From assembly GCA_018402155.1 (NCBI GenBank), contig JAGYJG010000001.1, forward strand, positions 880,198 through 944,197: a stretch of DNA of 64,000 nucleotides. Reading direction: 5' to 3'. Positions 1-64,000 of this stretch are shown here, piece after piece. Under the pieces are notes generated by a model. That model saw only the letters and a program-made list of their open reading frames with translations, was not told where the DNA came from and did not search any database. This DNA is from Bacteroidia bacterium (lineage in GTDB: Bacteria; Bacteroidota; Bacteroidia; NS11-12g; UBA9320). Each line of letters begins with the position of its first letter. Position 1 is the stretch's first letter. The translations under genes and the position numbers were made by a program.

Positions 1-357
1 GCAAATAATGTGAAAGTATGGCTGATAAATACCGGTTGGAGCGGCGGGGAATACGGCACCGGAAGCCGTATAAAATTAAACTATACAAGAGCCATGCTTG
101 ATGCAGTACTAGAAGGGAAACTAGATGACGTAACCTTTGAAAACCACCCCGTATTTGGTGTAGCAATGCCAACCGAAGTTCCTGGAGTACCAACAAAATT
201 ACTAAACCCAAGGAATACATGGGTAGATAAAACAGCCTACGACCAGAAAGCAAATCACTTAGCAGGACTTTTTAATAAGAATTTTGAGGAATTTGCAGAT
301 GGAGTGCGTCAAGATATACTTGATGCTGCTCCAAAAGCGAGTGTCTCAATTAGTTAA
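1..357 (+). CDS. pckA: Phosphoenolpyruvate carboxykinase (ATP), C-terminal part
   Basis: This is the last ~118 residues of the ATP-dependent PEP carboxykinase, which converts oxaloacetate and ATP to PEP, CO2 and ADP in gluconeogenesis in the cytoplasm. The frame is open to the first base of the window, so the gene starts outside it. The visible part carries the family block NTGWSGGEYGTGSRIKL, then the segment around GVAMPTEVPGVP, and the usual C-terminal helix region ending in VRQDILDAAPK. An apparent GTG at position 10 is internal and not a start. A strong hairpin follows the stop codon. Identification is secure; only completeness cannot be judged. Confidence 0.95.
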   Translation, partial: ANNVKVWLINTGWSGGEYGTGSRIKLNYTRAMLDAVLEGKLDDVTFENHPVFGVAMPTEVPGVPTKLLNPRNTWVDKTAYDQKANHLAGLFNKNFEEFADGVRQDILDAAPKASVSIS

Positions 358-374
358 TTTCATTTTTTTTCCTA

Positions 375-402
375 AAACCCTCAGACGAATGTTTGGGGGT
401 TT
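375..402 (+). terminator. Hairpin downstream of pckA
   Basis: A 12-bp stem (375-386 with 391-402, including two G-T pairs) closes a GAAT tetraloop 18 bases after the pckA stop. No T-run follows the stem on the plus strand; an eight-T run precedes it. It is probably the transcript end of pckA, but it is not a canonical intrinsic terminator. Confidence 0.5.
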
Positions 403-549
403 ATAGGTGAAACTTCATATGAGGGCTACTGGAGGATTAAAATTATTATTTTTCGAGTTCATTTGAATAATCTGCTTTTTTGCTACTATCTATGTACCGT
501 TGTAAAGCTATTTTAAAATCAATTACTAAAATAAACGTACCGGAAAGCC

Positions 550-1590
550 ATGTTAGCATACGCAGAAACTGAGATAAATGATGTTGTTCTTCACTTTGTG
601 GGTAATCCATTCAATGAGGAGTTACTTACATTAGGAAATACAAAATTACAGTTTGACAAAAAAATAGAGGAGCATTTGCTCACTTACTTTTTATCCTCGT
701 TTAAGGGCAATGAATTTTATCGCTTTCATCACGAGTCAAACATCAAACTAAATGAGTTGTATGCCTATTCCCAAGCTATTTTTGAAGACCCAGAGAATAT
801 GGTAGCTCACTCTAAAAGTATGGCGAAACACTTGTACGAGCATAGCAATCATCCTAAAATAAAAGGTGGCGAGTTTTATGTAGCTTTAATAAAAAACGTG
901 TTACTTGAAGGTGAAGCGGTAGACGCTATTGGGCTCTTTAAGTCTGAGGTGAAAGATACATTCTTGGATATAAAGTCAACAGATGGTGTATTTATACTCG
1001 ATAGTAAAGAAGGTATTCTCATCAAAAATCTGGATAAAGGAGCTATTATTTTTAACACAGAATCTGAAGATGGCTATGTGCTTAGTGTTATTGACAATAC
1101 CAACAAAGGGAGTGATGCAAAATTTTGGTTTGATCATTTTTTACACGTAAAACAGCGCGAAGATGCTTACTATCAAACCGAAACAGTGATGAAAATAGCG
1201 AAGGATTTTATCACCAAAGAGCTGCCAAAGGAATTTTCCACAAACAAAGCAGACCAAGCAGATATGCTGAATAAATCTGCCCTATACTTCAAAGAACAGG
1301 AAGATTTTGATCTATCCGAGTTTGCCAATGTAGTCATAAAGCAACCTGACATTGTAGACAGTTTTCAAGAATTTACTACATCATATCAACGGGAGCGAGC
1401 GGTAAGTATCCCTGAAAACTTTCAGCTAAACGAAACAGCAGTAAACAAGAAAAAGGGAGTTTTTAAAAGTGTCATCAAGCTAGACAAAAATTTTTCAGTT
1501 TATGTTCATGGCGATCGAAACAAAATCGAACGTGGTGAGGATAAGGATGGGAGAAAGTTTTACACTTTATGGTACGACGAAGAGAAATAA
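550..1590 (+). CDS. Nucleoid-associated protein (NdpA/NA37 family)
   Basis: A 346-residue protein of the 37-kDa nucleoid-associated protein family (YejK/NdpA-like), which binds DNA in the cytoplasm; the exact role in Bacteroidota is not established. The N-terminus (residues 5-25) has the family pattern of a short beta strand, V-L-H-F-V-G-N. The middle has the conserved GGEFYVALIKN stretch (about residues 105-115), and the C-terminal third ends in a small beta-rich domain with YVHGDRNKIERG. The length matches the family. The first ATG is used because upstream in-frame sequence is short and non-coding. It stands alone, facing uvrA convergently with a 74-base gap. Family assignment rests on overall pattern rather than a catalytic motif. 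Confidence 0.82.
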   Translation: MLAYAETEINDVVLHFVGNPFNEELLTLGNTKLQFDKKIEEHLLTYFLSSFKGNEFYRFHHESNIKLNELYAYSQAIFEDPENMVAHSKSMAKHLYEHSNHPKIKGGEFYVALIKNVLLEGEAVDAIGLFKSEVKDTFLDIKSTDGVFILDSKEGILIKNLDKGAIIFNTESEDGYVLSVIDNTNKGSDAKFWFDHFLHVKQREDAYYQTETVMKIAKDFITKELPKEFSTNKADQADMLNKSALYFKEQEDFDLSEFANVVIKQPDIVDSFQEFTTSYQRERAVSIPENFQLNETAVNKKKGVFKSVIKLDKNFSVYVHGDRNKIERGEDKDGRKFYTLWYDEEK

Positions 1591-1664
1591 TTTCTTAGTC
1601 TTTTATTGGTTCGCACCTGTGACAAAATTTGGGCTGTTATGAAATTTGTCGTCTACTATACCGG

Positions 1665-4460
1665 TTACAATTTTGCTTTTAAAAACTGTGCTGTTACTGA
1701 CTTTTTAATTACAGATGGTTTTACCATATCTTCAGGTGTTCCTGCAAAAATGAGTTCGCCACCTCTTTCTCCACCCTCTGGCCCTAAATCTATCACCCAA
1801 TCTGCACATTTTACAACGTCCAAGTTATGCTCAATAACCACAATACTGTGTCCTTTTTCAATTAATGCATTAAATGATTTCAGTAGTTTTTTTATGTCGT
1901 GAAAGTGCAAACCTGTAGTTGGCTCATCAAAAATGAAAAGCACCTTTGTTTTAGATTGAGATTTGGCAAGAAATGTAGCAAGTTTTATGCGTTGTGCTTC
2001 TCCGCCACTTAGACTGTTACTGCTCTGACCTAGCTTCACATATCCAAGTCCGACTTCTTGAAGTGGCAGTAGTTTTGTAATTATTGGTTTTTGTCCTTTA
2101 AAAAATTCTAAAGCCTCATCTACTGTTAGATTTAGTACATCATAGATACTTTTTTGTTTAAATTCTACTTCTAATACTTCTTCTTTAAAGCGTTTTCCTC
2201 TACACTCCTCGCAAGTCAGGTGGAGGTCAGCCATAAACTGCATTTCAACAATCTCCTCCCCTTCTCCTTGGCAATTGTCGCACCTTCCACCATCTACATT
2301 AAACGAAAAATGTTTTGTCTTAAAACCTCGCTGCTTGGCCATAGGCATAGTACTAAAAAGCTCGCGAATAGCATCGTATGCCTTTACATATGTCACTGGA
2401 TTACTTCTACTTGATTTTCCAATGGGGTTTTGGTCCACTAACTCAGTTGCAGAAAATGCAGTAAAATCTCCTGTTATATCTTTAACTTCACCAATACGCT
2501 GAGTGCTATATTGCTGTGTTGCTTGCAGTACAGCAGGGTACAAAATACTTTTAACAAGTGATGTTTTGCCGCTTCCGCTTACTCCAGTGACTACGGTCAA
2601 TGTATTTAAAGGAAAATCTACAGTAATATTTTTAAGATTATGTTGTGCCGCTTTTACCAATGTAATTTTATTATTCCATTTTCTACGATATTGAGGTACT
2701 TCTATTCTTACTACACCATCCAAATACTGAGATGTAAGAGTACTTTTACCACTTAAATCGCTATATTTTCCAGCAAAAACTACCTCACCACCCAAATGAC
2801 CAGCTTCGGGCCCCATATCTACCAAAAAATCTGCTGTGCGCATCATGTCTTCGTCGTGTTCCACTACAACTACTGTATTTCCTTTAGCTTTTAAGTCTTG
2901 GAGTACACCTATGAGTCGTTCTGTGTCTTTGCTATGTAGACCTATACTTGGCTCATCTAGTATATAGCTACTACCTACTAAGCTACTCCCCAGCGAGGTG
3001 GCTAAATTTATGCGTTGGCTCTCGCCGCCACTTAGCGTATTACTAAGTCTATTTAGACCTAGATAGCTTAGTCCTACTCGCATCAGGTAATCTAGTCTAT
3101 TATTGACTTCTGCTAGCACTGGCTTAGCTATTTCACCTGCTTGATTTTCGAGTTTTAGGGATTGAAAGAATGCTGTAGCCTGCTCTATATTGAGTAATAG
3201 AATGTCGTTGAGCGAGGATAATTTCTTGTCGCGCATAAAACTGGGATTAGCACCTTGGTTTACTATTTTTATGTAACTGGCATCTTTTCGTATACGAGTA
3301 CCTAGGCAGCTCGGACAAGTCGTTTTGCCGCGATATTTGCTAAGCATCACCCGGTATTGAATCTTGTAGGAATTACTTTGTAGATAAGAAAAAAAATTGT
3401 TTAAACCCGCCACATCCTTGTTTCCACTCCAAAGCAAGTCGAGTTCTTTTGAAGTAAGCTCACAAATAGCACGATGTATGGGAAATTTATAATTAGAACT
3501 TCGGTTTATGAAATCGTTTTTCCATTCGCTTAATGTTTCACCTTTCCAACAAGCTACCGCATTTTCATACACCGATAATGAACGATTTGGGATAACTAAC
3601 TCTGGGTCTATACCAATGATACTGCCAAAACCCTCACACTCCTTGCATGCACCATACGGATTATTGAAACTCAATAAATTGACCGATGGTTCTTCAAATG
3701 TCATACCGTCTAGTTCAAATTTTGTATTAAACGTTAGTTGGTCGGTATCGGTAATTATAGTGGCTTCGCCTCCACCCTCCCAAAAAGCTGTTTCTATAGA
3801 ATCTGACAGCCGGCTTTTGTAATCGTCGTCTGCCAACGCAGCTTTTAATCTATCTACTAATATATAGTAGTTTTTAATTTTTTTATTTTTGATTACATCT
3901 TCTATGCGCAGTGTTTCCCCAGAAATCCAAATCCTGTTATACCCCTTTTGCATCGCAGCTACTAAGGCATTGCTTTCCAAGTCTTTGCTGGGCTGGTAGC
4001 ATATATATACACTTGTACCAACAGGCAGCGATAATACGTGCGCAATAACATCTGTAGTACTGTGTTTTTTAACTTCAAGACCGCTAATAGGCGAAATGGT
4101 TTTTCCTACTCTAGCCCATAGAAGCTTAAGGTAATCGTAGAGCTCTGTACTGGTAGCAACGGTACTTCTAGGATTTCGGGTATTTACCTTTTGTTCAATT
4201 GCAATACAAGGGGTGAGTCCACGTATATTGTCTACCATTGGTTTTTCTAATCTACCCAAAAACTGGCGAGCATAGCTACTAAGACTCTCAACATATCGTC
4301 GCTGCCCTTCAGCATATAGGGTATTAAATACCAAAGAAGATTTTCCTGAGCCAGATAAACCGGTGACTACAGTAAGTTGATTTCTTGGTATTTTCACATC
4401 CACGTTTTTAAGATTGTGTAAATGTGCATTTTGTATATCGATATATTTCTGTTTTGTCAT
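1665..4460 (-). CDS. uvrA: Excinuclease ABC subunit A (UvrA)
   Basis: UvrA is the damage-recognition ATPase of nucleotide excision repair and loads UvrB at lesions. The 931-residue product has both ABC modules: a first Walker A GLSGSGKSS near the N-terminus, a second GVSGSGKTS near residue 630, and two signature motifs, LSGGESQRINLATSL and LSGGEAQRIKLATFL. Zinc-finger cysteine pairs are visible at CKECEGFG, CPSCLGTR and, in the second module, CDNCQGEG with CEECRGKR. The open frame extends 11 codons upstream, but the ATG at 4460 begins the conserved sequence (TKQKYIDIQNAHLHNLKN) and is preferred. Bacteroidota often carry two UvrA paralogues; the sequence after the first module (RVGKTISPISG) lacks the usual cysteine, so this could be the second paralogue. 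It is divergent from the sigma factor gene. Confidence 0.93.
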   Translation of the reverse strand: MTKQKYIDIQNAHLHNLKNVDVKIPRNQLTVVTGLSGSGKSSLVFNTLYAEGQRRYVESLSSYARQFLGRLEKPMVDNIRGLTPCIAIEQKVNTRNPRSTVATSTELYDYLKLLWARVGKTISPISGLEVKKHSTTDVIAHVLSLPVGTSVYICYQPSKDLESNALVAAMQKGYNRIWISGETLRIEDVIKNKKIKNYYILVDRLKAALADDDYKSRLSDSIETAFWEGGGEATIITDTDQLTFNTKFELDGMTFEEPSVNLLSFNNPYGACKECEGFGSIIGIDPELVIPNRSLSVYENAVACWKGETLSEWKNDFINRSSNYKFPIHRAICELTSKELDLLWSGNKDVAGLNNFFSYLQSNSYKIQYRVMLSKYRGKTTCPSCLGTRIRKDASYIKIVNQGANPSFMRDKKLSSLNDILLLNIEQATAFFQSLKLENQAGEIAKPVLAEVNNRLDYLMRVGLSYLGLNRLSNTLSGGESQRINLATSLGSSLVGSSYILDEPSIGLHSKDTERLIGVLQDLKAKGNTVVVVEHDEDMMRTADFLVDMGPEAGHLGGEVVFAGKYSDLSGKSTLTSQYLDGVVRIEVPQYRRKWNNKITLVKAAQHNLKNITVDFPLNTLTVVTGVSGSGKTSLVKSILYPAVLQATQQYSTQRIGEVKDITGDFTAFSATELVDQNPIGKSSRSNPVTYVKAYDAIRELFSTMPMAKQRGFKTKHFSFNVDGGRCDNCQGEGEEIVEMQFMADLHLTCEECRGKRFKEEVLEVEFKQKSIYDVLNLTVDEALEFFKGQKPIITKLLPLQEVGLGYVKLGQSSNSLSGGEAQRIKLATFLAKSQSKTKVLFIFDEPTTGLHFHDIKKLLKSFNALIEKGHSIVVIEHNLDVVKCADWVIDLGPEGGERGGELIFAGTPEDMVKPSVIKKSVTAQFLKAKL

Positions 4461-4654
4461 GGAAGTGTCTACGAATAGCGCTAAGAAGCGCAAATTTGAC
4501 CTAAATAGTCAGATATTGAAACAATAATTTGGAAGTTTAGATTTGATATTTTACTTTAGTGGTAACATTAACGGAAAAAGCATATAAGATATACCTTTAC
4601 TATAAAAGAAAACACAGTTTTTTTAATTTTATTAACGTAATAGAAAAAGGTATT

Positions 4655-5236
4655 ATGCATTCATTCAAAATCACGGATCAAAATCTAGTAACGCAGTATG
4701 TACAAGGCAACGAAGCCTGTCTTGAGATGCTTATCAATCGTCACAAAGACAGAATATTCACAACTATCATACTTATTGTAAAAGATAGTTACATAGCTGA
4801 AGATTTATTTCAAGAGACGTTTATCAAAATCATCAAAAATTTAAAACGAGGAAAATATAATGAAGAGGGCAAATTTTTGCCTTGGGCTATTCGTATAGCG
4901 CGAAATATGGCTATCGATTATTTTCGAAAAATGAAACGCATGCCAACTATAACCGGCAGCGATGGTGAAGATGTATTTAGGAAAATAAAGCTGGCTGTCG
5001 AAAATCGCGAGGAGCAAATAATACGTACCGAAAAAGAAAATGTAGTGCGTTCTGTAATCAGTAAGTTGCCAGAGGAACAACGTCAAGTTTTAATACTAAG
5101 ACACTATGGCGATCTAAGTTTCAAAGAAATTGCCGAAATAACGGGAGTCAGTATAAATACTGCGTTGGGGCGTATGCGATATGCTTTGAATAATATGCGA
5201 AAAATGATGGAGCACTCTACCATAAATGCTATCTAG
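4655..5236 (+). CDS. ECF-type RNA polymerase sigma factor
   Basis: A 193-residue extracytoplasmic-function sigma-70 factor. Region 2 is visible as LINRHKDRIFTTIILIVKDSYIAEDLFQETFIKII, with the typical D-L-F-Q-E-T core, followed by PWAIRIARNMAIDYFRK. Region 4 is the helix-turn-helix around LPEEQRQVLILRHYGDLSFKEIAEITG and NTALGRMRYAL. The frame opens at a GTG at 4559, but the ATG at 4655, where homology to the family begins (HSFKITDQNLV), is the better start; a GAAAAAGG stretch lies just before it. No adjacent anti-sigma gene is present, so its signal is unknown. It is followed by a 442-base intergenic region. Confidence 0.9.
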   Translation: MHSFKITDQNLVTQYVQGNEACLEMLINRHKDRIFTTIILIVKDSYIAEDLFQETFIKIIKNLKRGKYNEEGKFLPWAIRIARNMAIDYFRKMKRMPTITGSDGEDVFRKIKLAVENREEQIIRTEKENVVRSVISKLPEEQRQVLILRHYGDLSFKEIAEITGVSINTALGRMRYALNNMRKMMEHSTINAI

Positions 5237-5678
5237 AATAGTTGTAGGTCAAAACTATTAAACTTCTTACGTAGCTTTTCTGTAAAACTATGGTGGTACT
5301 ATTCAAAGTATTTATCTAGTAAAGACGGCAATTTTTGGTCAGATAATTCAAATTTTATGTCGGTTTGAGTTTGACTTCTCTTTTATATTTGCTTGATAAG
5401 AGGTCACAAATACTATTCTAAACACTCCCCAAGAAAGTTTTTCGATTCATATGCTAAAGAATTTATACTTTTGATTGATTTGGCAAAATTTTGAGGTCTC
5501 AAACCTATTTTTAAGTGCGAATGAGGTTGCTCATTTTTTTTCATAAATACCTTCAGCACGAATAGATGTGATATTTATCCACTCCTTGTTTATAAAAAAA
5601 AGGATAACCATTCTCTTTAAACCACTTCGTGTACTACATTTGAGCGTTATACCTAGACAATATAATTATCAATAATAA
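5237..5678 (+). promoter_or_regulatory. Intergenic region with three TAnnTTTG boxes before parE
   Basis: No reading frame of useful length is present. Three exact matches to the Bacteroidota -7 element lie on the plus strand: TATATTTG at 5384-5391 (with TTTG at 5364-5367, 16 bases upstream), TACTTTTG at 5467-5474 and TACATTTG at 5635-5642. The last is nearest to parE and gives a leader of about 30 bases. The multiple boxes may mean several start sites or an unseen small RNA. Confidence 0.45.
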
Positions 5679-7571
5679 ATGGCTGAAAATCAGTACAACG
5701 AAGATAGTATACGCTCCTTAGACTGGAAAGAACATATCCGATTGCGTCCGGGTATGTACATCGGCAAATTGGGTAATGGCTCATCAGCTGAAGATGGGAT
5801 CTATATTTTGATGAAAGAGGTAGTAGACAACAGCATAGACGAATATATGATGGGCAATGGGAAGCGCATTGATATCAAATTAGCTGAAAACAAAGTTTCT
5901 GTCCGTGATTTTGGACGTGGCATACCTCTTGGGAAAGTAGTAGATGTAGTTAGTAAAATAAACACTGGCGCAAAATACGATAGCAATGTTTTTCAAAAAT
6001 CTGTGGGACTAAATGGAGTTGGCACAAAAGCAGTAAATGCGCTTTCCTCCTATTTCTCAGTGACATCTTATCGCGAAGGTGAGTACAAAACAGCTGTGTT
6101 TGAGCGAGGAGTGTTGGTCAGTGAAGATAACGGAAAAACAACTGAGAAAAACGGAACTTACGTTGAATACACGGCAGATACAGATATTTTTAAAACGCAT
6201 AAATACATTACTGAATACATTGATAATCAAATGTGGAATTATGTGTACCTCAACGCTGGACTGACTATTTATTTCAATGGTAATACCTATTTTTCTAAAA
6301 ATGGTCTGCTCGACCTACTGGAACGAAAAACTAACGATGAAGAAATAAAGTATCCAGTTATACATTTGAAGGATGGTGATATAGAGGTAGCCATAACGCA
6401 TGACAACCATTATGGTGAAGAATACTACTCTTTTGTAAACGGACAAAATACGACGCAAGGCGGCACCCACGTAGCAGCATTCAAGGAAGCATTGGTGCGT
6501 ACCATCAGAGATTTTTATGGTAAAAATTATGAGCCAACAGATATCAGAGCTTCATTGGTTTCAGCCTTATCTGTTAGAATACAAGAGCCTGTTTTTGAAT
6601 CGCAAACCAAGACCAAACTAGGAAGTACAGAAATAGCACCAGATGGGCCATCCCTAAAAGCAGAAATAAACCAATTTGTTAAGTCGCAGCTGGATAATTT
6701 TTTGCATAAAAATCCTAGTACTGCCGAAGCGTTGCAGCGTAAAATACAGCTAAGTGAACGCGAGCGAAAAGATATGGCTGGAGTGCGTAAAATAGCCAGA
6801 GATCGAGCCAAGAAAGCCAGTGTTCATAATAAAAAATTACGTGACTGCAGGGTGCATTTTACCGATGATAAAAAAGATAATCACTTAGATACAACACTAT
6901 TTATTACGGAGGGAGATTCTGCATCTGGAAGCATCACCAAAGCTAGAGATGTGCAAACACAGGCTGTATTTAGCCTTAGAGGCAAACCTCTAAACTGTTT
7001 TGGGTTGAAAAAGAAAATAGTGTATGAAAATGAGGAATTTAACCTCTTACAGCATGCGTTAAATATAGAGGAAAGCGTAGACGACCTGCGTTATAATAAA
7101 ATAGTAATTGCCACAGATGCAGATGTCGATGGTATGCATATTCGTCTCCTGATATTGACATTTTTTTTGCAATTTTTCCCAGATTTAGTTCGGAAAGGTC
7201 ACGTATATATTTTAGAAACACCTCTTTTTAGGGTAAGAAACAAAAAAGAAACTTTTTACTGTTATACTGAACAAGAGCGTATAGATGCCATCAGAAAATT
7301 AGGAAAAACAGCTGAAATAACTCGTTTCAAGGGATTGGGTGAAATATCACCAGATGAATTTGGTAGTTTTATCGGTGAAGAAATACGCCTAGAGCCTGTC
7401 TTACTGAATGAAGATGCTAGTATCAATAAAATTTTAGAATACTATATGGGCAAAAACACACAAGAACGACAAGAGTTTATAATAGATAATCTGCGCCTAG
7501 AAATAGATGAGGCTAGCGAGGAAGAAGAAGCACAACATAAACTAGATGCAGAAAAAATAGAGGCTGCCTAA
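5679..7571 (+). CDS. parE: DNA topoisomerase IV subunit B (ParE)
   Basis: The ATPase subunit of topoisomerase IV, which decatenates daughter chromosomes together with ParC. The GHKL ATPase domain shows RPGMYIG near residue 25, EVVDNSIDE (metal-binding Asn) and [11 protein letters not shown]. The TOPRIM domain shows EGDSASG (411-417), LRGKPLN and DADVDGM (480-486), followed by FKGLGE. The 630-residue length fits ParE rather than the longer GyrB insertions. It is immediately followed by parC with an eight-base gap, which supports topo IV rather than gyrase. Confidence 0.93.
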
Positions 7572-7579
7572 AGAATAAC

Positions 7580-10357
7580 ATGGACGAAAACGAAGAGTTA
7601 GAAGAAAATTTGAACCAAAATTCTGACGAGAAGGTCACTAAAATAGATTTGGAGGATGGCCAACGTGCAATCAAAGGAATGTACGAAGATTGGTTTTTGG
7701 ACTATGCCAGCTATGTTATTTTAGAACGAGCAGTTCCTCACATAAACGATGGTTTAAAACCTGTACAGCGTAGGTTTTTGCACGCTATGAAGGAGCTAGA
7801 CGATGGCAGATACAATAAAGTAGCCAATGTGATAGGAAGCACCATGCAATATCACCCCCACGGTGATGCTGCTATAGGAGGAGCCATCATCAATATGGGC
7901 CAAAAAGACTTGCTCATAGACTGCCAAGGAAACTGGGGTGATGTGCGTACAGGAGATAGCGCCGCAGCACCTCGATATATAGAAGCCCGACTCAATAAAT
8001 TTGCATTAGAAATAGCATTTAACAAACAAACTACAGAATGGCAAAAAAGCTACGATGGCAGAAAAAATGAGCCTATCACACTACCTGTTAAATTTCCTTT
8101 GCTGCTAGCTCAAGGTGTAGAAGGAATAGCTGTAGGGCTTAGCACCAAAATAATGCCTCATAACTTTATAGAGTTGGTAAAAGGAAGCATCAAAATATTG
8201 CAAGGGAAAACACCTACACTTTACCCTGATTTTCAAACTGGCGGACAAGTAGATGTTTCTGAATACCAGGACGGCAGACGAGGTGGACGTATAAAAGTAC
8301 GAGCAACGATAGTAGAAAAAGATAAAAACACACTAGCGATAACAGATGTACCTTATGGTATAACCACGGGTGGATTAATAGATAGTATATTAAAAGCCAA
8401 TGATAAGGGTAAAATTAAAATTAAAAAAGTAGTAGATAACACAGCAAAAGACGTAGAAGTAGAAATACAACTGCCCAATGGTATATCTACAGACAAAACT
8501 ATTGATGCGCTATATGCTTTTACTAGTTGTGAAAGCTCTATATCTCCCAATGCATGTGTAATTGTAGAGGACAAGCCTATTTTTACGGGAGTATCCGAAA
8601 TTCTAAAAATAAATACCGACAATACCGTAAAACTATTAAAAGCAGAGCTAGAAATAAAGCGCGGAGAACTAGAAGAAAAATGGCACTTTAGCTCACTTGA
8701 AAAGATATTTATAGAAGAGCGAATATACCGCGACATAGAAGAAGAAGAAACTTGGGAGGGTGTGCTTTCTGCCATCAATAAAGGTTTAAAACCGTACATT
8801 AAAAACCTGAGACGCGAGGTGACCGAAGAAGATATTATTCGATTGACTGAAATAAAAATCAAACGTATTTCTAAGTTTGATACTTTTAAGGCAGATGAGT
8901 TACTAAAGGGTATTGAAGATGCACTTGCAGAGGTTAATACACATTTGAATAATCTTATAGAATATGCTATAGACTACTACCAAAATTTGCTTGATAAATA
9001 TAGTAAAGGCAAGGAGCGTAAGACAGAAATAAGAAATTTTGAGGAAATAAACGATAAAGTAGTAGCAGTAGCCAACGAAAAGCTATACGCAGATAAGGCC
9101 GAAGGATTTGTAGGTACCGGAATTAAAAAAGAGGAGTATATCTGTGATTGTTCTGACATAGATGATATCATAGTATTCAGAAAAGATGGTACATACTCTG
9201 TGAGTAAAGTTTCTGCAAAAGCTTTTTTTGGTAAAAACATCATACACATTGCTGTCTTTCGCAAAAATGACGAACGACTAACATACAACGCTGTATATAC
9301 CGATGGAACTACAAAGAAAACTATGGCAAAGCGTTTTAATGTAACTAGTATAACTAGGGATAAAGAATACCATGTCACCAGAGGAACGCCAAATAGTAAG
9401 CTCCATTATTTTAGTGTTAATCCCAACGGAGAAGCTGAGGTGGTGAATATATATCTGCATGCTGCCGCCAAAGCAAGAATTAAGCTATTTGACTACGATT
9501 TTTCTGAATTAACTATTAAAGGGCGGTCAAGCCAAGGCAATATGGTGACCAAACACCCTGTGAGAAAAATAGATCTGAAAGAAAAAGGAATTTCAACTAT
9601 AGGCGGGAGAGACATATGGTACGAGCCCGGTATAGGCAGACTGAACATACACGAGCGCGGTGAATACCTTGGTAGTTTTCAAACCGATGATCAAATATTG
9701 GTGGTATACGAAAATGGTGAGTATGAAATCACTAGCCACGAGTTAACCAACCACTACACAAACAAGGAAATAAAAGTAATTGAAAAATTTGAACCAGAAA
9801 AAGTAGTGACGGTACTGCACTATGACGGTAATGGCAAAAATTACTGTGTAAAACGTTTCAATATAGAGACAGCCTCTACTGATAAACGATTTTGTTTCAT
9901 AACCGAAGGATGGGGAAGTAAAATGATACTTGTGACTACCCACAAAACGCCGATAATTGAACTCACCACAAAAACAAAGAATGGAGGGAACAAAGTAGAT
10001 AAGATAAACCTCGAAGATTTTATTGATGTAAAAGGGTGGAAAAGTATTGGTAATAAGCTTTGCGGCAAAGAATTTGTAAAAGCTAAGCTTCTTGCGACTC
10101 CTAAACTTGAAAATGAAGAAGATACGGAAAAAGGACCGACAACAAATGATGGAGGAAATACATCTGCAGCGCGTCGTGAGAAAGAAATAACAAAAGTGCC
10201 AAAAGCTGAACCAATCCAAAAAATAAATAGCACAAGCAATCTACAAAACGAGCTAAAGGAAATACCAGATGATCAACTGCCCGCGCTACCATCAAAAGAT
10301 AAAAAGGACGAAAACAAAAATACGTTTACCTCAGGTGACCAAATAAGTTTATTATGA
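7580..10357 (+). CDS. parC: DNA topoisomerase IV subunit A (ParC)
   Basis: The DNA-breaking and rejoining subunit of topoisomerase IV. The catalytic tyrosine is Tyr133 in AAPRYIEARL; the preceding winged-helix region holds GLKPVQRRFLHAM and YHPHGDAAIGG. The coiled-coil tower region spans roughly residues 370-470, and the C-terminal half has the weakly conserved beta-propeller blades of the A subunit. The extreme C-terminus (after about residue 840) is a charged, low-complexity tail rich in Lys, Glu and Asn. The length of 925 is typical of Bacteroidota ParC. The stop overlaps the next ATG by four bases, so parE, parC and the next two genes probably form one transcript. Confidence 0.93.
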   Translation: MDENEELEENLNQNSDEKVTKIDLEDGQRAIKGMYEDWFLDYASYVILERAVPHINDGLKPVQRRFLHAMKELDDGRYNKVANVIGSTMQYHPHGDAAIGGAIINMGQKDLLIDCQGNWGDVRTGDSAAAPRYIEARLNKFALEIAFNKQTTEWQKSYDGRKNEPITLPVKFPLLLAQGVEGIAVGLSTKIMPHNFIELVKGSIKILQGKTPTLYPDFQTGGQVDVSEYQDGRRGGRIKVRATIVEKDKNTLAITDVPYGITTGGLIDSILKANDKGKIKIKKVVDNTAKDVEVEIQLPNGISTDKTIDALYAFTSCESSISPNACVIVEDKPIFTGVSEILKINTDNTVKLLKAELEIKRGELEEKWHFSSLEKIFIEERIYRDIEEEETWEGVLSAINKGLKPYIKNLRREVTEEDIIRLTEIKIKRISKFDTFKADELLKGIEDALAEVNTHLNNLIEYAIDYYQNLLDKYSKGKERKTEIRNFEEINDKVVAVANEKLYADKAEGFVGTGIKKEEYICDCSDIDDIIVFRKDGTYSVSKVSAKAFFGKNIIHIAVFRKNDERLTYNAVYTDGTTKKTMAKRFNVTSITRDKEYHVTRGTPNSKLHYFSVNPNGEAEVVNIYLHAAAKARIKLFDYDFSELTIKGRSSQGNMVTKHPVRKIDLKEKGISTIGGRDIWYEPGIGRLNIHERGEYLGSFQTDDQILVVYENGEYEITSHELTNHYTNKEIKVIEKFEPEKVVTVLHYDGNGKNYCVKRFNIETASTDKRFCFITEGWGSKMILVTTHKTPIIELTTKTKNGGNKVDKINLEDFIDVKGWKSIGNKLCGKEFVKAKLLATPKLENEEDTEKGPTTNDGGNTSAARREKEITKVPKAEPIQKINSTSNLQNELKEIPDDQLPALPSKDKKDENKNTFTSGDQISLL

Positions 10358-10833
10358 GTGCCGAAAACACCTCAAAATTAATAGTTAAGTCTATGGTTAT
10401 TATACACTTACTCATTTGTTTAAGTGTGGTTATTATGGTAGGTACACTCTACACTTTAACACTACAAAGTGGAAAACATCTAGAACCTTCCGAAGAATTT
10501 AAAATCTTAGAATTACTGGTCCCATTAATTGGTGTGACCTCTTTTTTTGGTGTGCGTTTTGTGATCAATCGCAAAATGAAGGCGATAGACCAATCAGCTA
10601 ACCTAGAGATCAAAATAGCGGCATATAGATCAAGTATGATACTACTTTGGGCTGTACTTGAGGGCACTACATTATTTGGATCTATTGGATATTATGTATC
10701 GGGTCGCCAAAACTTACTACTTTATGGCCTTATGGCAGGTGTTTTTATCTTGTATTTTAGACCACTCAAAACAAAGATGGCTCAGGACTTGGATTTACAG
10801 CCAAACGAGGTAGAAGAACTTAATCAATTATGA
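10354..10833 (+). CDS. Four-helix membrane protein of unknown function
   Basis: A 159-residue protein that I do not recognise. Four hydrophobic segments are visible (about residues 12-35, 50-68, 90-112 and 118-135), with a basic loop after the second (NRKMKA). This predicts an inner-membrane protein. Its ATG overlaps the parC stop and its own stop overlaps the next ATG, each by four bases, so translation is probably coupled. Nothing in the sequence ties it to topoisomerase function. Confidence 0.75.
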   Translation: MSAENTSKLIVKSMVIIHLLICLSVVIMVGTLYTLTLQSGKHLEPSEEFKILELLVPLIGVTSFFGVRFVINRKMKAIDQSANLEIKIAAYRSSMILLWAVLEGTTLFGSIGYYVSGRQNLLLYGLMAGVFILYFRPLKTKMAQDLDLQPNEVEELNQL

Positions 10834-11303
10834 AAAGTGAAAAGCAATTTAGAAAGAAAGCAGTTGCGAGGATCTTCACATTTTTTCTATTTAAAAAACT
10901 ACCGCTTGCATTCTTAGCAGGCGTCCGGGTAAAACACTTTGACGCACAAGGGGCAACAACACGGCTACGTTTTGGGTGGATAAACCAAAATCCTTTTAAA
11001 TCCGTCTATTTCGCAGCTATGCATATGGCTGCCGAACTAGCCACTGGATTGCTTCTTTTTCAGTATTTGTATACTGAAAAAAGCTTTTCTATGCTACTTA
11101 TTAAAACAAGCGCAACGTTTACGCACAAGGCTACCGGAATGATTACATTTTCTTGTAAACAAGGGCCACAAGTAGAAGATTTTATACATACCATATTAAA
11201 TACCAGCGAAGGGCAAACCATTCAACTCTCAGTAACTGCGCACAACGAACAAAACCAAGAAGTAGCTAGATTTATGTATACTTGGTCTTGCAAGAAAAAA
11301 TAA
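10830..11303 (+). CDS. DUF4442-type hotdog-fold protein
   Basis: A 157-residue protein resembling the DUF4442/PaaI-like thioesterase group. The characteristic segment is residues 57-76, with NPFKSVYFAAMHMAAELATG, followed by a central hydrophobic strand and a beta-rich C-terminal half, as expected for a hotdog fold. Members are predicted acyl-CoA thioesterases, but the substrate is unknown and no assay-based role is implied. It is the last gene of the parE-parC cluster, with a four-base overlap to its neighbour. Confidence 0.75.
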   Translation: MKSEKQFRKKAVARIFTFFLFKKLPLAFLAGVRVKHFDAQGATTRLRFGWINQNPFKSVYFAAMHMAAELATGLLLFQYLYTEKSFSMLLIKTSATFTHKATGMITFSCKQGPQVEDFIHTILNTSEGQTIQLSVTAHNEQNQEVARFMYTWSCKKK

Positions 11304-11514
11304 ACAATAGATATTTTAAATAGAGTTTTTGATTTCCTTCATATTCAAAGGTTTTTTTACATTTATAAAGAGTAAGCAAGTAAATCACATTTTGATTCCG
11401 TAAGTCGACATTCTAAAAATGCAGGTAAAAAGTGGCTTGTAATTGCCAGTTATACTATTTATTCTTTCTTACCTAACCTACAGATAACGTATAGGACTAG
11501 CGGGAACTCACACC

Positions 11515-11544
11515 TTGCAGGATTTGCCAAAAGAAGTACTTTTG
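11515..11544 (+). promoter_or_regulatory. Promoter of the EamA transporter gene
   Basis: TTG at 11515-11517 and TACTTTTG at 11537-11544 are 19 bases apart, which matches the Bacteroidota consensus. The box ends 15 bases before the ATG at 11560. It lies inside the longer open frame that starts at the TTG at 11515, so it argues for the downstream start. Confidence 0.6.
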
Positions 11545-11559
11545 ACGCCTAATACAACC

Positions 11560-12423
11560 ATGAACGAAAAGCCAATAAACCCCTATCTTTTTCTTGGCAT
11601 ACTTGCACTTATTTGGGGCAGTTCGTTCATTCTAATGAAAGAAGGTCTAAAAGTATATAGCAGCTATCAGGTAGCGTCCATGCGCATAGCTGTAGCGGGG
11701 ATTGTTTTGCTGCCTTTTGTACGTTGGAAAAAACTGAAAATTAGAGATGGACACTTAAAATACTTCATCATCAGTGGTTTTTTGGGGAGTGCCATACCAG
11801 CATTTTTATTTACCACCGCCCAAACAGTTATTTCTAGCTCTTTAGCAGGTGCTATCAATGGCCTCACCCCTCTTTTTGCTCTACTTGTGGGTGTTTTATT
11901 TTTGGGAATTAAATTTAATAAATTTAAAATATATGGCGTTGTTTTTGGGCTATTAGGGGCATTTTTTCTTATAATCAACAAAGATTTAAATTTTGATATC
12001 AGCTATACCCTTTTGGCTGTATGCGCATCTGTATGTTATGGAATAAACGTCAACATCATTAAACAAAAACTGAATGACTATCCACCACTGCTCGTTGCTG
12101 CTTTCCCACTTGCAGTAATTTCTGTTGTGGGTATAGGAATGCTTATTTTTCTTGGTGTGAGCATTGATGTGGACAACGTACAACACATAAAATCTTTATC
12201 AGCAGTATTACTTTTGGCCATACTAGGTACTTCACTTAGTTTGGTTATGTTCAATAAACTGATACAGCAAACCAATACAGTTTTTGCAACATCGGTAACA
12301 TATCTTATCCCAATAGTTGCTCTATTTTGGGGTTTTTGGGTGAATGAACCTATTACCATAAACCAGTTAGGCGGCTTAATATGTATTTTAGTGGCCATTT
12401 GGCTTATAAGAAAAGACCGCTAA
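11560..12423 (+). CDS. EamA/DMT-family transporter
   Basis: A 287-residue drug/metabolite transporter with ten hydrophobic segments arranged as two EamA repeats. The first repeat begins with LIWGSSFILMKEGL, the second near residue 145 with LLAVCASVCYGINVNIIK. The protein ends in a short basic tail (IRKDR), as is usual. Such proteins are inner-membrane exporters or exchangers of small metabolites; the substrate cannot be read from sequence. The ATG at 11560 is chosen over the upstream TTG because the promoter box lies between them and the membrane segments start right after it. Confidence 0.88.
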   Translation: MNEKPINPYLFLGILALIWGSSFILMKEGLKVYSSYQVASMRIAVAGIVLLPFVRWKKLKIRDGHLKYFIISGFLGSAIPAFLFTTAQTVISSSLAGAINGLTPLFALLVGVLFLGIKFNKFKIYGVVFGLLGAFFLIINKDLNFDISYTLLAVCASVCYGINVNIIKQKLNDYPPLLVAAFPLAVISVVGIGMLIFLGVSIDVDNVQHIKSLSAVLLLAILGTSLSLVMFNKLIQQTNTVFATSVTYLIPIVALFWGFWVNEPITINQLGGLICILVAIWLIRKDR

Positions 12424-12460
12424 TCAATATATAAACAATAAAAAAATATAGAACACAGCA

Positions 12461-13048
12461 ATGAAATTAAAAATTGATTTAAGGTCATTAAATACTTTTA
12501 CATACAGTACTTATCGGGCGATGATACAAGTGCTAATGGCAGCAGGAAAAACTACAGGTCAGAATCATAGCGAAGCAATGTTAGGACACACTACAATGAA
12601 TATTGCTCGAATGAATAGATTGGACAAAAAAGCTGAAATAACAGAAGAATTATCGGCTAAACTACAAGTGCTACCTAAACAAACATGGTTGATAATAAGT
12701 GAAGCATGGTGCGGTGATGCAGCACAAAACTTGCCGTGGATTATTAAAATGGCAGAAAGGAGTAAACATATTGAAGTAGCTATTGTATTGCGAGACGAAA
12801 ATGAAGAACTTATGGATCTATTCTTGACCAATGGTAGCCAAAGTATCCCAAAACTCATCGCTTTAGACCAGGCTATGGAAGTATTGTACACCTGGGGACC
12901 TAGACCTCAACTTATGGAAGACACACGTATGGCATTAAAAACTGCCGGAAAGGACTACACAGATATCTTACAAACGTTGCACATGATGTACGCTAAGGAC
13001 AGAGGAAATTCCATTCAAAAAGAATTTTTAGAGTTACTAAATCAGTAA
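12461..13048 (+). CDS. Thioredoxin-family protein with WCGDA motif
   Basis: A 195-residue cytoplasmic protein with a thioredoxin-like fold. The active-site position reads SEAWCGDAAQ near residue 84, so the second cysteine of CxxC is replaced and only one cysteine remains. The cis-proline loop is visible as SIPKLIALD near residue 125. This single-cysteine WCGDA group is widespread in Bacteroidota and lacks an assigned reaction. A disulfide reductase role is unlikely without the second cysteine. It follows the transporter by 37 bases and may share its transcript. Confidence 0.8.
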   Translation: MKLKIDLRSLNTFTYSTYRAMIQVLMAAGKTTGQNHSEAMLGHTTMNIARMNRLDKKAEITEELSAKLQVLPKQTWLIISEAWCGDAAQNLPWIIKMAERSKHIEVAIVLRDENEELMDLFLTNGSQSIPKLIALDQAMEVLYTWGPRPQLMEDTRMALKTAGKDYTDILQTLHMMYAKDRGNSIQKEFLELLNQ

Positions 13049-13177
13049 ATATGCCAGTTACCCACATAAAAGTAAAAAAATAATATGTGATTATTGATAA
13101 GTTTTAAACATAAAACTTGTCAAATCTCGATGTTTTAGATTTTCTTTGAAAGCTAAAATAAAAGTTATATTCAAAAA

Positions 13178-14308
13178 ATGAAGTTTATCGTAAATACAAA
13201 TCAACTACTACAGAAGTTGCAGAGCATTAGTGGTACTATTGTGTCTAAGCCGGTTATACCAATATTAGATCATTTTTTGTTTGACATTTCAGGAAGCAAA
13301 TTAACCATAACAGGAACAGACTTAGAGACCTCTATGAGTACGTCACTCGAGGTACAATCTGACGAAGATGTGCGTATTGCAGTGCCCTCCAAGATGTGCA
13401 TGGAAACGCTTAAGGCATTACCAAATCAACCTGTTACATTTACATTAGACGGTAACAATAATTCAATTGAACTAAAGTCAGAATTTGGACGATACAAACT
13501 TGTAGGACAAAATGCAGACGATTTTCCAAAAGTACCTGAATCTACATCTGAAAATAGTTTTACCATGCCAGCAGATGCTTTGAGCAGTAGTATTACTCAA
13601 ACAATTTTTGCTTCTGGTAACGATGAGTTACGACTTAGTCTTACGGGTGTTTTTGTGCAGCTTTATAAAGATAATGCTGTATTTGTAGCAACAGATGCCA
13701 ATCGATTGGTAAAAGTGTTACGCAACGACGTAAAGCCTGGTGTAGAAACTAACTTTATTTTACCTAAAAAAGCACTAAACTTGTTGAAAGCAAGTCTACC
13801 TCAAGATAGCACAGAAACTAAAGTAGATTTCAATGACAGTAATGCGTTTTTTACTTTTGGCGATGTAAGCCTTATTTGCAGACTGATAGATGAGAGATAC
13901 CCGGATTATAAGGCTGTTATCCCAACTGATAACCCAAATATCCTAACGTTGAATCGTCAAGACTTTTTAAATTCTGTAAAACGAATCAGTATTTTTGGCA
14001 ATAAAACGACCAACCAAATAAATGTAAAAATAACTGGTAGTGAACTAACCATCTATGCAGAAGACCTTGACCTAAGCAACGAAGCAGTGGAGCGCTTAGG
14101 TTGTGATTATGCAGGAGAAGATATGGAGATAGGTTTCAACTCAAAACTCTTGGTCGAAATGTTACAAAACATAAACACTCCTGAAATTATTATTGAACTA
14201 TCTACACCTAGTAGAGCGGGTATAATTTTGCCTAGTGCAAATGCTGATGATGAGGATTTACTCATGCTTATAATGCCTATGATGATAGCTAGTACCTCTC
14301 GATCTTAG
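13178..14308 (+). CDS. dnaN: DNA polymerase III beta sliding clamp
   Basis: The processivity clamp of DNA polymerase III. The 376-residue product has the three-domain clamp pattern. Domain 1 begins KFIVNTNQLLQKLQSISG and continues through LDHFLFDISG and LTITGTDLETSMS. Domain 2 includes LTGVFVQL and FVATDANRLV. Domain 3 has ICRLIDERYPDYKAVIP, typical of the clamp. The C-terminal end is LLMLIMPMM, resembling the usual LMPxR end though without the final Arg. It is a single gene here, not beside dnaA or recF. Upstream sequence is AT-rich without a clear TAnnTTTG box. Confidence 0.95.
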   Translation: MKFIVNTNQLLQKLQSISGTIVSKPVIPILDHFLFDISGSKLTITGTDLETSMSTSLEVQSDEDVRIAVPSKMCMETLKALPNQPVTFTLDGNNNSIELKSEFGRYKLVGQNADDFPKVPESTSENSFTMPADALSSSITQTIFASGNDELRLSLTGVFVQLYKDNAVFVATDANRLVKVLRNDVKPGVETNFILPKKALNLLKASLPQDSTETKVDFNDSNAFFTFGDVSLICRLIDERYPDYKAVIPTDNPNILTLNRQDFLNSVKRISIFGNKTTNQINVKITGSELTIYAEDLDLSNEAVERLGCDYAGEDMEIGFNSKLLVEMLQNINTPEIIIELSTPSRAGIILPSANADDEDLLMLIMPMMIASTSRS

Positions 14309-14852
14309 CTTTGTCTCATCCTATTAAAAAGATCATATTCCCTTCTAACAGATAGAATCAAAAAGATTGTATCAAATACATACACTTATGCAAACCAAAG
14401 ACTGCAAGTATGTTACACATTTTAAAGGCCAGACAAATTGCACATTGACTTAACGGCCAATTCTGTCTGATTATTGATAGAATTTAGAATCGTGCTAGTT
14501 TTCTAAAATTTATGAATATTGTTACCACGGATTTATCTCTTTTATTAAAGGGAATACTATGAAAAGATTTGGCTAAATTGGATTATCATTTTTAGTATGC
14601 TATCATGGCAATTTGGCCAAAGGATAATTATGTATTCGAATAAGTCAACATTATGGTTTCAAGATTTTGTGCCTAGTTTTAGATTAGATTACTTGATGTA
14701 ATTGCTTCATTGCTATTTCTGTCGTTTTAGGCAATACTTAGTAAAATTGCATTGCCTATTCAGGTCATAATAAGAAAGCAATGAATAGTAATTAGTTACT
14801 ACTCTGTGTTATCAAGACCGTTATTTAAACGTTTAAATTACTGTAGTTTAAA
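14309..14852. other. Non-coding gap between dnaN and the M16 protease
   Basis: These 544 bases lie between two convergent genes. No open frame, tRNA-like fold, repeat or clear terminator was found. Confidence 0.6.
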
Positions 14853-17777
14853 TTAGTAGCCGAATAATTCTTCTAACGTCAACTCACGTACCTGACCATA
14901 TTTCTTCAAATACTCTTGATCAATTTTTTGTCTATCGCCTAGCACTATATACGTAAATTTACCTTTAATACGATCATTGTGGAATTTGGCCACATCGTCT
15001 AAAGTGATGTTTTTCAGATTTTCGCGCATCATTACACGAGTATCTTCAGTCAATTTTAGTTTTAGCATTTGGTCATAATTGAACAGTATAGATGATTTCA
15101 AGACACGACTTGTTTCCAGTGATTGCTGGATGGCATTTTTACCGTTATTAAATGTTTTTTGGTCCAGCGGCAAAGATTCTAGTAATACATTCATACCTTC
15201 TACAGCCTCGCTCATTTTGTCTGACTGGGTGCCAACATAAGCTAGTACAGAGTTATGCTCGCCTAATTTTCCTGCATTACTATAAAAACTGTACGTACTG
15301 TATGCCAATGCTTTAGCCTCTCTTATCTCCTGAAAAACAATGCTACTCATACCACCGCCGAAGTATTCATTGAACATAGCTATTTTAGCTCCTTCTGAAA
15401 CGTCGTATTCTGAGGATTTTTTGAGCCACATTATTTCTGCTTGCACCATATCATAGTGTGCTAAAAAGACCTCATCACCTTCCCTATCGAGCATCTTGTA
15501 AATGCGCATTTCGGGGGTTGGCAAAAATTGAGTTGGGGTAGCATGCATAGAGTTCAGCTTTTTGACCAACGAATCCATTGAAAGCGGACCATTATACCAT
15601 ACTTTGTGGTTGTAGCTAGTAAGATTGTGGATGTATGAAGTTAATTCAATTCCGGTTAAAGAATTGAGAATATCCGAATTTAAGAGGTCTGTACTAGGAT
15701 TGACAGCACCGTAAAGTGCATATTGTCTTAGTCTCCCCATTACTGCTCGTTTGTCTGTTTTAGCATCTTCTCTAGCTTTCAATTTCTGAGCTACCATTTG
15801 TGCCAATTTTTGATCATCGGGCAGTGCGTTAGCCAATAAATGCTCAAAAAGTTGGACTGCTTCGTCAAAGCTGCTAGCCAAGCCATTGAGGTAAACATAA
15901 CTCTGCTCTGCGCCTGTATTCACACCAAAATCACATGCTAGTTTGTAAAATTCTGTGCTTATTTGCTCTGCAGTATACTCGTTGGTACCCAAAAACTCTA
16001 GATATTCTACTGCCAAAGCCAATTTTTGATCGTGGCGCGAACCCATATCTAGGACGTAGTACAAACTAAATAATTGATCGTCACCATTTACTACTTTCCA
16101 TACAGGTACTTCTCCATTGAGTTTACCAAAAGCTAGTTCCTTGTCGTAATCCAGTACCTGAGGAGTTATACTATTGGTTTCTCTACCCAGAATATTACTT
16201 ACAAATTCAGATGTCTTTCCTCTATTGACTTCTACTTTAGTAATCTTTGGTTTTTCAATTTTTATACGTTCTTCTTGTTCTCCTTTGCGTTTATATACAA
16301 CCACATGGCCGTCTGTGTAGTACTTATTGGCAAAATCAATTACATCATTTTTGGTATAGGACAGCATTTTATCCGCACTTGCTAGTTCCTTTTCCCAGTT
16401 ATTGTTCATCACAAATGCGTCTAACAGCGCATAGGCAGTACCTTGGTATGATTCGTATTGTCTGATATCATCTACTTTTTTGTTTAGTACGATACTTTTT
16501 ACCAGATCCATATCAAATTCTCCAGATTTTAGTTTGTTTAGTTGTTGGAGGAATAGATCTTCCAATTCCTCTAAGCTTTGCCCTTCGTTTGGCGATCCAG
16601 CAAAATAGTGTAATCCTCTTTCTTTCAGCAAACTAGGTGAGCAATATGCTAGCATACATTTTTGTGCTTTCACCATATTTAAGTCAATAAGACCAGCGCT
16701 AGAATTGGCCAAAATTAAATCGACTAGTTTCACTAAATCTGCATCAGCACTTAGCGCATCGGGTACTCTAAAGCCCATAGTAAGACCCTCTTGGCTGGGC
16801 CCTACTACTTCTATGCGTTTGGTTTCAGTGAGTGGCACTTCATCTTCAAAGTTTGGGCTGGGTACTTCTTTAGGCTCCATATATCCAAATCTGTTTTTTA
16901 CTTCCACAATAGTTTTATCCAAATCTATATCACCTACCATTATTATAGCCATATTATTGGGTACATAGTACGTGTTATAGTAGTTTCTTATTTTTACCAA
17001 ACTTGGATTTTTGAGGTGCTCTATAGTTCCTATAGTTGTTTGTCTTCCGTAGGTATGATTGGGAAAAGCAGCTTCATATAATTTCTCGTATACTTGCCAT
17101 CCATCATTGTCTAATCCTCTATTTTTTTCTTCGTATACTGCTTCTAGTTCTGTGTGAAACAGTCGTAAAATTGGTTTTCTAAAGCGTTCAGCCTCTATTT
17201 CTAACCACGTACTCACGTTATTGCTTGGCACATCATTTACATATACCGTTCGTTCAAAACTGGTAAACGCATTGGTGCCTTGCGCTCCAATACCTTGCAG
17301 CATTTTGTCGTATTCATTAGCAATAGCAAATTTTGCTGCCTCACCACTCACACGGTCTATGTCTGCATAAATTTGTCTACGAAGCGCAGTATCTTTGGTT
17401 GTGTTATAGCGTTCATAAAGTTTATCTATTTCATCGAGTAGCACTTTTTCTGTCTCAAAATCTAGGCTACCATAGCGGTTTGTTCCTTTAAACAACATAT
17501 GCTCTAAGTAATGAGCCAGCCCTGTGTTGTCGGCAGGGTCACTACTGCTTCCAGCCTTGGTAGCTATAAGTGTTTGCACACGTGGTTTTTCACTATTTTT
17601 TGCCACTATTACAGTAAGTCCATTTTCTAGCGTATACCATCTAGAGCTTGTAGGGTCGTTGGTATAGCTGATGTACGTCAATCCATTGGAATCGATTTTT
17701 TTAGTTGATTGCTGTGCAAAACTAGAGGCTACAACAAGTAGCGCTAATGCGGACAAAAATTGTTTTCTAAAATTCAT
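14853..17777 (-). CDS. Exported M16-family zinc metallopeptidase
   Basis: A 974-residue insulinase/pitrilysin-family peptidase with a signal peptide (hydrophobic residues 8-20, cleavage after SSFAQ). The inverted zinc motif HYLEH is at residues 89-93 with the following MLFKGTNRYG; the distal glutamate is expected in YEEKNRGLDNDGWQVYEKLYE. A second, catalytically inactive M16 half follows after about residue 520 with GGGMSSIVFQEIREAKALAYSTY, the usual substrate-binding block. It probably acts in the periplasm on peptides. It stands alone; the upstream region is shared divergently with the E2 gene. Confidence 0.9.
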   Translation of the reverse strand: MNFRKQFLSALALLVVASSFAQQSTKKIDSNGLTYISYTNDPTSSRWYTLENGLTVIVAKNSEKPRVQTLIATKAGSSSDPADNTGLAHYLEHMLFKGTNRYGSLDFETEKVLLDEIDKLYERYNTTKDTALRRQIYADIDRVSGEAAKFAIANEYDKMLQGIGAQGTNAFTSFERTVYVNDVPSNNVSTWLEIEAERFRKPILRLFHTELEAVYEEKNRGLDNDGWQVYEKLYEAAFPNHTYGRQTTIGTIEHLKNPSLVKIRNYYNTYYVPNNMAIIMVGDIDLDKTIVEVKNRFGYMEPKEVPSPNFEDEVPLTETKRIEVVGPSQEGLTMGFRVPDALSADADLVKLVDLILANSSAGLIDLNMVKAQKCMLAYCSPSLLKERGLHYFAGSPNEGQSLEELEDLFLQQLNKLKSGEFDMDLVKSIVLNKKVDDIRQYESYQGTAYALLDAFVMNNNWEKELASADKMLSYTKNDVIDFANKYYTDGHVVVYKRKGEQEERIKIEKPKITKVEVNRGKTSEFVSNILGRETNSITPQVLDYDKELAFGKLNGEVPVWKVVNGDDQLFSLYYVLDMGSRHDQKLALAVEYLEFLGTNEYTAEQISTEFYKLACDFGVNTGAEQSYVYLNGLASSFDEAVQLFEHLLANALPDDQKLAQMVAQKLKAREDAKTDKRAVMGRLRQYALYGAVNPSTDLLNSDILNSLTGIELTSYIHNLTSYNHKVWYNGPLSMDSLVKKLNSMHATPTQFLPTPEMRIYKMLDREGDEVFLAHYDMVQAEIMWLKKSSEYDVSEGAKIAMFNEYFGGGMSSIVFQEIREAKALAYSTYSFYSNAGKLGEHNSVLAYVGTQSDKMSEAVEGMNVLLESLPLDQKTFNNGKNAIQQSLETSRVLKSSILFNYDQMLKLKLTEDTRVMMRENLKNITLDDVAKFHNDRIKGKFTYIVLGDRQKIDQEYLKKYGQVRELTLEELFGY

Positions 17778-18270
17778 TGGTTTTTATAAAGTGTGCAAAA
17801 TAAGCCGTTTTAAGATTTCAAGCAAGCTGTAAATTCCTATATATACATTAACTTGAAAGACTGTGTGATTAAATACTAGCTTTTAGAAGACAAATAATGG
17901 ATTCTTAGGTAAAAAGATCTTGTGGTTTAACTGTGGCGCACTTTTTTATTTTTGGATATACATATAGATATTTATAGAACTGTAGTTTACCCATGGAGAT
18001 ACTGCAGAGGGGAAGTCTGAACTAATAATTTCTCAGATACACCAAACAATAGGAAATTTCATTTTGATTGCACTAAATTTAATTACTTTTTTCTACTTTT
18101 TAACAGTACTATTTTAAGGGTAGCTTACAACATCCCCCCTACTACCTTTTAAAAAAATATATGACAAATTTAGTTAAATGAATAGTGCCGAAATGCTCCT
18201 AACAAAATGTTTGGCATAAATTGAGTTTTTGGCTCAAACAAAAATTGTACTTTTGCAACACGATTAAGCT
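17778..18270 (+). promoter_or_regulatory. Divergent intergenic region with the E2 promoter
   Basis: This is a 493-base divergent spacer without genes. TTTG at 18228-18231 and TACTTTTG at 18248-18255 (16 bases between) form a likely promoter ending 15 bases before the E2 start. A TATTTTTG at 17947-17954 is further upstream and of uncertain meaning. Confidence 0.5.
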
Positions 18271-19614
18271 ATGGCAGAATACAAACTGATAATGCCCAAA
18301 ATGGGAGAAAGTATTGCAGAGGCAACCATCATCACTTGGTTGAAAAACGAAGGTGATCCAATAGAAATAGATGAAGCTGTACTAGAAATAGCTACCGATA
18401 AGGTAGATAGTGAGGTGCCTAGTATGGAAGCTGGAACGCTAACCAAAAAACTATACAACGAAGGTGATGTTGTACCTGTAGGTGAACCCATAGCCATTAT
18501 AAGTACAGATGCAGCTGCCAGCACTACTGCTCCTGCTGCACCCGTAGCCGCAACTGCCGAAACCAAACCAGAAGTGCAAGCTATAGAAAATAGTGTAGCT
18601 CAAGCACAAAGCACCGCCAATCCTTCCCTCAATACAGCAGATGCTAATAGGTTTTACTCTCCACTGGTGATGAATATTGCACGCACAGAAGGTATATCTA
18701 TGCAGCAATTAGAACGTATACAAGGTACTGGTAAAGACGGTAGAGTGACCAAAAAAGACATTCTTCTTTATGTGGAAAATGGAAATAAATTAGTAGACGT
18801 TCCCGTCAATATTCCTGAGCCATCTTCCAGAGAAACAGAAAATATACCCAATGAGGAATCAGCTAAAACAATCACAAGAAAAGCACCTGCGGTAAGCCTA
18901 AATCCGGGTGATGAAATCATAGAAATGGACCGTATGCGAAAGCTCATAGCCGATCATATGGTAATGAGTAAGCATACTTCGCCACACGTGACCTCATTTG
19001 TAGAAGCAGATGTTACCAATTTGGTGAATTGGCGAAACAAAATAAAAGATGGTTTTAAAGCACGTGAAGGAGAAAATTTCACCTTCACTCCTATTTTTAT
19101 TGAGGCCATTGTTAAGGCAATCAAAGATTTTCCACTCATCAATATTTCGGTAAGTGGCGATAGTATTATAAAACGAAAAAATATCAATATAGGAATGGCA
19201 GCTGCATTGCCAAGTGGAAATCTTATAGTGCCGGTCATAAAAAATGCTGATTTTATGAACCTAACTGGTTTGGCTAAAACTGTGAATGATTTGGCCTCTA
19301 GAGCCCGTGCAAATAAACTAAGTCCTGATGACATACAAGGTGGTACGTATACAGTAACCAATGTAGGAACTTTTGGCAATGTGCTTGGTACACCTATCAT
19401 CAATCAACCCCAAGTAGCTATAATGGCCATGGGTGCTATTGTAAAAAAACCTGCAGTAATAGAAACTCCAGAAGGTGACCTCATTGGTATTCGCCACAAA
19501 ATGTTTCTATCTCACTCCTATGACCATAGAGTGGTAGACGGGGCCTTGGGTGGTATGTTTGTGCGTAGAGTAGCAGACTACCTAGAGCAGTGGGATGTAA
19601 ACAGAGAAGTTTAA
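18271..19614 (+). CDS. 2-oxoacid dehydrogenase E2 (dihydrolipoamide acyltransferase)
   Basis: The E2 core of a 2-oxoacid dehydrogenase complex, transferring an acyl group from E1 through lipoamide to CoA. The lipoyl domain covers residues 1-78 with the lipoylated lysine at Lys44 in EIATDKVDS. A 40-residue Ala/Thr/Glu linker follows. The E3/E1-binding domain is near residues 128-165 (YSPLVMNIARTEGI, GTGKDGRVTKKDI). The catalytic domain ends in HRVVDGALGG with His419 and Asp423. The wording of the catalytic domain fits the branched-chain or generic acyltransferase type; E1 and E3 are not in the window, so the substrate is unresolved. Confidence 0.9.
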   Translation: MAEYKLIMPKMGESIAEATIITWLKNEGDPIEIDEAVLEIATDKVDSEVPSMEAGTLTKKLYNEGDVVPVGEPIAIISTDAAASTTAPAAPVAATAETKPEVQAIENSVAQAQSTANPSLNTADANRFYSPLVMNIARTEGISMQQLERIQGTGKDGRVTKKDILLYVENGNKLVDVPVNIPEPSSRETENIPNEESAKTITRKAPAVSLNPGDEIIEMDRMRKLIADHMVMSKHTSPHVTSFVEADVTNLVNWRNKIKDGFKAREGENFTFTPIFIEAIVKAIKDFPLINISVSGDSIIKRKNINIGMAAALPSGNLIVPVIKNADFMNLTGLAKTVNDLASRARANKLSPDDIQGGTYTVTNVGTFGNVLGTPIINQPQVAIMAMGAIVKKPAVIETPEGDLIGIRHKMFLSHSYDHRVVDGALGGMFVRRVADYLEQWDVNREV

Positions 19615-19646
19615 AAAAAAGCAAATTAACTAAAAAATCGCTGCGT

Positions 19647-20396
19647 ATGAAATCCGTTATACTGATACCGTGTAGGCTAGAATCTACCCGATTTCCAAAT
19701 AAACCACTGGCCCATATATTGGGTAAACCGATGATACAATGGGTGTACGAAGCAGCCGAAAAAAGTGAGGCAACAGAGGTATTTATTATCACCGATAGCC
19801 AACAAATAATAGATGCCGTAGAGGCATTTGACGGTCAAGCTATACTCACCTCTAGTGAGCCACAAAACGGAACTGAACGGTGTGAAGAGGCAATGGAAAT
19901 ATTGACGTCTGATGGCACAGATTATGACGTAATCATCAATATACAAGGAGATGAGCCTCTTATAGACCCCGAAGATATCAATCGTATGCTAGATCTTTTT
20001 GAAGAAGAAGATATAGACGTACTGACCTATATACAACCAATAGTAGATGAGCAAGAATATCGAAACCCAAATGTAGTAAAAGCAGTACCTAGCCAATTTA
20101 GCGAAGGATTTTGTGATGTGTGCTATTTTAGCCGGAGCCCAATACCATTTATGGATAGTTTTAGGCCAGATATCGCCTTCAAGCATATTGGTATTTACGG
20201 ATTTACCGCTACTGCATTTGAAGAGATAAAAAGTTTGGACGCATCACTATTAGAAGAAGTAGAGCGCCTAGAGCAACTACGTTGGGTACAAAACCACATT
20301 ATACTCTCTGCACTTGTCACCGAAAATCAGCTTGTAGGTGTAGATACTCCCGAGGATATTGCAGTTGTTGAAAACATATTGAAATCCAAAATTTAA
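19647..20396 (+). CDS. kdsB: 3-deoxy-manno-octulosonate cytidylyltransferase
   Basis: KdsB activates KDO with CTP to CMP-KDO for lipopolysaccharide inner-core synthesis. The N-terminal nucleotide-binding signature IPCRLESTRFPNKPL (residues 6-20) is complete, followed by GKPMIQWVYE, SSEPQNGTERCEEA and NIQGDEPLI, all diagnostic. The 249-residue length is normal. The open frame begins at 19590, but the ATG at 19647 starts the conserved sequence and leaves a 32-base gap after the E2 gene. It may be cotranscribed with E2. Its presence indicates a Gram-negative envelope. Confidence 0.93.
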   Translation: MKSVILIPCRLESTRFPNKPLAHILGKPMIQWVYEAAEKSEATEVFIITDSQQIIDAVEAFDGQAILTSSEPQNGTERCEEAMEILTSDGTDYDVIINIQGDEPLIDPEDINRMLDLFEEEDIDVLTYIQPIVDEQEYRNPNVVKAVPSQFSEGFCDVCYFSRSPIPFMDSFRPDIAFKHIGIYGFTATAFEEIKSLDASLLEEVERLEQLRWVQNHIILSALVTENQLVGVDTPEDIAVVENILKSKI

Positions 20397-20406
20397 GCAT
20401 TAATCA

Positions 20407-20433
20407 TTTGGGTCTTCTTTTAGCTTACTTTTG
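20407..20433 (+). promoter_or_regulatory. Promoter candidate for pyrG
   Basis: TTTG at 20407-20410 and TACTTTTG at 20426-20433 are 15 bases apart, just after the kdsB stop. This would give pyrG a leader of about 75 bases, long enough for attenuation-type control, though no hairpin with a T-run is evident in it. Confidence 0.5.
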
Positions 20434-20514
20434 TACTCCGTACACAAACGGAGAGTCTTTTGCTATTTCTTAGCAGCTTTTTTCCTTTTTTGAACACTTA
20501 AAAACATATATTTT

Positions 20515-22119
20515 ATGGACACAAAATACGTATTCGTTACAGGTGGAGTAACCTCCTCTTTGGGCAAAGGAATTATATCTGCTTCACTAGCCAAGCTGCT
20601 TCAAAAAAGAGGGTATAGAGTTACCATCCAAAAATTTGACCCCTACCTAAATGTAGATCCGGGGACTATGAATCCCTATGAGCATGGCGAATGCTACGTT
20701 ACCGATGACGGAGCAGAAACAGATCTGGACTTAGGTCACTACGAGCGTTTTTTGAACGTGCCCACATCTCAAGCAAATAATGTGACTACCGGTCGCGTAT
20801 ATTCTACCGTAATAGAGAACGAGCGCAAAGGAAAATATCTAGGAAAAACCGTACAAATAATACCCCATGTAACCGATGAGATACAGCGCAGAATGAAAAT
20901 TCTGGGAGACAGTGGCGATTATGACATTATCATCACAGAGCTTGGCGGTACCGTGGGCGATATTGAATCGCTACCGTATGTGGAGTCTGTGCGCCAATTA
21001 AAAAGAAAACTTGGCAGTGATGACTGTGCAGTCATACACCTCACTTTGGTGCCCTACCTAGCTGCTGCAGGGGAGCTCAAAACAAAACCTACACAACATT
21101 CTGTTCAAAAGTTACTAGAAGCTGGTGTTCAGCCCGATATTTTAGTTTGTAGAACAGAGCACAAACTCACCAAAGATGTACGCAACAAAATAGCACTCTT
21201 TTGTAATGTAAACCTAAATGCAGTAATAGAAAGTATAGATGCATCTTCTATTTATGAAGTGCCTCTAATGATGGAAAAAGAGAAGCTAGATAAGGTAGTT
21301 TTAGCAAAACTGAGACTGCCAAATAGTACTGAGGCTGACTTGACTACTTGGAAAGAATTTCTTTTCAAACTAAAACACCCCAAAACAGAAGTTAACATTG
21401 CTTTAGTAGGAAAGTATGTGGAGTTGCCTGATGCGTATAAATCTATTATAGAAGCGTTTATTCACGCAGGAGCAGTGAATGAATGCAAGGTAAATCTTAC
21501 TTTGATTGGAGCAGAAAACATCTCCGATGATAATGTAGTAGACCGGCTAAAAGACATAGACGGTGTATTGGTTGCTCCTGGTTTTGGCGATAGAGGCATA
21601 GAAGGAAAAATAAGCACCATAAAATACGTGCGAGAAAATGATATACCATTTTTCGGAATATGCCTAGGCATGCAGTGTGCCGTTGTAGAATATGCACGCA
21701 ATGTATTGGGTATAAGTGACGCACACAGCGCTGAAATGAGCAACACTAAAAACCCAGTTATCGATCTTATGGAGAGCCAAAAGGAGGTATCACAAAAAGG
21801 AGGTACTATGAGACTTGGTGCCTACAAGTGTAAAGTAGAAAAAGGCTCTAAAGCATATACCGCATACGGAAAATCGAAAATAACAGAAAGACACAGACAC
21901 CGCTACGAGTTCAATTCTACGTACCTTGATCAATTTGAAAAAGCAGGAATGAAAGCCACCGGCATAAATCCAGATAATAATCTGGTGGAGGTCGTAGAAA
22001 TACCAAATCACCCGTGGTTTGTAGGTGTACAATATCATCCAGAACTAAAAAGTACCGTAGATCAACCCCACCCACTATTCGTTCGTTTTGTAAAAGCGGT
22101 TATGGAACGTGAAAAATAA
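20515..22119 (+). CDS. pyrG: CTP synthase
   Basis: CTP synthase aminates UTP to CTP using glutamine and ATP. The 534-residue product has the N-terminal synthetase domain ([17 protein letters not shown], residues 4-20; [18 protein letters not shown], 42-59) and the C-terminal class I glutaminase. The catalytic cysteine is Cys383 in FFGICLGMQ, and the His/Glu pair is near the end in VQYHPELKS. All family landmarks are present at normal length. It has its own promoter candidate in the preceding spacer and faces the DPP4-like gene convergently. Confidence 0.97.
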
Positions 22120-22305
22120 AACTCTATAATACATTTACAAAGCTGGAATACAAACTTACGTGTGCTTGATATTTATTGATAATTCTAGCATAACTAAAAT
22201 TTGAAAGTGCATTGCATAATTTAATTAACTTTTAAATTCCTTTAGCACTTCTTACTATTCCAAAAAAACTTCTTTGAGCTAGGAAACAGCTGTAACCTAT
22301 ACCTA

Positions 22306-24447
22306 TCACAAATTATCAAAAAAGTAGTTACTCACTTTTTGATAGAGATGTATGCGGTCTTTGCCAAATACGTTGTGTTCGTGGTTTGGGTATACAAAGT
22401 AGTCTAACTGCACCCCTTTATCCACTGCTTTTTCTAAATATTGTAAACTGTGCTGCCAAAGCACTACATCGTCTTGCCCGCCATGTATCATTAGCAGTTT
22501 TCCCTCCAAATTTTGCACGTGATTTTTCAGATTTGTGAGTTCATATCCTTCCGGATTTTCTTGAGGGGTATCCATATAGCGTTCTGTATACATCACCTCA
22601 TATAAAGACCAATCTATTACTGGGCCACCTGCTACTCCTACTTTGAAAACACCGGGGTGGCGTGTCATTAGGCTAGTGGTCATAAAACCACCATAGCTCC
22701 AGCCGTGAACACCTAACCTATTGGAATCTACCCATTGTTGTTGTTTGAGCCATTCCACACCGGTAAGTTGGTCTTCCATTTCTTTCTCTCCACAGTTGCG
22801 GTGTATTGCACTTTCAAAATCAAATCCCCTATCGGCACTCCCGCGTCCATCTAGGCTAAAAACTACATAACCTTGCTGCGCCATATACTGATACCATAAA
22901 TTGGCTCCCCCTAACCACTTTTTGGTTATAAGCTGCAAATGCGGACCATTATACAAGTACACTACTACCGGATATTTTTTGGTAGGGTCAAAATCTATGG
23001 GTTTAAAAACGCGATAATATAAATCATCCCCACTATTTCCCTTCAACTTTCCAAGCTCCATTTCGCCCAATTTATAGTCTTTTAACGGATTTGAAGCTTT
23101 GGTAATGATTTCTTTCAAATTACCATCGCTGTCTAGTAGCCTTACCTCGCGTGGCGTAGTAGTATTGCTATAGTCATCTATAAATAGTGAGCAATCTGCA
23201 TTGGCTTTTACAGTGTGATACCCTGGTGTTTGCGTTAGATTTTTCATTTTACCATTTTTCATGTTTACGCAGTACAAGTGCCGCTCTAGCGGAGAGTCTT
23301 TGGTAGCCGAAATATAGAGCAAGTCACCTTTCTTATTGGTTCCGTGTAGGTCAGTTACCACCCAATTACCTTTGGTCAATTGTTTTATCATAGTGCCGTT
23401 TAAGTCATACAAGTACAAGTGGTTATATCCATCTCGCTCACTCCACCAAATAAACGAAGATGGATCATTTTTTAAGAAAACAGCAGGGTGTTCAGGCTCT
23501 ACATATTTTTCATTTTTCTCCTCAAAAAGTGTTTTCACAAAATCGCCACTTTCGGCATCGTACATGTTAAGCCACATATGGTTTTGCGCCCTGTTTACTA
23601 TAGCTATTAGTATATATTTTTCGTCAGGTGTCCAACTTACATTAGTGAGATATTGTTCTGGGTCTCCTACGGTTTTAATGGTGATTGGCGGAGTATCGTC
23701 ATTCATACTTTTTATACGTACTATAACGTGGTGACTTTTGGCACCAGCGGTAGGATAACGAAGCATTTTAGCTGTAGCTGGAGTATCAGTGAGTTCATAC
23801 AGTGGGTAATTTGTAACCATACGTTCGTCCATTTCGTAGTAGGCCATTTTCGTGAAGTTAGGTGACGGGAAAAGACCTTTGGTTATACCAAACTCTGATC
23901 GGTGTACCGCTTTACCAATTACTATTCCGTCTGTAGTTAACCCTATTTCTGTGCTCTTGTTATTTCGGTTATATCCAAAACCTTTTGGAGTTTCTCCATA
24001 TATTCCACTGCCATCCGCAAAATATTGCGGATTAGTTAGGTTTATTTCATTGTCAAAAGAAAGTCTGCGGCTTGTCTTTTCCTCAATATTGTATGCATAC
24101 CCTTTTTTAGCACTTACAAATTGAAATTCTGTTGCAGTGATCCAATGTGCTCGAGGCAAACGAACTAGCTTAGCATCTTCGGGTAATGAAGTGTTTATAT
24201 CTGTCAACGTGATAGAAATATTTCGTCCCTTGGTCACCGCTATTTCTTGTACTTCTATGGTTTGTTGGCCGTCGTCTAGCGTCGCCACTTGACTAAACCA
24301 TTGCCCTCCAGGCAACCATTGTGCATCATACAAGCCTCTAGGATACAGATGATAACCTGATATAGCATCTTTTATAGACAGAAGTTGATCTTGTGCGAAA
24401 CCAAAAAACGAAATAAATACAACTAAGGCAATACTAATTTTTCTCAT
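22306..24447 (-). CDS. Exported S9 peptidase, dipeptidyl peptidase IV type
   Basis: A 713-residue serine peptidase of the prolyl oligopeptidase family with an N-terminal signal peptide (FISFFGFAQ). Residues ~60-450 form the beta-propeller (DPPIV N-terminal region). The alpha/beta-hydrolase domain holds Ser584 in HGWSYGGF, the aspartate in GGQDD (659-660) and His691 in NHEHNV. The glutamates of a DPPIV site are not obvious, so the exact dipeptidase specificity is unproven. Expected location is the periplasm, for peptide uptake. A CATATTTG close to the start is one base off the -7 consensus. Confidence 0.9.
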   Translation of the reverse strand: MRKISIALVVFISFFGFAQDQLLSIKDAISGYHLYPRGLYDAQWLPGGQWFSQVATLDDGQQTIEVQEIAVTKGRNISITLTDINTSLPEDAKLVRLPRAHWITATEFQFVSAKKGYAYNIEEKTSRRLSFDNEINLTNPQYFADGSGIYGETPKGFGYNRNNKSTEIGLTTDGIVIGKAVHRSEFGITKGLFPSPNFTKMAYYEMDERMVTNYPLYELTDTPATAKMLRYPTAGAKSHHVIVRIKSMNDDTPPITIKTVGDPEQYLTNVSWTPDEKYILIAIVNRAQNHMWLNMYDAESGDFVKTLFEEKNEKYVEPEHPAVFLKNDPSSFIWWSERDGYNHLYLYDLNGTMIKQLTKGNWVVTDLHGTNKKGDLLYISATKDSPLERHLYCVNMKNGKMKNLTQTPGYHTVKANADCSLFIDDYSNTTTPREVRLLDSDGNLKEIITKASNPLKDYKLGEMELGKLKGNSGDDLYYRVFKPIDFDPTKKYPVVVYLYNGPHLQLITKKWLGGANLWYQYMAQQGYVVFSLDGRGSADRGFDFESAIHRNCGEKEMEDQLTGVEWLKQQQWVDSNRLGVHGWSYGGFMTTSLMTRHPGVFKVGVAGGPVIDWSLYEVMYTERYMDTPQENPEGYELTNLKNHVQNLEGKLLMIHGGQDDVVLWQHSLQYLEKAVDKGVQLDYFVYPNHEHNVFGKDRIHLYQKVSNYFFDNL

Positions 24448-24804
24448 GAAAGCAAATATGCAGATTATTTATGTTGGGTACACCATTAGTTGATTAAAAC
24501 GAGGATAATCTTTAAAGTCTGATGTTGTTTGAACCAAAAATGATATACGCTTATTTTTACCATAGATTTTAAAATTTTTGAGGCAATATATGAGTACAAA
24601 TGTCTGAATGTTATCACTTTTTGCGAGAAATTGTATGGGTACCTATTGGCATCTTGTTATCTCTTTGTATCACCTATGATTGTTTAAGCAATAGTTCTTT
24701 CAAATTCATATTTAAAGATATTCGATATAAGTGAGCATTATTCGATAAACAAATTAATTAAAAAGTTACCTTTGTTACAATATTTAACAATACACGAACA
24801 ATTA
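24448..24804 (+). promoter_or_regulatory. Divergent spacer with the cold-shock gene promoter
   Basis: No gene is seen in this 357-base divergent spacer. TACCTTTG at 24767-24774 is the likely -7 element for the cold-shock-domain gene. It overlaps a TTG at 24772 that would otherwise extend the reading frame, so translation should begin downstream at 24805. Confidence 0.5.
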
Positions 24805-25254
24805 ATGTCTAAATCACAAGAAACTTATTCTAAAAAAGAAAAAGAAAAAAAACGTCTGAAAAAGAAAAAGGAAAAAGAAGAGAAGCGCCTAGAACGTAAA
24901 GCAAACGCAACTACAGGCTCCCTCGACAATATGTTGGCTTACATAGATGAGAATGGAAATATCTCTGATACGCCGCCAGATCCTGATAAGAAAATAGAAT
25001 TTGATGTGGAAGACATTGCTACAAGCATACCAAAACAAGAAGAGTTTGATATGGATGCAACTCGTGAAGGCAAAATTGACTTTTTTAATGGTGAAAAAGG
25101 ATTTGGTTTTATCAAAGAAATAGGTACTGGAGAAAGTTATTTTGTTCACTACAAAGGCTTAACTGAAGATGTAGAAGAAGGAAATAAGGTGTCTTTTGAA
25201 CTAGAAAAGGGAATGAAAGGTCTTAATGCTGTAAACGTAAAAAAAATACAGTAA
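24805..25254 (+). CDS. Cold-shock-domain protein with charged N-terminal tail
   Basis: A 149-residue protein. Residues 1-35 are strongly charged (runs of Lys, Arg and Glu, probably a helix), 40-80 form an acidic linker, and 85-149 are a cold-shock domain with GKIDFFNGEKGFGFIKE and SYFVHYKGL. These carry the RNP1-like (KGFGFIK) and RNP2-like (YFVHY) aromatic motifs, so it should bind single-stranded RNA or DNA in the cytoplasm as an RNA chaperone. The longer N-terminal part distinguishes it from the 65-residue CspA type. The start at 24805 is chosen because the promoter box covers the earlier TTG. Confidence 0.88.
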   Translation: MSKSQETYSKKEKEKKRLKKKKEKEEKRLERKANATTGSLDNMLAYIDENGNISDTPPDPDKKIEFDVEDIATSIPKQEEFDMDATREGKIDFFNGEKGFGFIKEIGTGESYFVHYKGLTEDVEEGNKVSFELEKGMKGLNAVNVKKIQ

Positions 25255-25378
25255 CCATTTTATAATTCTGCACCAAAAATTACTTCCTCATTTCCACACA
25301 CAATCTGGGATATCCTATTTTCCCGTTAAACGCTACAAAGCAAGCTGTAGACAAACCAGCCAACCAATAAAACTGGTT

Positions 25379-26629
25379 CTAACTCTTTGGTGTTAGCAAA
25401 AATGTATTTATATACTCTAGCGCTAACTCCCTATTGTGGTCAATAAAATGACGATACTGCGTATAAAAATCTACATTAAACAAGGATATGAAGACATAAG
25501 GAGCTAGCATCCCTTGGGCATTCATTTTCCTAGCATAGTCTAATGCAGGTATATTTTCATTTTTAGTGGCTTTTAGCATGTCTTTCCAGCTTTTTATTTC
25601 GAGGTACTGCTCTAGTTCTGGTGCGGCATTGGGTTTTCGTATTCCTGTAGCATCATAGTGAGCCTCTGCCCCATTCTTTGCTGCTACATAGTGGTCAAAA
25701 TGGAGAAGCTCTTCAAAAAATGAGTTCCTATAATTGGTGTCTTCTAAAGTATTTGCTGGGGCTAAACGGAGTACCCAATTTCGGTTAAGTGTCTTATCCG
25801 AATTTTGCTCATTCAGTAAGTTATAAATTTGCAATATAACGGCCTCTTCTGGGTATACCAACAAACTGTTTTTAGCAACTTCTAGCGCTTTTTGGTACTC
25901 TCCCTTCTTATACAATACATTAATTAGATACTTTAAAGGCTCGTTTAGAAAGGGCTGTTTTTGTATGGCACGCCTAAAATAAACCGCTGCTTGACCATAA
26001 TACTCCAAAGCAAAGTAACAATCTCCCATGTAAAGCAGAGCTTTAAAATTACCTGTATCTGCATCATAAGCTTGTTGGTAAAACCTTATTGCGTTCTGGT
26101 AATTTTTTGTTTCAAACTCCTTCTCGCCTATATCAAATAACTCTTTAGACTCCGCTAGTACTTCTGCGCCAGTATAATACTTGTGATCTACGTACATGGT
26201 ACGAAGCAAAGCGCTACTTTTTATATTATATGGCAAGCAGGTAGCGCTATAATAAATTGCGTTTTGATAGTCATATCTTGGCTTTCCTAATGTATACTTT
26301 AGATTGTTTTCGATGTATTCACTATTTTTGGATTCAGTGCTTTCTACACTTAACTTTACTGGGCTTAGTATTTTAGAAGAGACATAATTAGCATACATCA
26401 CTTGATTGTATAATTTCCACAAATTTTCGTTTACCGGGAAATCATTAATCACTTCACGCGTTAATATCGCAGCGTCTTTGTAATTCTTTTTTTTATAAAG
26501 TTTTTCTACTTTTTGCAGTTTCCTTTTATTTTCCTTGTCCAGTTGAGCATATACCGTTACCGAAACAAGAAAGAAGCACAACGCAAGAATTAGCGTTCGG
26601 GGTACTGTTAATCTATCAATTATATACAT
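25379..26629 (-). CDS. Exported TPR-repeat protein of unknown function
   Basis: A 416-residue protein with an N-terminal hydrophobic signal segment (residues 11-28) followed by YAQ. Tetratricopeptide-like helices are visible near residues 170-260, for example FETKNYQNAIRFYQQAYDAD, ALLYMGDCYFALEYYGQAAVYFRRAI and INVLYKKGEYQKALEVAKNSL. TPR repeats mediate protein contacts, and the partner is unknown. It is probably periplasmic. Its start codon lies six bases from a TAnnTTTG box, suggesting a leaderless message. It is divergent from the LptF/LptG-type permease gene. Confidence 0.8.
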   Translation of the reverse strand: MYIIDRLTVPRTLILALCFFLVSVTVYAQLDKENKRKLQKVEKLYKKKNYKDAAILTREVINDFPVNENLWKLYNQVMYANYVSSKILSPVKLSVESTESKNSEYIENNLKYTLGKPRYDYQNAIYYSATCLPYNIKSSALLRTMYVDHKYYTGAEVLAESKELFDIGEKEFETKNYQNAIRFYQQAYDADTGNFKALLYMGDCYFALEYYGQAAVYFRRAIQKQPFLNEPLKYLINVLYKKGEYQKALEVAKNSLLVYPEEAVILQIYNLLNEQNSDKTLNRNWVLRLAPANTLEDTNYRNSFFEELLHFDHYVAAKNGAEAHYDATGIRKPNAAPELEQYLEIKSWKDMLKATKNENIPALDYARKMNAQGMLAPYVFISLFNVDFYTQYRHFIDHNRELALEYINTFLLTPKS

Positions 26630-26635
26630 TCATTC

Positions 26636-26643
26636 CAAAAGTA
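26636..26643 (-). promoter_or_regulatory. -7 box of the TPR gene
   Basis: TACTTTTG on the minus strand, six bases before the ATG at 26629. The start site of transcription would fall at or next to the start codon. No clear -33 TTTG was found. Confidence 0.5.
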
Positions 26644-26691
26644 ACAAAAATAGATAGCTTCACCCTATTTTTGACCTATATTTTGAAGTAC

Positions 26692-28227
26692 ATGAAAAAA
26701 TTGCATTGGCTTTTCGTCAAGTCTTTCGTTGGCCCATTTATTGGTACTTTCTTCATTTCACTTTTTTTGCTTTTGATGCAAACCATTTGGAAATACCTTG
26801 AAGACCTAGTGGGAAAAGGCTTAGAAATAAGTGTGATATTCGAATTCATCTTCTATTTTGCCATACATCTAATACCGATGGCATTGCCACTTGCCATACT
26901 ACTATCTAATATTATGGTATTTGGAAATTTGGCAGAGCGATACGAGCTAGTAGCTATAAAATCTGCAGGCGTGTCTTTGTTCAAAGCTATGCGCCCCATG
27001 TTTATCATCAGTATTTTAATGTCTATTGGTGCCTTTTATACAGCAAACAATTTGATACCAAAAGCCAATCTAAGTTGGGGTGCGCTACTGTTTGACGTTA
27101 CCCAAAAGAAACCTGCTATGAATATAGTAGATAACGTATTTTTCAGGGATATTGACGGATACGCCATTCGGGTGGGCAAAAAGCATGATGACAACCAAAC
27201 CATAGAAGATATCATAATCTATGTAGATGATAAAAAGTACAATGGCAATAACAATATACTGATAGCCAAAAGAGGAAAAATGTCTGTGAGTGAGAATAAG
27301 CAGTTTATGACCCTATACCTAGAAGACGGTAAAAGATACCAAGAGCTAGTAAACGACCCGCAATATAAAAAATCTAGACCGCATAATACAATGGAGTTTA
27401 AGAACTATAACCTTACCATAGACCTCAGCGAACTTGCATTTAACCGTACTGAAAAAGAGCGTTTTAGCGAAGATCATAGAATGATGAATATTGCACAATT
27501 AGACGTACGAATAGACTCACTAGCAGACTATATTGCTGGGCGTAAAGACAAATTATACCAATACATTGGGCCATACTTTTTTTTGGCATCGGACACTCTG
27601 ACGGTGAGCGACACTTCTGTAGAAGAACGAGTTGAGGCAATTTTAGCTAGGGCTAAACTGGAGAAGGAAAATGATAATGCACCTATAGTAACAACCAGTC
27701 TAGCACCTTCAAGCAAACGAAATCTGCGTACAAAAGCACTTCCCTCTGAACACGAAAAATCAGTAAAAGAAATAATTCTAGAGAGAGCCATACAAAACAC
27801 CAACAATGTGAAACGTATAAGCAACAACAATTTGGATGACACCGCCTCACAAAAAGAAATGCGCGCGAAATACCTTATCGAATGGCACCGAAAATATACC
27901 TTAGCTGTCAGTTGTATTTTATTGTTTTTTATAGGAGCACCACTAGGCGCTATCATCAAAAAGGGAGGATTTGGTTTACCTTTGGTCATTTCACTACTTT
28001 TATTTATAGCCTATTATGTGGTTGGAATATTTGGAGAAAAACTTGTAAAACAGGGTGCATTAGAACCTATTTTTGGCATGTGGATGAGCCTAGCAGTATT
28101 TTTTCCTTTGGCTATTTTTCTAACCTACAAGGCAAGTAGAGATTCTCAACTTTTTGATGTAGACGCTTATAAACGTTTAATGAGGTTACTATATCCTCTC
28201 GTATCAAAAAATACAGTAAAAAAATAA
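26692..28227 (+). CDS. LptF/LptG-family lipopolysaccharide export permease
   Basis: A 511-residue inner-membrane subunit of the Lpt machine that extracts lipopolysaccharide toward the periplasmic bridge. Three N-terminal membrane segments are visible (about residues 8-30, 50-80 and 95-120, including the ALPLAILLSNIMVFGNLAE region with the conserved YELVAIKSAG). A large beta-rich periplasmic domain follows, then three C-terminal segments (from about residue 400, with FFIGAPLGAIIKKGGFG). An extra charged linker lies before the last segments (about 310-390). The open frame begins at a TTG at 26671; the ATG at 26692 gives the usual MKKLHW start. kdsB elsewhere in the window is part of the same LPS pathway. 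Confidence 0.88.
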   Translation: MKKLHWLFVKSFVGPFIGTFFISLFLLLMQTIWKYLEDLVGKGLEISVIFEFIFYFAIHLIPMALPLAILLSNIMVFGNLAERYELVAIKSAGVSLFKAMRPMFIISILMSIGAFYTANNLIPKANLSWGALLFDVTQKKPAMNIVDNVFFRDIDGYAIRVGKKHDDNQTIEDIIIYVDDKKYNGNNNILIAKRGKMSVSENKQFMTLYLEDGKRYQELVNDPQYKKSRPHNTMEFKNYNLTIDLSELAFNRTEKERFSEDHRMMNIAQLDVRIDSLADYIAGRKDKLYQYIGPYFFLASDTLTVSDTSVEERVEAILARAKLEKENDNAPIVTTSLAPSSKRNLRTKALPSEHEKSVKEIILERAIQNTNNVKRISNNNLDDTASQKEMRAKYLIEWHRKYTLAVSCILLFFIGAPLGAIIKKGGFGLPLVISLLLFIAYYVVGIFGEKLVKQGALEPIFGMWMSLAVFFPLAIFLTYKASRDSQLFDVDAYKRLMRLLYPLVSKNTVKK

Positions 28228-28230
28228 CCT

Positions 28231-29418
28231 ATGAATATACTTCAAATAAGCAACAGGGTGCCTTGGCCTTTAAATGAAGGGGGTACTATAGGTATTTACA
28301 ATTTTACGCGAGCATACGCAGAAGCTGGGCACAATGTCACGCTATACTGCCTTGACGGAATAAAACATAATACTCCATTAGTAGAAGCTCAACGCGAATT
28401 AGAGAAATATGCCAAAACCTATATTTTGCCTATAGATACCGATGTAAAATGGGACGAGGCGATAAAGCATTTACTTCAAAACAAATCGTATAACGTGAGT
28501 AGATTTTACAATGCCTTATTTGAGCAAGAAATATCAACACTTTTAAAGAACAATACTTTTGATGTTGTTCAGCTAGAAGGCACTTTTACAGGCCCATATA
28601 TAGCTGCAGTTCGCAGAAATCACACAGGATTAGTGGCGCTTAGAATGCACAATGTAGAATACGAGATATGGGAGCGTTTGGCATCTATAGAAAAGAATAT
28701 AGTTAAAAAAACGTACATAAAACTACTAGCCAATCAACTAAAAGCCTATGAGACTGCCATTTTACAAAAAGTAGATGTAATAACCACGGTAACAGATGAC
28801 GACGCCCAAAAATTTAAGAGCCTTCACCCCACAGGTATTTTTGAAACTATACCGGCTGGCATCAACCTACGAGAGTGGCAGTATCTACCCAATAAAGAAA
28901 CCAAGAACTGGTATCACATAGGTTCTATGGAGTGGCACGGAAATGTAGACGCTGTATCGTGGTTTTTAGAAGAAATTCACCCTCAGCTGCAAGATGCAGA
29001 TATGCATTACCGACTGCACTTAGCCGGTAAAAGTATAGATGCAGTGCGGTATAAAAGTATACCACAAGTAGTTGTTTATCCCCAAGTGCAAAGTGCTTCC
29101 CATTTTGTAAAAAGTTGCGATGTATGTGTAGTTCCCTTGCGGAGTGGCAGCGGAATACGTTTAAAAATACTAGAAGCAATGGCAGCAGGAAAACTGGTAG
29201 TGAGCACCACCATAGGCGCACAAGGTATAGACTATAGAGCTGGGGAGCATCTGTTGATAGCTGATACACCTACCGAATTTTTGGCTGTATACAAACAGCT
29301 ACAAAAAGGCGAAATAGACGTAGCTATGATACTGAAAAATGCTCGTAAGCTGATAGAGAAAAACTACTCCACAGAGGCTCTTGCTGAACGTCAATTGACA
29401 TTTTACAGTGCGCAGTAA
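28231..29418 (+). CDS. Glycosyltransferase, GT-B fold (group 1 type)
   Basis: A 395-residue GT4-like glycosyltransferase. The N-terminal domain begins ILQISNRVPWPLNEGGTIGIYN, with the glycine-rich acceptor loop. The C-terminal donor-binding domain holds VVPLRSGSGIRLKILEAMAAG, in which the E of KILEAMA fits the retaining GT-B motif. It probably acts at the inner face of the membrane on a surface polysaccharide or LPS. It starts three bases after the LptF/LptG gene, which supports a role in envelope glycan assembly. Donor and acceptor are unknown. Confidence 0.88.
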   Translation: MNILQISNRVPWPLNEGGTIGIYNFTRAYAEAGHNVTLYCLDGIKHNTPLVEAQRELEKYAKTYILPIDTDVKWDEAIKHLLQNKSYNVSRFYNALFEQEISTLLKNNTFDVVQLEGTFTGPYIAAVRRNHTGLVALRMHNVEYEIWERLASIEKNIVKKTYIKLLANQLKAYETAILQKVDVITTVTDDDAQKFKSLHPTGIFETIPAGINLREWQYLPNKETKNWYHIGSMEWHGNVDAVSWFLEEIHPQLQDADMHYRLHLAGKSIDAVRYKSIPQVVVYPQVQSASHFVKSCDVCVVPLRSGSGIRLKILEAMAAGKLVVSTTIGAQGIDYRAGEHLLIADTPTEFLAVYKQLQKGEIDVAMILKNARKLIEKNYSTEALAERQLTFYSAQ

Positions 29419-29676
29419 AGAACGGCATACAGACGCGATACGGGTTTCATATATCTTTGGTTGTAGCTTGGCAGGTATATTATCACAAAGTATGTAGGTC
29501 TTTTTGCTAGCTAGAAAAACGATTTTAGGTTAAAATGGAAGTATTGAGCTACATCAAAAACATTTGAGCATATTTAGGCTGTAGGCCAAATAAAAGGTCA
29601 AATTAAACTGGTACTTGTTGCCATGAAGTTAGTTACTTTGGTATTGAAAAAAAATAGCGTGACAAAAAACAAAACA

Positions 29677-29684
29677 TACCTTTG
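29677..29684 (+). promoter_or_regulatory. -7 box of the RND efflux operon
   Basis: TACCTTTG, 23 bases before the ATG at 29708. No well-placed -33 TTTG is present. The preceding 250 bases contain no gene. Confidence 0.45.
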
Positions 29685-29707
29685 CACCTTAAATCAGAAA
29701 TGCACTC

Positions 29708-30838
29708 ATGAGTGAACAAAAATTTAATAAAAATTTAGTTAGATCCATACTACTCGGCATAGCTATACTCCTACTTGGTTTTGTAGGCAACAACCTATTT
29801 TCTGCCAAAGACGAAAAAGCGGAAACCACCATTTCGTTTCGCTCGAAAGTGGTGGAAGCCACCGCAGCAAAACCCTCTAAAATTCCAATCACCGTAGCAG
29901 TAAGCGGCAGGCTAAAAGCGAGCAATCGCATGGAGCTATTTGCTGAAGTTACTGGTATTCTAAAAAATAAAAACTTCAATGCTGGCCAGGCTTTTGCCCA
30001 GGGTCAAAATGTAGCTACTATAGATGACAGCGAGTACCGGGCGCAGCTGATTGCGGCACGTAGCTCGTTTATGGGTATTCTTAGCCAGTCATTGGCAGAT
30101 ATCGCAATGGACTATCCTGAAAATGCAGCGGTGTGGCAAAATTTCTTGCGCGACATTCAACCGACAGAAAATATGCCAGCTCTGCCTAAAATTGACAATC
30201 TACAACTCAAGCAATTTTTAAGCGGCCGAAATATTTTAAGTACTTACTACACCATTCAAAGTCAAGAGGTGCGGCTAAATAAGTACCAAATAAAGGCACC
30301 TTATACTGGTGTATTAAGCGAGGCTACAATAGATCCTGGTACCCTAGTTAGGATAGGACAAAAAATGGGAACTTTCGTGCAGCTTGGCACCTATGAGCTG
30401 GAGGCATCGGTATCGCGAAGTAGTCTGGCATTTTTACAACAAGGAAATAAGATAAATCTATATGCTGAAGACCTTAATCAAGAGTATTCAGGTACCGTTA
30501 GCCGTATCAATACTACGATTAACTCAACGACACAGATGGTGAGTGTTTATTTTACTGTGAGTGGCGAAAAGCTAAAAGAGGGTATGTACCTAGAGGCCAT
30601 TATAGAAGCTGGTAGCGCAACTGATGCAATGGAGATAGAACGAAATACCTTGATTGATGGCAATGCCATTTACACAATAGGTTCAGATTCTACACTAGTT
30701 TTAACACCTATTACTGTTGTGAAATTTGCCGAAGATAAAGCCATAGTGACTGGTATAAAAACAGGTACTCTACTACCACTGGTGCAGATAAGCGGTGCTT
30801 TTGAAGGAATGAAGGTAGTGCCACAAAACCGAAAATAA
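29708..30838 (+). CDS. RND efflux periplasmic adaptor (membrane fusion protein)
   Basis: A 376-residue HlyD/AcrA-type adaptor. An N-terminal membrane anchor is at residues 13-30. The lipoyl-like half motif follows with KIPITVAVSGRLKASNRMELFAEVTG, and the second half is YQIKAPYTGVLSEATIDPGTLV. The helical hairpin between them is short. Beta-barrel and membrane-proximal domains occupy the rest. It links the inner-membrane pump to the outer-membrane channel. It is first in a three-gene operon with the pump three bases downstream. Confidence 0.9.
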   Translation: MSEQKFNKNLVRSILLGIAILLLGFVGNNLFSAKDEKAETTISFRSKVVEATAAKPSKIPITVAVSGRLKASNRMELFAEVTGILKNKNFNAGQAFAQGQNVATIDDSEYRAQLIAARSSFMGILSQSLADIAMDYPENAAVWQNFLRDIQPTENMPALPKIDNLQLKQFLSGRNILSTYYTIQSQEVRLNKYQIKAPYTGVLSEATIDPGTLVRIGQKMGTFVQLGTYELEASVSRSSLAFLQQGNKINLYAEDLNQEYSGTVSRINTTINSTTQMVSVYFTVSGEKLKEGMYLEAIIEAGSATDAMEIERNTLIDGNAIYTIGSDSTLVLTPITVVKFAEDKAIVTGIKTGTLLPLVQISGAFEGMKVVPQNRK

Positions 30839-30841
30839 GCA

Positions 30842-33800
30842 ATGAAAAAGATTATAGCTTATTTCATCAAATATCCAGTATCTGTAAATACGTTACTTGC
30901 AATTATTTGCATTTTTGGTGCTATTGCCTACACCAATATGACAGCAAGTTTTTTTCCTCTTGTGGATAGCCGAATTATAACTGTGCAGCTAGTATACCCA
31001 GGTGCTTCTCCTGCCGAGATGGAAGAAGGAGTAGTAGCTAGGATAGAAGAAAAGTTGGAGGGCGTAAGCGGCATAGAGCGCATCACAAGTAGTAGTACCG
31101 AAAATGCCGCTTCAGTGATTGTGGAGGTAGAGAAAGGTTATGAGACCAAAGTAGCTCTCGAAGATGTAAAGAATTCAGTAAATGCTATTAATAGTTTTCC
31201 TACTGGACTTGAAAAACCCGTAGTTGCGCTCAAAGAGAATATTAATTTTACCATAAACTATGCCATTACAGGAGAAACTATAGACCTTACAGCACTCAAA
31301 AGCTATGCACGACGTATAGAGAAAGATCTGCTATCCTACGAAGGAATATCGAAGGTAGAATTGGCAGGGTTTCCAAATGAGGAAATAGAAATATCACTGA
31401 ATGACGAAGCTCTGAGGAAATATGCTATAACCCTGGAGCAGGTTGGCACATTAATACGCAGTGCCAATGTAGACATAACGGGAGGCAGTATAAAAACAGA
31501 GGAAGAAGAACTGCTAATACGCAGCAGAAATAAGGCTTACTTCGGTACGCAACTAGAAGAGTTAGTCCTAAAAACCACCGAAACAGGTTCGGTAGTAAGA
31601 CTAAAAGATGTCGCCTCCATAAAAGACAAATGGGCAGATGACCCAAATAGAATATACATCAACGGTAAGCCGGGTGTAGAGATACTAGTGAGTAGCACAG
31701 ATAGGGAGGATTTACTTAAAAATGCCGCGTATGCGCGTGATTATTTCGAAAAATTTAACGCGCAAAATCCTCAACTAAAAGCCACCCTAATAAAAGACCA
31801 AAGTGAAACCTTAGAAGAGCGTAAAAATTTACTACTAGAAAACGGTGTTATAGGAATGCTACTAGTGCTTTTGCTCCTCTCCCTTTTTCTCAATATTCGT
31901 ATTGCGTTTTGGGTAGCCGTAGGTTTGCCGGTATCGTTTTTGGGTATGTTTGTACTTGCCCTCTATGCAGGGGTCACTATCAATGTGATTTCTCTTTTTG
32001 GAATGATTGTGGTCATTGGTATTTTGGTAGACGACGGTATAGTAATTAGTGAAAATATATTTAGTCATTACGAAAAAGGTAAAAGCGCTCTGCGCGCGGC
32101 ACTAGACGGTACTATGGAAGTTTTACCTGCTATTTTTAGTGCGGTTATAACCACGATGGTAGCCTTTAGTTTCTTTTTTATGGTAGACGGCAGAGCGGGC
32201 GATTTTTTTAGTGAGCTTGCTTTTGTGGTAATAGCGACATTGGCTATTTCGCTGATTGAGGCACTGGTAATTTTACCTGCGCACTTGGCTCATAGCAAAG
32301 CACTGAGAGCTGGTCAAAAAAAGAATAAATTGGAGTTATTTACGGATAAAATAATGTACGTGCTGCGCGATAAGCTGTATGCTCCGGCACTTCGTTTCTC
32401 ATTAAACCACCGCTTTTTTACTTTTGGTGTAGCTGTTGCACTTGCTATGCTCACCATAGGTGGTATACGTGGCGGTCATATCCAATTTACTTTTTTTCCA
32501 GTGATAGAGCGTAATGACGTACCTATAAATTTGAGTATGGCTAGTGGTACGCGAGAAACCATAATCAACCAACGATTAGAAAAAATAGAGGCCGCTATAT
32601 GGGAAGTAAATGAAGAGATAAAGAAGGAAAGTGGCACGAGTATAGATGTTATTAAAAACTTGGAACGGAAAGTGGGTCCTACCTCTCACGAAGGCAGTAT
32701 AAATGCAATATTGGTGGGCAGTGAGCTTAGAAGTGTGAGTAGTTTGGAACTTGCTTCAAGATTTAGAAAAAAAGTAGGGCCTATGGACGATGCCGATAAA
32801 CTAACATTTGGTAATGAAAGTGCTTTTGGAAAGCCCGTTTCAGTAACTTTTTTGGGCGATGATCAGGCGGAGCTAAATGCTGCTAAAGATGAGCTAAAAG
32901 AAGCTATGTTACAAATACCTGAGCTAAAAGATGTAGTAGAAAACGTGCAACCAGGTCTACGAGAAATAAATGTTGAGCTCAACGATAAAGCATATATTCT
33001 AGGTCTAAACGAAGCAATAGTACTCAATCAAATACGTCAAGGATATTTTGGCTACGAAGCACAACGCCTGCAGCGAGGTAAAGATGAAGTGAAAGTTTGG
33101 GTGAGGTTTGATGACGCACAACGCAGCTCACTATATGACCTAGAGAACACCCGCATACGCACAGCAGACGGTAAGGAAGTACCACTAAGTGAATTGGCAA
33201 CATTTACTACTGAACGTGGTGTGGTGGGAATCAATCATCTAGATGCGCAAAAACAAGTAACATTAGAAGCTGAGGTGAGCAGCAATAAAGTCTCAGCACC
33301 TCTCATTATTGCTCAAATAAAAGAAGATATAATACCCGCTATATTGGCTAAACACCAAGGAATAACTCCGCTATATGAAGGGCAGAATAGGGAAGCTGAC
33401 AAAACACAAGCATCATCCAAATTCGCCTTTCCTTTTGTGATTTTCAGTATCATTATTATAATCACATTTACGTTTCGTTCTTTAGGGCAAGCCGTTATCA
33501 TATTAATTCTCCTTGTGCCTTTTAGCCTTATAGGTGTAGCGTGGGGGCACTATTTTCATGGGCAGCAAATCAGTATATTGAGTTTTCTGGGTGTTGTAGC
33601 ATTAATAGGCATTATCGTAAATGATAGTTTGGTATTAGTAGAAAAAATGAATATATATCTCAAGGAGGGTATGACATTTAGTCAAGCTGTTTATGAAGCT
33701 GGCTACGTGCGTTTTAGGGCTATATTTCTTACCAGTATGACTACCATAGCTGGGCTTGCTCCGCTCATTTTAGAAAAGAGTTTTCAAGCCCAATTTCTAA

Positions 33801-34003
33801 TACCAATGGCCATTTCGGTAGCCTATGGCATTGGCATAGCTACTATTCTCACACTTATTTTATTGCCTGTATTTTTGGTAGCTTGGAATGATGTAAAACG
33901 AGGTGGAGGATGGCTTTGGAATGGAGGTGTAATGCCAAGTGCAGAGGAAGTAGAACCCGCAATAAAAGAACTAGAAGCAGAGAAAAATGAATTGGAAGAC
34001 TAG
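30842..34003 (+). CDS. RND efflux pump, inner-membrane permease
   Basis: A 1053-residue AcrB-like proton-driven exporter. The first membrane helix is at the N-terminus, then a periplasmic porter region with YPGASPAEMEEGV and VEKGYE. The central helices include ISLFGMIVVIGILVDDGIVI, in which the paired aspartates of the proton relay (VDDG) are present. The second half repeats the layout with SFLGVVALIGIIVNDSLVLVEKMN. The missing DD in the second repeat is normal. The substrate is unknown. The stop overlaps the start of the outer-membrane gene by 17 bases. Confidence 0.93.
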   Translation: MKKIIAYFIKYPVSVNTLLAIICIFGAIAYTNMTASFFPLVDSRIITVQLVYPGASPAEMEEGVVARIEEKLEGVSGIERITSSSTENAASVIVEVEKGYETKVALEDVKNSVNAINSFPTGLEKPVVALKENINFTINYAITGETIDLTALKSYARRIEKDLLSYEGISKVELAGFPNEEIEISLNDEALRKYAITLEQVGTLIRSANVDITGGSIKTEEEELLIRSRNKAYFGTQLEELVLKTTETGSVVRLKDVASIKDKWADDPNRIYINGKPGVEILVSSTDREDLLKNAAYARDYFEKFNAQNPQLKATLIKDQSETLEERKNLLLENGVIGMLLVLLLLSLFLNIRIAFWVAVGLPVSFLGMFVLALYAGVTINVISLFGMIVVIGILVDDGIVISENIFSHYEKGKSALRAALDGTMEVLPAIFSAVITTMVAFSFFFMVDGRAGDFFSELAFVVIATLAISLIEALVILPAHLAHSKALRAGQKKNKLELFTDKIMYVLRDKLYAPALRFSLNHRFFTFGVAVALAMLTIGGIRGGHIQFTFFPVIERNDVPINLSMASGTRETIINQRLEKIEAAIWEVNEEIKKESGTSIDVIKNLERKVGPTSHEGSINAILVGSELRSVSSLELASRFRKKVGPMDDADKLTFGNESAFGKPVSVTFLGDDQAELNAAKDELKEAMLQIPELKDVVENVQPGLREINVELNDKAYILGLNEAIVLNQIRQGYFGYEAQRLQRGKDEVKVWVRFDDAQRSSLYDLENTRIRTADGKEVPLSELATFTTERGVVGINHLDAQKQVTLEAEVSSNKVSAPLIIAQIKEDIIPAILAKHQGITPLYEGQNREADKTQASSKFAFPFVIFSIIIIITFTFRSLGQAVIILILLVPFSLIGVAWGHYFHGQQISILSFLGVVALIGIIVNDSLVLVEKMNIYLKEGMTFSQAVYEAGYVRFRAIFLTSMTTIAGLAPLILEKSFQAQFLIPMAISVAYGIGIATILTLILLPVFLVAWNDVKRGGGWLWNGGVMPSAEEVEPAIKELEAEKNELED

Positions 34004-35300
34004 TGCATATATTACATTTTTAGTTTTTGTAAGCCATACTCTTTTGGCGCAAGAAAAATGGAACCTAAAGCAAGTTGTGACAGTTGTGTTACAGGAAAAC
34101 TTTGACCTAGCTATTGCTCAAAATAATACCAAAGCATCCAGCAATTTGGCTACTAGAGGGCAGGCAGGCTACTACCCCACTATCAATCTAAATGCAAACG
34201 CAGGATATAGCAACAATAATACAGAGCTTAAATTTGCAGGTGGTTTACCAGACGTAGAGGTAAATGGTGCTGAAAATACTATTTTGAGTACTAACATAGG
34301 TTTTAATTACATTATTTTTAATGGATTTGGTCGTGTGCATACCTACCAAAATTTGATGAATACCCAGCGACTAAATGAGGTACAAGCGAAGGTAGTAGCC
34401 GAAAACCTAGTGCTAGAAGTAGTAAGCCAATACCTTGATTTGCAGCAAAACAAACTCAACATAGAGGCAGCAAAACAGAATTTAGTACTCTCACAAGACA
34501 GACTAAAACGAGCAGAAATAGCGAACCAAAATGGCGCAAAAAGTAAGCTAGATGTGCTTAGCGCTCAAGTAGATTTAAACAACGATAGTCTTTCCTTATT
34601 AAATCTTAGCAATGCTGTAGATAAGCAGAAAGCAAGTCTAAATTTGTTGATGGGTAAAGACCCAGATACGGATTTATTTATTTCAGACGAAATAGATGTA
34701 CCAGCCGAGCTCAATATAGCAGAAATAGAGTCGCTCGCTTTGCAAAATAATTCGAGTATTTTGCTAGCGCAAGTGTCTCAAACACTTGCTGCCAGCAGAT
34801 TTCAAATAGCTGAAGGAAGCAGAATGCCAACACTGCTGGCCAATGGATCTTATGGGTATAGCACGGCCCAAAACGGTGCAGGCATAATTTTGTCGCAAAA
34901 CAACCTTGGTTTTAATGGCGGACTTACTTTAACTATGCCTATTTTTAACGGAAATCAGCTAACAAGCGCAATAGTAAATGCAGATTTGGCGAGACAAAAT
35001 AGTGAGCTAGAGCTCAATAAAGCCAAACTTGCTATACACTATCAACTCTATGCAGCAGAGCTAGACAGTAAATTGATAACAAGTACGTTAGATGCACAAC
35101 AAGATAATGTTCGCTTGGCACAAGCTGCACTAGAGCGCGCCCAAAATAGCTATACCAACGGACAAGTAAGTTTCAATGATTTAAGACAAGCTCAGCTTAG
35201 TTTATTGGTAGCAAAAAACAACGTAAATCAAGCCAAAATAAACTTAGTAAAGCTGTATTATACCGTGAGTAGGCTTGGCGGAGGATTGCTAGAGGGTTGA
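33987..35300 (+). CDS. TolC-family outer-membrane efflux protein
   Basis: A 437-residue outer-membrane channel with a signal peptide ending near SHTLLAQ. It shows the two repeats of the OEP family: long amphipathic helices around LVLEVVSQYLDLQQNKLNIEAA (first repeat) and LAIHYQLYAAELDSKLITST (second), with the paired RLKRAEIANQNGAKSKLDVL and ALERAQNSYTNGQVSFNDLRQAQ segments. It is the third gene of the RND operon and starts inside the pump gene, so expression is coupled. Family assignment is firm; the transported compounds are not evident. Confidence 0.92.
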   Translation: MNWKTSAYITFLVFVSHTLLAQEKWNLKQVVTVVLQENFDLAIAQNNTKASSNLATRGQAGYYPTINLNANAGYSNNNTELKFAGGLPDVEVNGAENTILSTNIGFNYIIFNGFGRVHTYQNLMNTQRLNEVQAKVVAENLVLEVVSQYLDLQQNKLNIEAAKQNLVLSQDRLKRAEIANQNGAKSKLDVLSAQVDLNNDSLSLLNLSNAVDKQKASLNLLMGKDPDTDLFISDEIDVPAELNIAEIESLALQNNSSILLAQVSQTLAASRFQIAEGSRMPTLLANGSYGYSTAQNGAGIILSQNNLGFNGGLTLTMPIFNGNQLTSAIVNADLARQNSELELNKAKLAIHYQLYAAELDSKLITSTLDAQQDNVRLAQAALERAQNSYTNGQVSFNDLRQAQLSLLVAKNNVNQAKINLVKLYYTVSRLGGGLLEG

Positions 35301-35356
35301 GCTATAAGTCTAATTTATCAATTAGCTGAAAGAGGTTTTACATCTTTTTAGTTTAC

Positions 35357-36121
35357 TCAAGCATTTTTGCTTTGTAGTGCAAGTTTTGTGATAACAGATT
35401 TGGTATTTTCGGGAAAATCGCCTTTCATCATCCAGTCATAGTAGCCCTTATTTTCTTTAAAAACATCAATAACCTTTTGGTCTTTGTATTTTCCGAAGTT
35501 AAAAAGTGCTTCACCATTTTCTGAACGTTTAATACGACGAGCAAAATCATAAAATTCACTTTCACCGCTAAAAGCGTTTAAAAAATCAATATCTCCCTCT
35601 ATCTCGTCGTAGTGATCTACTTGTGCTTTTATAATTTCCCAAGTAGCTACCGTATCGGCTTTGGCACTATGAGCGTCTACAAGTTTTTTGCCACAGTATT
35701 TTTGGTAAGCCGCACTTAGATTTCGAGGTTCCATTTTATGAAAAATACGTTGTGCATCTATAAATTTCCTATTGGTATCAAAAGCAACACCAGCTCTAGA
35801 AAACTCTTCAGCTAATAATGGAAAATCAAATCTATTGCTATTGAACCCACCAAAATCACAATTACCCAAAAAGGTATGAAGTTCGTTAGCAAACTCTTGA
35901 AAAGTAGGTTTATCTACCACATCTTTATCCCAAATACCGTGAATAGCAGAAACCTCAGGAGCTATAGGAATGGTAGGATTGAGTATTTGATGCAAATGCT
36001 CTTCGCTCCCATCGGGTTGTATTTTTATGCAATAAATTTCAACTATTCTGTCTGTTGCTACTTGCACACCCGTAGTTTCTAGGTCAAAAACCACCAATGC
36101 TTTGTTCAATTTGATATTCAC
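35357..36121 (-). CDS. DnaQ-like 3'-5' exonuclease
   Basis: A 254-residue DEDD-family exonuclease. Exo I is FDLETTG with Asp13 and Glu15, Exo II lies around GGFNSNRFDFPLL, and Exo III is HSAKADTVATW, giving the DEDDh set. A separate C-terminal domain follows (GEALFNFGKYKDQKVIDVFKEN), as found in exonuclease X-like proteins. It could act in proofreading or repair; it is not the polymerase-bound epsilon by context. The only plausible start is a GTG at 36121, four bases from a TACCTTTG box, suggesting a leaderless transcript. Confidence 0.88.
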   Translation of the reverse strand: MNIKLNKALVVFDLETTGVQVATDRIVEIYCIKIQPDGSEEHLHQILNPTIPIAPEVSAIHGIWDKDVVDKPTFQEFANELHTFLGNCDFGGFNSNRFDFPLLAEEFSRAGVAFDTNRKFIDAQRIFHKMEPRNLSAAYQKYCGKKLVDAHSAKADTVATWEIIKAQVDHYDEIEGDIDFLNAFSGESEFYDFARRIKRSENGEALFNFGKYKDQKVIDVFKENKGYYDWMMKGDFPENTKSVITKLALQSKNA

Positions 36122-36125
36122 TCTA

Positions 36126-36133
36126 CAAAGGTA
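36126..36133 (-). promoter_or_regulatory. -7 box of the exonuclease gene
   Basis: TACCTTTG on the minus strand, four bases before the GTG start at 36121. The spacing puts the transcription start at the start codon. No -33 TTG was found. Confidence 0.5.
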
Positions 36134-36532
36134 TACTTTCTGCTTATTTACGCTTACTACATTAGATACTGATTGTCCACTAGTTTTAGCACAAGTAAAT
36201 GTTTGCTGTGCAGTGTATTCTTCACAGCAGCTTTTTAAATAGTTTTTATCGGTAAGAAATTAAAGCAAGAATAAATGCTAAAATTAGATTTCTACCTAAA
36301 CTTAAATGACCTAAATTTTATTGAATTATAAAAATAACGAGATTTCCTACTATAAAAAATGCATCTGTTTTATGGAGAATTACATTCACTTGTATAGCTA
36401 CAAATCTAAATTGTATTCTAAATACTTCCGATAGTAACCAAATCAGAGTTACAAGGGTAAAAATGAATGTTGTTAGAAAAAAACAAAAAGTGGCAAATAT
36501 TTATAAGCAACCTTAGTTTAGGGTATTGTCAA
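36134..36532. other. Non-coding gap
   Basis: About 400 AT-rich bases upstream of the exonuclease gene and downstream of the DUF6150-like gene. No open frame, repeat or RNA fold stood out. Confidence 0.5.
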
Positions 36533-36868
36533 CTAATACATTAAGTATTTTTTCTTCATTTTTTTCCAACCTGCTTGACTCTCATAGTTGACAAAATAGA
36601 TTTTTAAATCAGCTTGAGATTCATATTTTACAAAGTAAATTTTCTTTTTTGCTTGATTTGCATACTCTGTAAAAAACCATTTTCCATTATTATCCCCTGC
36701 TTGACTAGTATAGCTCACGCGAAATACATTTAAATCTGCTTGATTTTCGTAGTCTACCACAAAAACCTTCACATCAGCTTGGTTTTCATAATCTACAGAG
36801 AATATTTTTTGTGCCATAGAATACTGTGAAATAGCCAACACAAAAGCCAACATTAAAATATTTTTCAT
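36533..36868 (-). CDS. Exported repeat protein, DUF6150-like
   Basis: A 111-residue protein with a signal peptide (ILMLAFVLAISQYSMAQ), followed by six tandem units of about 13 residues with the pattern (I/V)FxVDYENQADxKV(F/Y). Examples are VDYENQADVKVF, VDYENQADLNVF, VKYESQADLKIY and VNYESQAGWKK. The alternating pattern predicts a short solenoid or repeated beta hairpins. It matches what I recall of the Bacteroidota DUF6150 family, whose role is unknown. The frame extends to a TTG at 36874, but the ATG at 36868 starts the signal peptide. It stands alone. Confidence 0.8.
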   Translation of the reverse strand: MKNILMLAFVLAISQYSMAQKIFSVDYENQADVKVFVVDYENQADLNVFRVSYTSQAGDNNGKWFFTEYANQAKKKIYFVKYESQADLKIYFVNYESQAGWKKMKKKYLMY

Positions 36869-37103
36869 TTGCAATTTAATTTTTATTCAAAATTACGCAA
36901 TACAATTGAATTCGTACTGGAATTGCAAAACCCGTATGATTTCCACCCGTGGCATTTCATATTTTGATAAATTTTATAGTAAAATCGAGTATATATAGAT
37001 GCCCTTGTTGCCAACTGTTGTGATACAGTTTTGTTTTCTGAATTCACTTTTTATGTAACCTAAGTAGACCTGAAATAGAAATGATGCACCGATCTTTGTT
37101 GCA

Positions 37104-37649
37104 ATGGAATTCATAAAAAAACATTGGTCTAACATTCTTTTTGGGGTTTTTGTGGTATTACTTTTTGTGCCACAAACAGGTAAACCCATTCGTATCTTTG
37201 TGAGCAGAACATTAGCTTTCAGTCCTAGCATAGAAAAAGAAGGGCGCCGAGATATGCTCACAGACTATAACTGGGAATTAGCAGACCTAAATGGTAAATC
37301 AGTAAATTTAAGTAGCTACAAGGGAAAAAAAATTGTCATTAATTTTTGGGCCACTTGGTGCCCGCCTTGTATAGCTGAAATGCCAAGTATGCAGGCCTTA
37401 TATAACGACTATAAGGATCGAGCGGTGTTTTTATTTGTGACCAATGACGGAAGCGAGGCTATACAAAAATTTATGACAAAAGGCAACTACACCTTACCTA
37501 TATATAGTGAGCAAAGCGCTGCTCCAAAATTGCTACAAACGAATACGCTACCCACCACCTACATTCTAAATGAAATGGGAGAAATCCTCATAAATAAAAC
37601 AGGAGCAGCAGACTGGAACAGTACCAAAGTAAGAATGTTGCTAGACTGA
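37104..37649 (+). CDS. Membrane-anchored TlpA-like thioredoxin
   Basis: A 181-residue thiol-disulfide oxidoreductase of the TlpA/ResA type. An N-terminal membrane helix (residues 10-23) tethers it to the inner membrane with the thioredoxin domain in the periplasm. The active site is TWCPPC with Cys86 and Cys89, and the cis-proline loop is NTLPTTYIL. Family members reduce disulfides, for example in cytochrome c maturation; the client is unknown. It runs convergently with the helicase gene. A GATCTTTG near the start is one base off the -7 consensus. Confidence 0.88.
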   Translation: MEFIKKHWSNILFGVFVVLLFVPQTGKPIRIFVSRTLAFSPSIEKEGRRDMLTDYNWELADLNGKSVNLSSYKGKKIVINFWATWCPPCIAEMPSMQALYNDYKDRAVFLFVTNDGSEAIQKFMTKGNYTLPIYSEQSAAPKLLQTNTLPTTYILNEMGEILINKTGAADWNSTKVRMLLD

Positions 37650-37673
37650 TAAGTTGTGGTCTTGTTTGCTATT

Positions 37674-40160
37674 TCAGGCAAGAAGCATTCGTTTAATCTG
37701 TTCGGCAATACTCTCGTTACTTATTCGGTCCCTATTTAAACCATCTACTAAAAGGGGGAAACACAGCGGAGATGGTTTGGAAAGTATTTTTACGGTAATT
37801 TCTTGCTTATTTATGCGTTCCAATGCCTTTTGCAGTCTATTTATTTCTAGTTGGTAATAGGTCACTTCTTCATAGGCTTGTTTTAATAATAAATTGTGCG
37901 GCTCGTAATCACTAAAAACGTCAAAAAACAACTGAGAATGACTCTGTAGATGACGTTCTTTTGTTAGTTTATTTGGATATCCTTTAAAAGTAAGTCCTGA
38001 TATCGCTGCAATTTCTCTAAACTTTTTGCCTGCTAGGGCTGTCATATTACTGCTATTTTGAATATCGTTCAAAAGATTTTTGGTACTAAACCAATCTTCT
38101 TCAAGTGCCTCTATCAGAGGTATTTCTTGGTCGCACAATATTTCAAAGCCATAGTCATTCATACCTAGGTTTAGGCTTATTTTTCTATTTTTTGTCAGTC
38201 TATACGCCAGTAAAAGAGCCATTCCCTCGTGCACCATGCGTCCCTCAAATGGATATACGTAAACGTGATGGCCATTTTCGTCTGTAAAGTATTCTATGAG
38301 CAATTCATCGGGTTTTGGCACGGTGCTTCGGCTGTTTTGTATGCGTATTAGTCGTTCAAGTTTTCTGCCCTCTTTGTTTTGCATTGCACGTGGCAATGTC
38401 GAAATTTCATAAAATTCTGAGCGTAACACCTCGGCTATTTCGCTACTCAAACTCATACGCCCTCCAGACCAAGAGGGAACTGCCGCATTTTTTTTAACAC
38501 TAGGTACAACATATGCAGTGAGGCCATTTACCCGAATTAACTCTAATTTTTGACCCGAAAACACAAAAGCATCACCAATTTTAAGTCTAGAGATAAAATA
38601 CTCTTCGATAGTGCCTATTTGCTTACCCCTTTGGTATTTTACAACCATGGTGTTATTTCCTACAATAGTGCCCATATTTAGTCTATGTCGAAGTGCTATT
38701 TTTCTACTTTGTACGTGGTACAAACCGTCTACTATTTCCACTTTGTTAAAATCCTCGTAGCTCTGCAAACTGTCACCGCCTACAGTAATAAAGCGAAGTA
38801 TCCACTCCCACTCATCCAAAGACATTGTTTGATAACAATGCGTTTGAGTCACCTCATGGTAGAGTTTTTTCGCATCAAAACCATCGCTTACAGCTAATGT
38901 CACAAGGTATTGAACTAGTACATCAAAAGCACGCACAACGGGTAATCGGCTTTCAATATATCCATTTTTTATAGCCCGCTGCAAGGCAGAAGATTCGATA
39001 ATTTCTAATGAGTTGGTAGGCAAAAAATAGATTGAACTGATAGCATTGGGTGAGTGCCCACTCCTGCCTGCTCGTTGCAAAAAACGGGCAATACCTTTTG
39101 GGCTACCTATCTGAATAACTGCAGAAACCGGCCTAAAATCTACACCCAAATCCAAACTACTGGTACTAACCACCGCTTTCAGAGTACCGTTGTGCAATGC
39201 GTTTTCAACCCACTGCCTCACCTCTTTTCCCAAGCTACCGTGGTGGAGCGCTACCAAACCAGCGAGGTCTGGAAATGCTTCAATAATTTTTTGGTACCAA
39301 ATTTCTGCTTGGCTGCGTGTGTTGGTAAAAATCAGTGTGCTCTCGTTTGCCTTTATTATAGGTAAGACTTTGGGTAGTAGTTTCACACCCAAGTGACCCG
39401 CCCATGGCATATCTTCCATTTGTGGGGGTAGCAGAGTTTTAATACGCAGTTTTTTAGCACTGTTTGCCTTCACAACTGCTGTATTTGCTATTGTTTTTGC
39501 ATCACCCATTAGTACTTCTAAAGCTTCATCCATATTGCCAATAGTAGCAGATATACCCCAAATCTTTAGATTATTTTTGATAGCTTTTAACCTACTCAAA
39601 CCCAATTCTACTTGCACTCCCCGTTTGCTACTCAGAAGCTCGTGCCACTCGTCTACTATCACCGCATCTAGGTATTTAAAATACTTAGTATAGCCTTTTC
39701 GTGCGAGCATTATTTGCAAACTTTCTGGTGTTGTTACTAAACAATCAGGACTATTTTTGAATTGAGCTGCTTTTTTAGCAGAAGATAAATCGCCACTGCG
39801 TAGCTCCACGCGCCAACCGGTATCGAGCTCGTCTGCAGCTTCTTGTAAAGCGCTTGCTATATCCACGCTTAAAGCTTTAAGCGGGGTAATCCACAAAACC
39901 TTAAGTCCACTTTTATAGTCTCCTTTCAACTTGTCTGCAAGCATAACTGGAATACCAAGTGCAAAAGTTTTTCCGCTCCCTGTTGGAGCATTAAGCATAC
40001 CATTTTTCCCGTCAAAAAATGCGTGTAGGCAATCCTTTTGAAACGGAAACATCTTCCAGTTTCGGCTCTTATACCAATTTAGTGCTTGTTTGTAGGCTTG
40101 CTTTTTGATGTGGAGCGAAGGTACGATTATTTGGGAGTTGTATTTCGAAAGGCTTACCAT
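37674..40160 (-). CDS. Lhr-type ligase-associated DEXH helicase
   Basis: An 828-residue superfamily 2 helicase of the Lhr group resembling the ligase-associated DNA-damage-response helicase. Walker A is NAPTGSGKTFALG near residue 60, the DEXH box reads VIVDEWHELLSSKRG, and motif VI is QRAGRSGHSP. The long C-terminal winged-helix and Lhr-core region follows (GEKF-type block replaced by SGQKLELIRV). The frame opens at a TTG at 40196, and the ATG at 40160 is preferred. In many bacteria this helicase sits with a ligase, an exonuclease and a phosphoesterase; none of these is adjacent here. Confidence 0.88.
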   Translation of the reverse strand: MVSLSKYNSQIIVPSLHIKKQAYKQALNWYKSRNWKMFPFQKDCLHAFFDGKNGMLNAPTGSGKTFALGIPVMLADKLKGDYKSGLKVLWITPLKALSVDIASALQEAADELDTGWRVELRSGDLSSAKKAAQFKNSPDCLVTTPESLQIMLARKGYTKYFKYLDAVIVDEWHELLSSKRGVQVELGLSRLKAIKNNLKIWGISATIGNMDEALEVLMGDAKTIANTAVVKANSAKKLRIKTLLPPQMEDMPWAGHLGVKLLPKVLPIIKANESTLIFTNTRSQAEIWYQKIIEAFPDLAGLVALHHGSLGKEVRQWVENALHNGTLKAVVSTSSLDLGVDFRPVSAVIQIGSPKGIARFLQRAGRSGHSPNAISSIYFLPTNSLEIIESSALQRAIKNGYIESRLPVVRAFDVLVQYLVTLAVSDGFDAKKLYHEVTQTHCYQTMSLDEWEWILRFITVGGDSLQSYEDFNKVEIVDGLYHVQSRKIALRHRLNMGTIVGNNTMVVKYQRGKQIGTIEEYFISRLKIGDAFVFSGQKLELIRVNGLTAYVVPSVKKNAAVPSWSGGRMSLSSEIAEVLRSEFYEISTLPRAMQNKEGRKLERLIRIQNSRSTVPKPDELLIEYFTDENGHHVYVYPFEGRMVHEGMALLLAYRLTKNRKISLNLGMNDYGFEILCDQEIPLIEALEEDWFSTKNLLNDIQNSSNMTALAGKKFREIAAISGLTFKGYPNKLTKERHLQSHSQLFFDVFSDYEPHNLLLKQAYEEVTYYQLEINRLQKALERINKQEITVKILSKPSPLCFPLLVDGLNRDRISNESIAEQIKRMLLA

Positions 40161-40249
40161 AAAAAGTGTTTTGAGGTGGTATAAAGTATTTGGCAAACGG
40201 TAATTACCAACAAATTAACCCAATGACCAAAAGAAGCGCACTCAAAATT

Positions 40250-40257
40250 TATCTTTG
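40250..40257 (+). promoter_or_regulatory. -7 box of prmA
   Basis: TATCTTTG, 11 bases before the prmA ATG at 40269. It implies a very short leader. No TTTG is found at the -33 distance. Confidence 0.5.
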
Positions 40258-40268
40258 TGATATAAAAT

Positions 40269-41084
40269 ATGCAGTACAAAGCACTACACATTACATGCGA
40301 TTCTCACTTAGAAGAAACTATCAGCTTTTTGTTGCATGAGGCTGGCTATGATGGAACCTCATATGAAAACGGAGAACTTATTGCATATTGCCAAGTACAA
40401 AATTTCAACGAAACTTTAGTGACTGAATTGCTAGATAATTTCGGACTAAAAGCAAATAATATAAGCGATGTAGCCAACGAAAACTGGAATGCCTCCTGGG
40501 AAGAAAATTTCAAAGAGGCTGTAATTGGGAAAAATATTCAGGCTCGAGCGCCTTTTCATGCAAGTGGTGGCTATTTACACGACATTATAATCTCACCAAA
40601 AATGGCTTTCGGTACGGGACACCACGAAACTACGCGAATGAGCGCACTTAGCTTGGAAAAACTGAACTGCATAGATAAAACTGTTTTAGATATGGGATGC
40701 GGCAGTGGTTTGCTATCTATTTTAGCGTCACAAAAAGGAGCAAAAAAAGTATTGGCAATAGACTACGACATACATTGTGTAGAAAATGCCACAGAGAATA
40801 TACACTTAAACCGTGCCAAAAACGTTGAAATACTTCACGCAGATAGTGTAAATCAATTGACAGAAAAATTTGACATCATAGTAAGCAATATTGTGAAAAA
40901 TATTAATCTAAGGCTTTTACCTGAATTTGTGAGTAAACTGCACAAAGGAGGATACTTAATACTTTGTGGATTTTTGGAGGAGGATCTCCACGAGCAACAA
41001 ACAGCAGCTTTGGAGCATGGACTGGAACTAATAGAGAAAAACGTGGATAACCATTGGCTTCAGACACAATACATACGCAGATAA
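40269..41084 (+). CDS. prmA: Ribosomal protein L11 methyltransferase
   Basis: PrmA trimethylates ribosomal protein L11 using S-adenosylmethionine. The 271-residue product has the N-terminal substrate-recognition domain (residues 1-75) and a Rossmann methyltransferase domain. The conserved AFGTGHHETTRM comes just before it, motif I is VLDMGCGSGLLSI, and IVSNIVKNI replaces the usual NILA-type motif IV. The length is close to that of known PrmA proteins. The next gene starts two bases after its stop, so the two are cotranscribed. Confidence 0.93.
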   Translation: MQYKALHITCDSHLEETISFLLHEAGYDGTSYENGELIAYCQVQNFNETLVTELLDNFGLKANNISDVANENWNASWEENFKEAVIGKNIQARAPFHASGGYLHDIIISPKMAFGTGHHETTRMSALSLEKLNCIDKTVLDMGCGSGLLSILASQKGAKKVLAIDYDIHCVENATENIHLNRAKNVEILHADSVNQLTEKFDIIVSNIVKNINLRLLPEFVSKLHKGGYLILCGFLEEDLHEQQTAALEHGLELIEKNVDNHWLQTQYIRR

Positions 41085-41086
41085 TA

Positions 41087-44000
41087 ATGGTATTAAAAAA
41101 AATAACGCTCCTACTACTATTCAGTGCACTAGCCGCAATTGCTGTTGGTCAGCCACGTTCTTTTTCCCGAAAATCAGATATATTTATACAAGAATATACC
41201 AATTACATAGCCACCCAAGGAACCAAAGAAGGAGGGGAAATAATGAAGCTATTCACTCAAAAATGGGATTCAGCTAAGTTTGTAGAACCTGAGCAGCGCA
41301 ACATCATAAATGTGGCCAATGCAATGCTTCAGAACGATTTGAAAATTCCTGATTTTGTCTTATTTACAGAAACTATGCTCTATGCCAAAGACTCTGTAGA
41401 CGAAGCCAAATATATCAACTGGTCTAAAGCGCTAATGCCTGCTATACAATCTGGTACAAAAACATTTCTTACGCTAATGACTGCTTCAAGAAACCTGTTT
41501 AAAGACAACACCATATACACCTCTACTTCCAAAAATTGGTATGCTAGTAGTGATAATTATCGTTTTCGTTTTGATAACAATAGGGTACAAATTGAATTCA
41601 AAGACATAGACCTTACTTGCCAAGCGCTGGTAGATAAAATAACAATCTATAGCACCAATGGGAGCTATTATTTAGATACTGATAAGTGGGAAGGCAATAA
41701 AGGGGTGGTTACTTGGGAACGCGTGGGTTTCAGTAAAGAAAACATATACGCAGAAATAGAAGGCAGCTATGAAGTACGTTTTGCCCAAGCAGAAATAGCG
41801 GTAGACACTGTATTGTTTCATAACGATGATTTTTTAGGAAAATCTCTTTATGGCAGTTTTAGAGACCGTGCATCGAGTGCGGGTAACATAGAAAAAGCCA
41901 GTTTAGAAAGTTCTCAATTTCCTCAATTCACCTCATTTACCTCCAATCTTACACTTGGTTCATACCTAGACGGTACTGTGAGTTTTAAAGGAGGATATGC
42001 CATGAAAGGAGCAGAAATAATAGCCAATGGTTCTGCTATTAACCCTTCTAAAGTTACCATCAGCTATAAGGATAAAAAAAGAATAGAAGCAAAATCAAAC
42101 TATTTTAGCTTGAAAGAAGGTAGAATAAATGCATTGGCCTGTGAGCTCACCATTTTTACAGACAGTGGTACTATTTTTCACCCTAAAATACGTTTTAACC
42201 TTAATTTAGATAATAAACTTTTGCTATTAACACGAGGCAAAGAAGGGCTAGAGCAAGCACCATTTTTTAATAGTGATCAACAAGTAGAGATTTTTGTAGA
42301 CCAAGTCTTGTGGAACCTAGATTTACCACAGATAGAGTTTGATATGGTAGGGAGTGATAGTAAAGCATTTATAGAATCCAAAGATTTTTATAAAGAAATA
42401 CGATACGAAAAAATACCGCGAGGCATGCTCAAGTATCATCCATTAAGTAAAATGAGAGACTATGTAATCCAACACAGGAAGCGAGAATTTACATTTACAG
42501 AGTACGCTGAGTGGATGGGTAGCAAGCAAATGTATTTGAAGCCCCAAATAGTAGAATTAGCCGACTATGGTTACATATTTTTTAACCCTGCTACAGATAC
42601 GATAAGGGTAAGGACAAAACTTGACCATGCGGTACTCTCGCACATGAAGCTAGCAGACTATGATGTCATTCGATTTTCTTCTCAAATTTCTGGAAGGTCC
42701 AATGCCTTCTTAAACCTCATAAACAATACCTTCGTTTTGGAGGGTGTGCGCGCGTTCAGATTTAGCGATAGCCAAGGAGTGTATGCATTTCCGCACGAGC
42801 AAATGGTCATTTTGAAAAACAAACGCAGAATGTCATTTGGTGGAAAGGTTACAGCGGGCAAGTTTGATTTTTATGCAAAAGAATTTGAGTTTGATTATTT
42901 CAACTTTGAAATAACGAGTGATCAGATTGATAAAATGGTGATATTTACCGAAGATATGAGCGGAAAACCGGGATTGGTAGCTGTAAAATCTGTACTTCGA
43001 GATATTAATGGGACTTTAGAAATAGATAAATCAACCAATAAGTCTGGCCTTGGTGATTTCCCTGAATTTCCCAGATTTACTAGCAAAAAAGGAGCCATAA
43101 TAGCGTATGATAAAAAGGAAATACACAATGGTGCTTATGTAAAAGACAAATTTAGATTCGAGGTAGACCCTTTTGTAATAGAAAATATGGATAATTTCAC
43201 CACACATGAGCTCAGTTTTCCGGGTTTGTTTGTGTCGGCTGGTATTATTCCAGATTTTAGATACGAGGCCAAAATTATGGATGACTACTCCCTAGGATTT
43301 GAGAAACCAACTACTACCTATCCTATGTATGGCAATAAAGGAACAGGAGAAATAGCCATAAAACTCAGTGAAGAAGGCTTTACAGCGCGAGGAAATATCG
43401 TGTACCAAGGAGCGGTTGTAGTATCTCAAGATATAGTAATGACACCAGAATACACTACTGCTACAGCAGAAACCTATAGTGTAAAAGAGACTAGTAAATA
43501 CCCAAATATACTAGCAAATGATGTAATGACTAGATGGCTGCCAAATAAAGATTCTATGCTCATAAATACCAATGGTCATACTGTAAATGTACTCCGAGAC
43601 AACCAGGAATTTAGTGGTAATCTAGCACAAACAAGCGAGCAAATTTCTGGCAATGGAGTACTCACGTGGGATAATGCCACATTAACTTCAAAGGATATGA
43701 AATATAAGCCAAACGGAGTGAAAGCTGAGATTTCTGCTATAGAAATAGGTGCAATAACAGCCGATAAAATTGCTTTTTCTTCGTCAAATATGAACTCAGA
43801 TATAGATTTCACTTCGCGGATTGGCGAATTTAAACAGAACAAAAAAGGCCAATTGACCCAGTTTCCTTACAACGCGTATGCCAGCTCTATGGATGAATAC
43901 AAATGGGATATGAATGCCCAAACAATGGAACTGAATAAGAGCCCTATGCTCGCCAAAGAAAAATCCTACTTCGTAAGTACCAAAAACGAACAACAGGGAC

Positions 44001-45475
44001 TACGCTTTGAAAGTACCAAAGCTCTATTTGATATGAAAATAGGGATATTATATGCCCAAAATGTGCCTTTTATAGATGTAGCAGATAGTAGAGCTTTTCC
44101 TTATGATGGTAAAGTAGAAGTGCACAAAGATGCAGAAATGCAGCCCTTGGAAAATAGCAAACTCTTGGCCAATAGAAGCGATAAGTACCATGAACTATAC
44201 GAGGCTACCCTGCGCATAGGCGGAAGATATGCCCTAGGTGGTAAAGGATTGTATACCTACAAAGACAAATATAACACTGGACAAGTAGTGAAGTTTAATA
44301 CTATACGTGTGAAAGGTAAAGGAGATACGACACTACTTATCACCGGATCTGTAACAGATAGCGCCTCCTTTGCTATAAGTCCTAAAATAGGCTATAAAGG
44401 TGTAACAGAGATGAAGAGTCACCAAGAAGATTTGACTTTTAACGGATATGTAAAACCACTTCATAGCTTAGAGGAGTATCCGAGTGCTTGGTTTAGGTAC
44501 AGTGCACAGCCTGATCCACAAAACGTAATTATTCCTGCTAAGTCGATATTGAATGAAGACCGACGTAAAATGTATGCAGCTGTAAGTGTGGCCAATGATA
44601 GTACGCACATATACCCAAGTTTGTTTAATTTTAAGCGTAGCTACGCAGACATGGAACTCACTAGCGATACCGGTGTTTTCTTTTATGATGAGACCAATAC
44701 CACGTTTTATGTAGGTGATAGTACCAAACTACTTGAAAATGGCCTACGTGGTAGTTATCTTTCTTTCAATGACGTGACCAAGGAAGTATACAGCGAAGGC
44801 AAAATAGAATTTGGGCTGCAGAATGACGAAAATTTTTATGGCCTAATGGCAGGTACTATTCGTAAACTGCCTTCAGACTCTAGCTTTATTATCAATAGTA
44901 TATTGGCACTAGACGTAACCCTACCACTAGAATGCTACGATAGAATGGCAGCGGTAATGATAGAAAACGGAGATGGTAACCCACTAGCAGAAAACAATAC
45001 AGAGCGCGTAAAAAATGCGATGGCCGAGTACCTAGATAACAAAAAACTAAAAAAAGCTTTAGAGGATGTAGAGTCTACGGGTGAGCTAAAACCAAATGAC
45101 GAATTGAATAAAAATATGTTTTTCAGTCAAGTAAACATTCACTACTCCCCTATCAAAAAGCAATTTTTAAGTTTTGACCCTATACATGTAGCCACAATAA
45201 ATGGTAAGCAGATAAACCGACAAGTAGACTCCCGAGTGGCTATAACCAAGCGACGAAGCTCTACGCGTTACACCATTTATCTGGAGGTGAGTAAGTATGA
45301 TTGGTTTTACCTAGACTACTACATGGGCAGTGTCACTGTGGCAAGTACAGATAAAGAATTTAATGATCTCATTAAAGAGAAAGGACCAAAATTAAACAAA
45401 GGTAAATTCAGAATACGCTCTGCTAGTCCTCGCACGGTGGCCAATTTTTTAAGTAAGCTATCTCCTGAAGGTTAA
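41087..45475 (+). CDS. Large exported protein of unknown function
   Basis: A 1462-residue protein that I do not recognise. It begins with a clear signal peptide (LLLLFSALAAIAVGQ). The remainder is predicted to be mostly beta strands with many aromatic and charged alternations. Several segments have a recurring form in which a structural strand is followed by G-K/R-Y or G-x-F, for example GGKVTAGKFDFYAKEFEF and GGRYALGGKGLYTYKDKY. No cysteine-rich, enzymatic or T9SS tail motif is seen. It probably lies in the periplasm or at the outer membrane. The ATG at 41087 is chosen because the signal peptide starts there; the open frame extends into prmA. Large single-copy proteins of this kind occur in related Bacteroidota. 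Confidence 0.8.
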   Translation: MVLKKITLLLLFSALAAIAVGQPRSFSRKSDIFIQEYTNYIATQGTKEGGEIMKLFTQKWDSAKFVEPEQRNIINVANAMLQNDLKIPDFVLFTETMLYAKDSVDEAKYINWSKALMPAIQSGTKTFLTLMTASRNLFKDNTIYTSTSKNWYASSDNYRFRFDNNRVQIEFKDIDLTCQALVDKITIYSTNGSYYLDTDKWEGNKGVVTWERVGFSKENIYAEIEGSYEVRFAQAEIAVDTVLFHNDDFLGKSLYGSFRDRASSAGNIEKASLESSQFPQFTSFTSNLTLGSYLDGTVSFKGGYAMKGAEIIANGSAINPSKVTISYKDKKRIEAKSNYFSLKEGRINALACELTIFTDSGTIFHPKIRFNLNLDNKLLLLTRGKEGLEQAPFFNSDQQVEIFVDQVLWNLDLPQIEFDMVGSDSKAFIESKDFYKEIRYEKIPRGMLKYHPLSKMRDYVIQHRKREFTFTEYAEWMGSKQMYLKPQIVELADYGYIFFNPATDTIRVRTKLDHAVLSHMKLADYDVIRFSSQISGRSNAFLNLINNTFVLEGVRAFRFSDSQGVYAFPHEQMVILKNKRRMSFGGKVTAGKFDFYAKEFEFDYFNFEITSDQIDKMVIFTEDMSGKPGLVAVKSVLRDINGTLEIDKSTNKSGLGDFPEFPRFTSKKGAIIAYDKKEIHNGAYVKDKFRFEVDPFVIENMDNFTTHELSFPGLFVSAGIIPDFRYEAKIMDDYSLGFEKPTTTYPMYGNKGTGEIAIKLSEEGFTARGNIVYQGAVVVSQDIVMTPEYTTATAETYSVKETSKYPNILANDVMTRWLPNKDSMLINTNGHTVNVLRDNQEFSGNLAQTSEQISGNGVLTWDNATLTSKDMKYKPNGVKAEISAIEIGAITADKIAFSSSNMNSDIDFTSRIGEFKQNKKGQLTQFPYNAYASSMDEYKWDMNAQTMELNKSPMLAKEKSYFVSTKNEQQGLRFESTKALFDMKIGILYAQNVPFIDVADSRAFPYDGKVEVHKDAEMQPLENSKLLANRSDKYHELYEATLRIGGRYALGGKGLYTYKDKYNTGQVVKFNTIRVKGKGDTTLLITGSVTDSASFAISPKIGYKGVTEMKSHQEDLTFNGYVKPLHSLEEYPSAWFRYSAQPDPQNVIIPAKSILNEDRRKMYAAVSVANDSTHIYPSLFNFKRSYADMELTSDTGVFFYDETNTTFYVGDSTKLLENGLRGSYLSFNDVTKEVYSEGKIEFGLQNDENFYGLMAGTIRKLPSDSSFIINSILALDVTLPLECYDRMAAVMIENGDGNPLAENNTERVKNAMAEYLDNKKLKKALEDVESTGELKPNDELNKNMFFSQVNIHYSPIKKQFLSFDPIHVATINGKQINRQVDSRVAITKRRSSTRYTIYLEVSKYDWFYLDYYMGSVTVASTDKEFNDLIKEKGPKLNKGKFRIRSASPRTVANFLSKLSPEG

Positions 45476-45825
45476 CTACATGTAACCAAATATGGAAATA
45501 TTACGCAGTAAAAACGTAGCATAAATCTTTGCAGAAATCTATCGTTATCTAACAAATAAACGATTAATTGAGCGTATCAATAAGATAACTAGTGTGAATT
45601 GGTATGAAGATATGTAACCTTTACTGCAACGGAAAAAAGCTGCTTTAAAGATAAGATCAATAAGTTGACAGCAATCTCAGTTTTAGTGCTAAAAAAAAAG
45701 ATGTGAATTATCGAAGGAGGCAAGATGGTTTTATAAACTTGTAATTATATCATTAAAATAACTTGACAAGATTTAAACAATATTATCGTAAAATTGAACT
45801 TAAGTAAACGCTTAATCCAAATAAA
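45476..45825. other. Non-coding gap before apt
   Basis: A 350-base AT-rich spacer without an open frame or TAnnTTTG box. No RNA fold was identified. Confidence 0.5.
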
Positions 45826-46356
45826 TTGAATTTATCTGATAAAATAAAAAACACAGTACGTAATGTGCCTGATTTTCCGAAGCTTGGAATCAACTTTAAG
45901 GATATTTCACCCGTAGTAGAGAGTCCTTTGTTATCCAAAGAGATAATACAAGAGTTTTCCTCGCAATTGACCGGCAAACATATTGATGCTATTGTAGGTG
46001 TGGAAAGCCGAGGATTCATTTATGGAATGCCACTAGCATTAGAAATGAATGTTCCCTTTGTACTGGTACGTAAAGCAGGAAAACTACCTTTTGAGACCGT
46101 ACAGTATTCTTATGATTTGGAATATGGAAGTGCTGTCGTAGAAATGCATATAGATTCTATAAAAACGGACTGGAATGTGTTCATTCACGATGATTTACTA
46201 GCTACTGGTGGAACGGCGATTGCTGCTGCAGAGTTAGTCAAAAAACAAAGTGGAAATATAATTGGATTTGGCTTTTTGATAGAACTCAGTTTCTTAAAAG
46301 GTAGAGAAAAACTGACCAAATATTCCGAGAATATTATTAATTTGGCCACCTATTAA
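45826..46356 (+). CDS. apt: Adenine phosphoribosyltransferase
   Basis: Apt salvages adenine with PRPP to AMP. The 176-residue product has the family start VRNVPDFPKLGINFKDISPV, the VGVESRGFIYGMPLA loop and the PRPP-binding motif FIHDDLLATGGTA. The start must be TTG at 45826: an in-frame stop lies 19 bases upstream (45805-45807) and no ATG occurs before the conserved residues. It is a single gene. Confidence 0.93.
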   Translation: MNLSDKIKNTVRNVPDFPKLGINFKDISPVVESPLLSKEIIQEFSSQLTGKHIDAIVGVESRGFIYGMPLALEMNVPFVLVRKAGKLPFETVQYSYDLEYGSAVVEMHIDSIKTDWNVFIHDDLLATGGTAIAAAELVKKQSGNIIGFGFLIELSFLKGREKLTKYSENIINLATY

Positions 46357-46502
46357 GTACAACACGCCACTGTATTAGTATTTATTCAAATTTAGTTATG
46401 GCTATTTTTAGTTGATTTATTTTATGTTGAATATTTTTTAGTACTCCGCAAAAACAGGATAGTTTTCCATTGTCCGTAAACCCGTATTTTACCTTTTTTT
46501 AT

Positions 46503-46535
46503 TTTGTTTTAGATTAGAATTAAAAAATATTTTTG
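46503..46535 (+). promoter_or_regulatory. Promoter of the secreted endonuclease gene
   Basis: TTTG at 46503-46506, then 21 bases, then TATTTTTG at 46528-46535, matching the Bacteroidota consensus spacing. The GTG start codon at 46540 follows after four bases, so the message is probably leaderless. Confidence 0.6.
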
Positions 46536-46539
46536 CATC

Positions 46540-47634
46540 GTGAAGTTCAACCTTTTATTTTTACTTTTTATTTCAAATTTACTTTCTGCACAAGAAAGTA
46601 CCTACTATAGCTCTGCCCATAACAAGTCAGGCGAATTATTGAAATATGAACTGAATCAAATAATTAAAAATCATACAGAATTTACTTACACAGCATCATC
46701 AACAGATGTATGGGATATTCTGAAAGACACAGATAAGGACACTGCCAATTCAGATAACGTTATCTTATTATATTCACAAAGGAGTGTAAATGCTGCCCAA
46801 GAATATAATGGCGGCTCGGGCTGGAGTAGAGAACACGTTTGGGCAAGCTCCAGAGGAGAATTTGGAACAAGTAAGGGTGCTGGTACAGATGTTCATCATT
46901 TAAGACCCTGCGATATAAGCGTTAACTCTACAAGAAACAATAGGAATTTTGACACTTGCATTACCTGTGTAGATGTAATAGATGACGGCTTTACTACAGG
47001 GTCTAAATTTGATGCTAATTTATGGACATTTGAGCCACCGGATGCAGTCAAAGGAGATGTAGCACGAATGCTATTTTATATGGCTGTCAGATATGAAGGA
47101 GAAGGTTCGGAGCCTGATTTAGAGTTGACAACTACATGGCTCACCAAAAATGACAAAAGTCCCTTACAAGCAAATTTAAGCACTCTTTTACATTGGAATA
47201 GGATTGATCCAGTTAGCAAATGGGAAAGAAACAGAAATAACATCATCGATAGCCTGTATCAACACAACCGGAATCCATTTATCGATTATCCTGAATTGGC
47301 TGAGTATTTATGGGGTGACAGCATTGGCTCAACCTGGATGCCGACAGCGGCAGATACTACTATTAGTGCTAGTTTAGCTAAGTACCCTACTCTTGAGTTT
47401 AAAATTTATCCCAATCCTACTACAAGTAAAATCCGTATTGAGGCAACAACTAAAATAATACGAGAAAAAATTACAATACACACTAGTACAGGACTAGAAG
47501 TGTTGTCTGATGTAATTGAAAGAGAAGATACAGAAATAAGTCTAGAAGGGCTGCCAGATGGAATGTATTTCATTGGTATAGGAAATGAAATCAAACAGCA
47601 CTTTAGCATTTTAAAAACAGATACCTCTAAATAA
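46540..47634 (+). CDS. Secreted endonuclease I with T9SS sorting domain
   Basis: A 364-residue secreted nuclease. The signal peptide covers residues 1-17 (LLFLLFISNLLSAQ). The endonuclease I domain spans about 25-260 with the metal-binding block SREHVWASSRGEFG, the catalytic-type DVHHLRPCD and NRNPFIDYPELAEYLWG. The last ~75 residues are a type IX secretion sorting domain, starting FKIYPNPTTSKIRIE and ending in a short beta-rich tail. It should be delivered to the cell surface or medium to degrade nucleic acid. The GTG start fits the signal peptide and the promoter. Confidence 0.9.
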   Translation: MKFNLLFLLFISNLLSAQESTYYSSAHNKSGELLKYELNQIIKNHTEFTYTASSTDVWDILKDTDKDTANSDNVILLYSQRSVNAAQEYNGGSGWSREHVWASSRGEFGTSKGAGTDVHHLRPCDISVNSTRNNRNFDTCITCVDVIDDGFTTGSKFDANLWTFEPPDAVKGDVARMLFYMAVRYEGEGSEPDLELTTTWLTKNDKSPLQANLSTLLHWNRIDPVSKWERNRNNIIDSLYQHNRNPFIDYPELAEYLWGDSIGSTWMPTAADTTISASLAKYPTLEFKIYPNPTTSKIRIEATTKIIREKITIHTSTGLEVLSDVIEREDTEISLEGLPDGMYFIGIGNEIKQHFSILKTDTSK

Positions 47635-47691
47635 GGTCATTAATCACGATAATTTATAGTTACTAACTTCATTTTCTTTACTCTATCCTAC

Positions 47692-47948
47692 TTTTTACAA
47701 TTGTCAACAAATACATGTCTGCCGACAAGCAATGTGGGAAGCAGACTTTGAAGAGTCACCTCCAGCGGCGGATAAACTTTTGGATTGGTTGTAAAAATGC
47801 TATTTTTGAATATCCGATAATGGAATAAACGTACCCACTTCACCAATAATGCTTTTTACCTATATCAATGAACCAATTCAAAGTTGCGTAGATAGTAAAA
47901 ATAGACGCATGTTTTGTGGGGAGTTGCGTCTATACTAATGTTGGCATG
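47692..47948 (+). repeat. Repeat copy A, truncated small frame plus hairpin, ending at a G|TT box
   Basis: The first copy of a four-copy repeat. From 47692 it carries the partial 52-codon frame (NKYMSADKQCGKQTLK and RRINFWIGCKNAIFE). It then runs through a spacer to a perfect 9-bp hairpin, ATAGACGCA (47901-47909) with TGCGTCTAT (47925-47933), and ACTAAT followed by GTTGGCATG (47940-47948). Copy C at 52668 has the same right part with eight substitutions over about 240 bases. The 5' end of the small frame is missing here. Confidence 0.85.
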
Positions 47949-47962
47949 CATTTGAAAAATAA

Positions 47963-48370
47963 ATGAAACGACTAACAATCATTATTTCCATCTACCTATT
48001 TCTAGCTTCTGTTTCATATGGACAGAACCTTGACAAAAGCCTTTTGTATGGCACTTGGACAAAAAGCACAGGTGAACCAGGCAGAACCATACAAAGAAGT
48101 GATGGCTCAGAAGTGTCATTACTACCAGTCACGTATTCAATTACGAAACTAAATCTTAAGAGATTTGGAAGAGCAGTAGAGACGACAAAAGGTTTCCATG
48201 GAATGGTTCTCGATTCAAAATTTAAAGGAAAATGGAAACTCAATGGAGATACCCTTAGAGTTCAACTTGGGGATTTGGTCCAATTGTATCGTATTGACCA
48301 GTCTATTGAAGAAAGTATATTCTTGAAATCAATGAATTCAAACAAAATCATTTATGGGCGGGAAAACTAA
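47963..48370 (+). CDS. Small exported protein, lipocalin-like pattern
   Basis: A 135-residue protein with a signal peptide (IISIYLFLASVSYGQ). The mature part has the pattern LYGTWTKS followed by alternating beta strands and KGKWKLNGDTLRVQLG, like the small lipocalin-like or DUF4488-type secreted proteins of Bacteroidota. Function is unknown. It is the only gene between two 9-bp inverted boxes (GTTGGCATG before, CATGCCAAC after), so it looks like a single-gene cassette. Confidence 0.7.
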   Translation: MKRLTIIISIYLFLASVSYGQNLDKSLLYGTWTKSTGEPGRTIQRSDGSEVSLLPVTYSITKLNLKRFGRAVETTKGFHGMVLDSKFKGKWKLNGDTLRVQLGDLVQLYRIDQSIEESIFLKSMNSNKIIYGREN

Positions 48371-48376
48371 AAACGA

Positions 48377-48433
48377 CATGCCAACAAAACCTATACGCAA
48401 TGCCCTTCGGGACACTGCGCATAGCCAAACCGT
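48377..48433 (+). repeat. attC-like site after the first cassette
   Basis: CATGCCAAC (48377-48385) is the exact reverse complement of GTTGGCATG at 47940. It is followed by a 15-bp imperfect hairpin, 48391-48405 with 48410-48424, 12 of 15 paired, with a TTCG loop. It then reads CCAAACCGT (48425-48433). The layout is that of an integron attC, but the final GTT is GTA here. Confidence 0.6.
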
Positions 48434-48449
48434 AAACAGATAATATATT

Positions 48450-48698
48450 ATGAACAGACTATTGAAAATGATTTTTACAATTGTCAACAAATACATGTCT
48501 GCCGACAAGCAATGTGGGAAGCAGACTTTGAAGATTTTCCTCCAGCGGCGGATAAACTTTTGGATTGGTTGTAAAAATGCTATTTTTGAGACTTATAATG
48601 AGGAGTAGATGCCAAAGGTGCGGTAATATATAGTAGCGTACATAATGGAAATAAACTCAATAAGAGGAATGAGGTTCGTATATAAAGATGTTAGAACT
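48450..48698 (+). repeat. Repeat copy B with a 52-codon frame, ending at a G|TT box
   Basis: A full-length frame from ATG 48450 to TAG 48608 encodes 52 residues starting MNRLLKMIFTIVNKYMSADK. It matches copy D at 63711 from the ATG onward, and copies A and C internally. After the frame, the segment GTACATAATGGAAATAAAC is shared with D in modified form. It ends in GTTAGAACT at 48690-48698. A weaker hairpin is formed by AACTCA and TGAGGTT. Differences among copies are mostly amino-acid changing, so this may not be a selected protein. Confidence 0.75.
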
Positions 48699-48784
48699 AA
48701 TGCTGAAAAAAGATAAACGACACTCAACGATAATGAATAAAAATAGATTTACCTTACTAGCAGATTAGTCTAAAGCAAACAGGA

Positions 48785-51112
48785 ATGAAACATAATACAA
48801 TTGCTAACACCATTCCGCGCCGAGATTTTCTAATTCAACTAGGTATGGTAAGTATTTCGATGATGCTTACCCCATCCAAAGTTTTCAGTTTTCCATTATC
48901 TTCAACAAATCCTCTCATTGACTTTAAGCCCTCGCTAAATGATGAGGATATTTTTACCTATATCAGCCGGGTTTCAGGAGGATTTGACTTAAAGCTTTAT
49001 AAAAAGTTGGTTGGTGCTGCCAATGAATTCAAAGAAGGCGATGAAATTGCAGGAATTGCAGCTCCTAATGAAACTGCCAGAAATATGGCGCGTAACCTTA
49101 TCGCAAACACACTGCTATCAGACGTCATCGAGCAGCCTCTTTTCAGAGATGAACAATATGACCTTATTCACAACACTACCGCATTTGATAAAGATGTTTG
49201 TAGCATGACCTTCGGTCAGTTAAAAGAGTTCCTACTTGAATCAGATGAAGCTGAGATTAAGAGCATCATGCCCTCTTTATCTAGTGATGTTATTGCTTTC
49301 GTTGTAAAGCTACTGACCAATAACGAGTTAGTAAGCATCAGCAGCAAAGTCTTTAATTCACTCCCCAATAGCAACATTGGTGCAAAAGGTTATGTTAGTG
49401 CTCGAGTTCAGCCGAACTCACCTACCGATAATATCGAAGATATTGTTTGGCAGGTATTTGACGCTTGGTCTTATGGAGTAGGAGATCTTGTGCTTGGAAC
49501 CAATCCGGTTTCGAGTGATCCGCTTATTGTGGCACAAATCGAAGCGGCACTAAATGACTTGCTAGTTACTTTCCAATTGGAAAATACGATGCCCCATTGC
49601 GTCCTTTCCCACATTGATATTCAATCTCAAGTTGAAAATATACAGCCCGGAACTACGGGGATCTGGTTTCAGAGTCTAGCAGGCACAGTTAAGGCTAATC
49701 AAACCTTCGATGTAACAATAGAAAAAATGCAGGCACATTCAGATGCAAGACAAGCCAATCACTATAGCCTTTATGCAGAAACCGGTCAGGGTGCCGACGG
49801 TACCAATGGCCACGGCGAAGGTTTCGATATGGTCGTACATGAATCCCGGAAATACGGATTTCTGCGAGCATTAAAGCAACGACTCGGCAAACCCGAAATT
49901 AACAATAATGTTCCTTGGGTGTTTCTCAATGATGTCGCCGGATTTATAGGCCCGGAAGTATTCCGCACCAAAGAACAACTCGTTCGCTGTTGCCTAGAAG
50001 ACCTTGTAATGGGTAAGCTTCATGGGCTTACTATTGGGCTAGACATCTGCACGACGCTGCACATGGACGTTACCCTAGATGATCTTGATTGGTGCATTGA
50101 TCAGATTATGCCAGCAAATCCTGCCTATTTCATGGCTCTGCCAACGAAAAATGACCCTATGCTAAGCTACCTTACCACTTCTTTTGCCGATCACGTTCGG
50201 GTGCGTGAGCAATTTGGCTACAAGGTAAATGATGCGATGTGGGAGTTTTTTAAGCAAATTAATATAATTGGTTTTGACAATAAACCAACCGCCCTTTTTG
50301 GTCAGCCCAACCAAGTTTACTTGCGCTATTGTAGAGCAAAAGGCGATATGCGCAGTGAAGAAACAATATTGATTGAGGGTAAATCCGCCATTGACCGTGT
50401 TCGCAAACGAGGCGTTCCTATTGCCGAAGGATTTGGGGAAAAATTCTGGCAAATGGAACCCTCGCTGGATCGCGAAATTCGGGAGCTTTATAAAGACGCC
50501 AAATATTGTTTGTGGACTGAATGGGAGCCTGCTTGTCTGCAGTCCATAAAAAATGCTATTGTAATATCATCACTGTCGAACAACAGAATTGACTATGTAT
50601 ATCACCCTGCTAGCGGTGAGCGAATTTCACCCGACAGTTTATTAGTAATCCAAAGCCTGCGTAAAAGGCTCAAAAAAAATACACCTGATGTGCAGATTAT
50701 AATTTCAGACGGCTTGAATACCAGGTCACTTATGGATGAAGATCACCTTGAAACATTTCTTCCTTCCGTCTACAAAAATTTGGCTTCTCTCAATTTAACT
50801 ATTTCTGAAGCGCCCATTGTGATTCGGAACGGACGTGTGCGTGCAGGCTACGAGGTTGGTGAGCTACTCTTCGGGAAAGAGGGACTGAGTAAACATTGTG
50901 TTGTACATATCATTGGCGAGCGGCCCGGAACTATGCACCGTAATTTCTCAGTCTATATTACTGCAGCATCAGCATCAATTTGGAATTACCGTGGCAAAGT
51001 CGATCACGATATTACACGGGTGATTTCAGGTATCAGTGATACGGCATACTTACCAAAAGAAGCAGCATTAGAAGTGGCTTCTATTGTTGCTAAACTGATG
51101 GGTGTAAAATAG
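48785..51112 (+). CDS. Ethanolamine ammonia-lyase, fused EutB-EutC, with Tat signal
   Basis: The 775-residue product joins both subunits of the coenzyme-B12 ethanolamine ammonia-lyase, which splits ethanolamine to acetaldehyde and ammonia. Residues ~53-500 are EutB-like: KLVGAANEFKEGD, RVQPNSPTDN, FQSLAGTVKAN, AETGQG, GFIGPEVF and GKLHGLTIGLD. Positions matching the known active site are Arg207, Gln209, Asn240, Glu332 and Asp420. Residues ~580-775 are EutC-like: ISDGLNTRSLMDEDHL, GRVRAGYEVGELLFG, VVHIIGERPGT and DHDITRVISGISDTA. The EutC N-terminal part is shortened. The N-terminus has a twin-arginine motif (PRRDFL, residues 11-16) and a hydrophobic stretch, predicting export of the folded enzyme. 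No other eut gene is near. Identity is firm; location and activity are inferred. Confidence 0.9.
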   Translation: MKHNTIANTIPRRDFLIQLGMVSISMMLTPSKVFSFPLSSTNPLIDFKPSLNDEDIFTYISRVSGGFDLKLYKKLVGAANEFKEGDEIAGIAAPNETARNMARNLIANTLLSDVIEQPLFRDEQYDLIHNTTAFDKDVCSMTFGQLKEFLLESDEAEIKSIMPSLSSDVIAFVVKLLTNNELVSISSKVFNSLPNSNIGAKGYVSARVQPNSPTDNIEDIVWQVFDAWSYGVGDLVLGTNPVSSDPLIVAQIEAALNDLLVTFQLENTMPHCVLSHIDIQSQVENIQPGTTGIWFQSLAGTVKANQTFDVTIEKMQAHSDARQANHYSLYAETGQGADGTNGHGEGFDMVVHESRKYGFLRALKQRLGKPEINNNVPWVFLNDVAGFIGPEVFRTKEQLVRCCLEDLVMGKLHGLTIGLDICTTLHMDVTLDDLDWCIDQIMPANPAYFMALPTKNDPMLSYLTTSFADHVRVREQFGYKVNDAMWEFFKQINIIGFDNKPTALFGQPNQVYLRYCRAKGDMRSEETILIEGKSAIDRVRKRGVPIAEGFGEKFWQMEPSLDREIRELYKDAKYCLWTEWEPACLQSIKNAIVISSLSNNRIDYVYHPASGERISPDSLLVIQSLRKRLKKNTPDVQIIISDGLNTRSLMDEDHLETFLPSVYKNLASLNLTISEAPIVIRNGRVRAGYEVGELLFGKEGLSKHCVVHIIGERPGTMHRNFSVYITAASASIWNYRGKVDHDITRVISGISDTAYLPKEAALEVASIVAKLMGVK

Positions 51113-51356
51113 AATTCAAAAAATATGTTCAATTCATAAAATCAAATACAGGGAGAAAGTAAAAAGCTATAGAAATCAAAATATAGACGGAAGCACCAGT
51201 GACAGCACTCGTTAAACATTGGCTGTTCAGTGGTTAAATCAAGCGTTGTGCATCTATTTAAGTTTTGTGCTGGGTTGATAGTGAAGTGCTCCGCAATCCG
51301 CCAACTTCTCCAAGCCCGAAACCATTATTAGCAATTAAATTTAAACAAAAACAAAA
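51113..51356 (+). repeat. Degenerate attC-like spacer after the EutBC gene
   Basis: This non-coding spacer contains GTTAAAC at 51211-51217, which fits the GTTRRRY core exactly, and CCGCCAAC at 51298-51305, which has the form of a right-hand box. Neither has a perfect partner on the other side of an adjacent gene group. Read as worn or composite cassette junctions. Confidence 0.35.
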
Positions 51357-51908
51357 ATGACAAAAATCAAATCGACTGCGAGCAGAGTATGCTCCCCATC
51401 CCCCAACTACCAAAACAAAACCTTACTACGTGCCATGAATTATGCCGTATGGCTCTTGCTAGTGGTGTCGGCATGCCAAAAAGAGATTGTACCTGACCCA
51501 AATCCCTTGTTGGTTTACGAAGTAGCACTGGACGCCTTTGTAGCGGATTTGCAGGCACAACCACTCGATTCTGCTGGCCTTTCCGCTCGGGTACGGGATT
51601 ATTTGGCGCCCAAATCGGAGAGTTTCTTTGGTGCAGCCGTGGCTCTATTGGACAGCACCGGAAAGGCGTACTACAGCCCCTATTGGTACCGCCTGAACGA
51701 TAACTTGGCTTTGAAAAACTTGGCAGACTCGGCCTATCAAATAGACGAGCAAGAGTGGCTGCGCCAGCCTATCGACAGTGGTTATGCCATTTGGACCGAG
51801 CCTTATTTTGATGCCGGAGGTGGCGAGGTGTGGATGAGAACACGCGCCGTTCCAGTAGTCTTAAATGGCAATATAGTTGCTGTAGCCACAACCGACATGA
51901 AATTGTAA
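51357..51908 (+). CDS. Cache-domain lipoprotein
   Basis: A 183-residue protein. A lipobox-type segment LLLVVSAC (residues 33-40) indicates a lipoprotein; the upstream 26 residues are polar, and a second ATG at 51435 would give a shorter signal peptide. The remainder resembles an extracellular Cache/PDC sensor domain: FFGAAVALLDSTGKAYYSPY, then a W-containing segment (WLRQPIDSGYAIWTEPYFD) and MRTRAVPVVLNGNIVAVATTD. Such domains bind small ligands in receptors, but no kinase, cyclase or chemotaxis module is attached. The DNA is visibly richer in G and C than its neighbours, suggesting separate origin. It lies 27 bases before the NTF2-like gene. Confidence 0.7.
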   Translation: MTKIKSTASRVCSPSPNYQNKTLLRAMNYAVWLLLVVSACQKEIVPDPNPLLVYEVALDAFVADLQAQPLDSAGLSARVRDYLAPKSESFFGAAVALLDSTGKAYYSPYWYRLNDNLALKNLADSAYQIDEQEWLRQPIDSGYAIWTEPYFDAGGGEVWMRTRAVPVVLNGNIVAVATTDMKL

Positions 51909-51935
51909 TAATATTAACACAACTAAAACCATAAA

Positions 51936-52475
51936 ATGATGAGAAAAGCAAATTACATTTTGACCATCTCCTTTGCCTTTGCCATAGCTCTGGCGGGCTG
52001 CAACTCTTCGAGCAACGAGCAAGTACGGAACACCAACTCCGATTCATTGCTCCTTGCGGCTGAACAAGGCATTCGAGAAGCCAACGACCAACTATATGCA
52101 GGACTGAACAAGATGTTTGAAGGCGACATGCAAGTGCTGAATGCGCTGTGGTCGCACAGGGAATCGACTACGTACATGGGGCCTTTTGGCGGTTCTATCA
52201 CGGGATGGACTGCAATAAGGGAAGAGTTTAACAAGGTGGCAGCCATGAAATTGGGCGGGAAAATTACATGCAGCAACGTCCATGTGTTTCCGGGAACAAA
52301 CATAGGCTACACAACCTGCGTGGAAGTGGGCGAAAACATAAGCCCGGATGGCACGCCGGTAGAAGTAAGCCACCGCGCTACCAATATTTTTCAACTGCAA
52401 GAGGGCCAATGGCGATTGATTCACCACCACACCGACATTTCCACCCAACTGGAAACGGCATTCGAAAAGGATTAG
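51936..52475 (+). CDS. NTF2/SnoaL-like lipoprotein (DUF4440 type)
   Basis: A 179-residue protein with a lipobox (FAIALAGCNSS, lipidated Cys near residue 21). The mature part has the cone-shaped NTF2 fold pattern: an N-terminal helix (LLAAEQGIREANDQLYAGLNKM), DMQVLNALWSHRESTTYMGPFGG, and a C-terminal beta sheet ending QLQEGQWRLIHHHTDIS. Members range from enzymes to binding proteins, and no catalytic residues can be fixed. It shares the higher G+C of the preceding gene and probably the same transcript. Confidence 0.8.
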   Translation: MMRKANYILTISFAFAIALAGCNSSSNEQVRNTNSDSLLLAAEQGIREANDQLYAGLNKMFEGDMQVLNALWSHRESTTYMGPFGGSITGWTAIREEFNKVAAMKLGGKITCSNVHVFPGTNIGYTTCVEVGENISPDGTPVEVSHRATNIFQLQEGQWRLIHHHTDISTQLETAFEKD

Positions 52476-52534
52476 CTTTAATTAAGCGAGAATAAAAGAA
52501 TATTAGTTCAAGAAATTTATCCTATACTTTCACT

Positions 52535-52714
52535 ATGAGTAAGATTTTAACCCCAGAACAAACCGCCATTACTGAACAGTTTCAAGCACATATTGACGCT
52601 GAAATTCGCGGTGACCTTGACACGACTCTGTCGACAATGACATCAAGTGCACATTTTAATAATATACCAACAAATACATGTCTGCCGACAAGCAATGTGA
52701 GAAGAAAACTTTGA
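52535..52714 (+). pseudogene. Truncated SnoaL-like gene cut off by repeat C
   Basis: A short frame starting MSKILTPEQTAITEQFQ that continues HIDAEIRGDLDTTLSTM and HFNNIP, which is the normal N-terminus of an NTF2-like SnoaL protein. After about 45 residues it runs directly into repeat C (from 52668), where it continues only as frame-shifted repeat sequence to a stop at 52712-52714. The rest of the gene is absent, so the repeat junction removed it. Confidence 0.75.
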
Positions 52715-52911
52715 ATAGTCACCTCCAGCGGCGGATAAACGTTTGGATTGGTTGTAAAAATGCTATTTTTGAATATCCGATAATGGAATAAACGTACCCA
52801 CTTCACCAATAATGCTTTTTACCTATATCAATGAACCAATTCAAAGTTGCGTAGATAGTAAAAATAGACGCGTGTTTTGTGGTGAGTTGCGTCTATACTA
52901 ATGTTAGCGGT
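52668..52911 (+). repeat. Repeat copy C, joined to a broken gene
   Basis: Near-identical to copy A but starting later (CAACAAATAC) and joined directly to the truncated SnoaL-like gene. It has the same internal hairpin (ATAGACGCG 52864-52872 with TGCGTCTAT 52888-52896, one G-T pair) and ends in GTTAGCGGT at 52903-52911. That box is complementary to the one at 55544. Confidence 0.85.
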
Positions 52912-53187
52912 TATTCAAAAATGATATCAGAAGCTAGGCAAAAGCATCGGTTTCTGAGACCAATTTTGGGTCACAAAACGTAAAAAAGGGTTCTAATTGA
53001 ACCAAAAGAATAAAAAATGACGTTTTGATGATAAATTTGAAGAATGCTACTCAGACGGTTTGAACTTGGTGGAGTATAAAACTCCTATACTTGGTCTAAA
53101 AAGAGTTCAGTTTTAGTGTTATGGGTAGGATATTTTATTCTATCCTTTGTTTAACCGGAGCGAAATCTCCACAAATTTTTAAAAATT

Positions 53188-53700
53188 ATGAAAAAAAGTA
53201 TTTTTATTTTAATGGCCGTGGTTTTAGGAATGGCAGCATGTAATGAGAAAGATTTCGCTTCTGAGAACAATGAATCATTTGACAATTCATCAATCTCTGT
53301 TGAGGAACAAGGTCCTATTTTAACGATCAAAGGAAAGCCATATAGAGCTGTAGAAAAGAGAGATCGAGATGGAGAAACTTGTGACTGCAAGTTTTGTTTT
53401 GGAATATGTGATGCTGGTTTTGATATCAAAATACCATTACCAAATTTTGCTGTGGCTCCGAATATAAGCCCAACTAAAGCAAAAATCTATGTGCTTGAAG
53501 ATTATGCACATGCTGAATCAGAATTTGGTTTAGATTTTGATATTACTTTTCCAGAAAGTGCTTTATCAGGGACGAATATTAATAACTTAATTTTGAATAC
53601 AGGAGTTTATACTTACACTCCTCAAACAGAGGATATAATCGCTGATGGCATAACCCGCACATCATATGGTTATATCTTAGTAGATAAATTTCAAAACTAA
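53188..53700 (+). CDS. Lipoprotein with cysteine-rich loop, unknown function
   Basis: A 170-residue protein with a lipobox (VVLGMAACNEK; Cys18). The mature part begins with an acidic linker. A CDCKFCFGIC cluster follows near residues 69-78, which could bind metal or form disulfides, and then beta strands (FDIKIPLPNFAVAPN, LDFDITFPES). I do not recognise the family. It is the first of three genes between the inverted boxes at 52903 and 55543. A terminator-like hairpin directly follows its stop. Confidence 0.72.
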   Translation: MKKSIFILMAVVLGMAACNEKDFASENNESFDNSSISVEEQGPILTIKGKPYRAVEKRDRDGETCDCKFCFGICDAGFDIKIPLPNFAVAPNISPTKAKIYVLEDYAHAESEFGLDFDITFPESALSGTNINNLILNTGVYTYTPQTEDIIADGITRTSYGYILVDKFQN

Positions 53701-53712
53701 ATATATAAGAAG

Positions 53713-53740
53713 AAGGTGGCAACCACACTTGTCACCTTTT
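53713..53740 (+). terminator. Intrinsic terminator after the cysteine-rich lipoprotein gene
   Basis: AAGGTGGCAA (53713-53722) pairs with TTGTCACCTT (53729-53738, one G-T pair) around a six-base loop and runs into TTTT. It sits 12 bases after the stop codon. Confidence 0.7.
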
Positions 53741-53750
53741 CTCATTAATT

Positions 53751-54320
53751 ATGAATAAAATATTTTTAATATTATCAGTTATCTTGTGTACTAGCTGCAT
53801 GAAAATTGCTTTTCTTGCATTTGGAGTTCATCAGCCAAAATCTCTTTCTGAGGAGCAAATGATGCATCAGTACACTAAATTTGGCTATACAAGATATCCT
53901 ATATTTATTTTTCCTGACTCTTCGTCTTATTATGACTTTATTGTTAATAAGAGACCCAAAATAAACGGAGTATATATATTCAATAAAGAGGGAAAACTAT
54001 TAAATCCTAAAACTCAGATGACTTGTTCTGCAGATAATTTTGATTATCTCGAATACTATGATAATCAAGACAGTATGGTCATAGACACATCATTTACAAT
54101 TTCTAAGCTATCAAAGTCAACAAGATTATTGCATCCAGGGACATATTCTCAAAGTTTAATATTCGATTCAGCAAAGCAGTATAATATTGTATTATGTTTT
54201 GCTGATTTTATGGGTAAAATAAATATCCAGTCAACTAGCGAATATATTAAGTCTCTTGAAAGAAAAGATACCAGCCAATTCAGTATCTCTCTACTAAGTT
54301 TAGATCCACTAAAGAAATAA
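53751..54320 (+). CDS. Small lipoprotein of unknown function
   Basis: A 189-residue protein with a lipobox (ILCTSCMK, Cys near residue 16). The remaining sequence contains VYIFNKEGKLLNPKTQM and later YNIVLCFADFMGKINIQ, a pattern reminiscent of thioredoxin-like folds, but without a CxxC active site. I cannot assign a function. It lies between a terminator-bearing lipoprotein gene and a metalloprotease in the same cassette-like block. Confidence 0.68.
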   Translation: MNKIFLILSVILCTSCMKIAFLAFGVHQPKSLSEEQMMHQYTKFGYTRYPIFIFPDSSSYYDFIVNKRPKINGVYIFNKEGKLLNPKTQMTCSADNFDYLEYYDNQDSMVIDTSFTISKLSKSTRLLHPGTYSQSLIFDSAKQYNIVLCFADFMGKINIQSTSEYIKSLERKDTSQFSISLLSLDPLKK

Positions 54321-54332
54321 AGTAGATGAAAG

Positions 54333-55532
54333 ATGCTATTTCAAAAAAAGATTAGTTATAATATTTTAATAATGCTCGTTTTTGTATTTTTAAGAAGCCT
54401 ATTATACGCTCAACATTGTGGTTTCAAGGAAAGTGGATCAAACATAGATCTTCCTGGGGTTAGTTTAATTGATTTTAAAATTCCGATAGTTTTCCATGTA
54501 GTTTACAACGAAAAAAATGAAAATATCTCTGACAGCTTAATTGTAAACCAAGTAGAGTATCTAAACTCAATTTATTCAAACAATCATATAGATGCCACTC
54601 GATTTAGTGACGAGATAGAAAACCCAAATATTAAATTCACTACAACTACTAAAATCCTAGACTCCAATGCACTGCCAATGGTTTTTCGAACAACAACTAA
54701 TGTCACAACATTTAATATTGGTGAAAGTACTTTTTCCCAAGATGGCGTAAAATATAACCATAAGGGAGGATCGTCTTCAAAAAATACCGATTCATTTTTA
54801 AATATATGGGTATGTAACCTAAGTTCAACAAATCCTAATTTCCCTTCTTTGCTTGGTTATGCTTTCCCTCCTACTCTCGCTAATGATTGGGACTATACCT
54901 CATTTGTTTGTCCCGAAAGGCAAGGTGTAGTAATAAATTATAGATGCTTTTTAGACTCGCAATATTTCAACATTTTATCACACGAAATTGGGCATTACCT
55001 AGGCTTAAATCACATATGGGGTAACTCTAGCTACTCCTGTGATAATGATGACGGAATAGATGATACACCTCTAAGTGCCACACCCTCATACACTTGTGAT
55101 TCTACCAAAAACACCTGCGATGAAGGGAAAGATGATTTACCTGATATGGTAGAGAATGTGATGGACTACTCCCCTGCTAGTTGCGGTAAATATTTCACTT
55201 ATGGTCAAGTCTATCGGATGATAAGTAATCTAGTGTATCTGAGACCTAATCTGTACACCTCCGAACCGGGAGAAGATAATTTAACGATAATGGAAGCGTT
55301 TCCAAACCCAAGTTTTGGGAAATTTACGGTGTTTCTACATACAACTAGGACAATACCCAAGAGTACAATTGAAATAATTGATTTGACTGGTAAAATTGTC
55401 TATAGCGAAGAGTTTAATGGCAAAAAACAGCTGATTGAAATACCGCCAGAACATTTTAGACACGGGCTCTATATATTGCGGTTACATAACGAGAAATACT
55501 GCATAACGAAAAAAAATACAATTCGTCGATAG
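54333..55532 (+). CDS. Secreted M43-type zinc metalloprotease with T9SS tail
   Basis: A 399-residue protein. The signal peptide is residues ~1-26 (FLRSLLYAQ). The protease domain has HEIGHYLGLNH (HEXXHxxGxxH, two zinc His, Glu catalytic and third zinc His), with a methionine-turn candidate MDYSPASCG, typical of the pappalysin-like M43 family. Pairs of cysteines (SYSCDNDDG, YTCDST, NTCDEG) flank the site. The C-terminal ~75 residues form a type IX sorting domain beginning MEAFPNPSFGKFTVF and ending with a basic tail. It should act outside the cell. It starts 12 bases after the lipoprotein gene. Confidence 0.88.
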   Translation: MLFQKKISYNILIMLVFVFLRSLLYAQHCGFKESGSNIDLPGVSLIDFKIPIVFHVVYNEKNENISDSLIVNQVEYLNSIYSNNHIDATRFSDEIENPNIKFTTTTKILDSNALPMVFRTTTNVTTFNIGESTFSQDGVKYNHKGGSSSKNTDSFLNIWVCNLSSTNPNFPSLLGYAFPPTLANDWDYTSFVCPERQGVVINYRCFLDSQYFNILSHEIGHYLGLNHIWGNSSYSCDNDDGIDDTPLSATPSYTCDSTKNTCDEGKDDLPDMVENVMDYSPASCGKYFTYGQVYRMISNLVYLRPNLYTSEPGEDNLTIMEAFPNPSFGKFTVFLHTTRTIPKSTIEIIDLTGKIVYSEEFNGKKQLIEIPPEHFRHGLYILRLHNEKYCITKKNTIRR

Positions 55533-55542
55533 ATGAAGAACA

Positions 55543-55633
55543 AACCGCTAACACTATGTATGACAGAATACCAAGCCTGCCCACAAACCAACGCACATTT
55601 GGCCCTCCGCATACACAAACCGTTATGGGCAAG
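55543..55633 (+). repeat. attC-like site closing the protease cassette
   Basis: AACCGCTAAC at 55543-55552 is the exact complement of GTTAGCGGTT at 52903. About 75 bases of non-coding sequence follow with a short stem (TGTATG with CATACA), then AACCGTTATGGGC, giving the next G|TT junction. The hairpin is weaker than in the other sites. Confidence 0.55.
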
Positions 55634-55781
55634 TTTAAACAACATAGCGGTTCAAGGCAGGCTGACCACCTAAAGTGATAATCAAAAAAAAGTGGAGACA
55701 AGTAAACCACCGAAAAAAACAGGTAGAAATCTGAAAATCCATAAGAGTAGGAACAAAATTTAATTATAAAAAAATAACAAA

Positions 55782-56279
55782 ATGAAAAAAACACTTTTAA
55801 CATCATTATTCGTTCTTACAGCAATCTTATCTTACTCAATTCCTATAATTGGAGTTACTCAGCAATGCGGTGGCTTATTGGGCTACAGCTATGTTGAGTG
55901 GCACAGAGAAGTGTATGATACAGATGCCGATGGAACCAAGCATTTTGGCTGGGTAGGTGATTGTAATGGTAGGGGTTTTAACAAGTGTAAGCCTCCAATA
56001 GCCAACACTGACCTTAATGGCGATCTTGACCCAATAGAGGCTGACTATTATGACCACGCAGTTGCTCAAGATTTAATAACTCAAATAATACCTACAATAG
56101 ATGATAATAATACGTCAGGAAGTATCACTTCCACTATGTCGGTACAAGGACAATCATTCAAAAGAGTATATACATTGACGTGGGACGCAGTGCCAGCTGT
56201 ATGCCAAGACGAAAATGGCAGTCAAGTTAGTTCATACTCCACAACGTATAACTGTTCAGTTGAATATGTTCAGTTTTAG
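55782..56279 (+). CDS. Small exported protein of unknown function
   Basis: A 165-residue protein with a signal peptide (LFVLTAILSYSIPIIG). The mature part has several aromatic-rich segments (YSYVEWHREVYDTD, FGWVGDCNGRG) and cysteines at CGG, DCNG, NKCKPP and near the C-terminus, consistent with disulfides outside the cytoplasm. No family is recognised. Its last codons overlap the start of the next gene by 14 bases. Confidence 0.68.
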   Translation: MKKTLLTSLFVLTAILSYSIPIIGVTQQCGGLLGYSYVEWHREVYDTDADGTKHFGWVGDCNGRGFNKCKPPIANTDLNGDLDPIEADYYDHAVAQDLITQIIPTIDDNNTSGSITSTMSVQGQSFKRVYTLTWDAVPAVCQDENGSQVSSYSTTYNCSVEYVQF

Positions 56280-57312
56280 TTTCAAACTAAGATTAAAGGG
56301 GTTGGTATTTCCAGCCCTTTTATTCATTTCGGCTACGTATGCACAGGATAGTAGTCCTTTTATTGGATGTAGAGCTCCTAGTTCAAATCTAATATCAGCA
56401 ATGGGCTTAGACTCTTTTGTTTATTACACACCAAGACCTTATAAGCTAAAAAGTTACATTGTAAGGTGGAATTTTGTAACAGATGTCAAAGATTCATTAT
56501 CCTTTAGTCTCCCCTATATTGAAGGTGATTTTAATTATAGGCTTACAGGTTTCTCCACAGATGGCGTTCGTTTCGTATATTGTTTTGTCGACTATGTCTA
56601 TGTCTACACATTAAAAGACAAACACTTTGTACTTCAAGCTTCTAAACATTTTAAGAATAAAATCATAGAAGAGTGTTTTATTACTCCTACTGGTTTAGTC
56701 CTAGTCACATCATCTACCAATAATAAAGGAGACATAAAAAAGATTAGCTATACGACTAATTCATTAAGCGAACGGATGAATACATCTTTGGTCGGGTCTG
56801 AATTATCTTTGTCTCATTTAAAACCAGCAAAATACTTTGCGTATCACGATAACAATCTACTGTGGTTGAAACCCATTTCTCAAACAATTGATTGCTATAC
56901 AGATGGCAAATATTTTGAAACAAAAACGCTACAGAAACAGTTTGCATCACCTGACTCAAACCTTGTAGAGAAGCTTAGTACACAACGGGGACTTGAAGGT
57001 AAAATGTCCATTATTGTGTCGGAGTTTGATAGTCTAGAATTTGATTACTTAGAGGAAATTCATATCATAAATGGACGTACTTTTCTTTTATTTTCTGCTA
57101 AAGGTTGTGGTATGAGTGTTAAAAAACATTGGCATCGCCTGGTTGCAGTTCTAAGTGATGAAAATACTGTATCTGAGCGTTATTTAATTTCGAATGATTT
57201 TGATGTTATGAACATTATTGCATTTGAGTTTAATAAAAGTATCTATTTTATTGAAAATTCTGTTGGTATTTTAAAAGTATATTCATTAAATGATATTGCT
57301 CAAGCGAACTAG
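56266..57312 (+). CDS. Exported protein of unknown function
   Basis: A 348-residue protein. The open frame begins at 56215, but ATG 56266 starts the signal peptide (FPALLFISATYAQ). The mature part has regular strands every 35-45 residues with repeated tyrosine or tryptophan (YIVRWNFV, YVYTLKDKHFVLQ), which could be a beta-propeller, though no named repeat is clear. It overlaps the upstream gene by 14 bases and is followed directly by an attC-like box at 57321. Confidence 0.66.
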   Translation: MFSFSFKLRLKGLVFPALLFISATYAQDSSPFIGCRAPSSNLISAMGLDSFVYYTPRPYKLKSYIVRWNFVTDVKDSLSFSLPYIEGDFNYRLTGFSTDGVRFVYCFVDYVYVYTLKDKHFVLQASKHFKNKIIEECFITPTGLVLVTSSTNNKGDIKKISYTTNSLSERMNTSLVGSELSLSHLKPAKYFAYHDNNLLWLKPISQTIDCYTDGKYFETKTLQKQFASPDSNLVEKLSTQRGLEGKMSIIVSEFDSLEFDYLEEIHIINGRTFLLFSAKGCGMSVKKHWHRLVAVLSDENTVSERYLISNDFDVMNIIAFEFNKSIYFIENSVGILKVYSLNDIAQAN

Positions 57313-57320
57313 ATAAACGA

Positions 57321-57421
57321 ACCGCCAACACAAAATAAAACGCATGTGCCGCTCCGCCACAGCGGACAGGCTGCAAGCCTGCTCCACAGGCTATGCGGCA
57401 CATGCGTTTATTCGAGCCGTA
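57321..57421 (+). repeat. attC-like site with perfect 15-bp hairpin
   Basis: ACCGCCAAC (57321-57329) is followed by a perfect 15-bp stem, AAACGCATGTGCCGC (57338-57352) with GCGGCACATGCGTTT (57395-57409). Its 42-base loop holds a TCCGC/GCGGA and an AGGCT/AGCCT stem. It then reads CGAGCCGTA (57413-57421), matching the CCGT ends of the other sites. Its left partner is not next to the preceding genes. Confidence 0.55.
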
Positions 57422-57777
57422 AGCAATTAAACAAACCATATTCCTATAAAAGCAAAAAATCTAATCTCAATATTAGCATTTATTACATTTGCTAATTGTC
57501 AAAAATAACAAGGTTGCATTGTTCTTATGTGAGCATTTTTTTTGGTCTTGATAAGTATTTTTTATTTTATACTAGCACCTTTAGTGAGTTTGAGATTAAA
57601 TAAACTTGACAGTGCTATAATGACGCCCCACCGCAATATTTATCCACTTCATTAATTTTTACGTTCCATAACATACTAAAGGCATTAAATTTGTTCTGTA
57701 ACAAGGAAAATCATTTCTTAAACAATACGATTTTAATTTAAATAAATTGTATGTCAAAAGCATACGACAACCATCAA

Positions 57778-57825
57778 ATGAAAACGAACAGGCTTGTATT
57801 GATTATTTCATTTATCCTACCTCTG
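57778..57825 (+). pseudogene. Short exported-peptide gene interrupted by the IS element
   Basis: ATG at 57778 opens a hydrophobic N-terminus (MKTNRLVLIISFILPL) that is cut at the IS boundary. If the IS is removed, the sequence after 59089 continues in frame as SMIKFLQIDKN to a stop at 59123-59125, one base before the attC-like box GGCCAAC. This is a plausible very small disrupted cassette gene, but the product is short. Confidence 0.4.
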
Positions 57826-57877
57826 GTTGTAGGCTCCCCTTTTTTAGTACAGTTAAAAAGTAGACAAATATACATAT

Positions 57878-58762
57878 TTAGTTAATTATTTCTATAGTGT
57901 TAATCAATGCTGCCTGAAGCGGAGGCGTAGCCGAAGCGGAAGGCAGCATTGATTGGGTTTTTTCTTTATACCCCTGTGGGCTCATACCACCAAGGGCATC
58001 ATGGGGTCTTTCTAGGTTATAATCTTGAATCCAGTTTTCCGTCACTTCTCTAACCTCATCAATACTATCAAAGAGATAAGCATCTAGTACTTGTGTTCTG
58101 TAAGTTCCATTAAAGCGCTCTATAAGTGAGTTTTGAGTTGGTTTGCCTGGCTGAATATATTTGAAATCTATGCCATGTATTTGACCCCATTCTGTGCTTA
58201 ATTTAGCGACAAATTCTGGACCATTATCCATGCGTATTTTTTGTGGTTTGCCATGTTTATTGATTAAATGATTGAGCACCCATATTACTCGGCTGCTTTT
58301 TAACGAATAATCGGTTTCAATAAATAAAACCTCTCTGTTATAGTCATCTATCACATTAAAACTTCTAAATTTTCTGCCATTTATCAATGCATCACTCATA
58401 AAATCTATACTCCAGCTTTGGGTAAATTGTTCTGGGATTATGATGGGTTCTTTTATCCTTGCAGGCAATCGCTTTTTCTTCTTTCTGCGCATGGGTAAGC
58501 CCATTTGCTTATAAACCCTATGTAAGCGTTTATGATTAATCTGTTCGCCTTTATTTCTAATACGGTAATAGCACTTCCAAAAACCTTCTCTAGGATGGAC
58601 TTCACTCAATTCACTCAAGCGTTCTATTAAATAATGATCATCCTTTATGGAACTGTAACTTATACTGCTTCTGCTGATGTGCAGGATACGGCAACCCCTG
58701 CTTTTGCCGTAGTGTTTCAGTTCTTTTTGGATGATGCGCTTTTGGCAGGGCTTTAAAACTTT
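57878..58762 (-). CDS. IS3-family transposase OrfB (frameshift product)
   Basis: The catalytic part of the transposase, read in the -1 frame from the slippery run at 58759-58765; the frame is open from there through KVLKPCQKRIIQKEL and SRGCRILHISRSSISY. The rve integrase core has the DDE set as SIDFMSD, RMDNGPEF and SLIERFNG. The C-terminal tail carries an unusual perfect 14-bp inverted repeat (57902-57915 with 57941-57954) around a GC-rich loop, adding a non-family tail (MLPSASATPPLQAAL). Otherwise it looks intact. Confidence 0.88.
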   Translation of the reverse strand, partial: KVLKPCQKRIIQKELKHYGKSRGCRILHISRSSISYSSIKDDHYLIERLSELSEVHPREGFWKCYYRIRNKGEQINHKRLHRVYKQMGLPMRRKKKKRLPARIKEPIIIPEQFTQSWSIDFMSDALINGRKFRSFNVIDDYNREVLFIETDYSLKSSRVIWVLNHLINKHGKPQKIRMDNGPEFVAKLSTEWGQIHGIDFKYIQPGKPTQNSLIERFNGTYRTQVLDAYLFDSIDEVREVTENWIQDYNLERPHDALGGMSPQGYKEKTQSMLPSASATPPLQAALINTIEIIN

Positions 58763-59019
58763 TTTTCAATAATCTCCTTGGCCATTTGATGGTCTAAGGC
58801 TAAGGTGGCATACATCTGCTTAAGCTTGCGGTTCTCATCTTCTAACTCCTTTATACGCCTTAGTTCTTTACCTGTCATGCCTGCATAGCGCTCTCGCCAT
58901 TTGTAAAACGTTGCTTTGCTTACACCATGTTCGCGGCTTATTGCTTCTGAACTCTTGCCATTCTCAAACTCCTTTAAAATCTTTGCGATTTGTTCTGGAT
59001 TAAATCTACTTTTTCTCAT
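58753..59019 (-). CDS. IS3-family transposase OrfA
   Basis: An 88-residue helix-turn-helix protein: RKSRFNPEQIAKILKEFENG, then SREHGVSKATFYKWRERYAG, then a leucine-rich coiled segment (ELEDENRKLKQMYATLAL). It binds the IS ends. Near its end A-AAA-AAG (58759-58765, minus strand) lies in the correct frame for -1 slippage into OrfB before the stop. Confidence 0.9.
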   Translation of the reverse strand: MRKSRFNPEQIAKILKEFENGKSSEAISREHGVSKATFYKWRERYAGMTGKELRRIKELEDENRKLKQMYATLALDHQMAKEIIEKKF

Positions 59020-59125
59020 GCTTTTTTTACGGTTTAAAATTATTAATTTTCTACTTTTATTCCGTACTATTTTTGGGGGAGCTTACAACAGTATGATCAA
59101 GTTCCTTCAGATAGATAAAAACTAA

Positions 59126-59412
59126 GGCCAACAGCAAGCATAAAATATAGGGCAGTTCTGTGGTTATCCTCAGTTCGTAGCTCGCAGCCACTTTTTGTTC
59201 CGGTGGAATGGAAAGTGCTTCGAAACCGCCACCTTTTTATAGCTGCAAACCTTTATTCGGCATACAAAGAAAGCTAACCGCACAAACAACACATTTGGTT
59301 TTTGCCGACACAAAAGTCAACGCTGAAAAACCAAAAGAGCTGTTTTTTGCCAACGCTCGGACGGGAAAGCACTTCGAAATCTGCTACTGCCCATACACTA
59401 GCCGTTAGGCAC
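59126..59412 (+). repeat. attC-like segment with long loop
   Basis: GGCCAAC (59126-59132) follows a stop codon directly. GGGCAGT near 59160 pairs with ACTGCCC near 59385, close to CTAGCCGTTAGGCAC (GTTAGGCAC at 59404-59412). The ~220-base loop contains CTAACCGCACAAACAACACA and a later TTTTGCCAAC, fragments resembling other such sites. GTTAGGCAC is the left box of the next gene group. Confidence 0.5.
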
Positions 59413-59483
59413 AAGGCCTAAAGACTACGCAAAAAGTATTCAACTTTCGGTAATTAACATAATTTAATACTTTAACCACGTTT

Positions 59484-59491
59484 TAGTTTTG
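59484..59491 (+). promoter_or_regulatory. -7 box of the SDR operon
   Basis: TAGTTTTG, 27 bases before the SDR start at 59519. It shows that this cassette-like group carries its own promoter. Confidence 0.5.
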
Positions 59492-59518
59492 CATCATAAC
59501 CATTGATAAATATAAAAA

Positions 59519-60295
59519 ATGAGCAAAACAGCATTAATAACAGGAGCAAGTAGTGGAATAGGTAAAGAACTTGCAAGAATTCATGCAGAAAACGGAGGCA
59601 ATTTAATCATTGTTGCTAGAAGAGGAGAAAACTTAATTGAATTAAAAAATGAATTAGAAAAAAAACATAATATCCAAGTTGCAACACTTATAAAGGATTT
59701 AAGTATTGTTGGTTCAGCGAAAGAAATTTATGAAGAAGTAAAAGCCTTAAACATTCAAGTTGATTATTTAATGAATAATGCAGGTTTTGGCTTGCGTGGA
59801 AAATTTCAGGAACTTGATTGGGCAAGACAGCAGCAAATGATAAACCTAAACATGGTTTCTCTTACGGAACTAATGTATTTGTTTTTACCAGAAATGATTG
59901 GTAGAAACGAAGGCAAAATATTGAATGTTTCATCTACAGCAGCGTTTTTCCCTGGGCCATTGCAAGCGATTTATTATGCAACAAAATCATACGTTAATTT
60001 TTTAAGCAATGCCGTTTCTGAAGAATTGCACGATACCAACATTAGCATAAGCACGCTTATGCCTGGAGCTACCGAAACCGAATTTGCAAAAACAGCAGAT
60101 ATGGATAAAACCAGTATGTTTGCAAAAACAGTTTCTGCACGAAGCGTAGCTCAAGCTGGCTATGATGGAATGTTAGATGGAAAATTAAACATCATTTCCG
60201 GGCTAACATTTTCGCAAAAAACAATGGTTTCAATGATACCTTTTATACCCAAAAAAGTAATGCTAAAACAAGTGCGACAAATGCAAGAAGTATAA
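59519..60295 (+). CDS. Short-chain dehydrogenase/reductase
   Basis: A 258-residue classical SDR, an NAD(P)-dependent oxidoreductase. The cofactor motif is TGASSGIGKELA near residue 8, followed by IVARRGENL, and NNAGFG near residue 90. The catalytic Ser lies in LNVSSTAAFF and the YATKS motif (Tyr and Lys) follows ~13 residues later. PGATETEFA follows. It is of the DltE/YqjQ-like type, with no substrate evident. It is the first of three genes between matching inverted boxes (59404 and 61742). Confidence 0.9.
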   Translation: MSKTALITGASSGIGKELARIHAENGGNLIIVARRGENLIELKNELEKKHNIQVATLIKDLSIVGSAKEIYEEVKALNIQVDYLMNNAGFGLRGKFQELDWARQQQMINLNMVSLTELMYLFLPEMIGRNEGKILNVSSTAAFFPGPLQAIYYATKSYVNFLSNAVSEELHDTNISISTLMPGATETEFAKTADMDKTSMFAKTVSARSVAQAGYDGMLDGKLNIISGLTFSQKTMVSMIPFIPKKVMLKQVRQMQEV

Positions 60296-60323
60296 GCACT
60301 ATTAATACTAAAAAAATAAAAAA

Positions 60324-60821
60324 ATGGATTTTATAAACAACACAAATAATTGGGTAAAAGGCGAAATATTTGAAGGCACTGCTATCGCTGTTTTTGGAAT
60401 ACTCACGCTATTTACTGCATTTTTATTTTGGAAATTCGGAGAAACACCTCATGCGAAAGCATTAACAATTCCCACAATAGTACTTGGTTTTTTGTTGTTA
60501 TCCATGGGGGTTACAATGTACACTTCTAATCAGAAAAGAGTTAAAGAGTACCAAAACCAATACCAAGAAAACCCAAGCGAATTTATTAAACAAGAAAAAG
60601 AGCGAGTGGAAGGCTTTCAGTACTTATATACCATTTCAAAAGTTATAGCTACTGCTGTTTTTATTTTTGCTGTTTTTGGTTTTTGGTTTACTAAAAATGC
60701 TACAACGCAAAGTATTGCTATTGTCTTTCTAATGTTGGGGGTTTCTCTTTTAGTGATCGATTATTTTTCAGAAGAAAGAGCGACTATTTATTATGCCGAA
60801 ATTGTTAAAGTATTAAAATGA
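60324..60821 (+). CDS. Small integral membrane protein
   Basis: A 165-residue protein with four hydrophobic segments (about residues 17-37, 46-64, 105-122 and 132-148) and a charged central loop rich in Gln, Glu and Lys (SNQKRVKEYQNQYQENPSEF). I do not recognise a family with known function. It lies between the SDR and AraC genes, and its stop overlaps the AraC start by four bases, so the three are probably co-expressed. Confidence 0.75.
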   Translation: MDFINNTNNWVKGEIFEGTAIAVFGILTLFTAFLFWKFGETPHAKALTIPTIVLGFLLLSMGVTMYTSNQKRVKEYQNQYQENPSEFIKQEKERVEGFQYLYTISKVIATAVFIFAVFGFWFTKNATTQSIAIVFLMLGVSLLVIDYFSEERATIYYAEIVKVLK

Positions 60822-61732
60822 AAGAAATAGTAAGCATATCAACCGTTTCAGAAGCCTACAAATTTTTGAATTTAGGAAAACCGAAGCATCCGTTAATTTC
60901 TGTTTTACGGCTTGGCAATTTGCTTGGAAATATGGACATTGATAATTTGAAATATTCTATTGGATTATATCAAATTAGCCTAAAAGACAATTGCTCATTT
61001 ACGATTGCAAACTACGGCAGAAATTCATACGACTATCAAGAAGGAACTATGATTTTTACCGCACCCAATCAAGTTTTAGAATATAGTAAGTCTGAAAATT
61101 ATAAGGAAGATAATGGTTGGACACTGCTATTTCATCCTGATTTAATCCGAAAATCGGAGCTATCCGAAAAGATAGCAAAGTACTCCTTTTTTAATTATGC
61201 ATCTAATGAAGCTTTGCATTTATCTGAAGAAGAAAGAAAAACAGTAACACAGATTGCTGAAAAAATTGAAATTGAATATGGTAATAATATTGACACTCAT
61301 AGTCAAACTTTAATCATTTCAAATTTAGAATTACTTCTTAATTATTGCCTCAGATTTTACGACCGACAGTTTTATACACGAACAAATCTAAATAAAGATA
61401 TAGCTAGTGAATTTGAACATTTATTAAGAGATTATTACGCTAAAAACAAACAATTAGAATTAGGAATACCTACAGTACAATTTTGTGGTGAATCACTGAA
61501 CATATCGCCTAAATATTTGAGTGATTTACTGCGAAAAGAAACTGGACAAAGTACACAAGACCATATTCATAAATACATTATTGAAGAAGCAAAAAATAAA
61601 TTGCTTAATTCAGTTGAAAGTGTAAGTGAAATTGCATATTCATTAGGATTTGAATACCCACAATATTTCAGTAAAATATTCAAGAAAAAAACTTCATTAA
61701 GCCCAAATGCATTTAGAAAAAGTCTTAATTAG
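60818..61732 (+). CDS. AraC-family transcriptional regulator
   Basis: A 304-residue regulator. The N-terminal ~190 residues are a cupin-like sensing domain (LLFHPDLIRKS in the usual position). The C-terminal ~100 residues hold two helix-turn-helix motifs, LNISPKYLSDLLRKETGQS and VSEIAYSLGFEYPQYFSKIFKKKTSLSPNAFRK, the latter being the AraC signature. It probably controls its own operon in response to an unknown small molecule. It is followed 10 bases later by the right-hand box GTGCCTAAC at 61742. Confidence 0.9.
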   Translation: MKEIVSISTVSEAYKFLNLGKPKHPLISVLRLGNLLGNMDIDNLKYSIGLYQISLKDNCSFTIANYGRNSYDYQEGTMIFTAPNQVLEYSKSENYKEDNGWTLLFHPDLIRKSELSEKIAKYSFFNYASNEALHLSEEERKTVTQIAEKIEIEYGNNIDTHSQTLIISNLELLLNYCLRFYDRQFYTRTNLNKDIASEFEHLLRDYYAKNKQLELGIPTVQFCGESLNISPKYLSDLLRKETGQSTQDHIHKYIIEEAKNKLLNSVESVSEIAYSLGFEYPQYFSKIFKKKTSLSPNAFRKSLN

Positions 61733-61741
61733 AAAAGCCCA

Positions 61742-61780
61742 GTGCCTAACATCCCCTACAAAAAGTTATCGTTAATTGGG
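61742..61780 (+). repeat. Short attC-like site closing the SDR group
   Basis: GTGCCTAAC (61742-61750) is the exact complement of GTTAGGCAC at 59404. After about 20 bases comes ATCGTTAATTGGG, giving the next G|TT junction. The hairpin between is minimal, so this site may be shortened. Confidence 0.5.
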
Positions 61781-61873
61781 AAAATACGACAGAAACAACA
61801 AAACAATAAATTTCAAAGGCGAAAACCGCTCAGCCTTTTTTAACAGAGTAGGAAAATTTAAAAACAAAACAAA

Positions 61874-62383
61874 ATGACAAAAAACACTAGTCCGCCTTTT
61901 GGCGTGAAATCAAGACCCATTGTACTGCTCACTGCAGGCTTGCTTTGGGCCGGCTTAGCACAAGCTCAAGAAAGTGCAAACGCCTCTGGTGGTGATGCCA
62001 CAGGAAGCGGAGGAACAGTTGGTTACAGCGTAGGACAGGTAGTTTACACCACCAACACGGGAAGCACAGGAAGTGTAGCACAAGGTGTGCAACATGCCTA
62101 CGAAATTTTTACCGTTGGTATTAAAGAAACAGCAATGAATATTTCTCTCACTGCTTTTCCCAACCCGACAACTGAAAATTTAACCTTGCAAATAAGCGAT
62201 TACAACAACGAAAAATTGTCGTATCAGTTATTTGATATGCAAGGAAAACAGTTAAGCAACGGACAAATAGTAGCCCAGCAAACACAAATAAACATGAGCA
62301 GTTTGCCTGTATCTACGTATTTTATCAACGTTATAAACCAAGAAAATAAAAAAGTTCAATCATTTAAAATAATCAAAAACTAA
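61874..62383 (+). CDS. Secreted small protein with T9SS sorting domain
   Basis: A 169-residue protein. An N-terminal signal peptide (LLTAGLLWAGLAQAQ) precedes a short glycine, serine and threonine-rich region (ANASGGDATGSGGTVGYSVGQVVYTTN). The last ~75 residues form a type IX sorting domain (LTAFPNPTTENLTLQ to FKIIKN). With almost no other domain it may be a carrier or partner of the next gene, which begins five bases after its stop. Function is unknown. Confidence 0.8.
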   Translation: MTKNTSPPFGVKSRPIVLLTAGLLWAGLAQAQESANASGGDATGSGGTVGYSVGQVVYTTNTGSTGSVAQGVQHAYEIFTVGIKETAMNISLTAFPNPTTENLTLQISDYNNEKLSYQLFDMQGKQLSNGQIVAQQTQINMSSLPVSTYFINVINQENKKVQSFKIIKN

Positions 62384-62388
62384 AAAAT

Positions 62389-63453
62389 ATGAAAAATATT
62401 TACTCAATAATCGCAGGTTTATTCATGACTACAAGCGTGTTCCTGCCGCAGCAGGCAAGCGCTCAATCACCCGAAAAAATGAGCTATCAAGCCGTTGTAC
62501 GTGACGGAAGTAATGCACTAGTTACCTCTACTGCCGTAGGAATGCAGATAAGCATACTACAAGGTTCTGCAAGCGGAACAGCCGTTTATGTAGAAACTCA
62601 AACACCAACCTCTAATGCCAATGGTTTAGTAAGTTTAGAGATAGGAACAGGAACTACTAGCGATGATTTTTCTGCTATTGATTGGTCAGCAGGTCCATAT
62701 TTCATCAAAACCGAAACTGACCCAACAGGTGGCACTTCTTACACCATTACAGGAACAAGCGAACTGTTAAGTGTTCCTTATGCTCTCCATGCAAAAACGG
62801 CTGAAACATTAATAGGTGGGATTACAGAAACCGACCCTATTTTTGGTGCTTCAGTAGCAAGCGCTATTACAGCAACCGATACTACTAGTTGGAGCAATAA
62901 ACAAGACCAATTAATAGCAGGTACTAACATCAGTATAAATGGTGATACAATAAGCGTAGGAAGTGGCTTCACACACTACATTGGCGAACTCTTTGGTGGT
63001 GGCATTGTGGTGGCGGTTTGGAAAGAAAGTGGTGTTGAAACAGGCTTGATAGCCTCTTTAACAGACCTTGCCTTACAAGCACAATTCAGCTCTATTACAG
63101 GAACACTAATAGGATTTGATGAAGCATCGAGCGTAATTTATGGACAAGAAAATACAACTGCCATAGTTGCTCAAGGTGATACAAGTGGTGCGGCATACCT
63201 TTGCGACAATTATTCTTCGGGTGGATTTAGTGATTGGTATTTGCCCGCATCATGGGAATTAGATCAATGCTACAATGCCAAATTTGTTATAACCCAAATT
63301 TTGGGGCGATCCAATGGTTTTTCTTGGGGGTTCTATTGGAGTTCTATGGAGTTCGGCAAAGACTTTGCGTGGTATAGGGATTTCGGTTTCGGTAAGATGG
63401 GCTACACTGGTAAGGGTCAGAGGTACAGTGTTCGTGCGGTCAGGAGATTTTAA
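62389..63453 (+). CDS. DUF1566-domain protein, candidate DGR target
   Basis: A 354-residue exported protein. The signal peptide covers residues 1-26 (PQQASAQ). Residues 28-140 form a tail-fibre or adhesin-like module with SYQAVVRDGSNALV and ETQTPTSNANGLVSLEIG, a common Bacteroidota exported-repeat start. Residues ~190-354 form a DUF1566/C-type-lectin-like domain ending GGFSDWYLPASWELD, YWSSMEF, and VRAVRRF at the C-terminus. The final ~50 codons have the codon pattern of a variable repeat of a diversity-generating retroelement (see that entry). No reverse transcriptase is nearby. Likely a surface ligand-binding protein. Confidence 0.82.
   Translation: MKNIYSIIAGLFMTTSVFLPQQASAQSPEKMSYQAVVRDGSNALVTSTAVGMQISILQGSASGTAVYVETQTPTSNANGLVSLEIGTGTTSDDFSAIDWSAGPYFIKTETDPTGGTSYTITGTSELLSVPYALHAKTAETLIGGITETDPIFGASVASAITATDTTSWSNKQDQLIAGTNISINGDTISVGSGFTHYIGELFGGGIVVAVWKESGVETGLIASLTDLALQAQFSSITGTLIGFDEASSVIYGQENTTAIVAQGDTSGAAYLCDNYSSGGFSDWYLPASWELDQCYNAKFVITQILGRSNGFSWGFYWSSMEFGKDFAWYRDFGFGKMGYTGKGQRYSVRAVRRF
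63304..63450 (+). other. Putative DGR variable repeat at the 3' end of the DUF1566 gene
   Basis: The last codons encode YWSS (316-319), AW (327-328) and VRAVRRF (348-354) as constant anchors. Between them lie residues such as Phe, Gly, Asp, Tyr, Thr and Met, most in codons ending C or T (TTC, GGC, GAC, TTT, TAT, GAT, GGT, TAC). These are what adenine mutagenesis of AAC or AAT template codons would produce. A terminator-like hairpin lies 40-80 bases after the gene, as in DGRs. No template repeat or reverse transcriptase is in the window. Confidence 0.5.
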
Positions 63454-63492
63454 CTATTTATCAATTTAATATCGCGAAGCGGTCGATTTTAT

Positions 63493-63531
63493 AAAAAACT
63501 GGCAAGGAGTAAATCTCTTGTCAGTTTTTTT
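63493..63531 (+). terminator. Intrinsic terminator after the DUF1566 gene
   Basis: AAAAAACTGGCAAGGAG pairs with CTCTTGTCAGTTTTTT (63493-63509 with 63515-63530, one bulge and one G-T pair) around a TAAAT loop and runs into the T tract. Confidence 0.75.
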
Positions 63532-63563
63532 ATTTAAAAGATTATATTGAAGTTCTAACACAA

Positions 63564-63702
63564 CCAACGAAACGCTAAACATGGGCTAAAATTAAGTGGC
63601 CGTTTGTACGTTATTAAACTTTGGTGCTTTTTACTTACTTTTATGTTGGCGGTCAGTGAATTTGTATTTGATGCCCACCAGCTTTTAGCCCAATCACGTT
63701 GG
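63564..63702 (+). repeat. Structured attC-like segment
   Basis: CCAACG (63564-63569) pairs with CGTTGG (63697-63702). Inside, TGGGCTAAAA (63582-63591) pairs with TTTTAGCCCA (63683-63692). The loop contains GTTGGCGGT at 63645-63653, the exact complement of the box ACCGCCAAC at 57321. AGTTCTAAC at 63551-63559, just outside, is the complement of GTTAGAACT at 48690. Confidence 0.6.
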
Positions 63703-63710
63703 AATATAGT

Positions 63711-63995
63711 ATGAACAAACTATTGAAAATAATTTTTACAATTGTCAACAAATACATGTCTGCCGACAAGCAATGTGAGAAGAAAACTTTGAAGAGTCTC
63801 CTCCAGCTGCGGATAAACGTTTGGATTGGTTGTAAGGTTTAATTACTTTTGGGGGAAATAGAAATGATACGTATAACCAGTTCACAATGTTTCATCGTAT
63901 ACCTTTTTAATGAGACACGTTTTCTATAGTGTACATAGTGGAAATATGCACAATAGGGGGTATGTATTGTGCATATACTATTGTTGGTGATAACC
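63711..63995 (+). repeat. Repeat copy D with small frame and 12-bp hairpin
   Basis: ATG 63711 opens the same small frame as copy B (MNKLLKIIFTIVNKYMSADK), truncated by a TAA after 43 residues. It ends in a perfect 12-bp hairpin, ATATGCACAATA (63944-63955) with TATTGTGCATAT (63965-63976), then ACTATT and GTTGGTGATAACC (63983-63995). The hairpin has the same placement as in A and C but different sequence, so pairing rather than sequence is kept. The next cassette-like segment begins at the window edge. Confidence 0.8.
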
Positions 63996-64000
63996 AAAAG

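Follow-up and report, generated by a model that had tools for sequence, protein, structure and literature searches.

The closest described relatives of the protein reported here are the ethanolamine ammonia-lyases EutBC of E. coli and Listeria (PDB 3abo and 2qez), in which the same two domains, with the same fold and the same substrate-binding residues, are distributed over two chains. Residues 1-20 of E. coli EutC constitute an encapsulation peptide that directs the enzyme into microcompartments (PMC11334477). The protein that we describe, about 30% identical to E. coli EutB, differs from EutBC in several respects: it is one chain; it carries a signal peptide; it lacks the EutC N-terminus with the encapsulation peptide; and neither an eut operon nor genes for EutA or a microcompartment lie close to its gene.

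A second described system resembles it in arrangement. The reductive dehalogenases RdhA/PceA are cobamide enzymes that bear an RRXFXK signal and are moved pre-folded into the periplasm by the Tat system (PMC6095959). We claim no sequence relation to these proteins, which do not use adenosylcobalamin (AdoCbl), perform no radical elimination, contain iron-sulfur clusters and have the RdhB anchor. As far as we are aware, AdoCbl enzymes are considered to be confined to the cytoplasm. We describe a family of fused EutB-EutC proteins that probably depart from this pattern.

Results

The gene lies in a 64,000-nucleotide stretch of Bacteroidia DNA (the window; Table 1). Its single ORF encodes 775 residues, with coordinates and length exactly as first reported, and the original prediction that this one ORF holds both EutB and EutC agrees with the ORF check and with Pfam: EutB matches residues 70-501 with 441.6 bits, above the curated cut-off of 25, and EutC matches residues 578-772 with 99.4 bits (cut-off 25.8; profile positions 45-225 of 235). 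The protein passes the NCBIfam EutB model (565.2 vs. a threshold of 554) and misses the NCBIfam EutC equivalog threshold (71.5 vs. 230). The gene is present in a single copy in the source genome (2.49 Mb, 99.6% complete).

An AlphaFold model computed from a 63-sequence alignment (pLDDT 88.2, pTM 0.87; disorder limited to residues 1-8 and 25-41) indicates that the protein has the fold of both subunits: VIA-align superimposes residues 55-512 on E. coli EutB (3abo_A; Z 44.5, rmsd 1.9, 431 residues) and residues 506-775 on residues 57-287 of EutC (7xrm_B; Z 23.4, rmsd 2.6, 230 residues), and EutC chains in the PDB match the model at Z about 23. As these matches together cover residues 55-512 and 506-775, EutB and EutC appear to be joined almost end to end. 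The EutC part had been described as shortened; its N-terminus is indeed truncated, but by less than was proposed, the loss in the structural comparison being limited to roughly 56 residues at the start of EutC. The stretch that bears the encapsulation peptide in E. coli EutC is absent.

Table 1. Features of the fused gene and its surroundings (positions in the window)
Feature	Position	Strand	Basis
DNA unit 80-90% identical to other Bacteroidota contigs, flanks unrelated	48690..51200	+	blastn against L018, L019, L020, L022, L023
Fused EutB-EutC ethanolamine ammonia-lyase, predicted exported, 775 aa	48785..51112	+	ORF; Pfam EutB and EutC; PDB matches 2qez, 3abo
Predicted Tat signal peptide, residues 1-35	48785..48889	+	RRDFL followed by 17 uncharged residues; motif conserved in family
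Twin-arginine motif R12-R13-D14-F15-L16	48818..48832	+	R12 and F15 kept in at least 90% of 63 aligned homologues
EutB catalytic TIM-barrel domain, residues 55-512	48947..50320	+	VIA-align to 3abo_A; R207, Q209, N240, E332, D420
EutC domain, residues 506-775, fused directly to EutB	50303..51109	+	VIA-align to 7xrm_B; Pfam EutC 578-772
Tentative attC-like palindromic element behind the gene	51200..51332	+	Alignment with elements in L018, L020, L022; motif scan

Scanning 84,980 genomes for motifs of the mature domain returned 115 relatives, and 80 loci were kept. The 80 sequences analysed comprise 77 usable full-length sequences from the scan, the window protein and two members encoded on Sinorhizobium plasmids; 78 of them were recovered via the mature-domain motifs HGEGFDM and DDLDWCI, independently of the signal. 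In the tree, the exported fused proteins make up a single clade with full support, on a long branch and apart from the conventional EutBs of the same phylum and of E. coli, and occur in at least eight phyla (Bacteroidota, Balneolota, Ignavibacteriota, Myxococcota, Planctomycetota, Acidobacteriota, Pseudomonadota and Thermodesulfobacteriota). Their occurrence is patchy: the fused exported gene was found in 2 of 395 genomes sampled over the phylum, in 6 of 107 other genomes of the order and in none of 18 other species of the genus. The Sinorhizobium pSymA proteins (e.g. WQO78063.1) are full-length members, 48-51% identical, with TRRDLL or SRRELL signals. A plasmid of Methylocystis sp. MJC1 (L113:4956-7151) also encodes EutB and EutC in one chain, of 731 aa; this protein has no signal peptide, is about 28% identical, is placed by the tree with the conventional side at the end of a very long branch, and is probably an independent fusion.

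The five active-site residues named in the original prediction, Arg207, Gln209, Asn240, Glu332 and Asp420, align with the substrate-binding residues Arg160, Gln162, Asn193, Glu287 and Asp362 of E. coli EutB, and all five are identical in 80/80 members. Further pocket residues (E. coli Q246, S247, V326, F329, L402 and Y404) are likewise kept throughout the 80; the only difference among the pocket residues compared is Thr340 in place of E. coli Ser295. With the pocket otherwise unchanged, ethanolamine is a plausible substrate in the periplasm. An exported AdoCbl eliminase that acts on a related amino alcohol instead might be suggested by the long branch that sets the family far from conventional EutB, and 2-amino-1-propanol is also bound by the E. 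coli enzyme (title of PDB 5ysr); given the near-identity of the pocket with that of E. coli EutB, we consider such a change of substrate improbable.

The sequence PRRDFL followed by a hydrophobic stretch, noted at the outset ahead of EutB, was confirmed: the arginines are residues 12 and 13 and 17 residues without charge follow, so that the window protein has the RR-type motif, the N-terminal position and the moderately hydrophobic, uncharged h-region of a Tat substrate, and the source genome encodes TatC (198.9 bits). Cleavage is possible after V33-F34-S35, since close relatives show A/V/C-x-G/S/A there. The generic TAT-signal HMMs Pfam PF10518 and TIGR01409, which are too short to be informative on a Tat signal, do not match the window protein and match just 6 and 9 of 74 members, respectively; the case for Tat therefore rests on conservation of the motif across the family.

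The search for fused EutBC proteins with Tat signals, proposed with the original prediction, was productive: a motif R-[R/K/N/E]-x-[F/L/V/C/W] precedes a hydrophobic, mostly uncharged stretch in 79 of the 80 members (43 RR, 33 RK, 2 RN and 1 RE). Homologues do not begin downstream of it; R12 is at least 90% conserved, although the N-terminal 80 residues show a mean column identity of only about 29%. In Myxococcota, Planctomycetota, Acidobacteriota and Rhizobiales the members are of RR type, and RR-type members are included among the early branches of the clade; the RK form occurs in Bacteroidota, Balneolota and relatives. RK differs from the textbook RR motif. An unrelated gene next to one family locus (L058:2600-3562, minus strand) begins MMSRKKFIKGSAIIGASLAAPNFLFG, an RK variant of a Tat-like signal, which suggests that RK signals are more widespread in Bacteroidota. 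A strict RR rule (RRx[hydrophobic][ILVMF] plus 13 uncharged residues) selects 41/80 members vs. 5/692 neighbouring ORFs, and a relaxed rule 69/80 vs. 22/692. Single RR motifs thus do arise by chance; the idea that the motif arose in this way in a single cytoplasmic protein is, however, refuted by its family-wide conservation, and we give this reading almost no credence.

At least 30 of the 80 members have a lipobox behind the motif, and three more (L040, L053 and L069) are lipobox-like outside the search pattern. The single member without a Tat-like motif, from Desulfobacterales (L081), has a Sec-like signal instead. These observations also bear on the view that the N-terminus serves as an uncleaved membrane anchor, or is a dead remnant, with a stand-alone fused enzyme on the cytoplasmic side. 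Such a location would suit the cytoplasmic nature of AdoCbl and aldehyde metabolism, the frequency of RK variants and the silence of the TAT HMMs, and we know of no periplasmic AdoCbl enzyme. We nevertheless hold it to be unlikely: the motif persists across at least eight phyla while the surrounding sequence drifts; a lipobox makes sense only for an exported protein; the Desulfobacterales member has exchanged the motif for a Sec-like signal; and an N-terminal extension of this kind is absent from the phylum's conventional EutBs. Tat export of a folded B12 enzyme, as originally proposed, is well supported, because the homologues include the motif and the genome encodes TatC; the enzyme is probably exported from the cytoplasm.

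As had been noted, no eut partner lies near the window gene. The source genome contains no EutA, its sole match being FtsA, which adjoins FtsQ and was rejected as a candidate. The missing EutC N-terminus, the lack of eut genes nearby and the lack of EutA in the genome do not fit an Eut microcompartment. In 31 of 32 genomes tested, no EutB other than the fused exported form is present and a true EutA is lacking; the weak EutA matches (18-37 bits) fall on ORFs of about 440 aa that resemble FtsA, a resemblance checked for the match in the window genome. The exception is Polyangium, which has both kinds of EutB and an EutA (206 bits) adjoining the second, conventional one. Absence of EutA is not unique to this family, as EutA may also be missing from some short eut operons of the conventional kind.

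CbiC, used as a single marker for de novo cobamide synthesis, is missing from all 32 genomes, the source genome included, and these bacteria therefore appear to scavenge cobamides. A PduO-type adenosyltransferase is encoded in 31 of the 32; the source genome has one, together with methylmalonyl-CoA mutase. Given this combination, the probable route to AdoCbl is synthesis from scavenged cobamide in the cytoplasm, where it could be loaded ahead of Tat export; this narrows the question of its supply, which the original prediction had left unexplained.

Clustering of about 900 neighbouring ORFs revealed no conserved neighbour and no conserved operon; a cluster of ABC ATPases was rejected as an operon partner, being a chance occurrence. 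In three scattered loci a gene for a Peripla_BP_6 binding protein lies upstream of the enzyme gene, at 15 bp (L090:6835-7995), 23 bp (L079:3-1154) and about 210 bp (L031:340-1557). Such genes, the lack of a reactivase and of pathway partners, and the apparent scavenging of cobamides would also fit an exported protein that is no longer an ethanolamine ammonia-lyase and instead binds or senses cobamides in the periplasm. A mere cobamide binder would have no need of the invariant substrate contacts of EutB, and no cobalamin riboswitch was found in the window or at the 20 loci searched; there is accordingly little to recommend this reading.

Homology at the DNA level is sharply bounded, comprising the gene and about 90 bp on either side. 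As the closest relatives (90-92% identical) have only this unit in common with the window and differ in their flanks, it is a probable unit of horizontal transfer. Behind the gene, an attC-like palindrome (TAACAGC..TTGGCG..CGCCAAC..GTTA) is present in the window and in the related contigs L018 and L022, and it is possible that the unit is a gene cassette of a chromosomal integron; the window copy folds no better than shuffled sequences (z 0.33), and an attC scan gave few strong sites, shuffled and control DNA yielding similar numbers of weak matches.

Other features of the window were recorded. Four intergenic repeat copies of up to 297 nt, 72-97% identical, occur at 47662-47958, 48442-48589, 52625-52921 and 63703-63835, the region of the EutB-EutC gene lying between two of them. 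Two small genes at 51357-52475, for a protein with an MCP-like PDC sensor domain and a SnoaL-like protein, have 50% G+C vs. 37.5% for the window and were probably acquired recently. DUF805/DUF805b RNA motifs were found in the window (55687-55757) and in two of 12 related contigs searched (L023:7486-7554 and L025:2377-2409).

Discussion

Our analysis suggests, as the likely explanation, a conserved family of exported one-chain ethanolamine ammonia-lyases that cross the membrane through Tat as folded holoenzymes and cleave ethanolamine in the periplasm. The architecture, the unaltered active site, the conservation of the export signal, the lack of EutA and the presence of TatC and an adenosyltransferase are direct observations; export itself, holoenzyme loading, activity and physiological role are what we infer. 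EutB and EutC are fused directly, the N-terminus of EutC that has a microcompartment-targeting role in E. coli is lost, and a twin-arginine signal is gained, in many relatives as a Tat lipoprotein signal. The chain would fold in the cytoplasm, probably with AdoCbl supplied by the PduO-type adenosyltransferase acting on scavenged cobamide, and the folded holoenzyme would then pass through Tat. In the periplasm it would convert ethanolamine, for example from phospholipid breakdown, to ammonia and acetaldehyde; the ammonia could serve as a nitrogen source after uptake, and acetaldehyde would stay outside the cytoplasm, the cell envelope serving in place of a transporter and a microcompartment. 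Alternatively, AdoCbl may arrive from outside, via the outer membrane, and be bound after export; the Desulfobacterales member would have to acquire its cofactor after export, given its Sec-like signal.

Since a reactivase is absent, each enzyme molecule presumably remains active until damage to its cofactor, and suicide inactivation without reactivation is a cost that counts against our preferred explanation, as do the RK variants, the generic TAT HMMs that miss most relatives and the Sec-like signal of the Desulfobacterales member. The fuller proposal, to which we attach an even chance, is that of an AdoCbl radical enzyme family working outside the cytoplasm: loaded inside, exported in the folded state by Tat, often lipid-anchored, operating without a reactivase in bacteria that do not make cobamides, and with the periplasm replacing the Eut microcompartment.

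The individual parts are of known kinds, and the exported, reactivase-free arrangement appears to be undescribed; a literature search found no paper joining ethanolamine ammonia-lyase to Tat export, which is weak evidence, as subscription papers were mostly outside its coverage. The EutB annotation conceals a distinct exported family: WQO78063.1, for instance, is annotated just as "ethanolamine ammonia-lyase subunit EutB", with fusion and export unmentioned. Members occur in culturable species of Algoriphagus, Echinicola, Myxococcus and Sinorhizobium. A widespread exported family of this kind raises the questions of whether Tat can carry AdoCbl holoenzymes across membranes, how a radical enzyme subject to suicide inactivation would pay its way without a reactivase, and whether bacteria of lakes, the sea and soils may scavenge nitrogen by periplasmic deamination.
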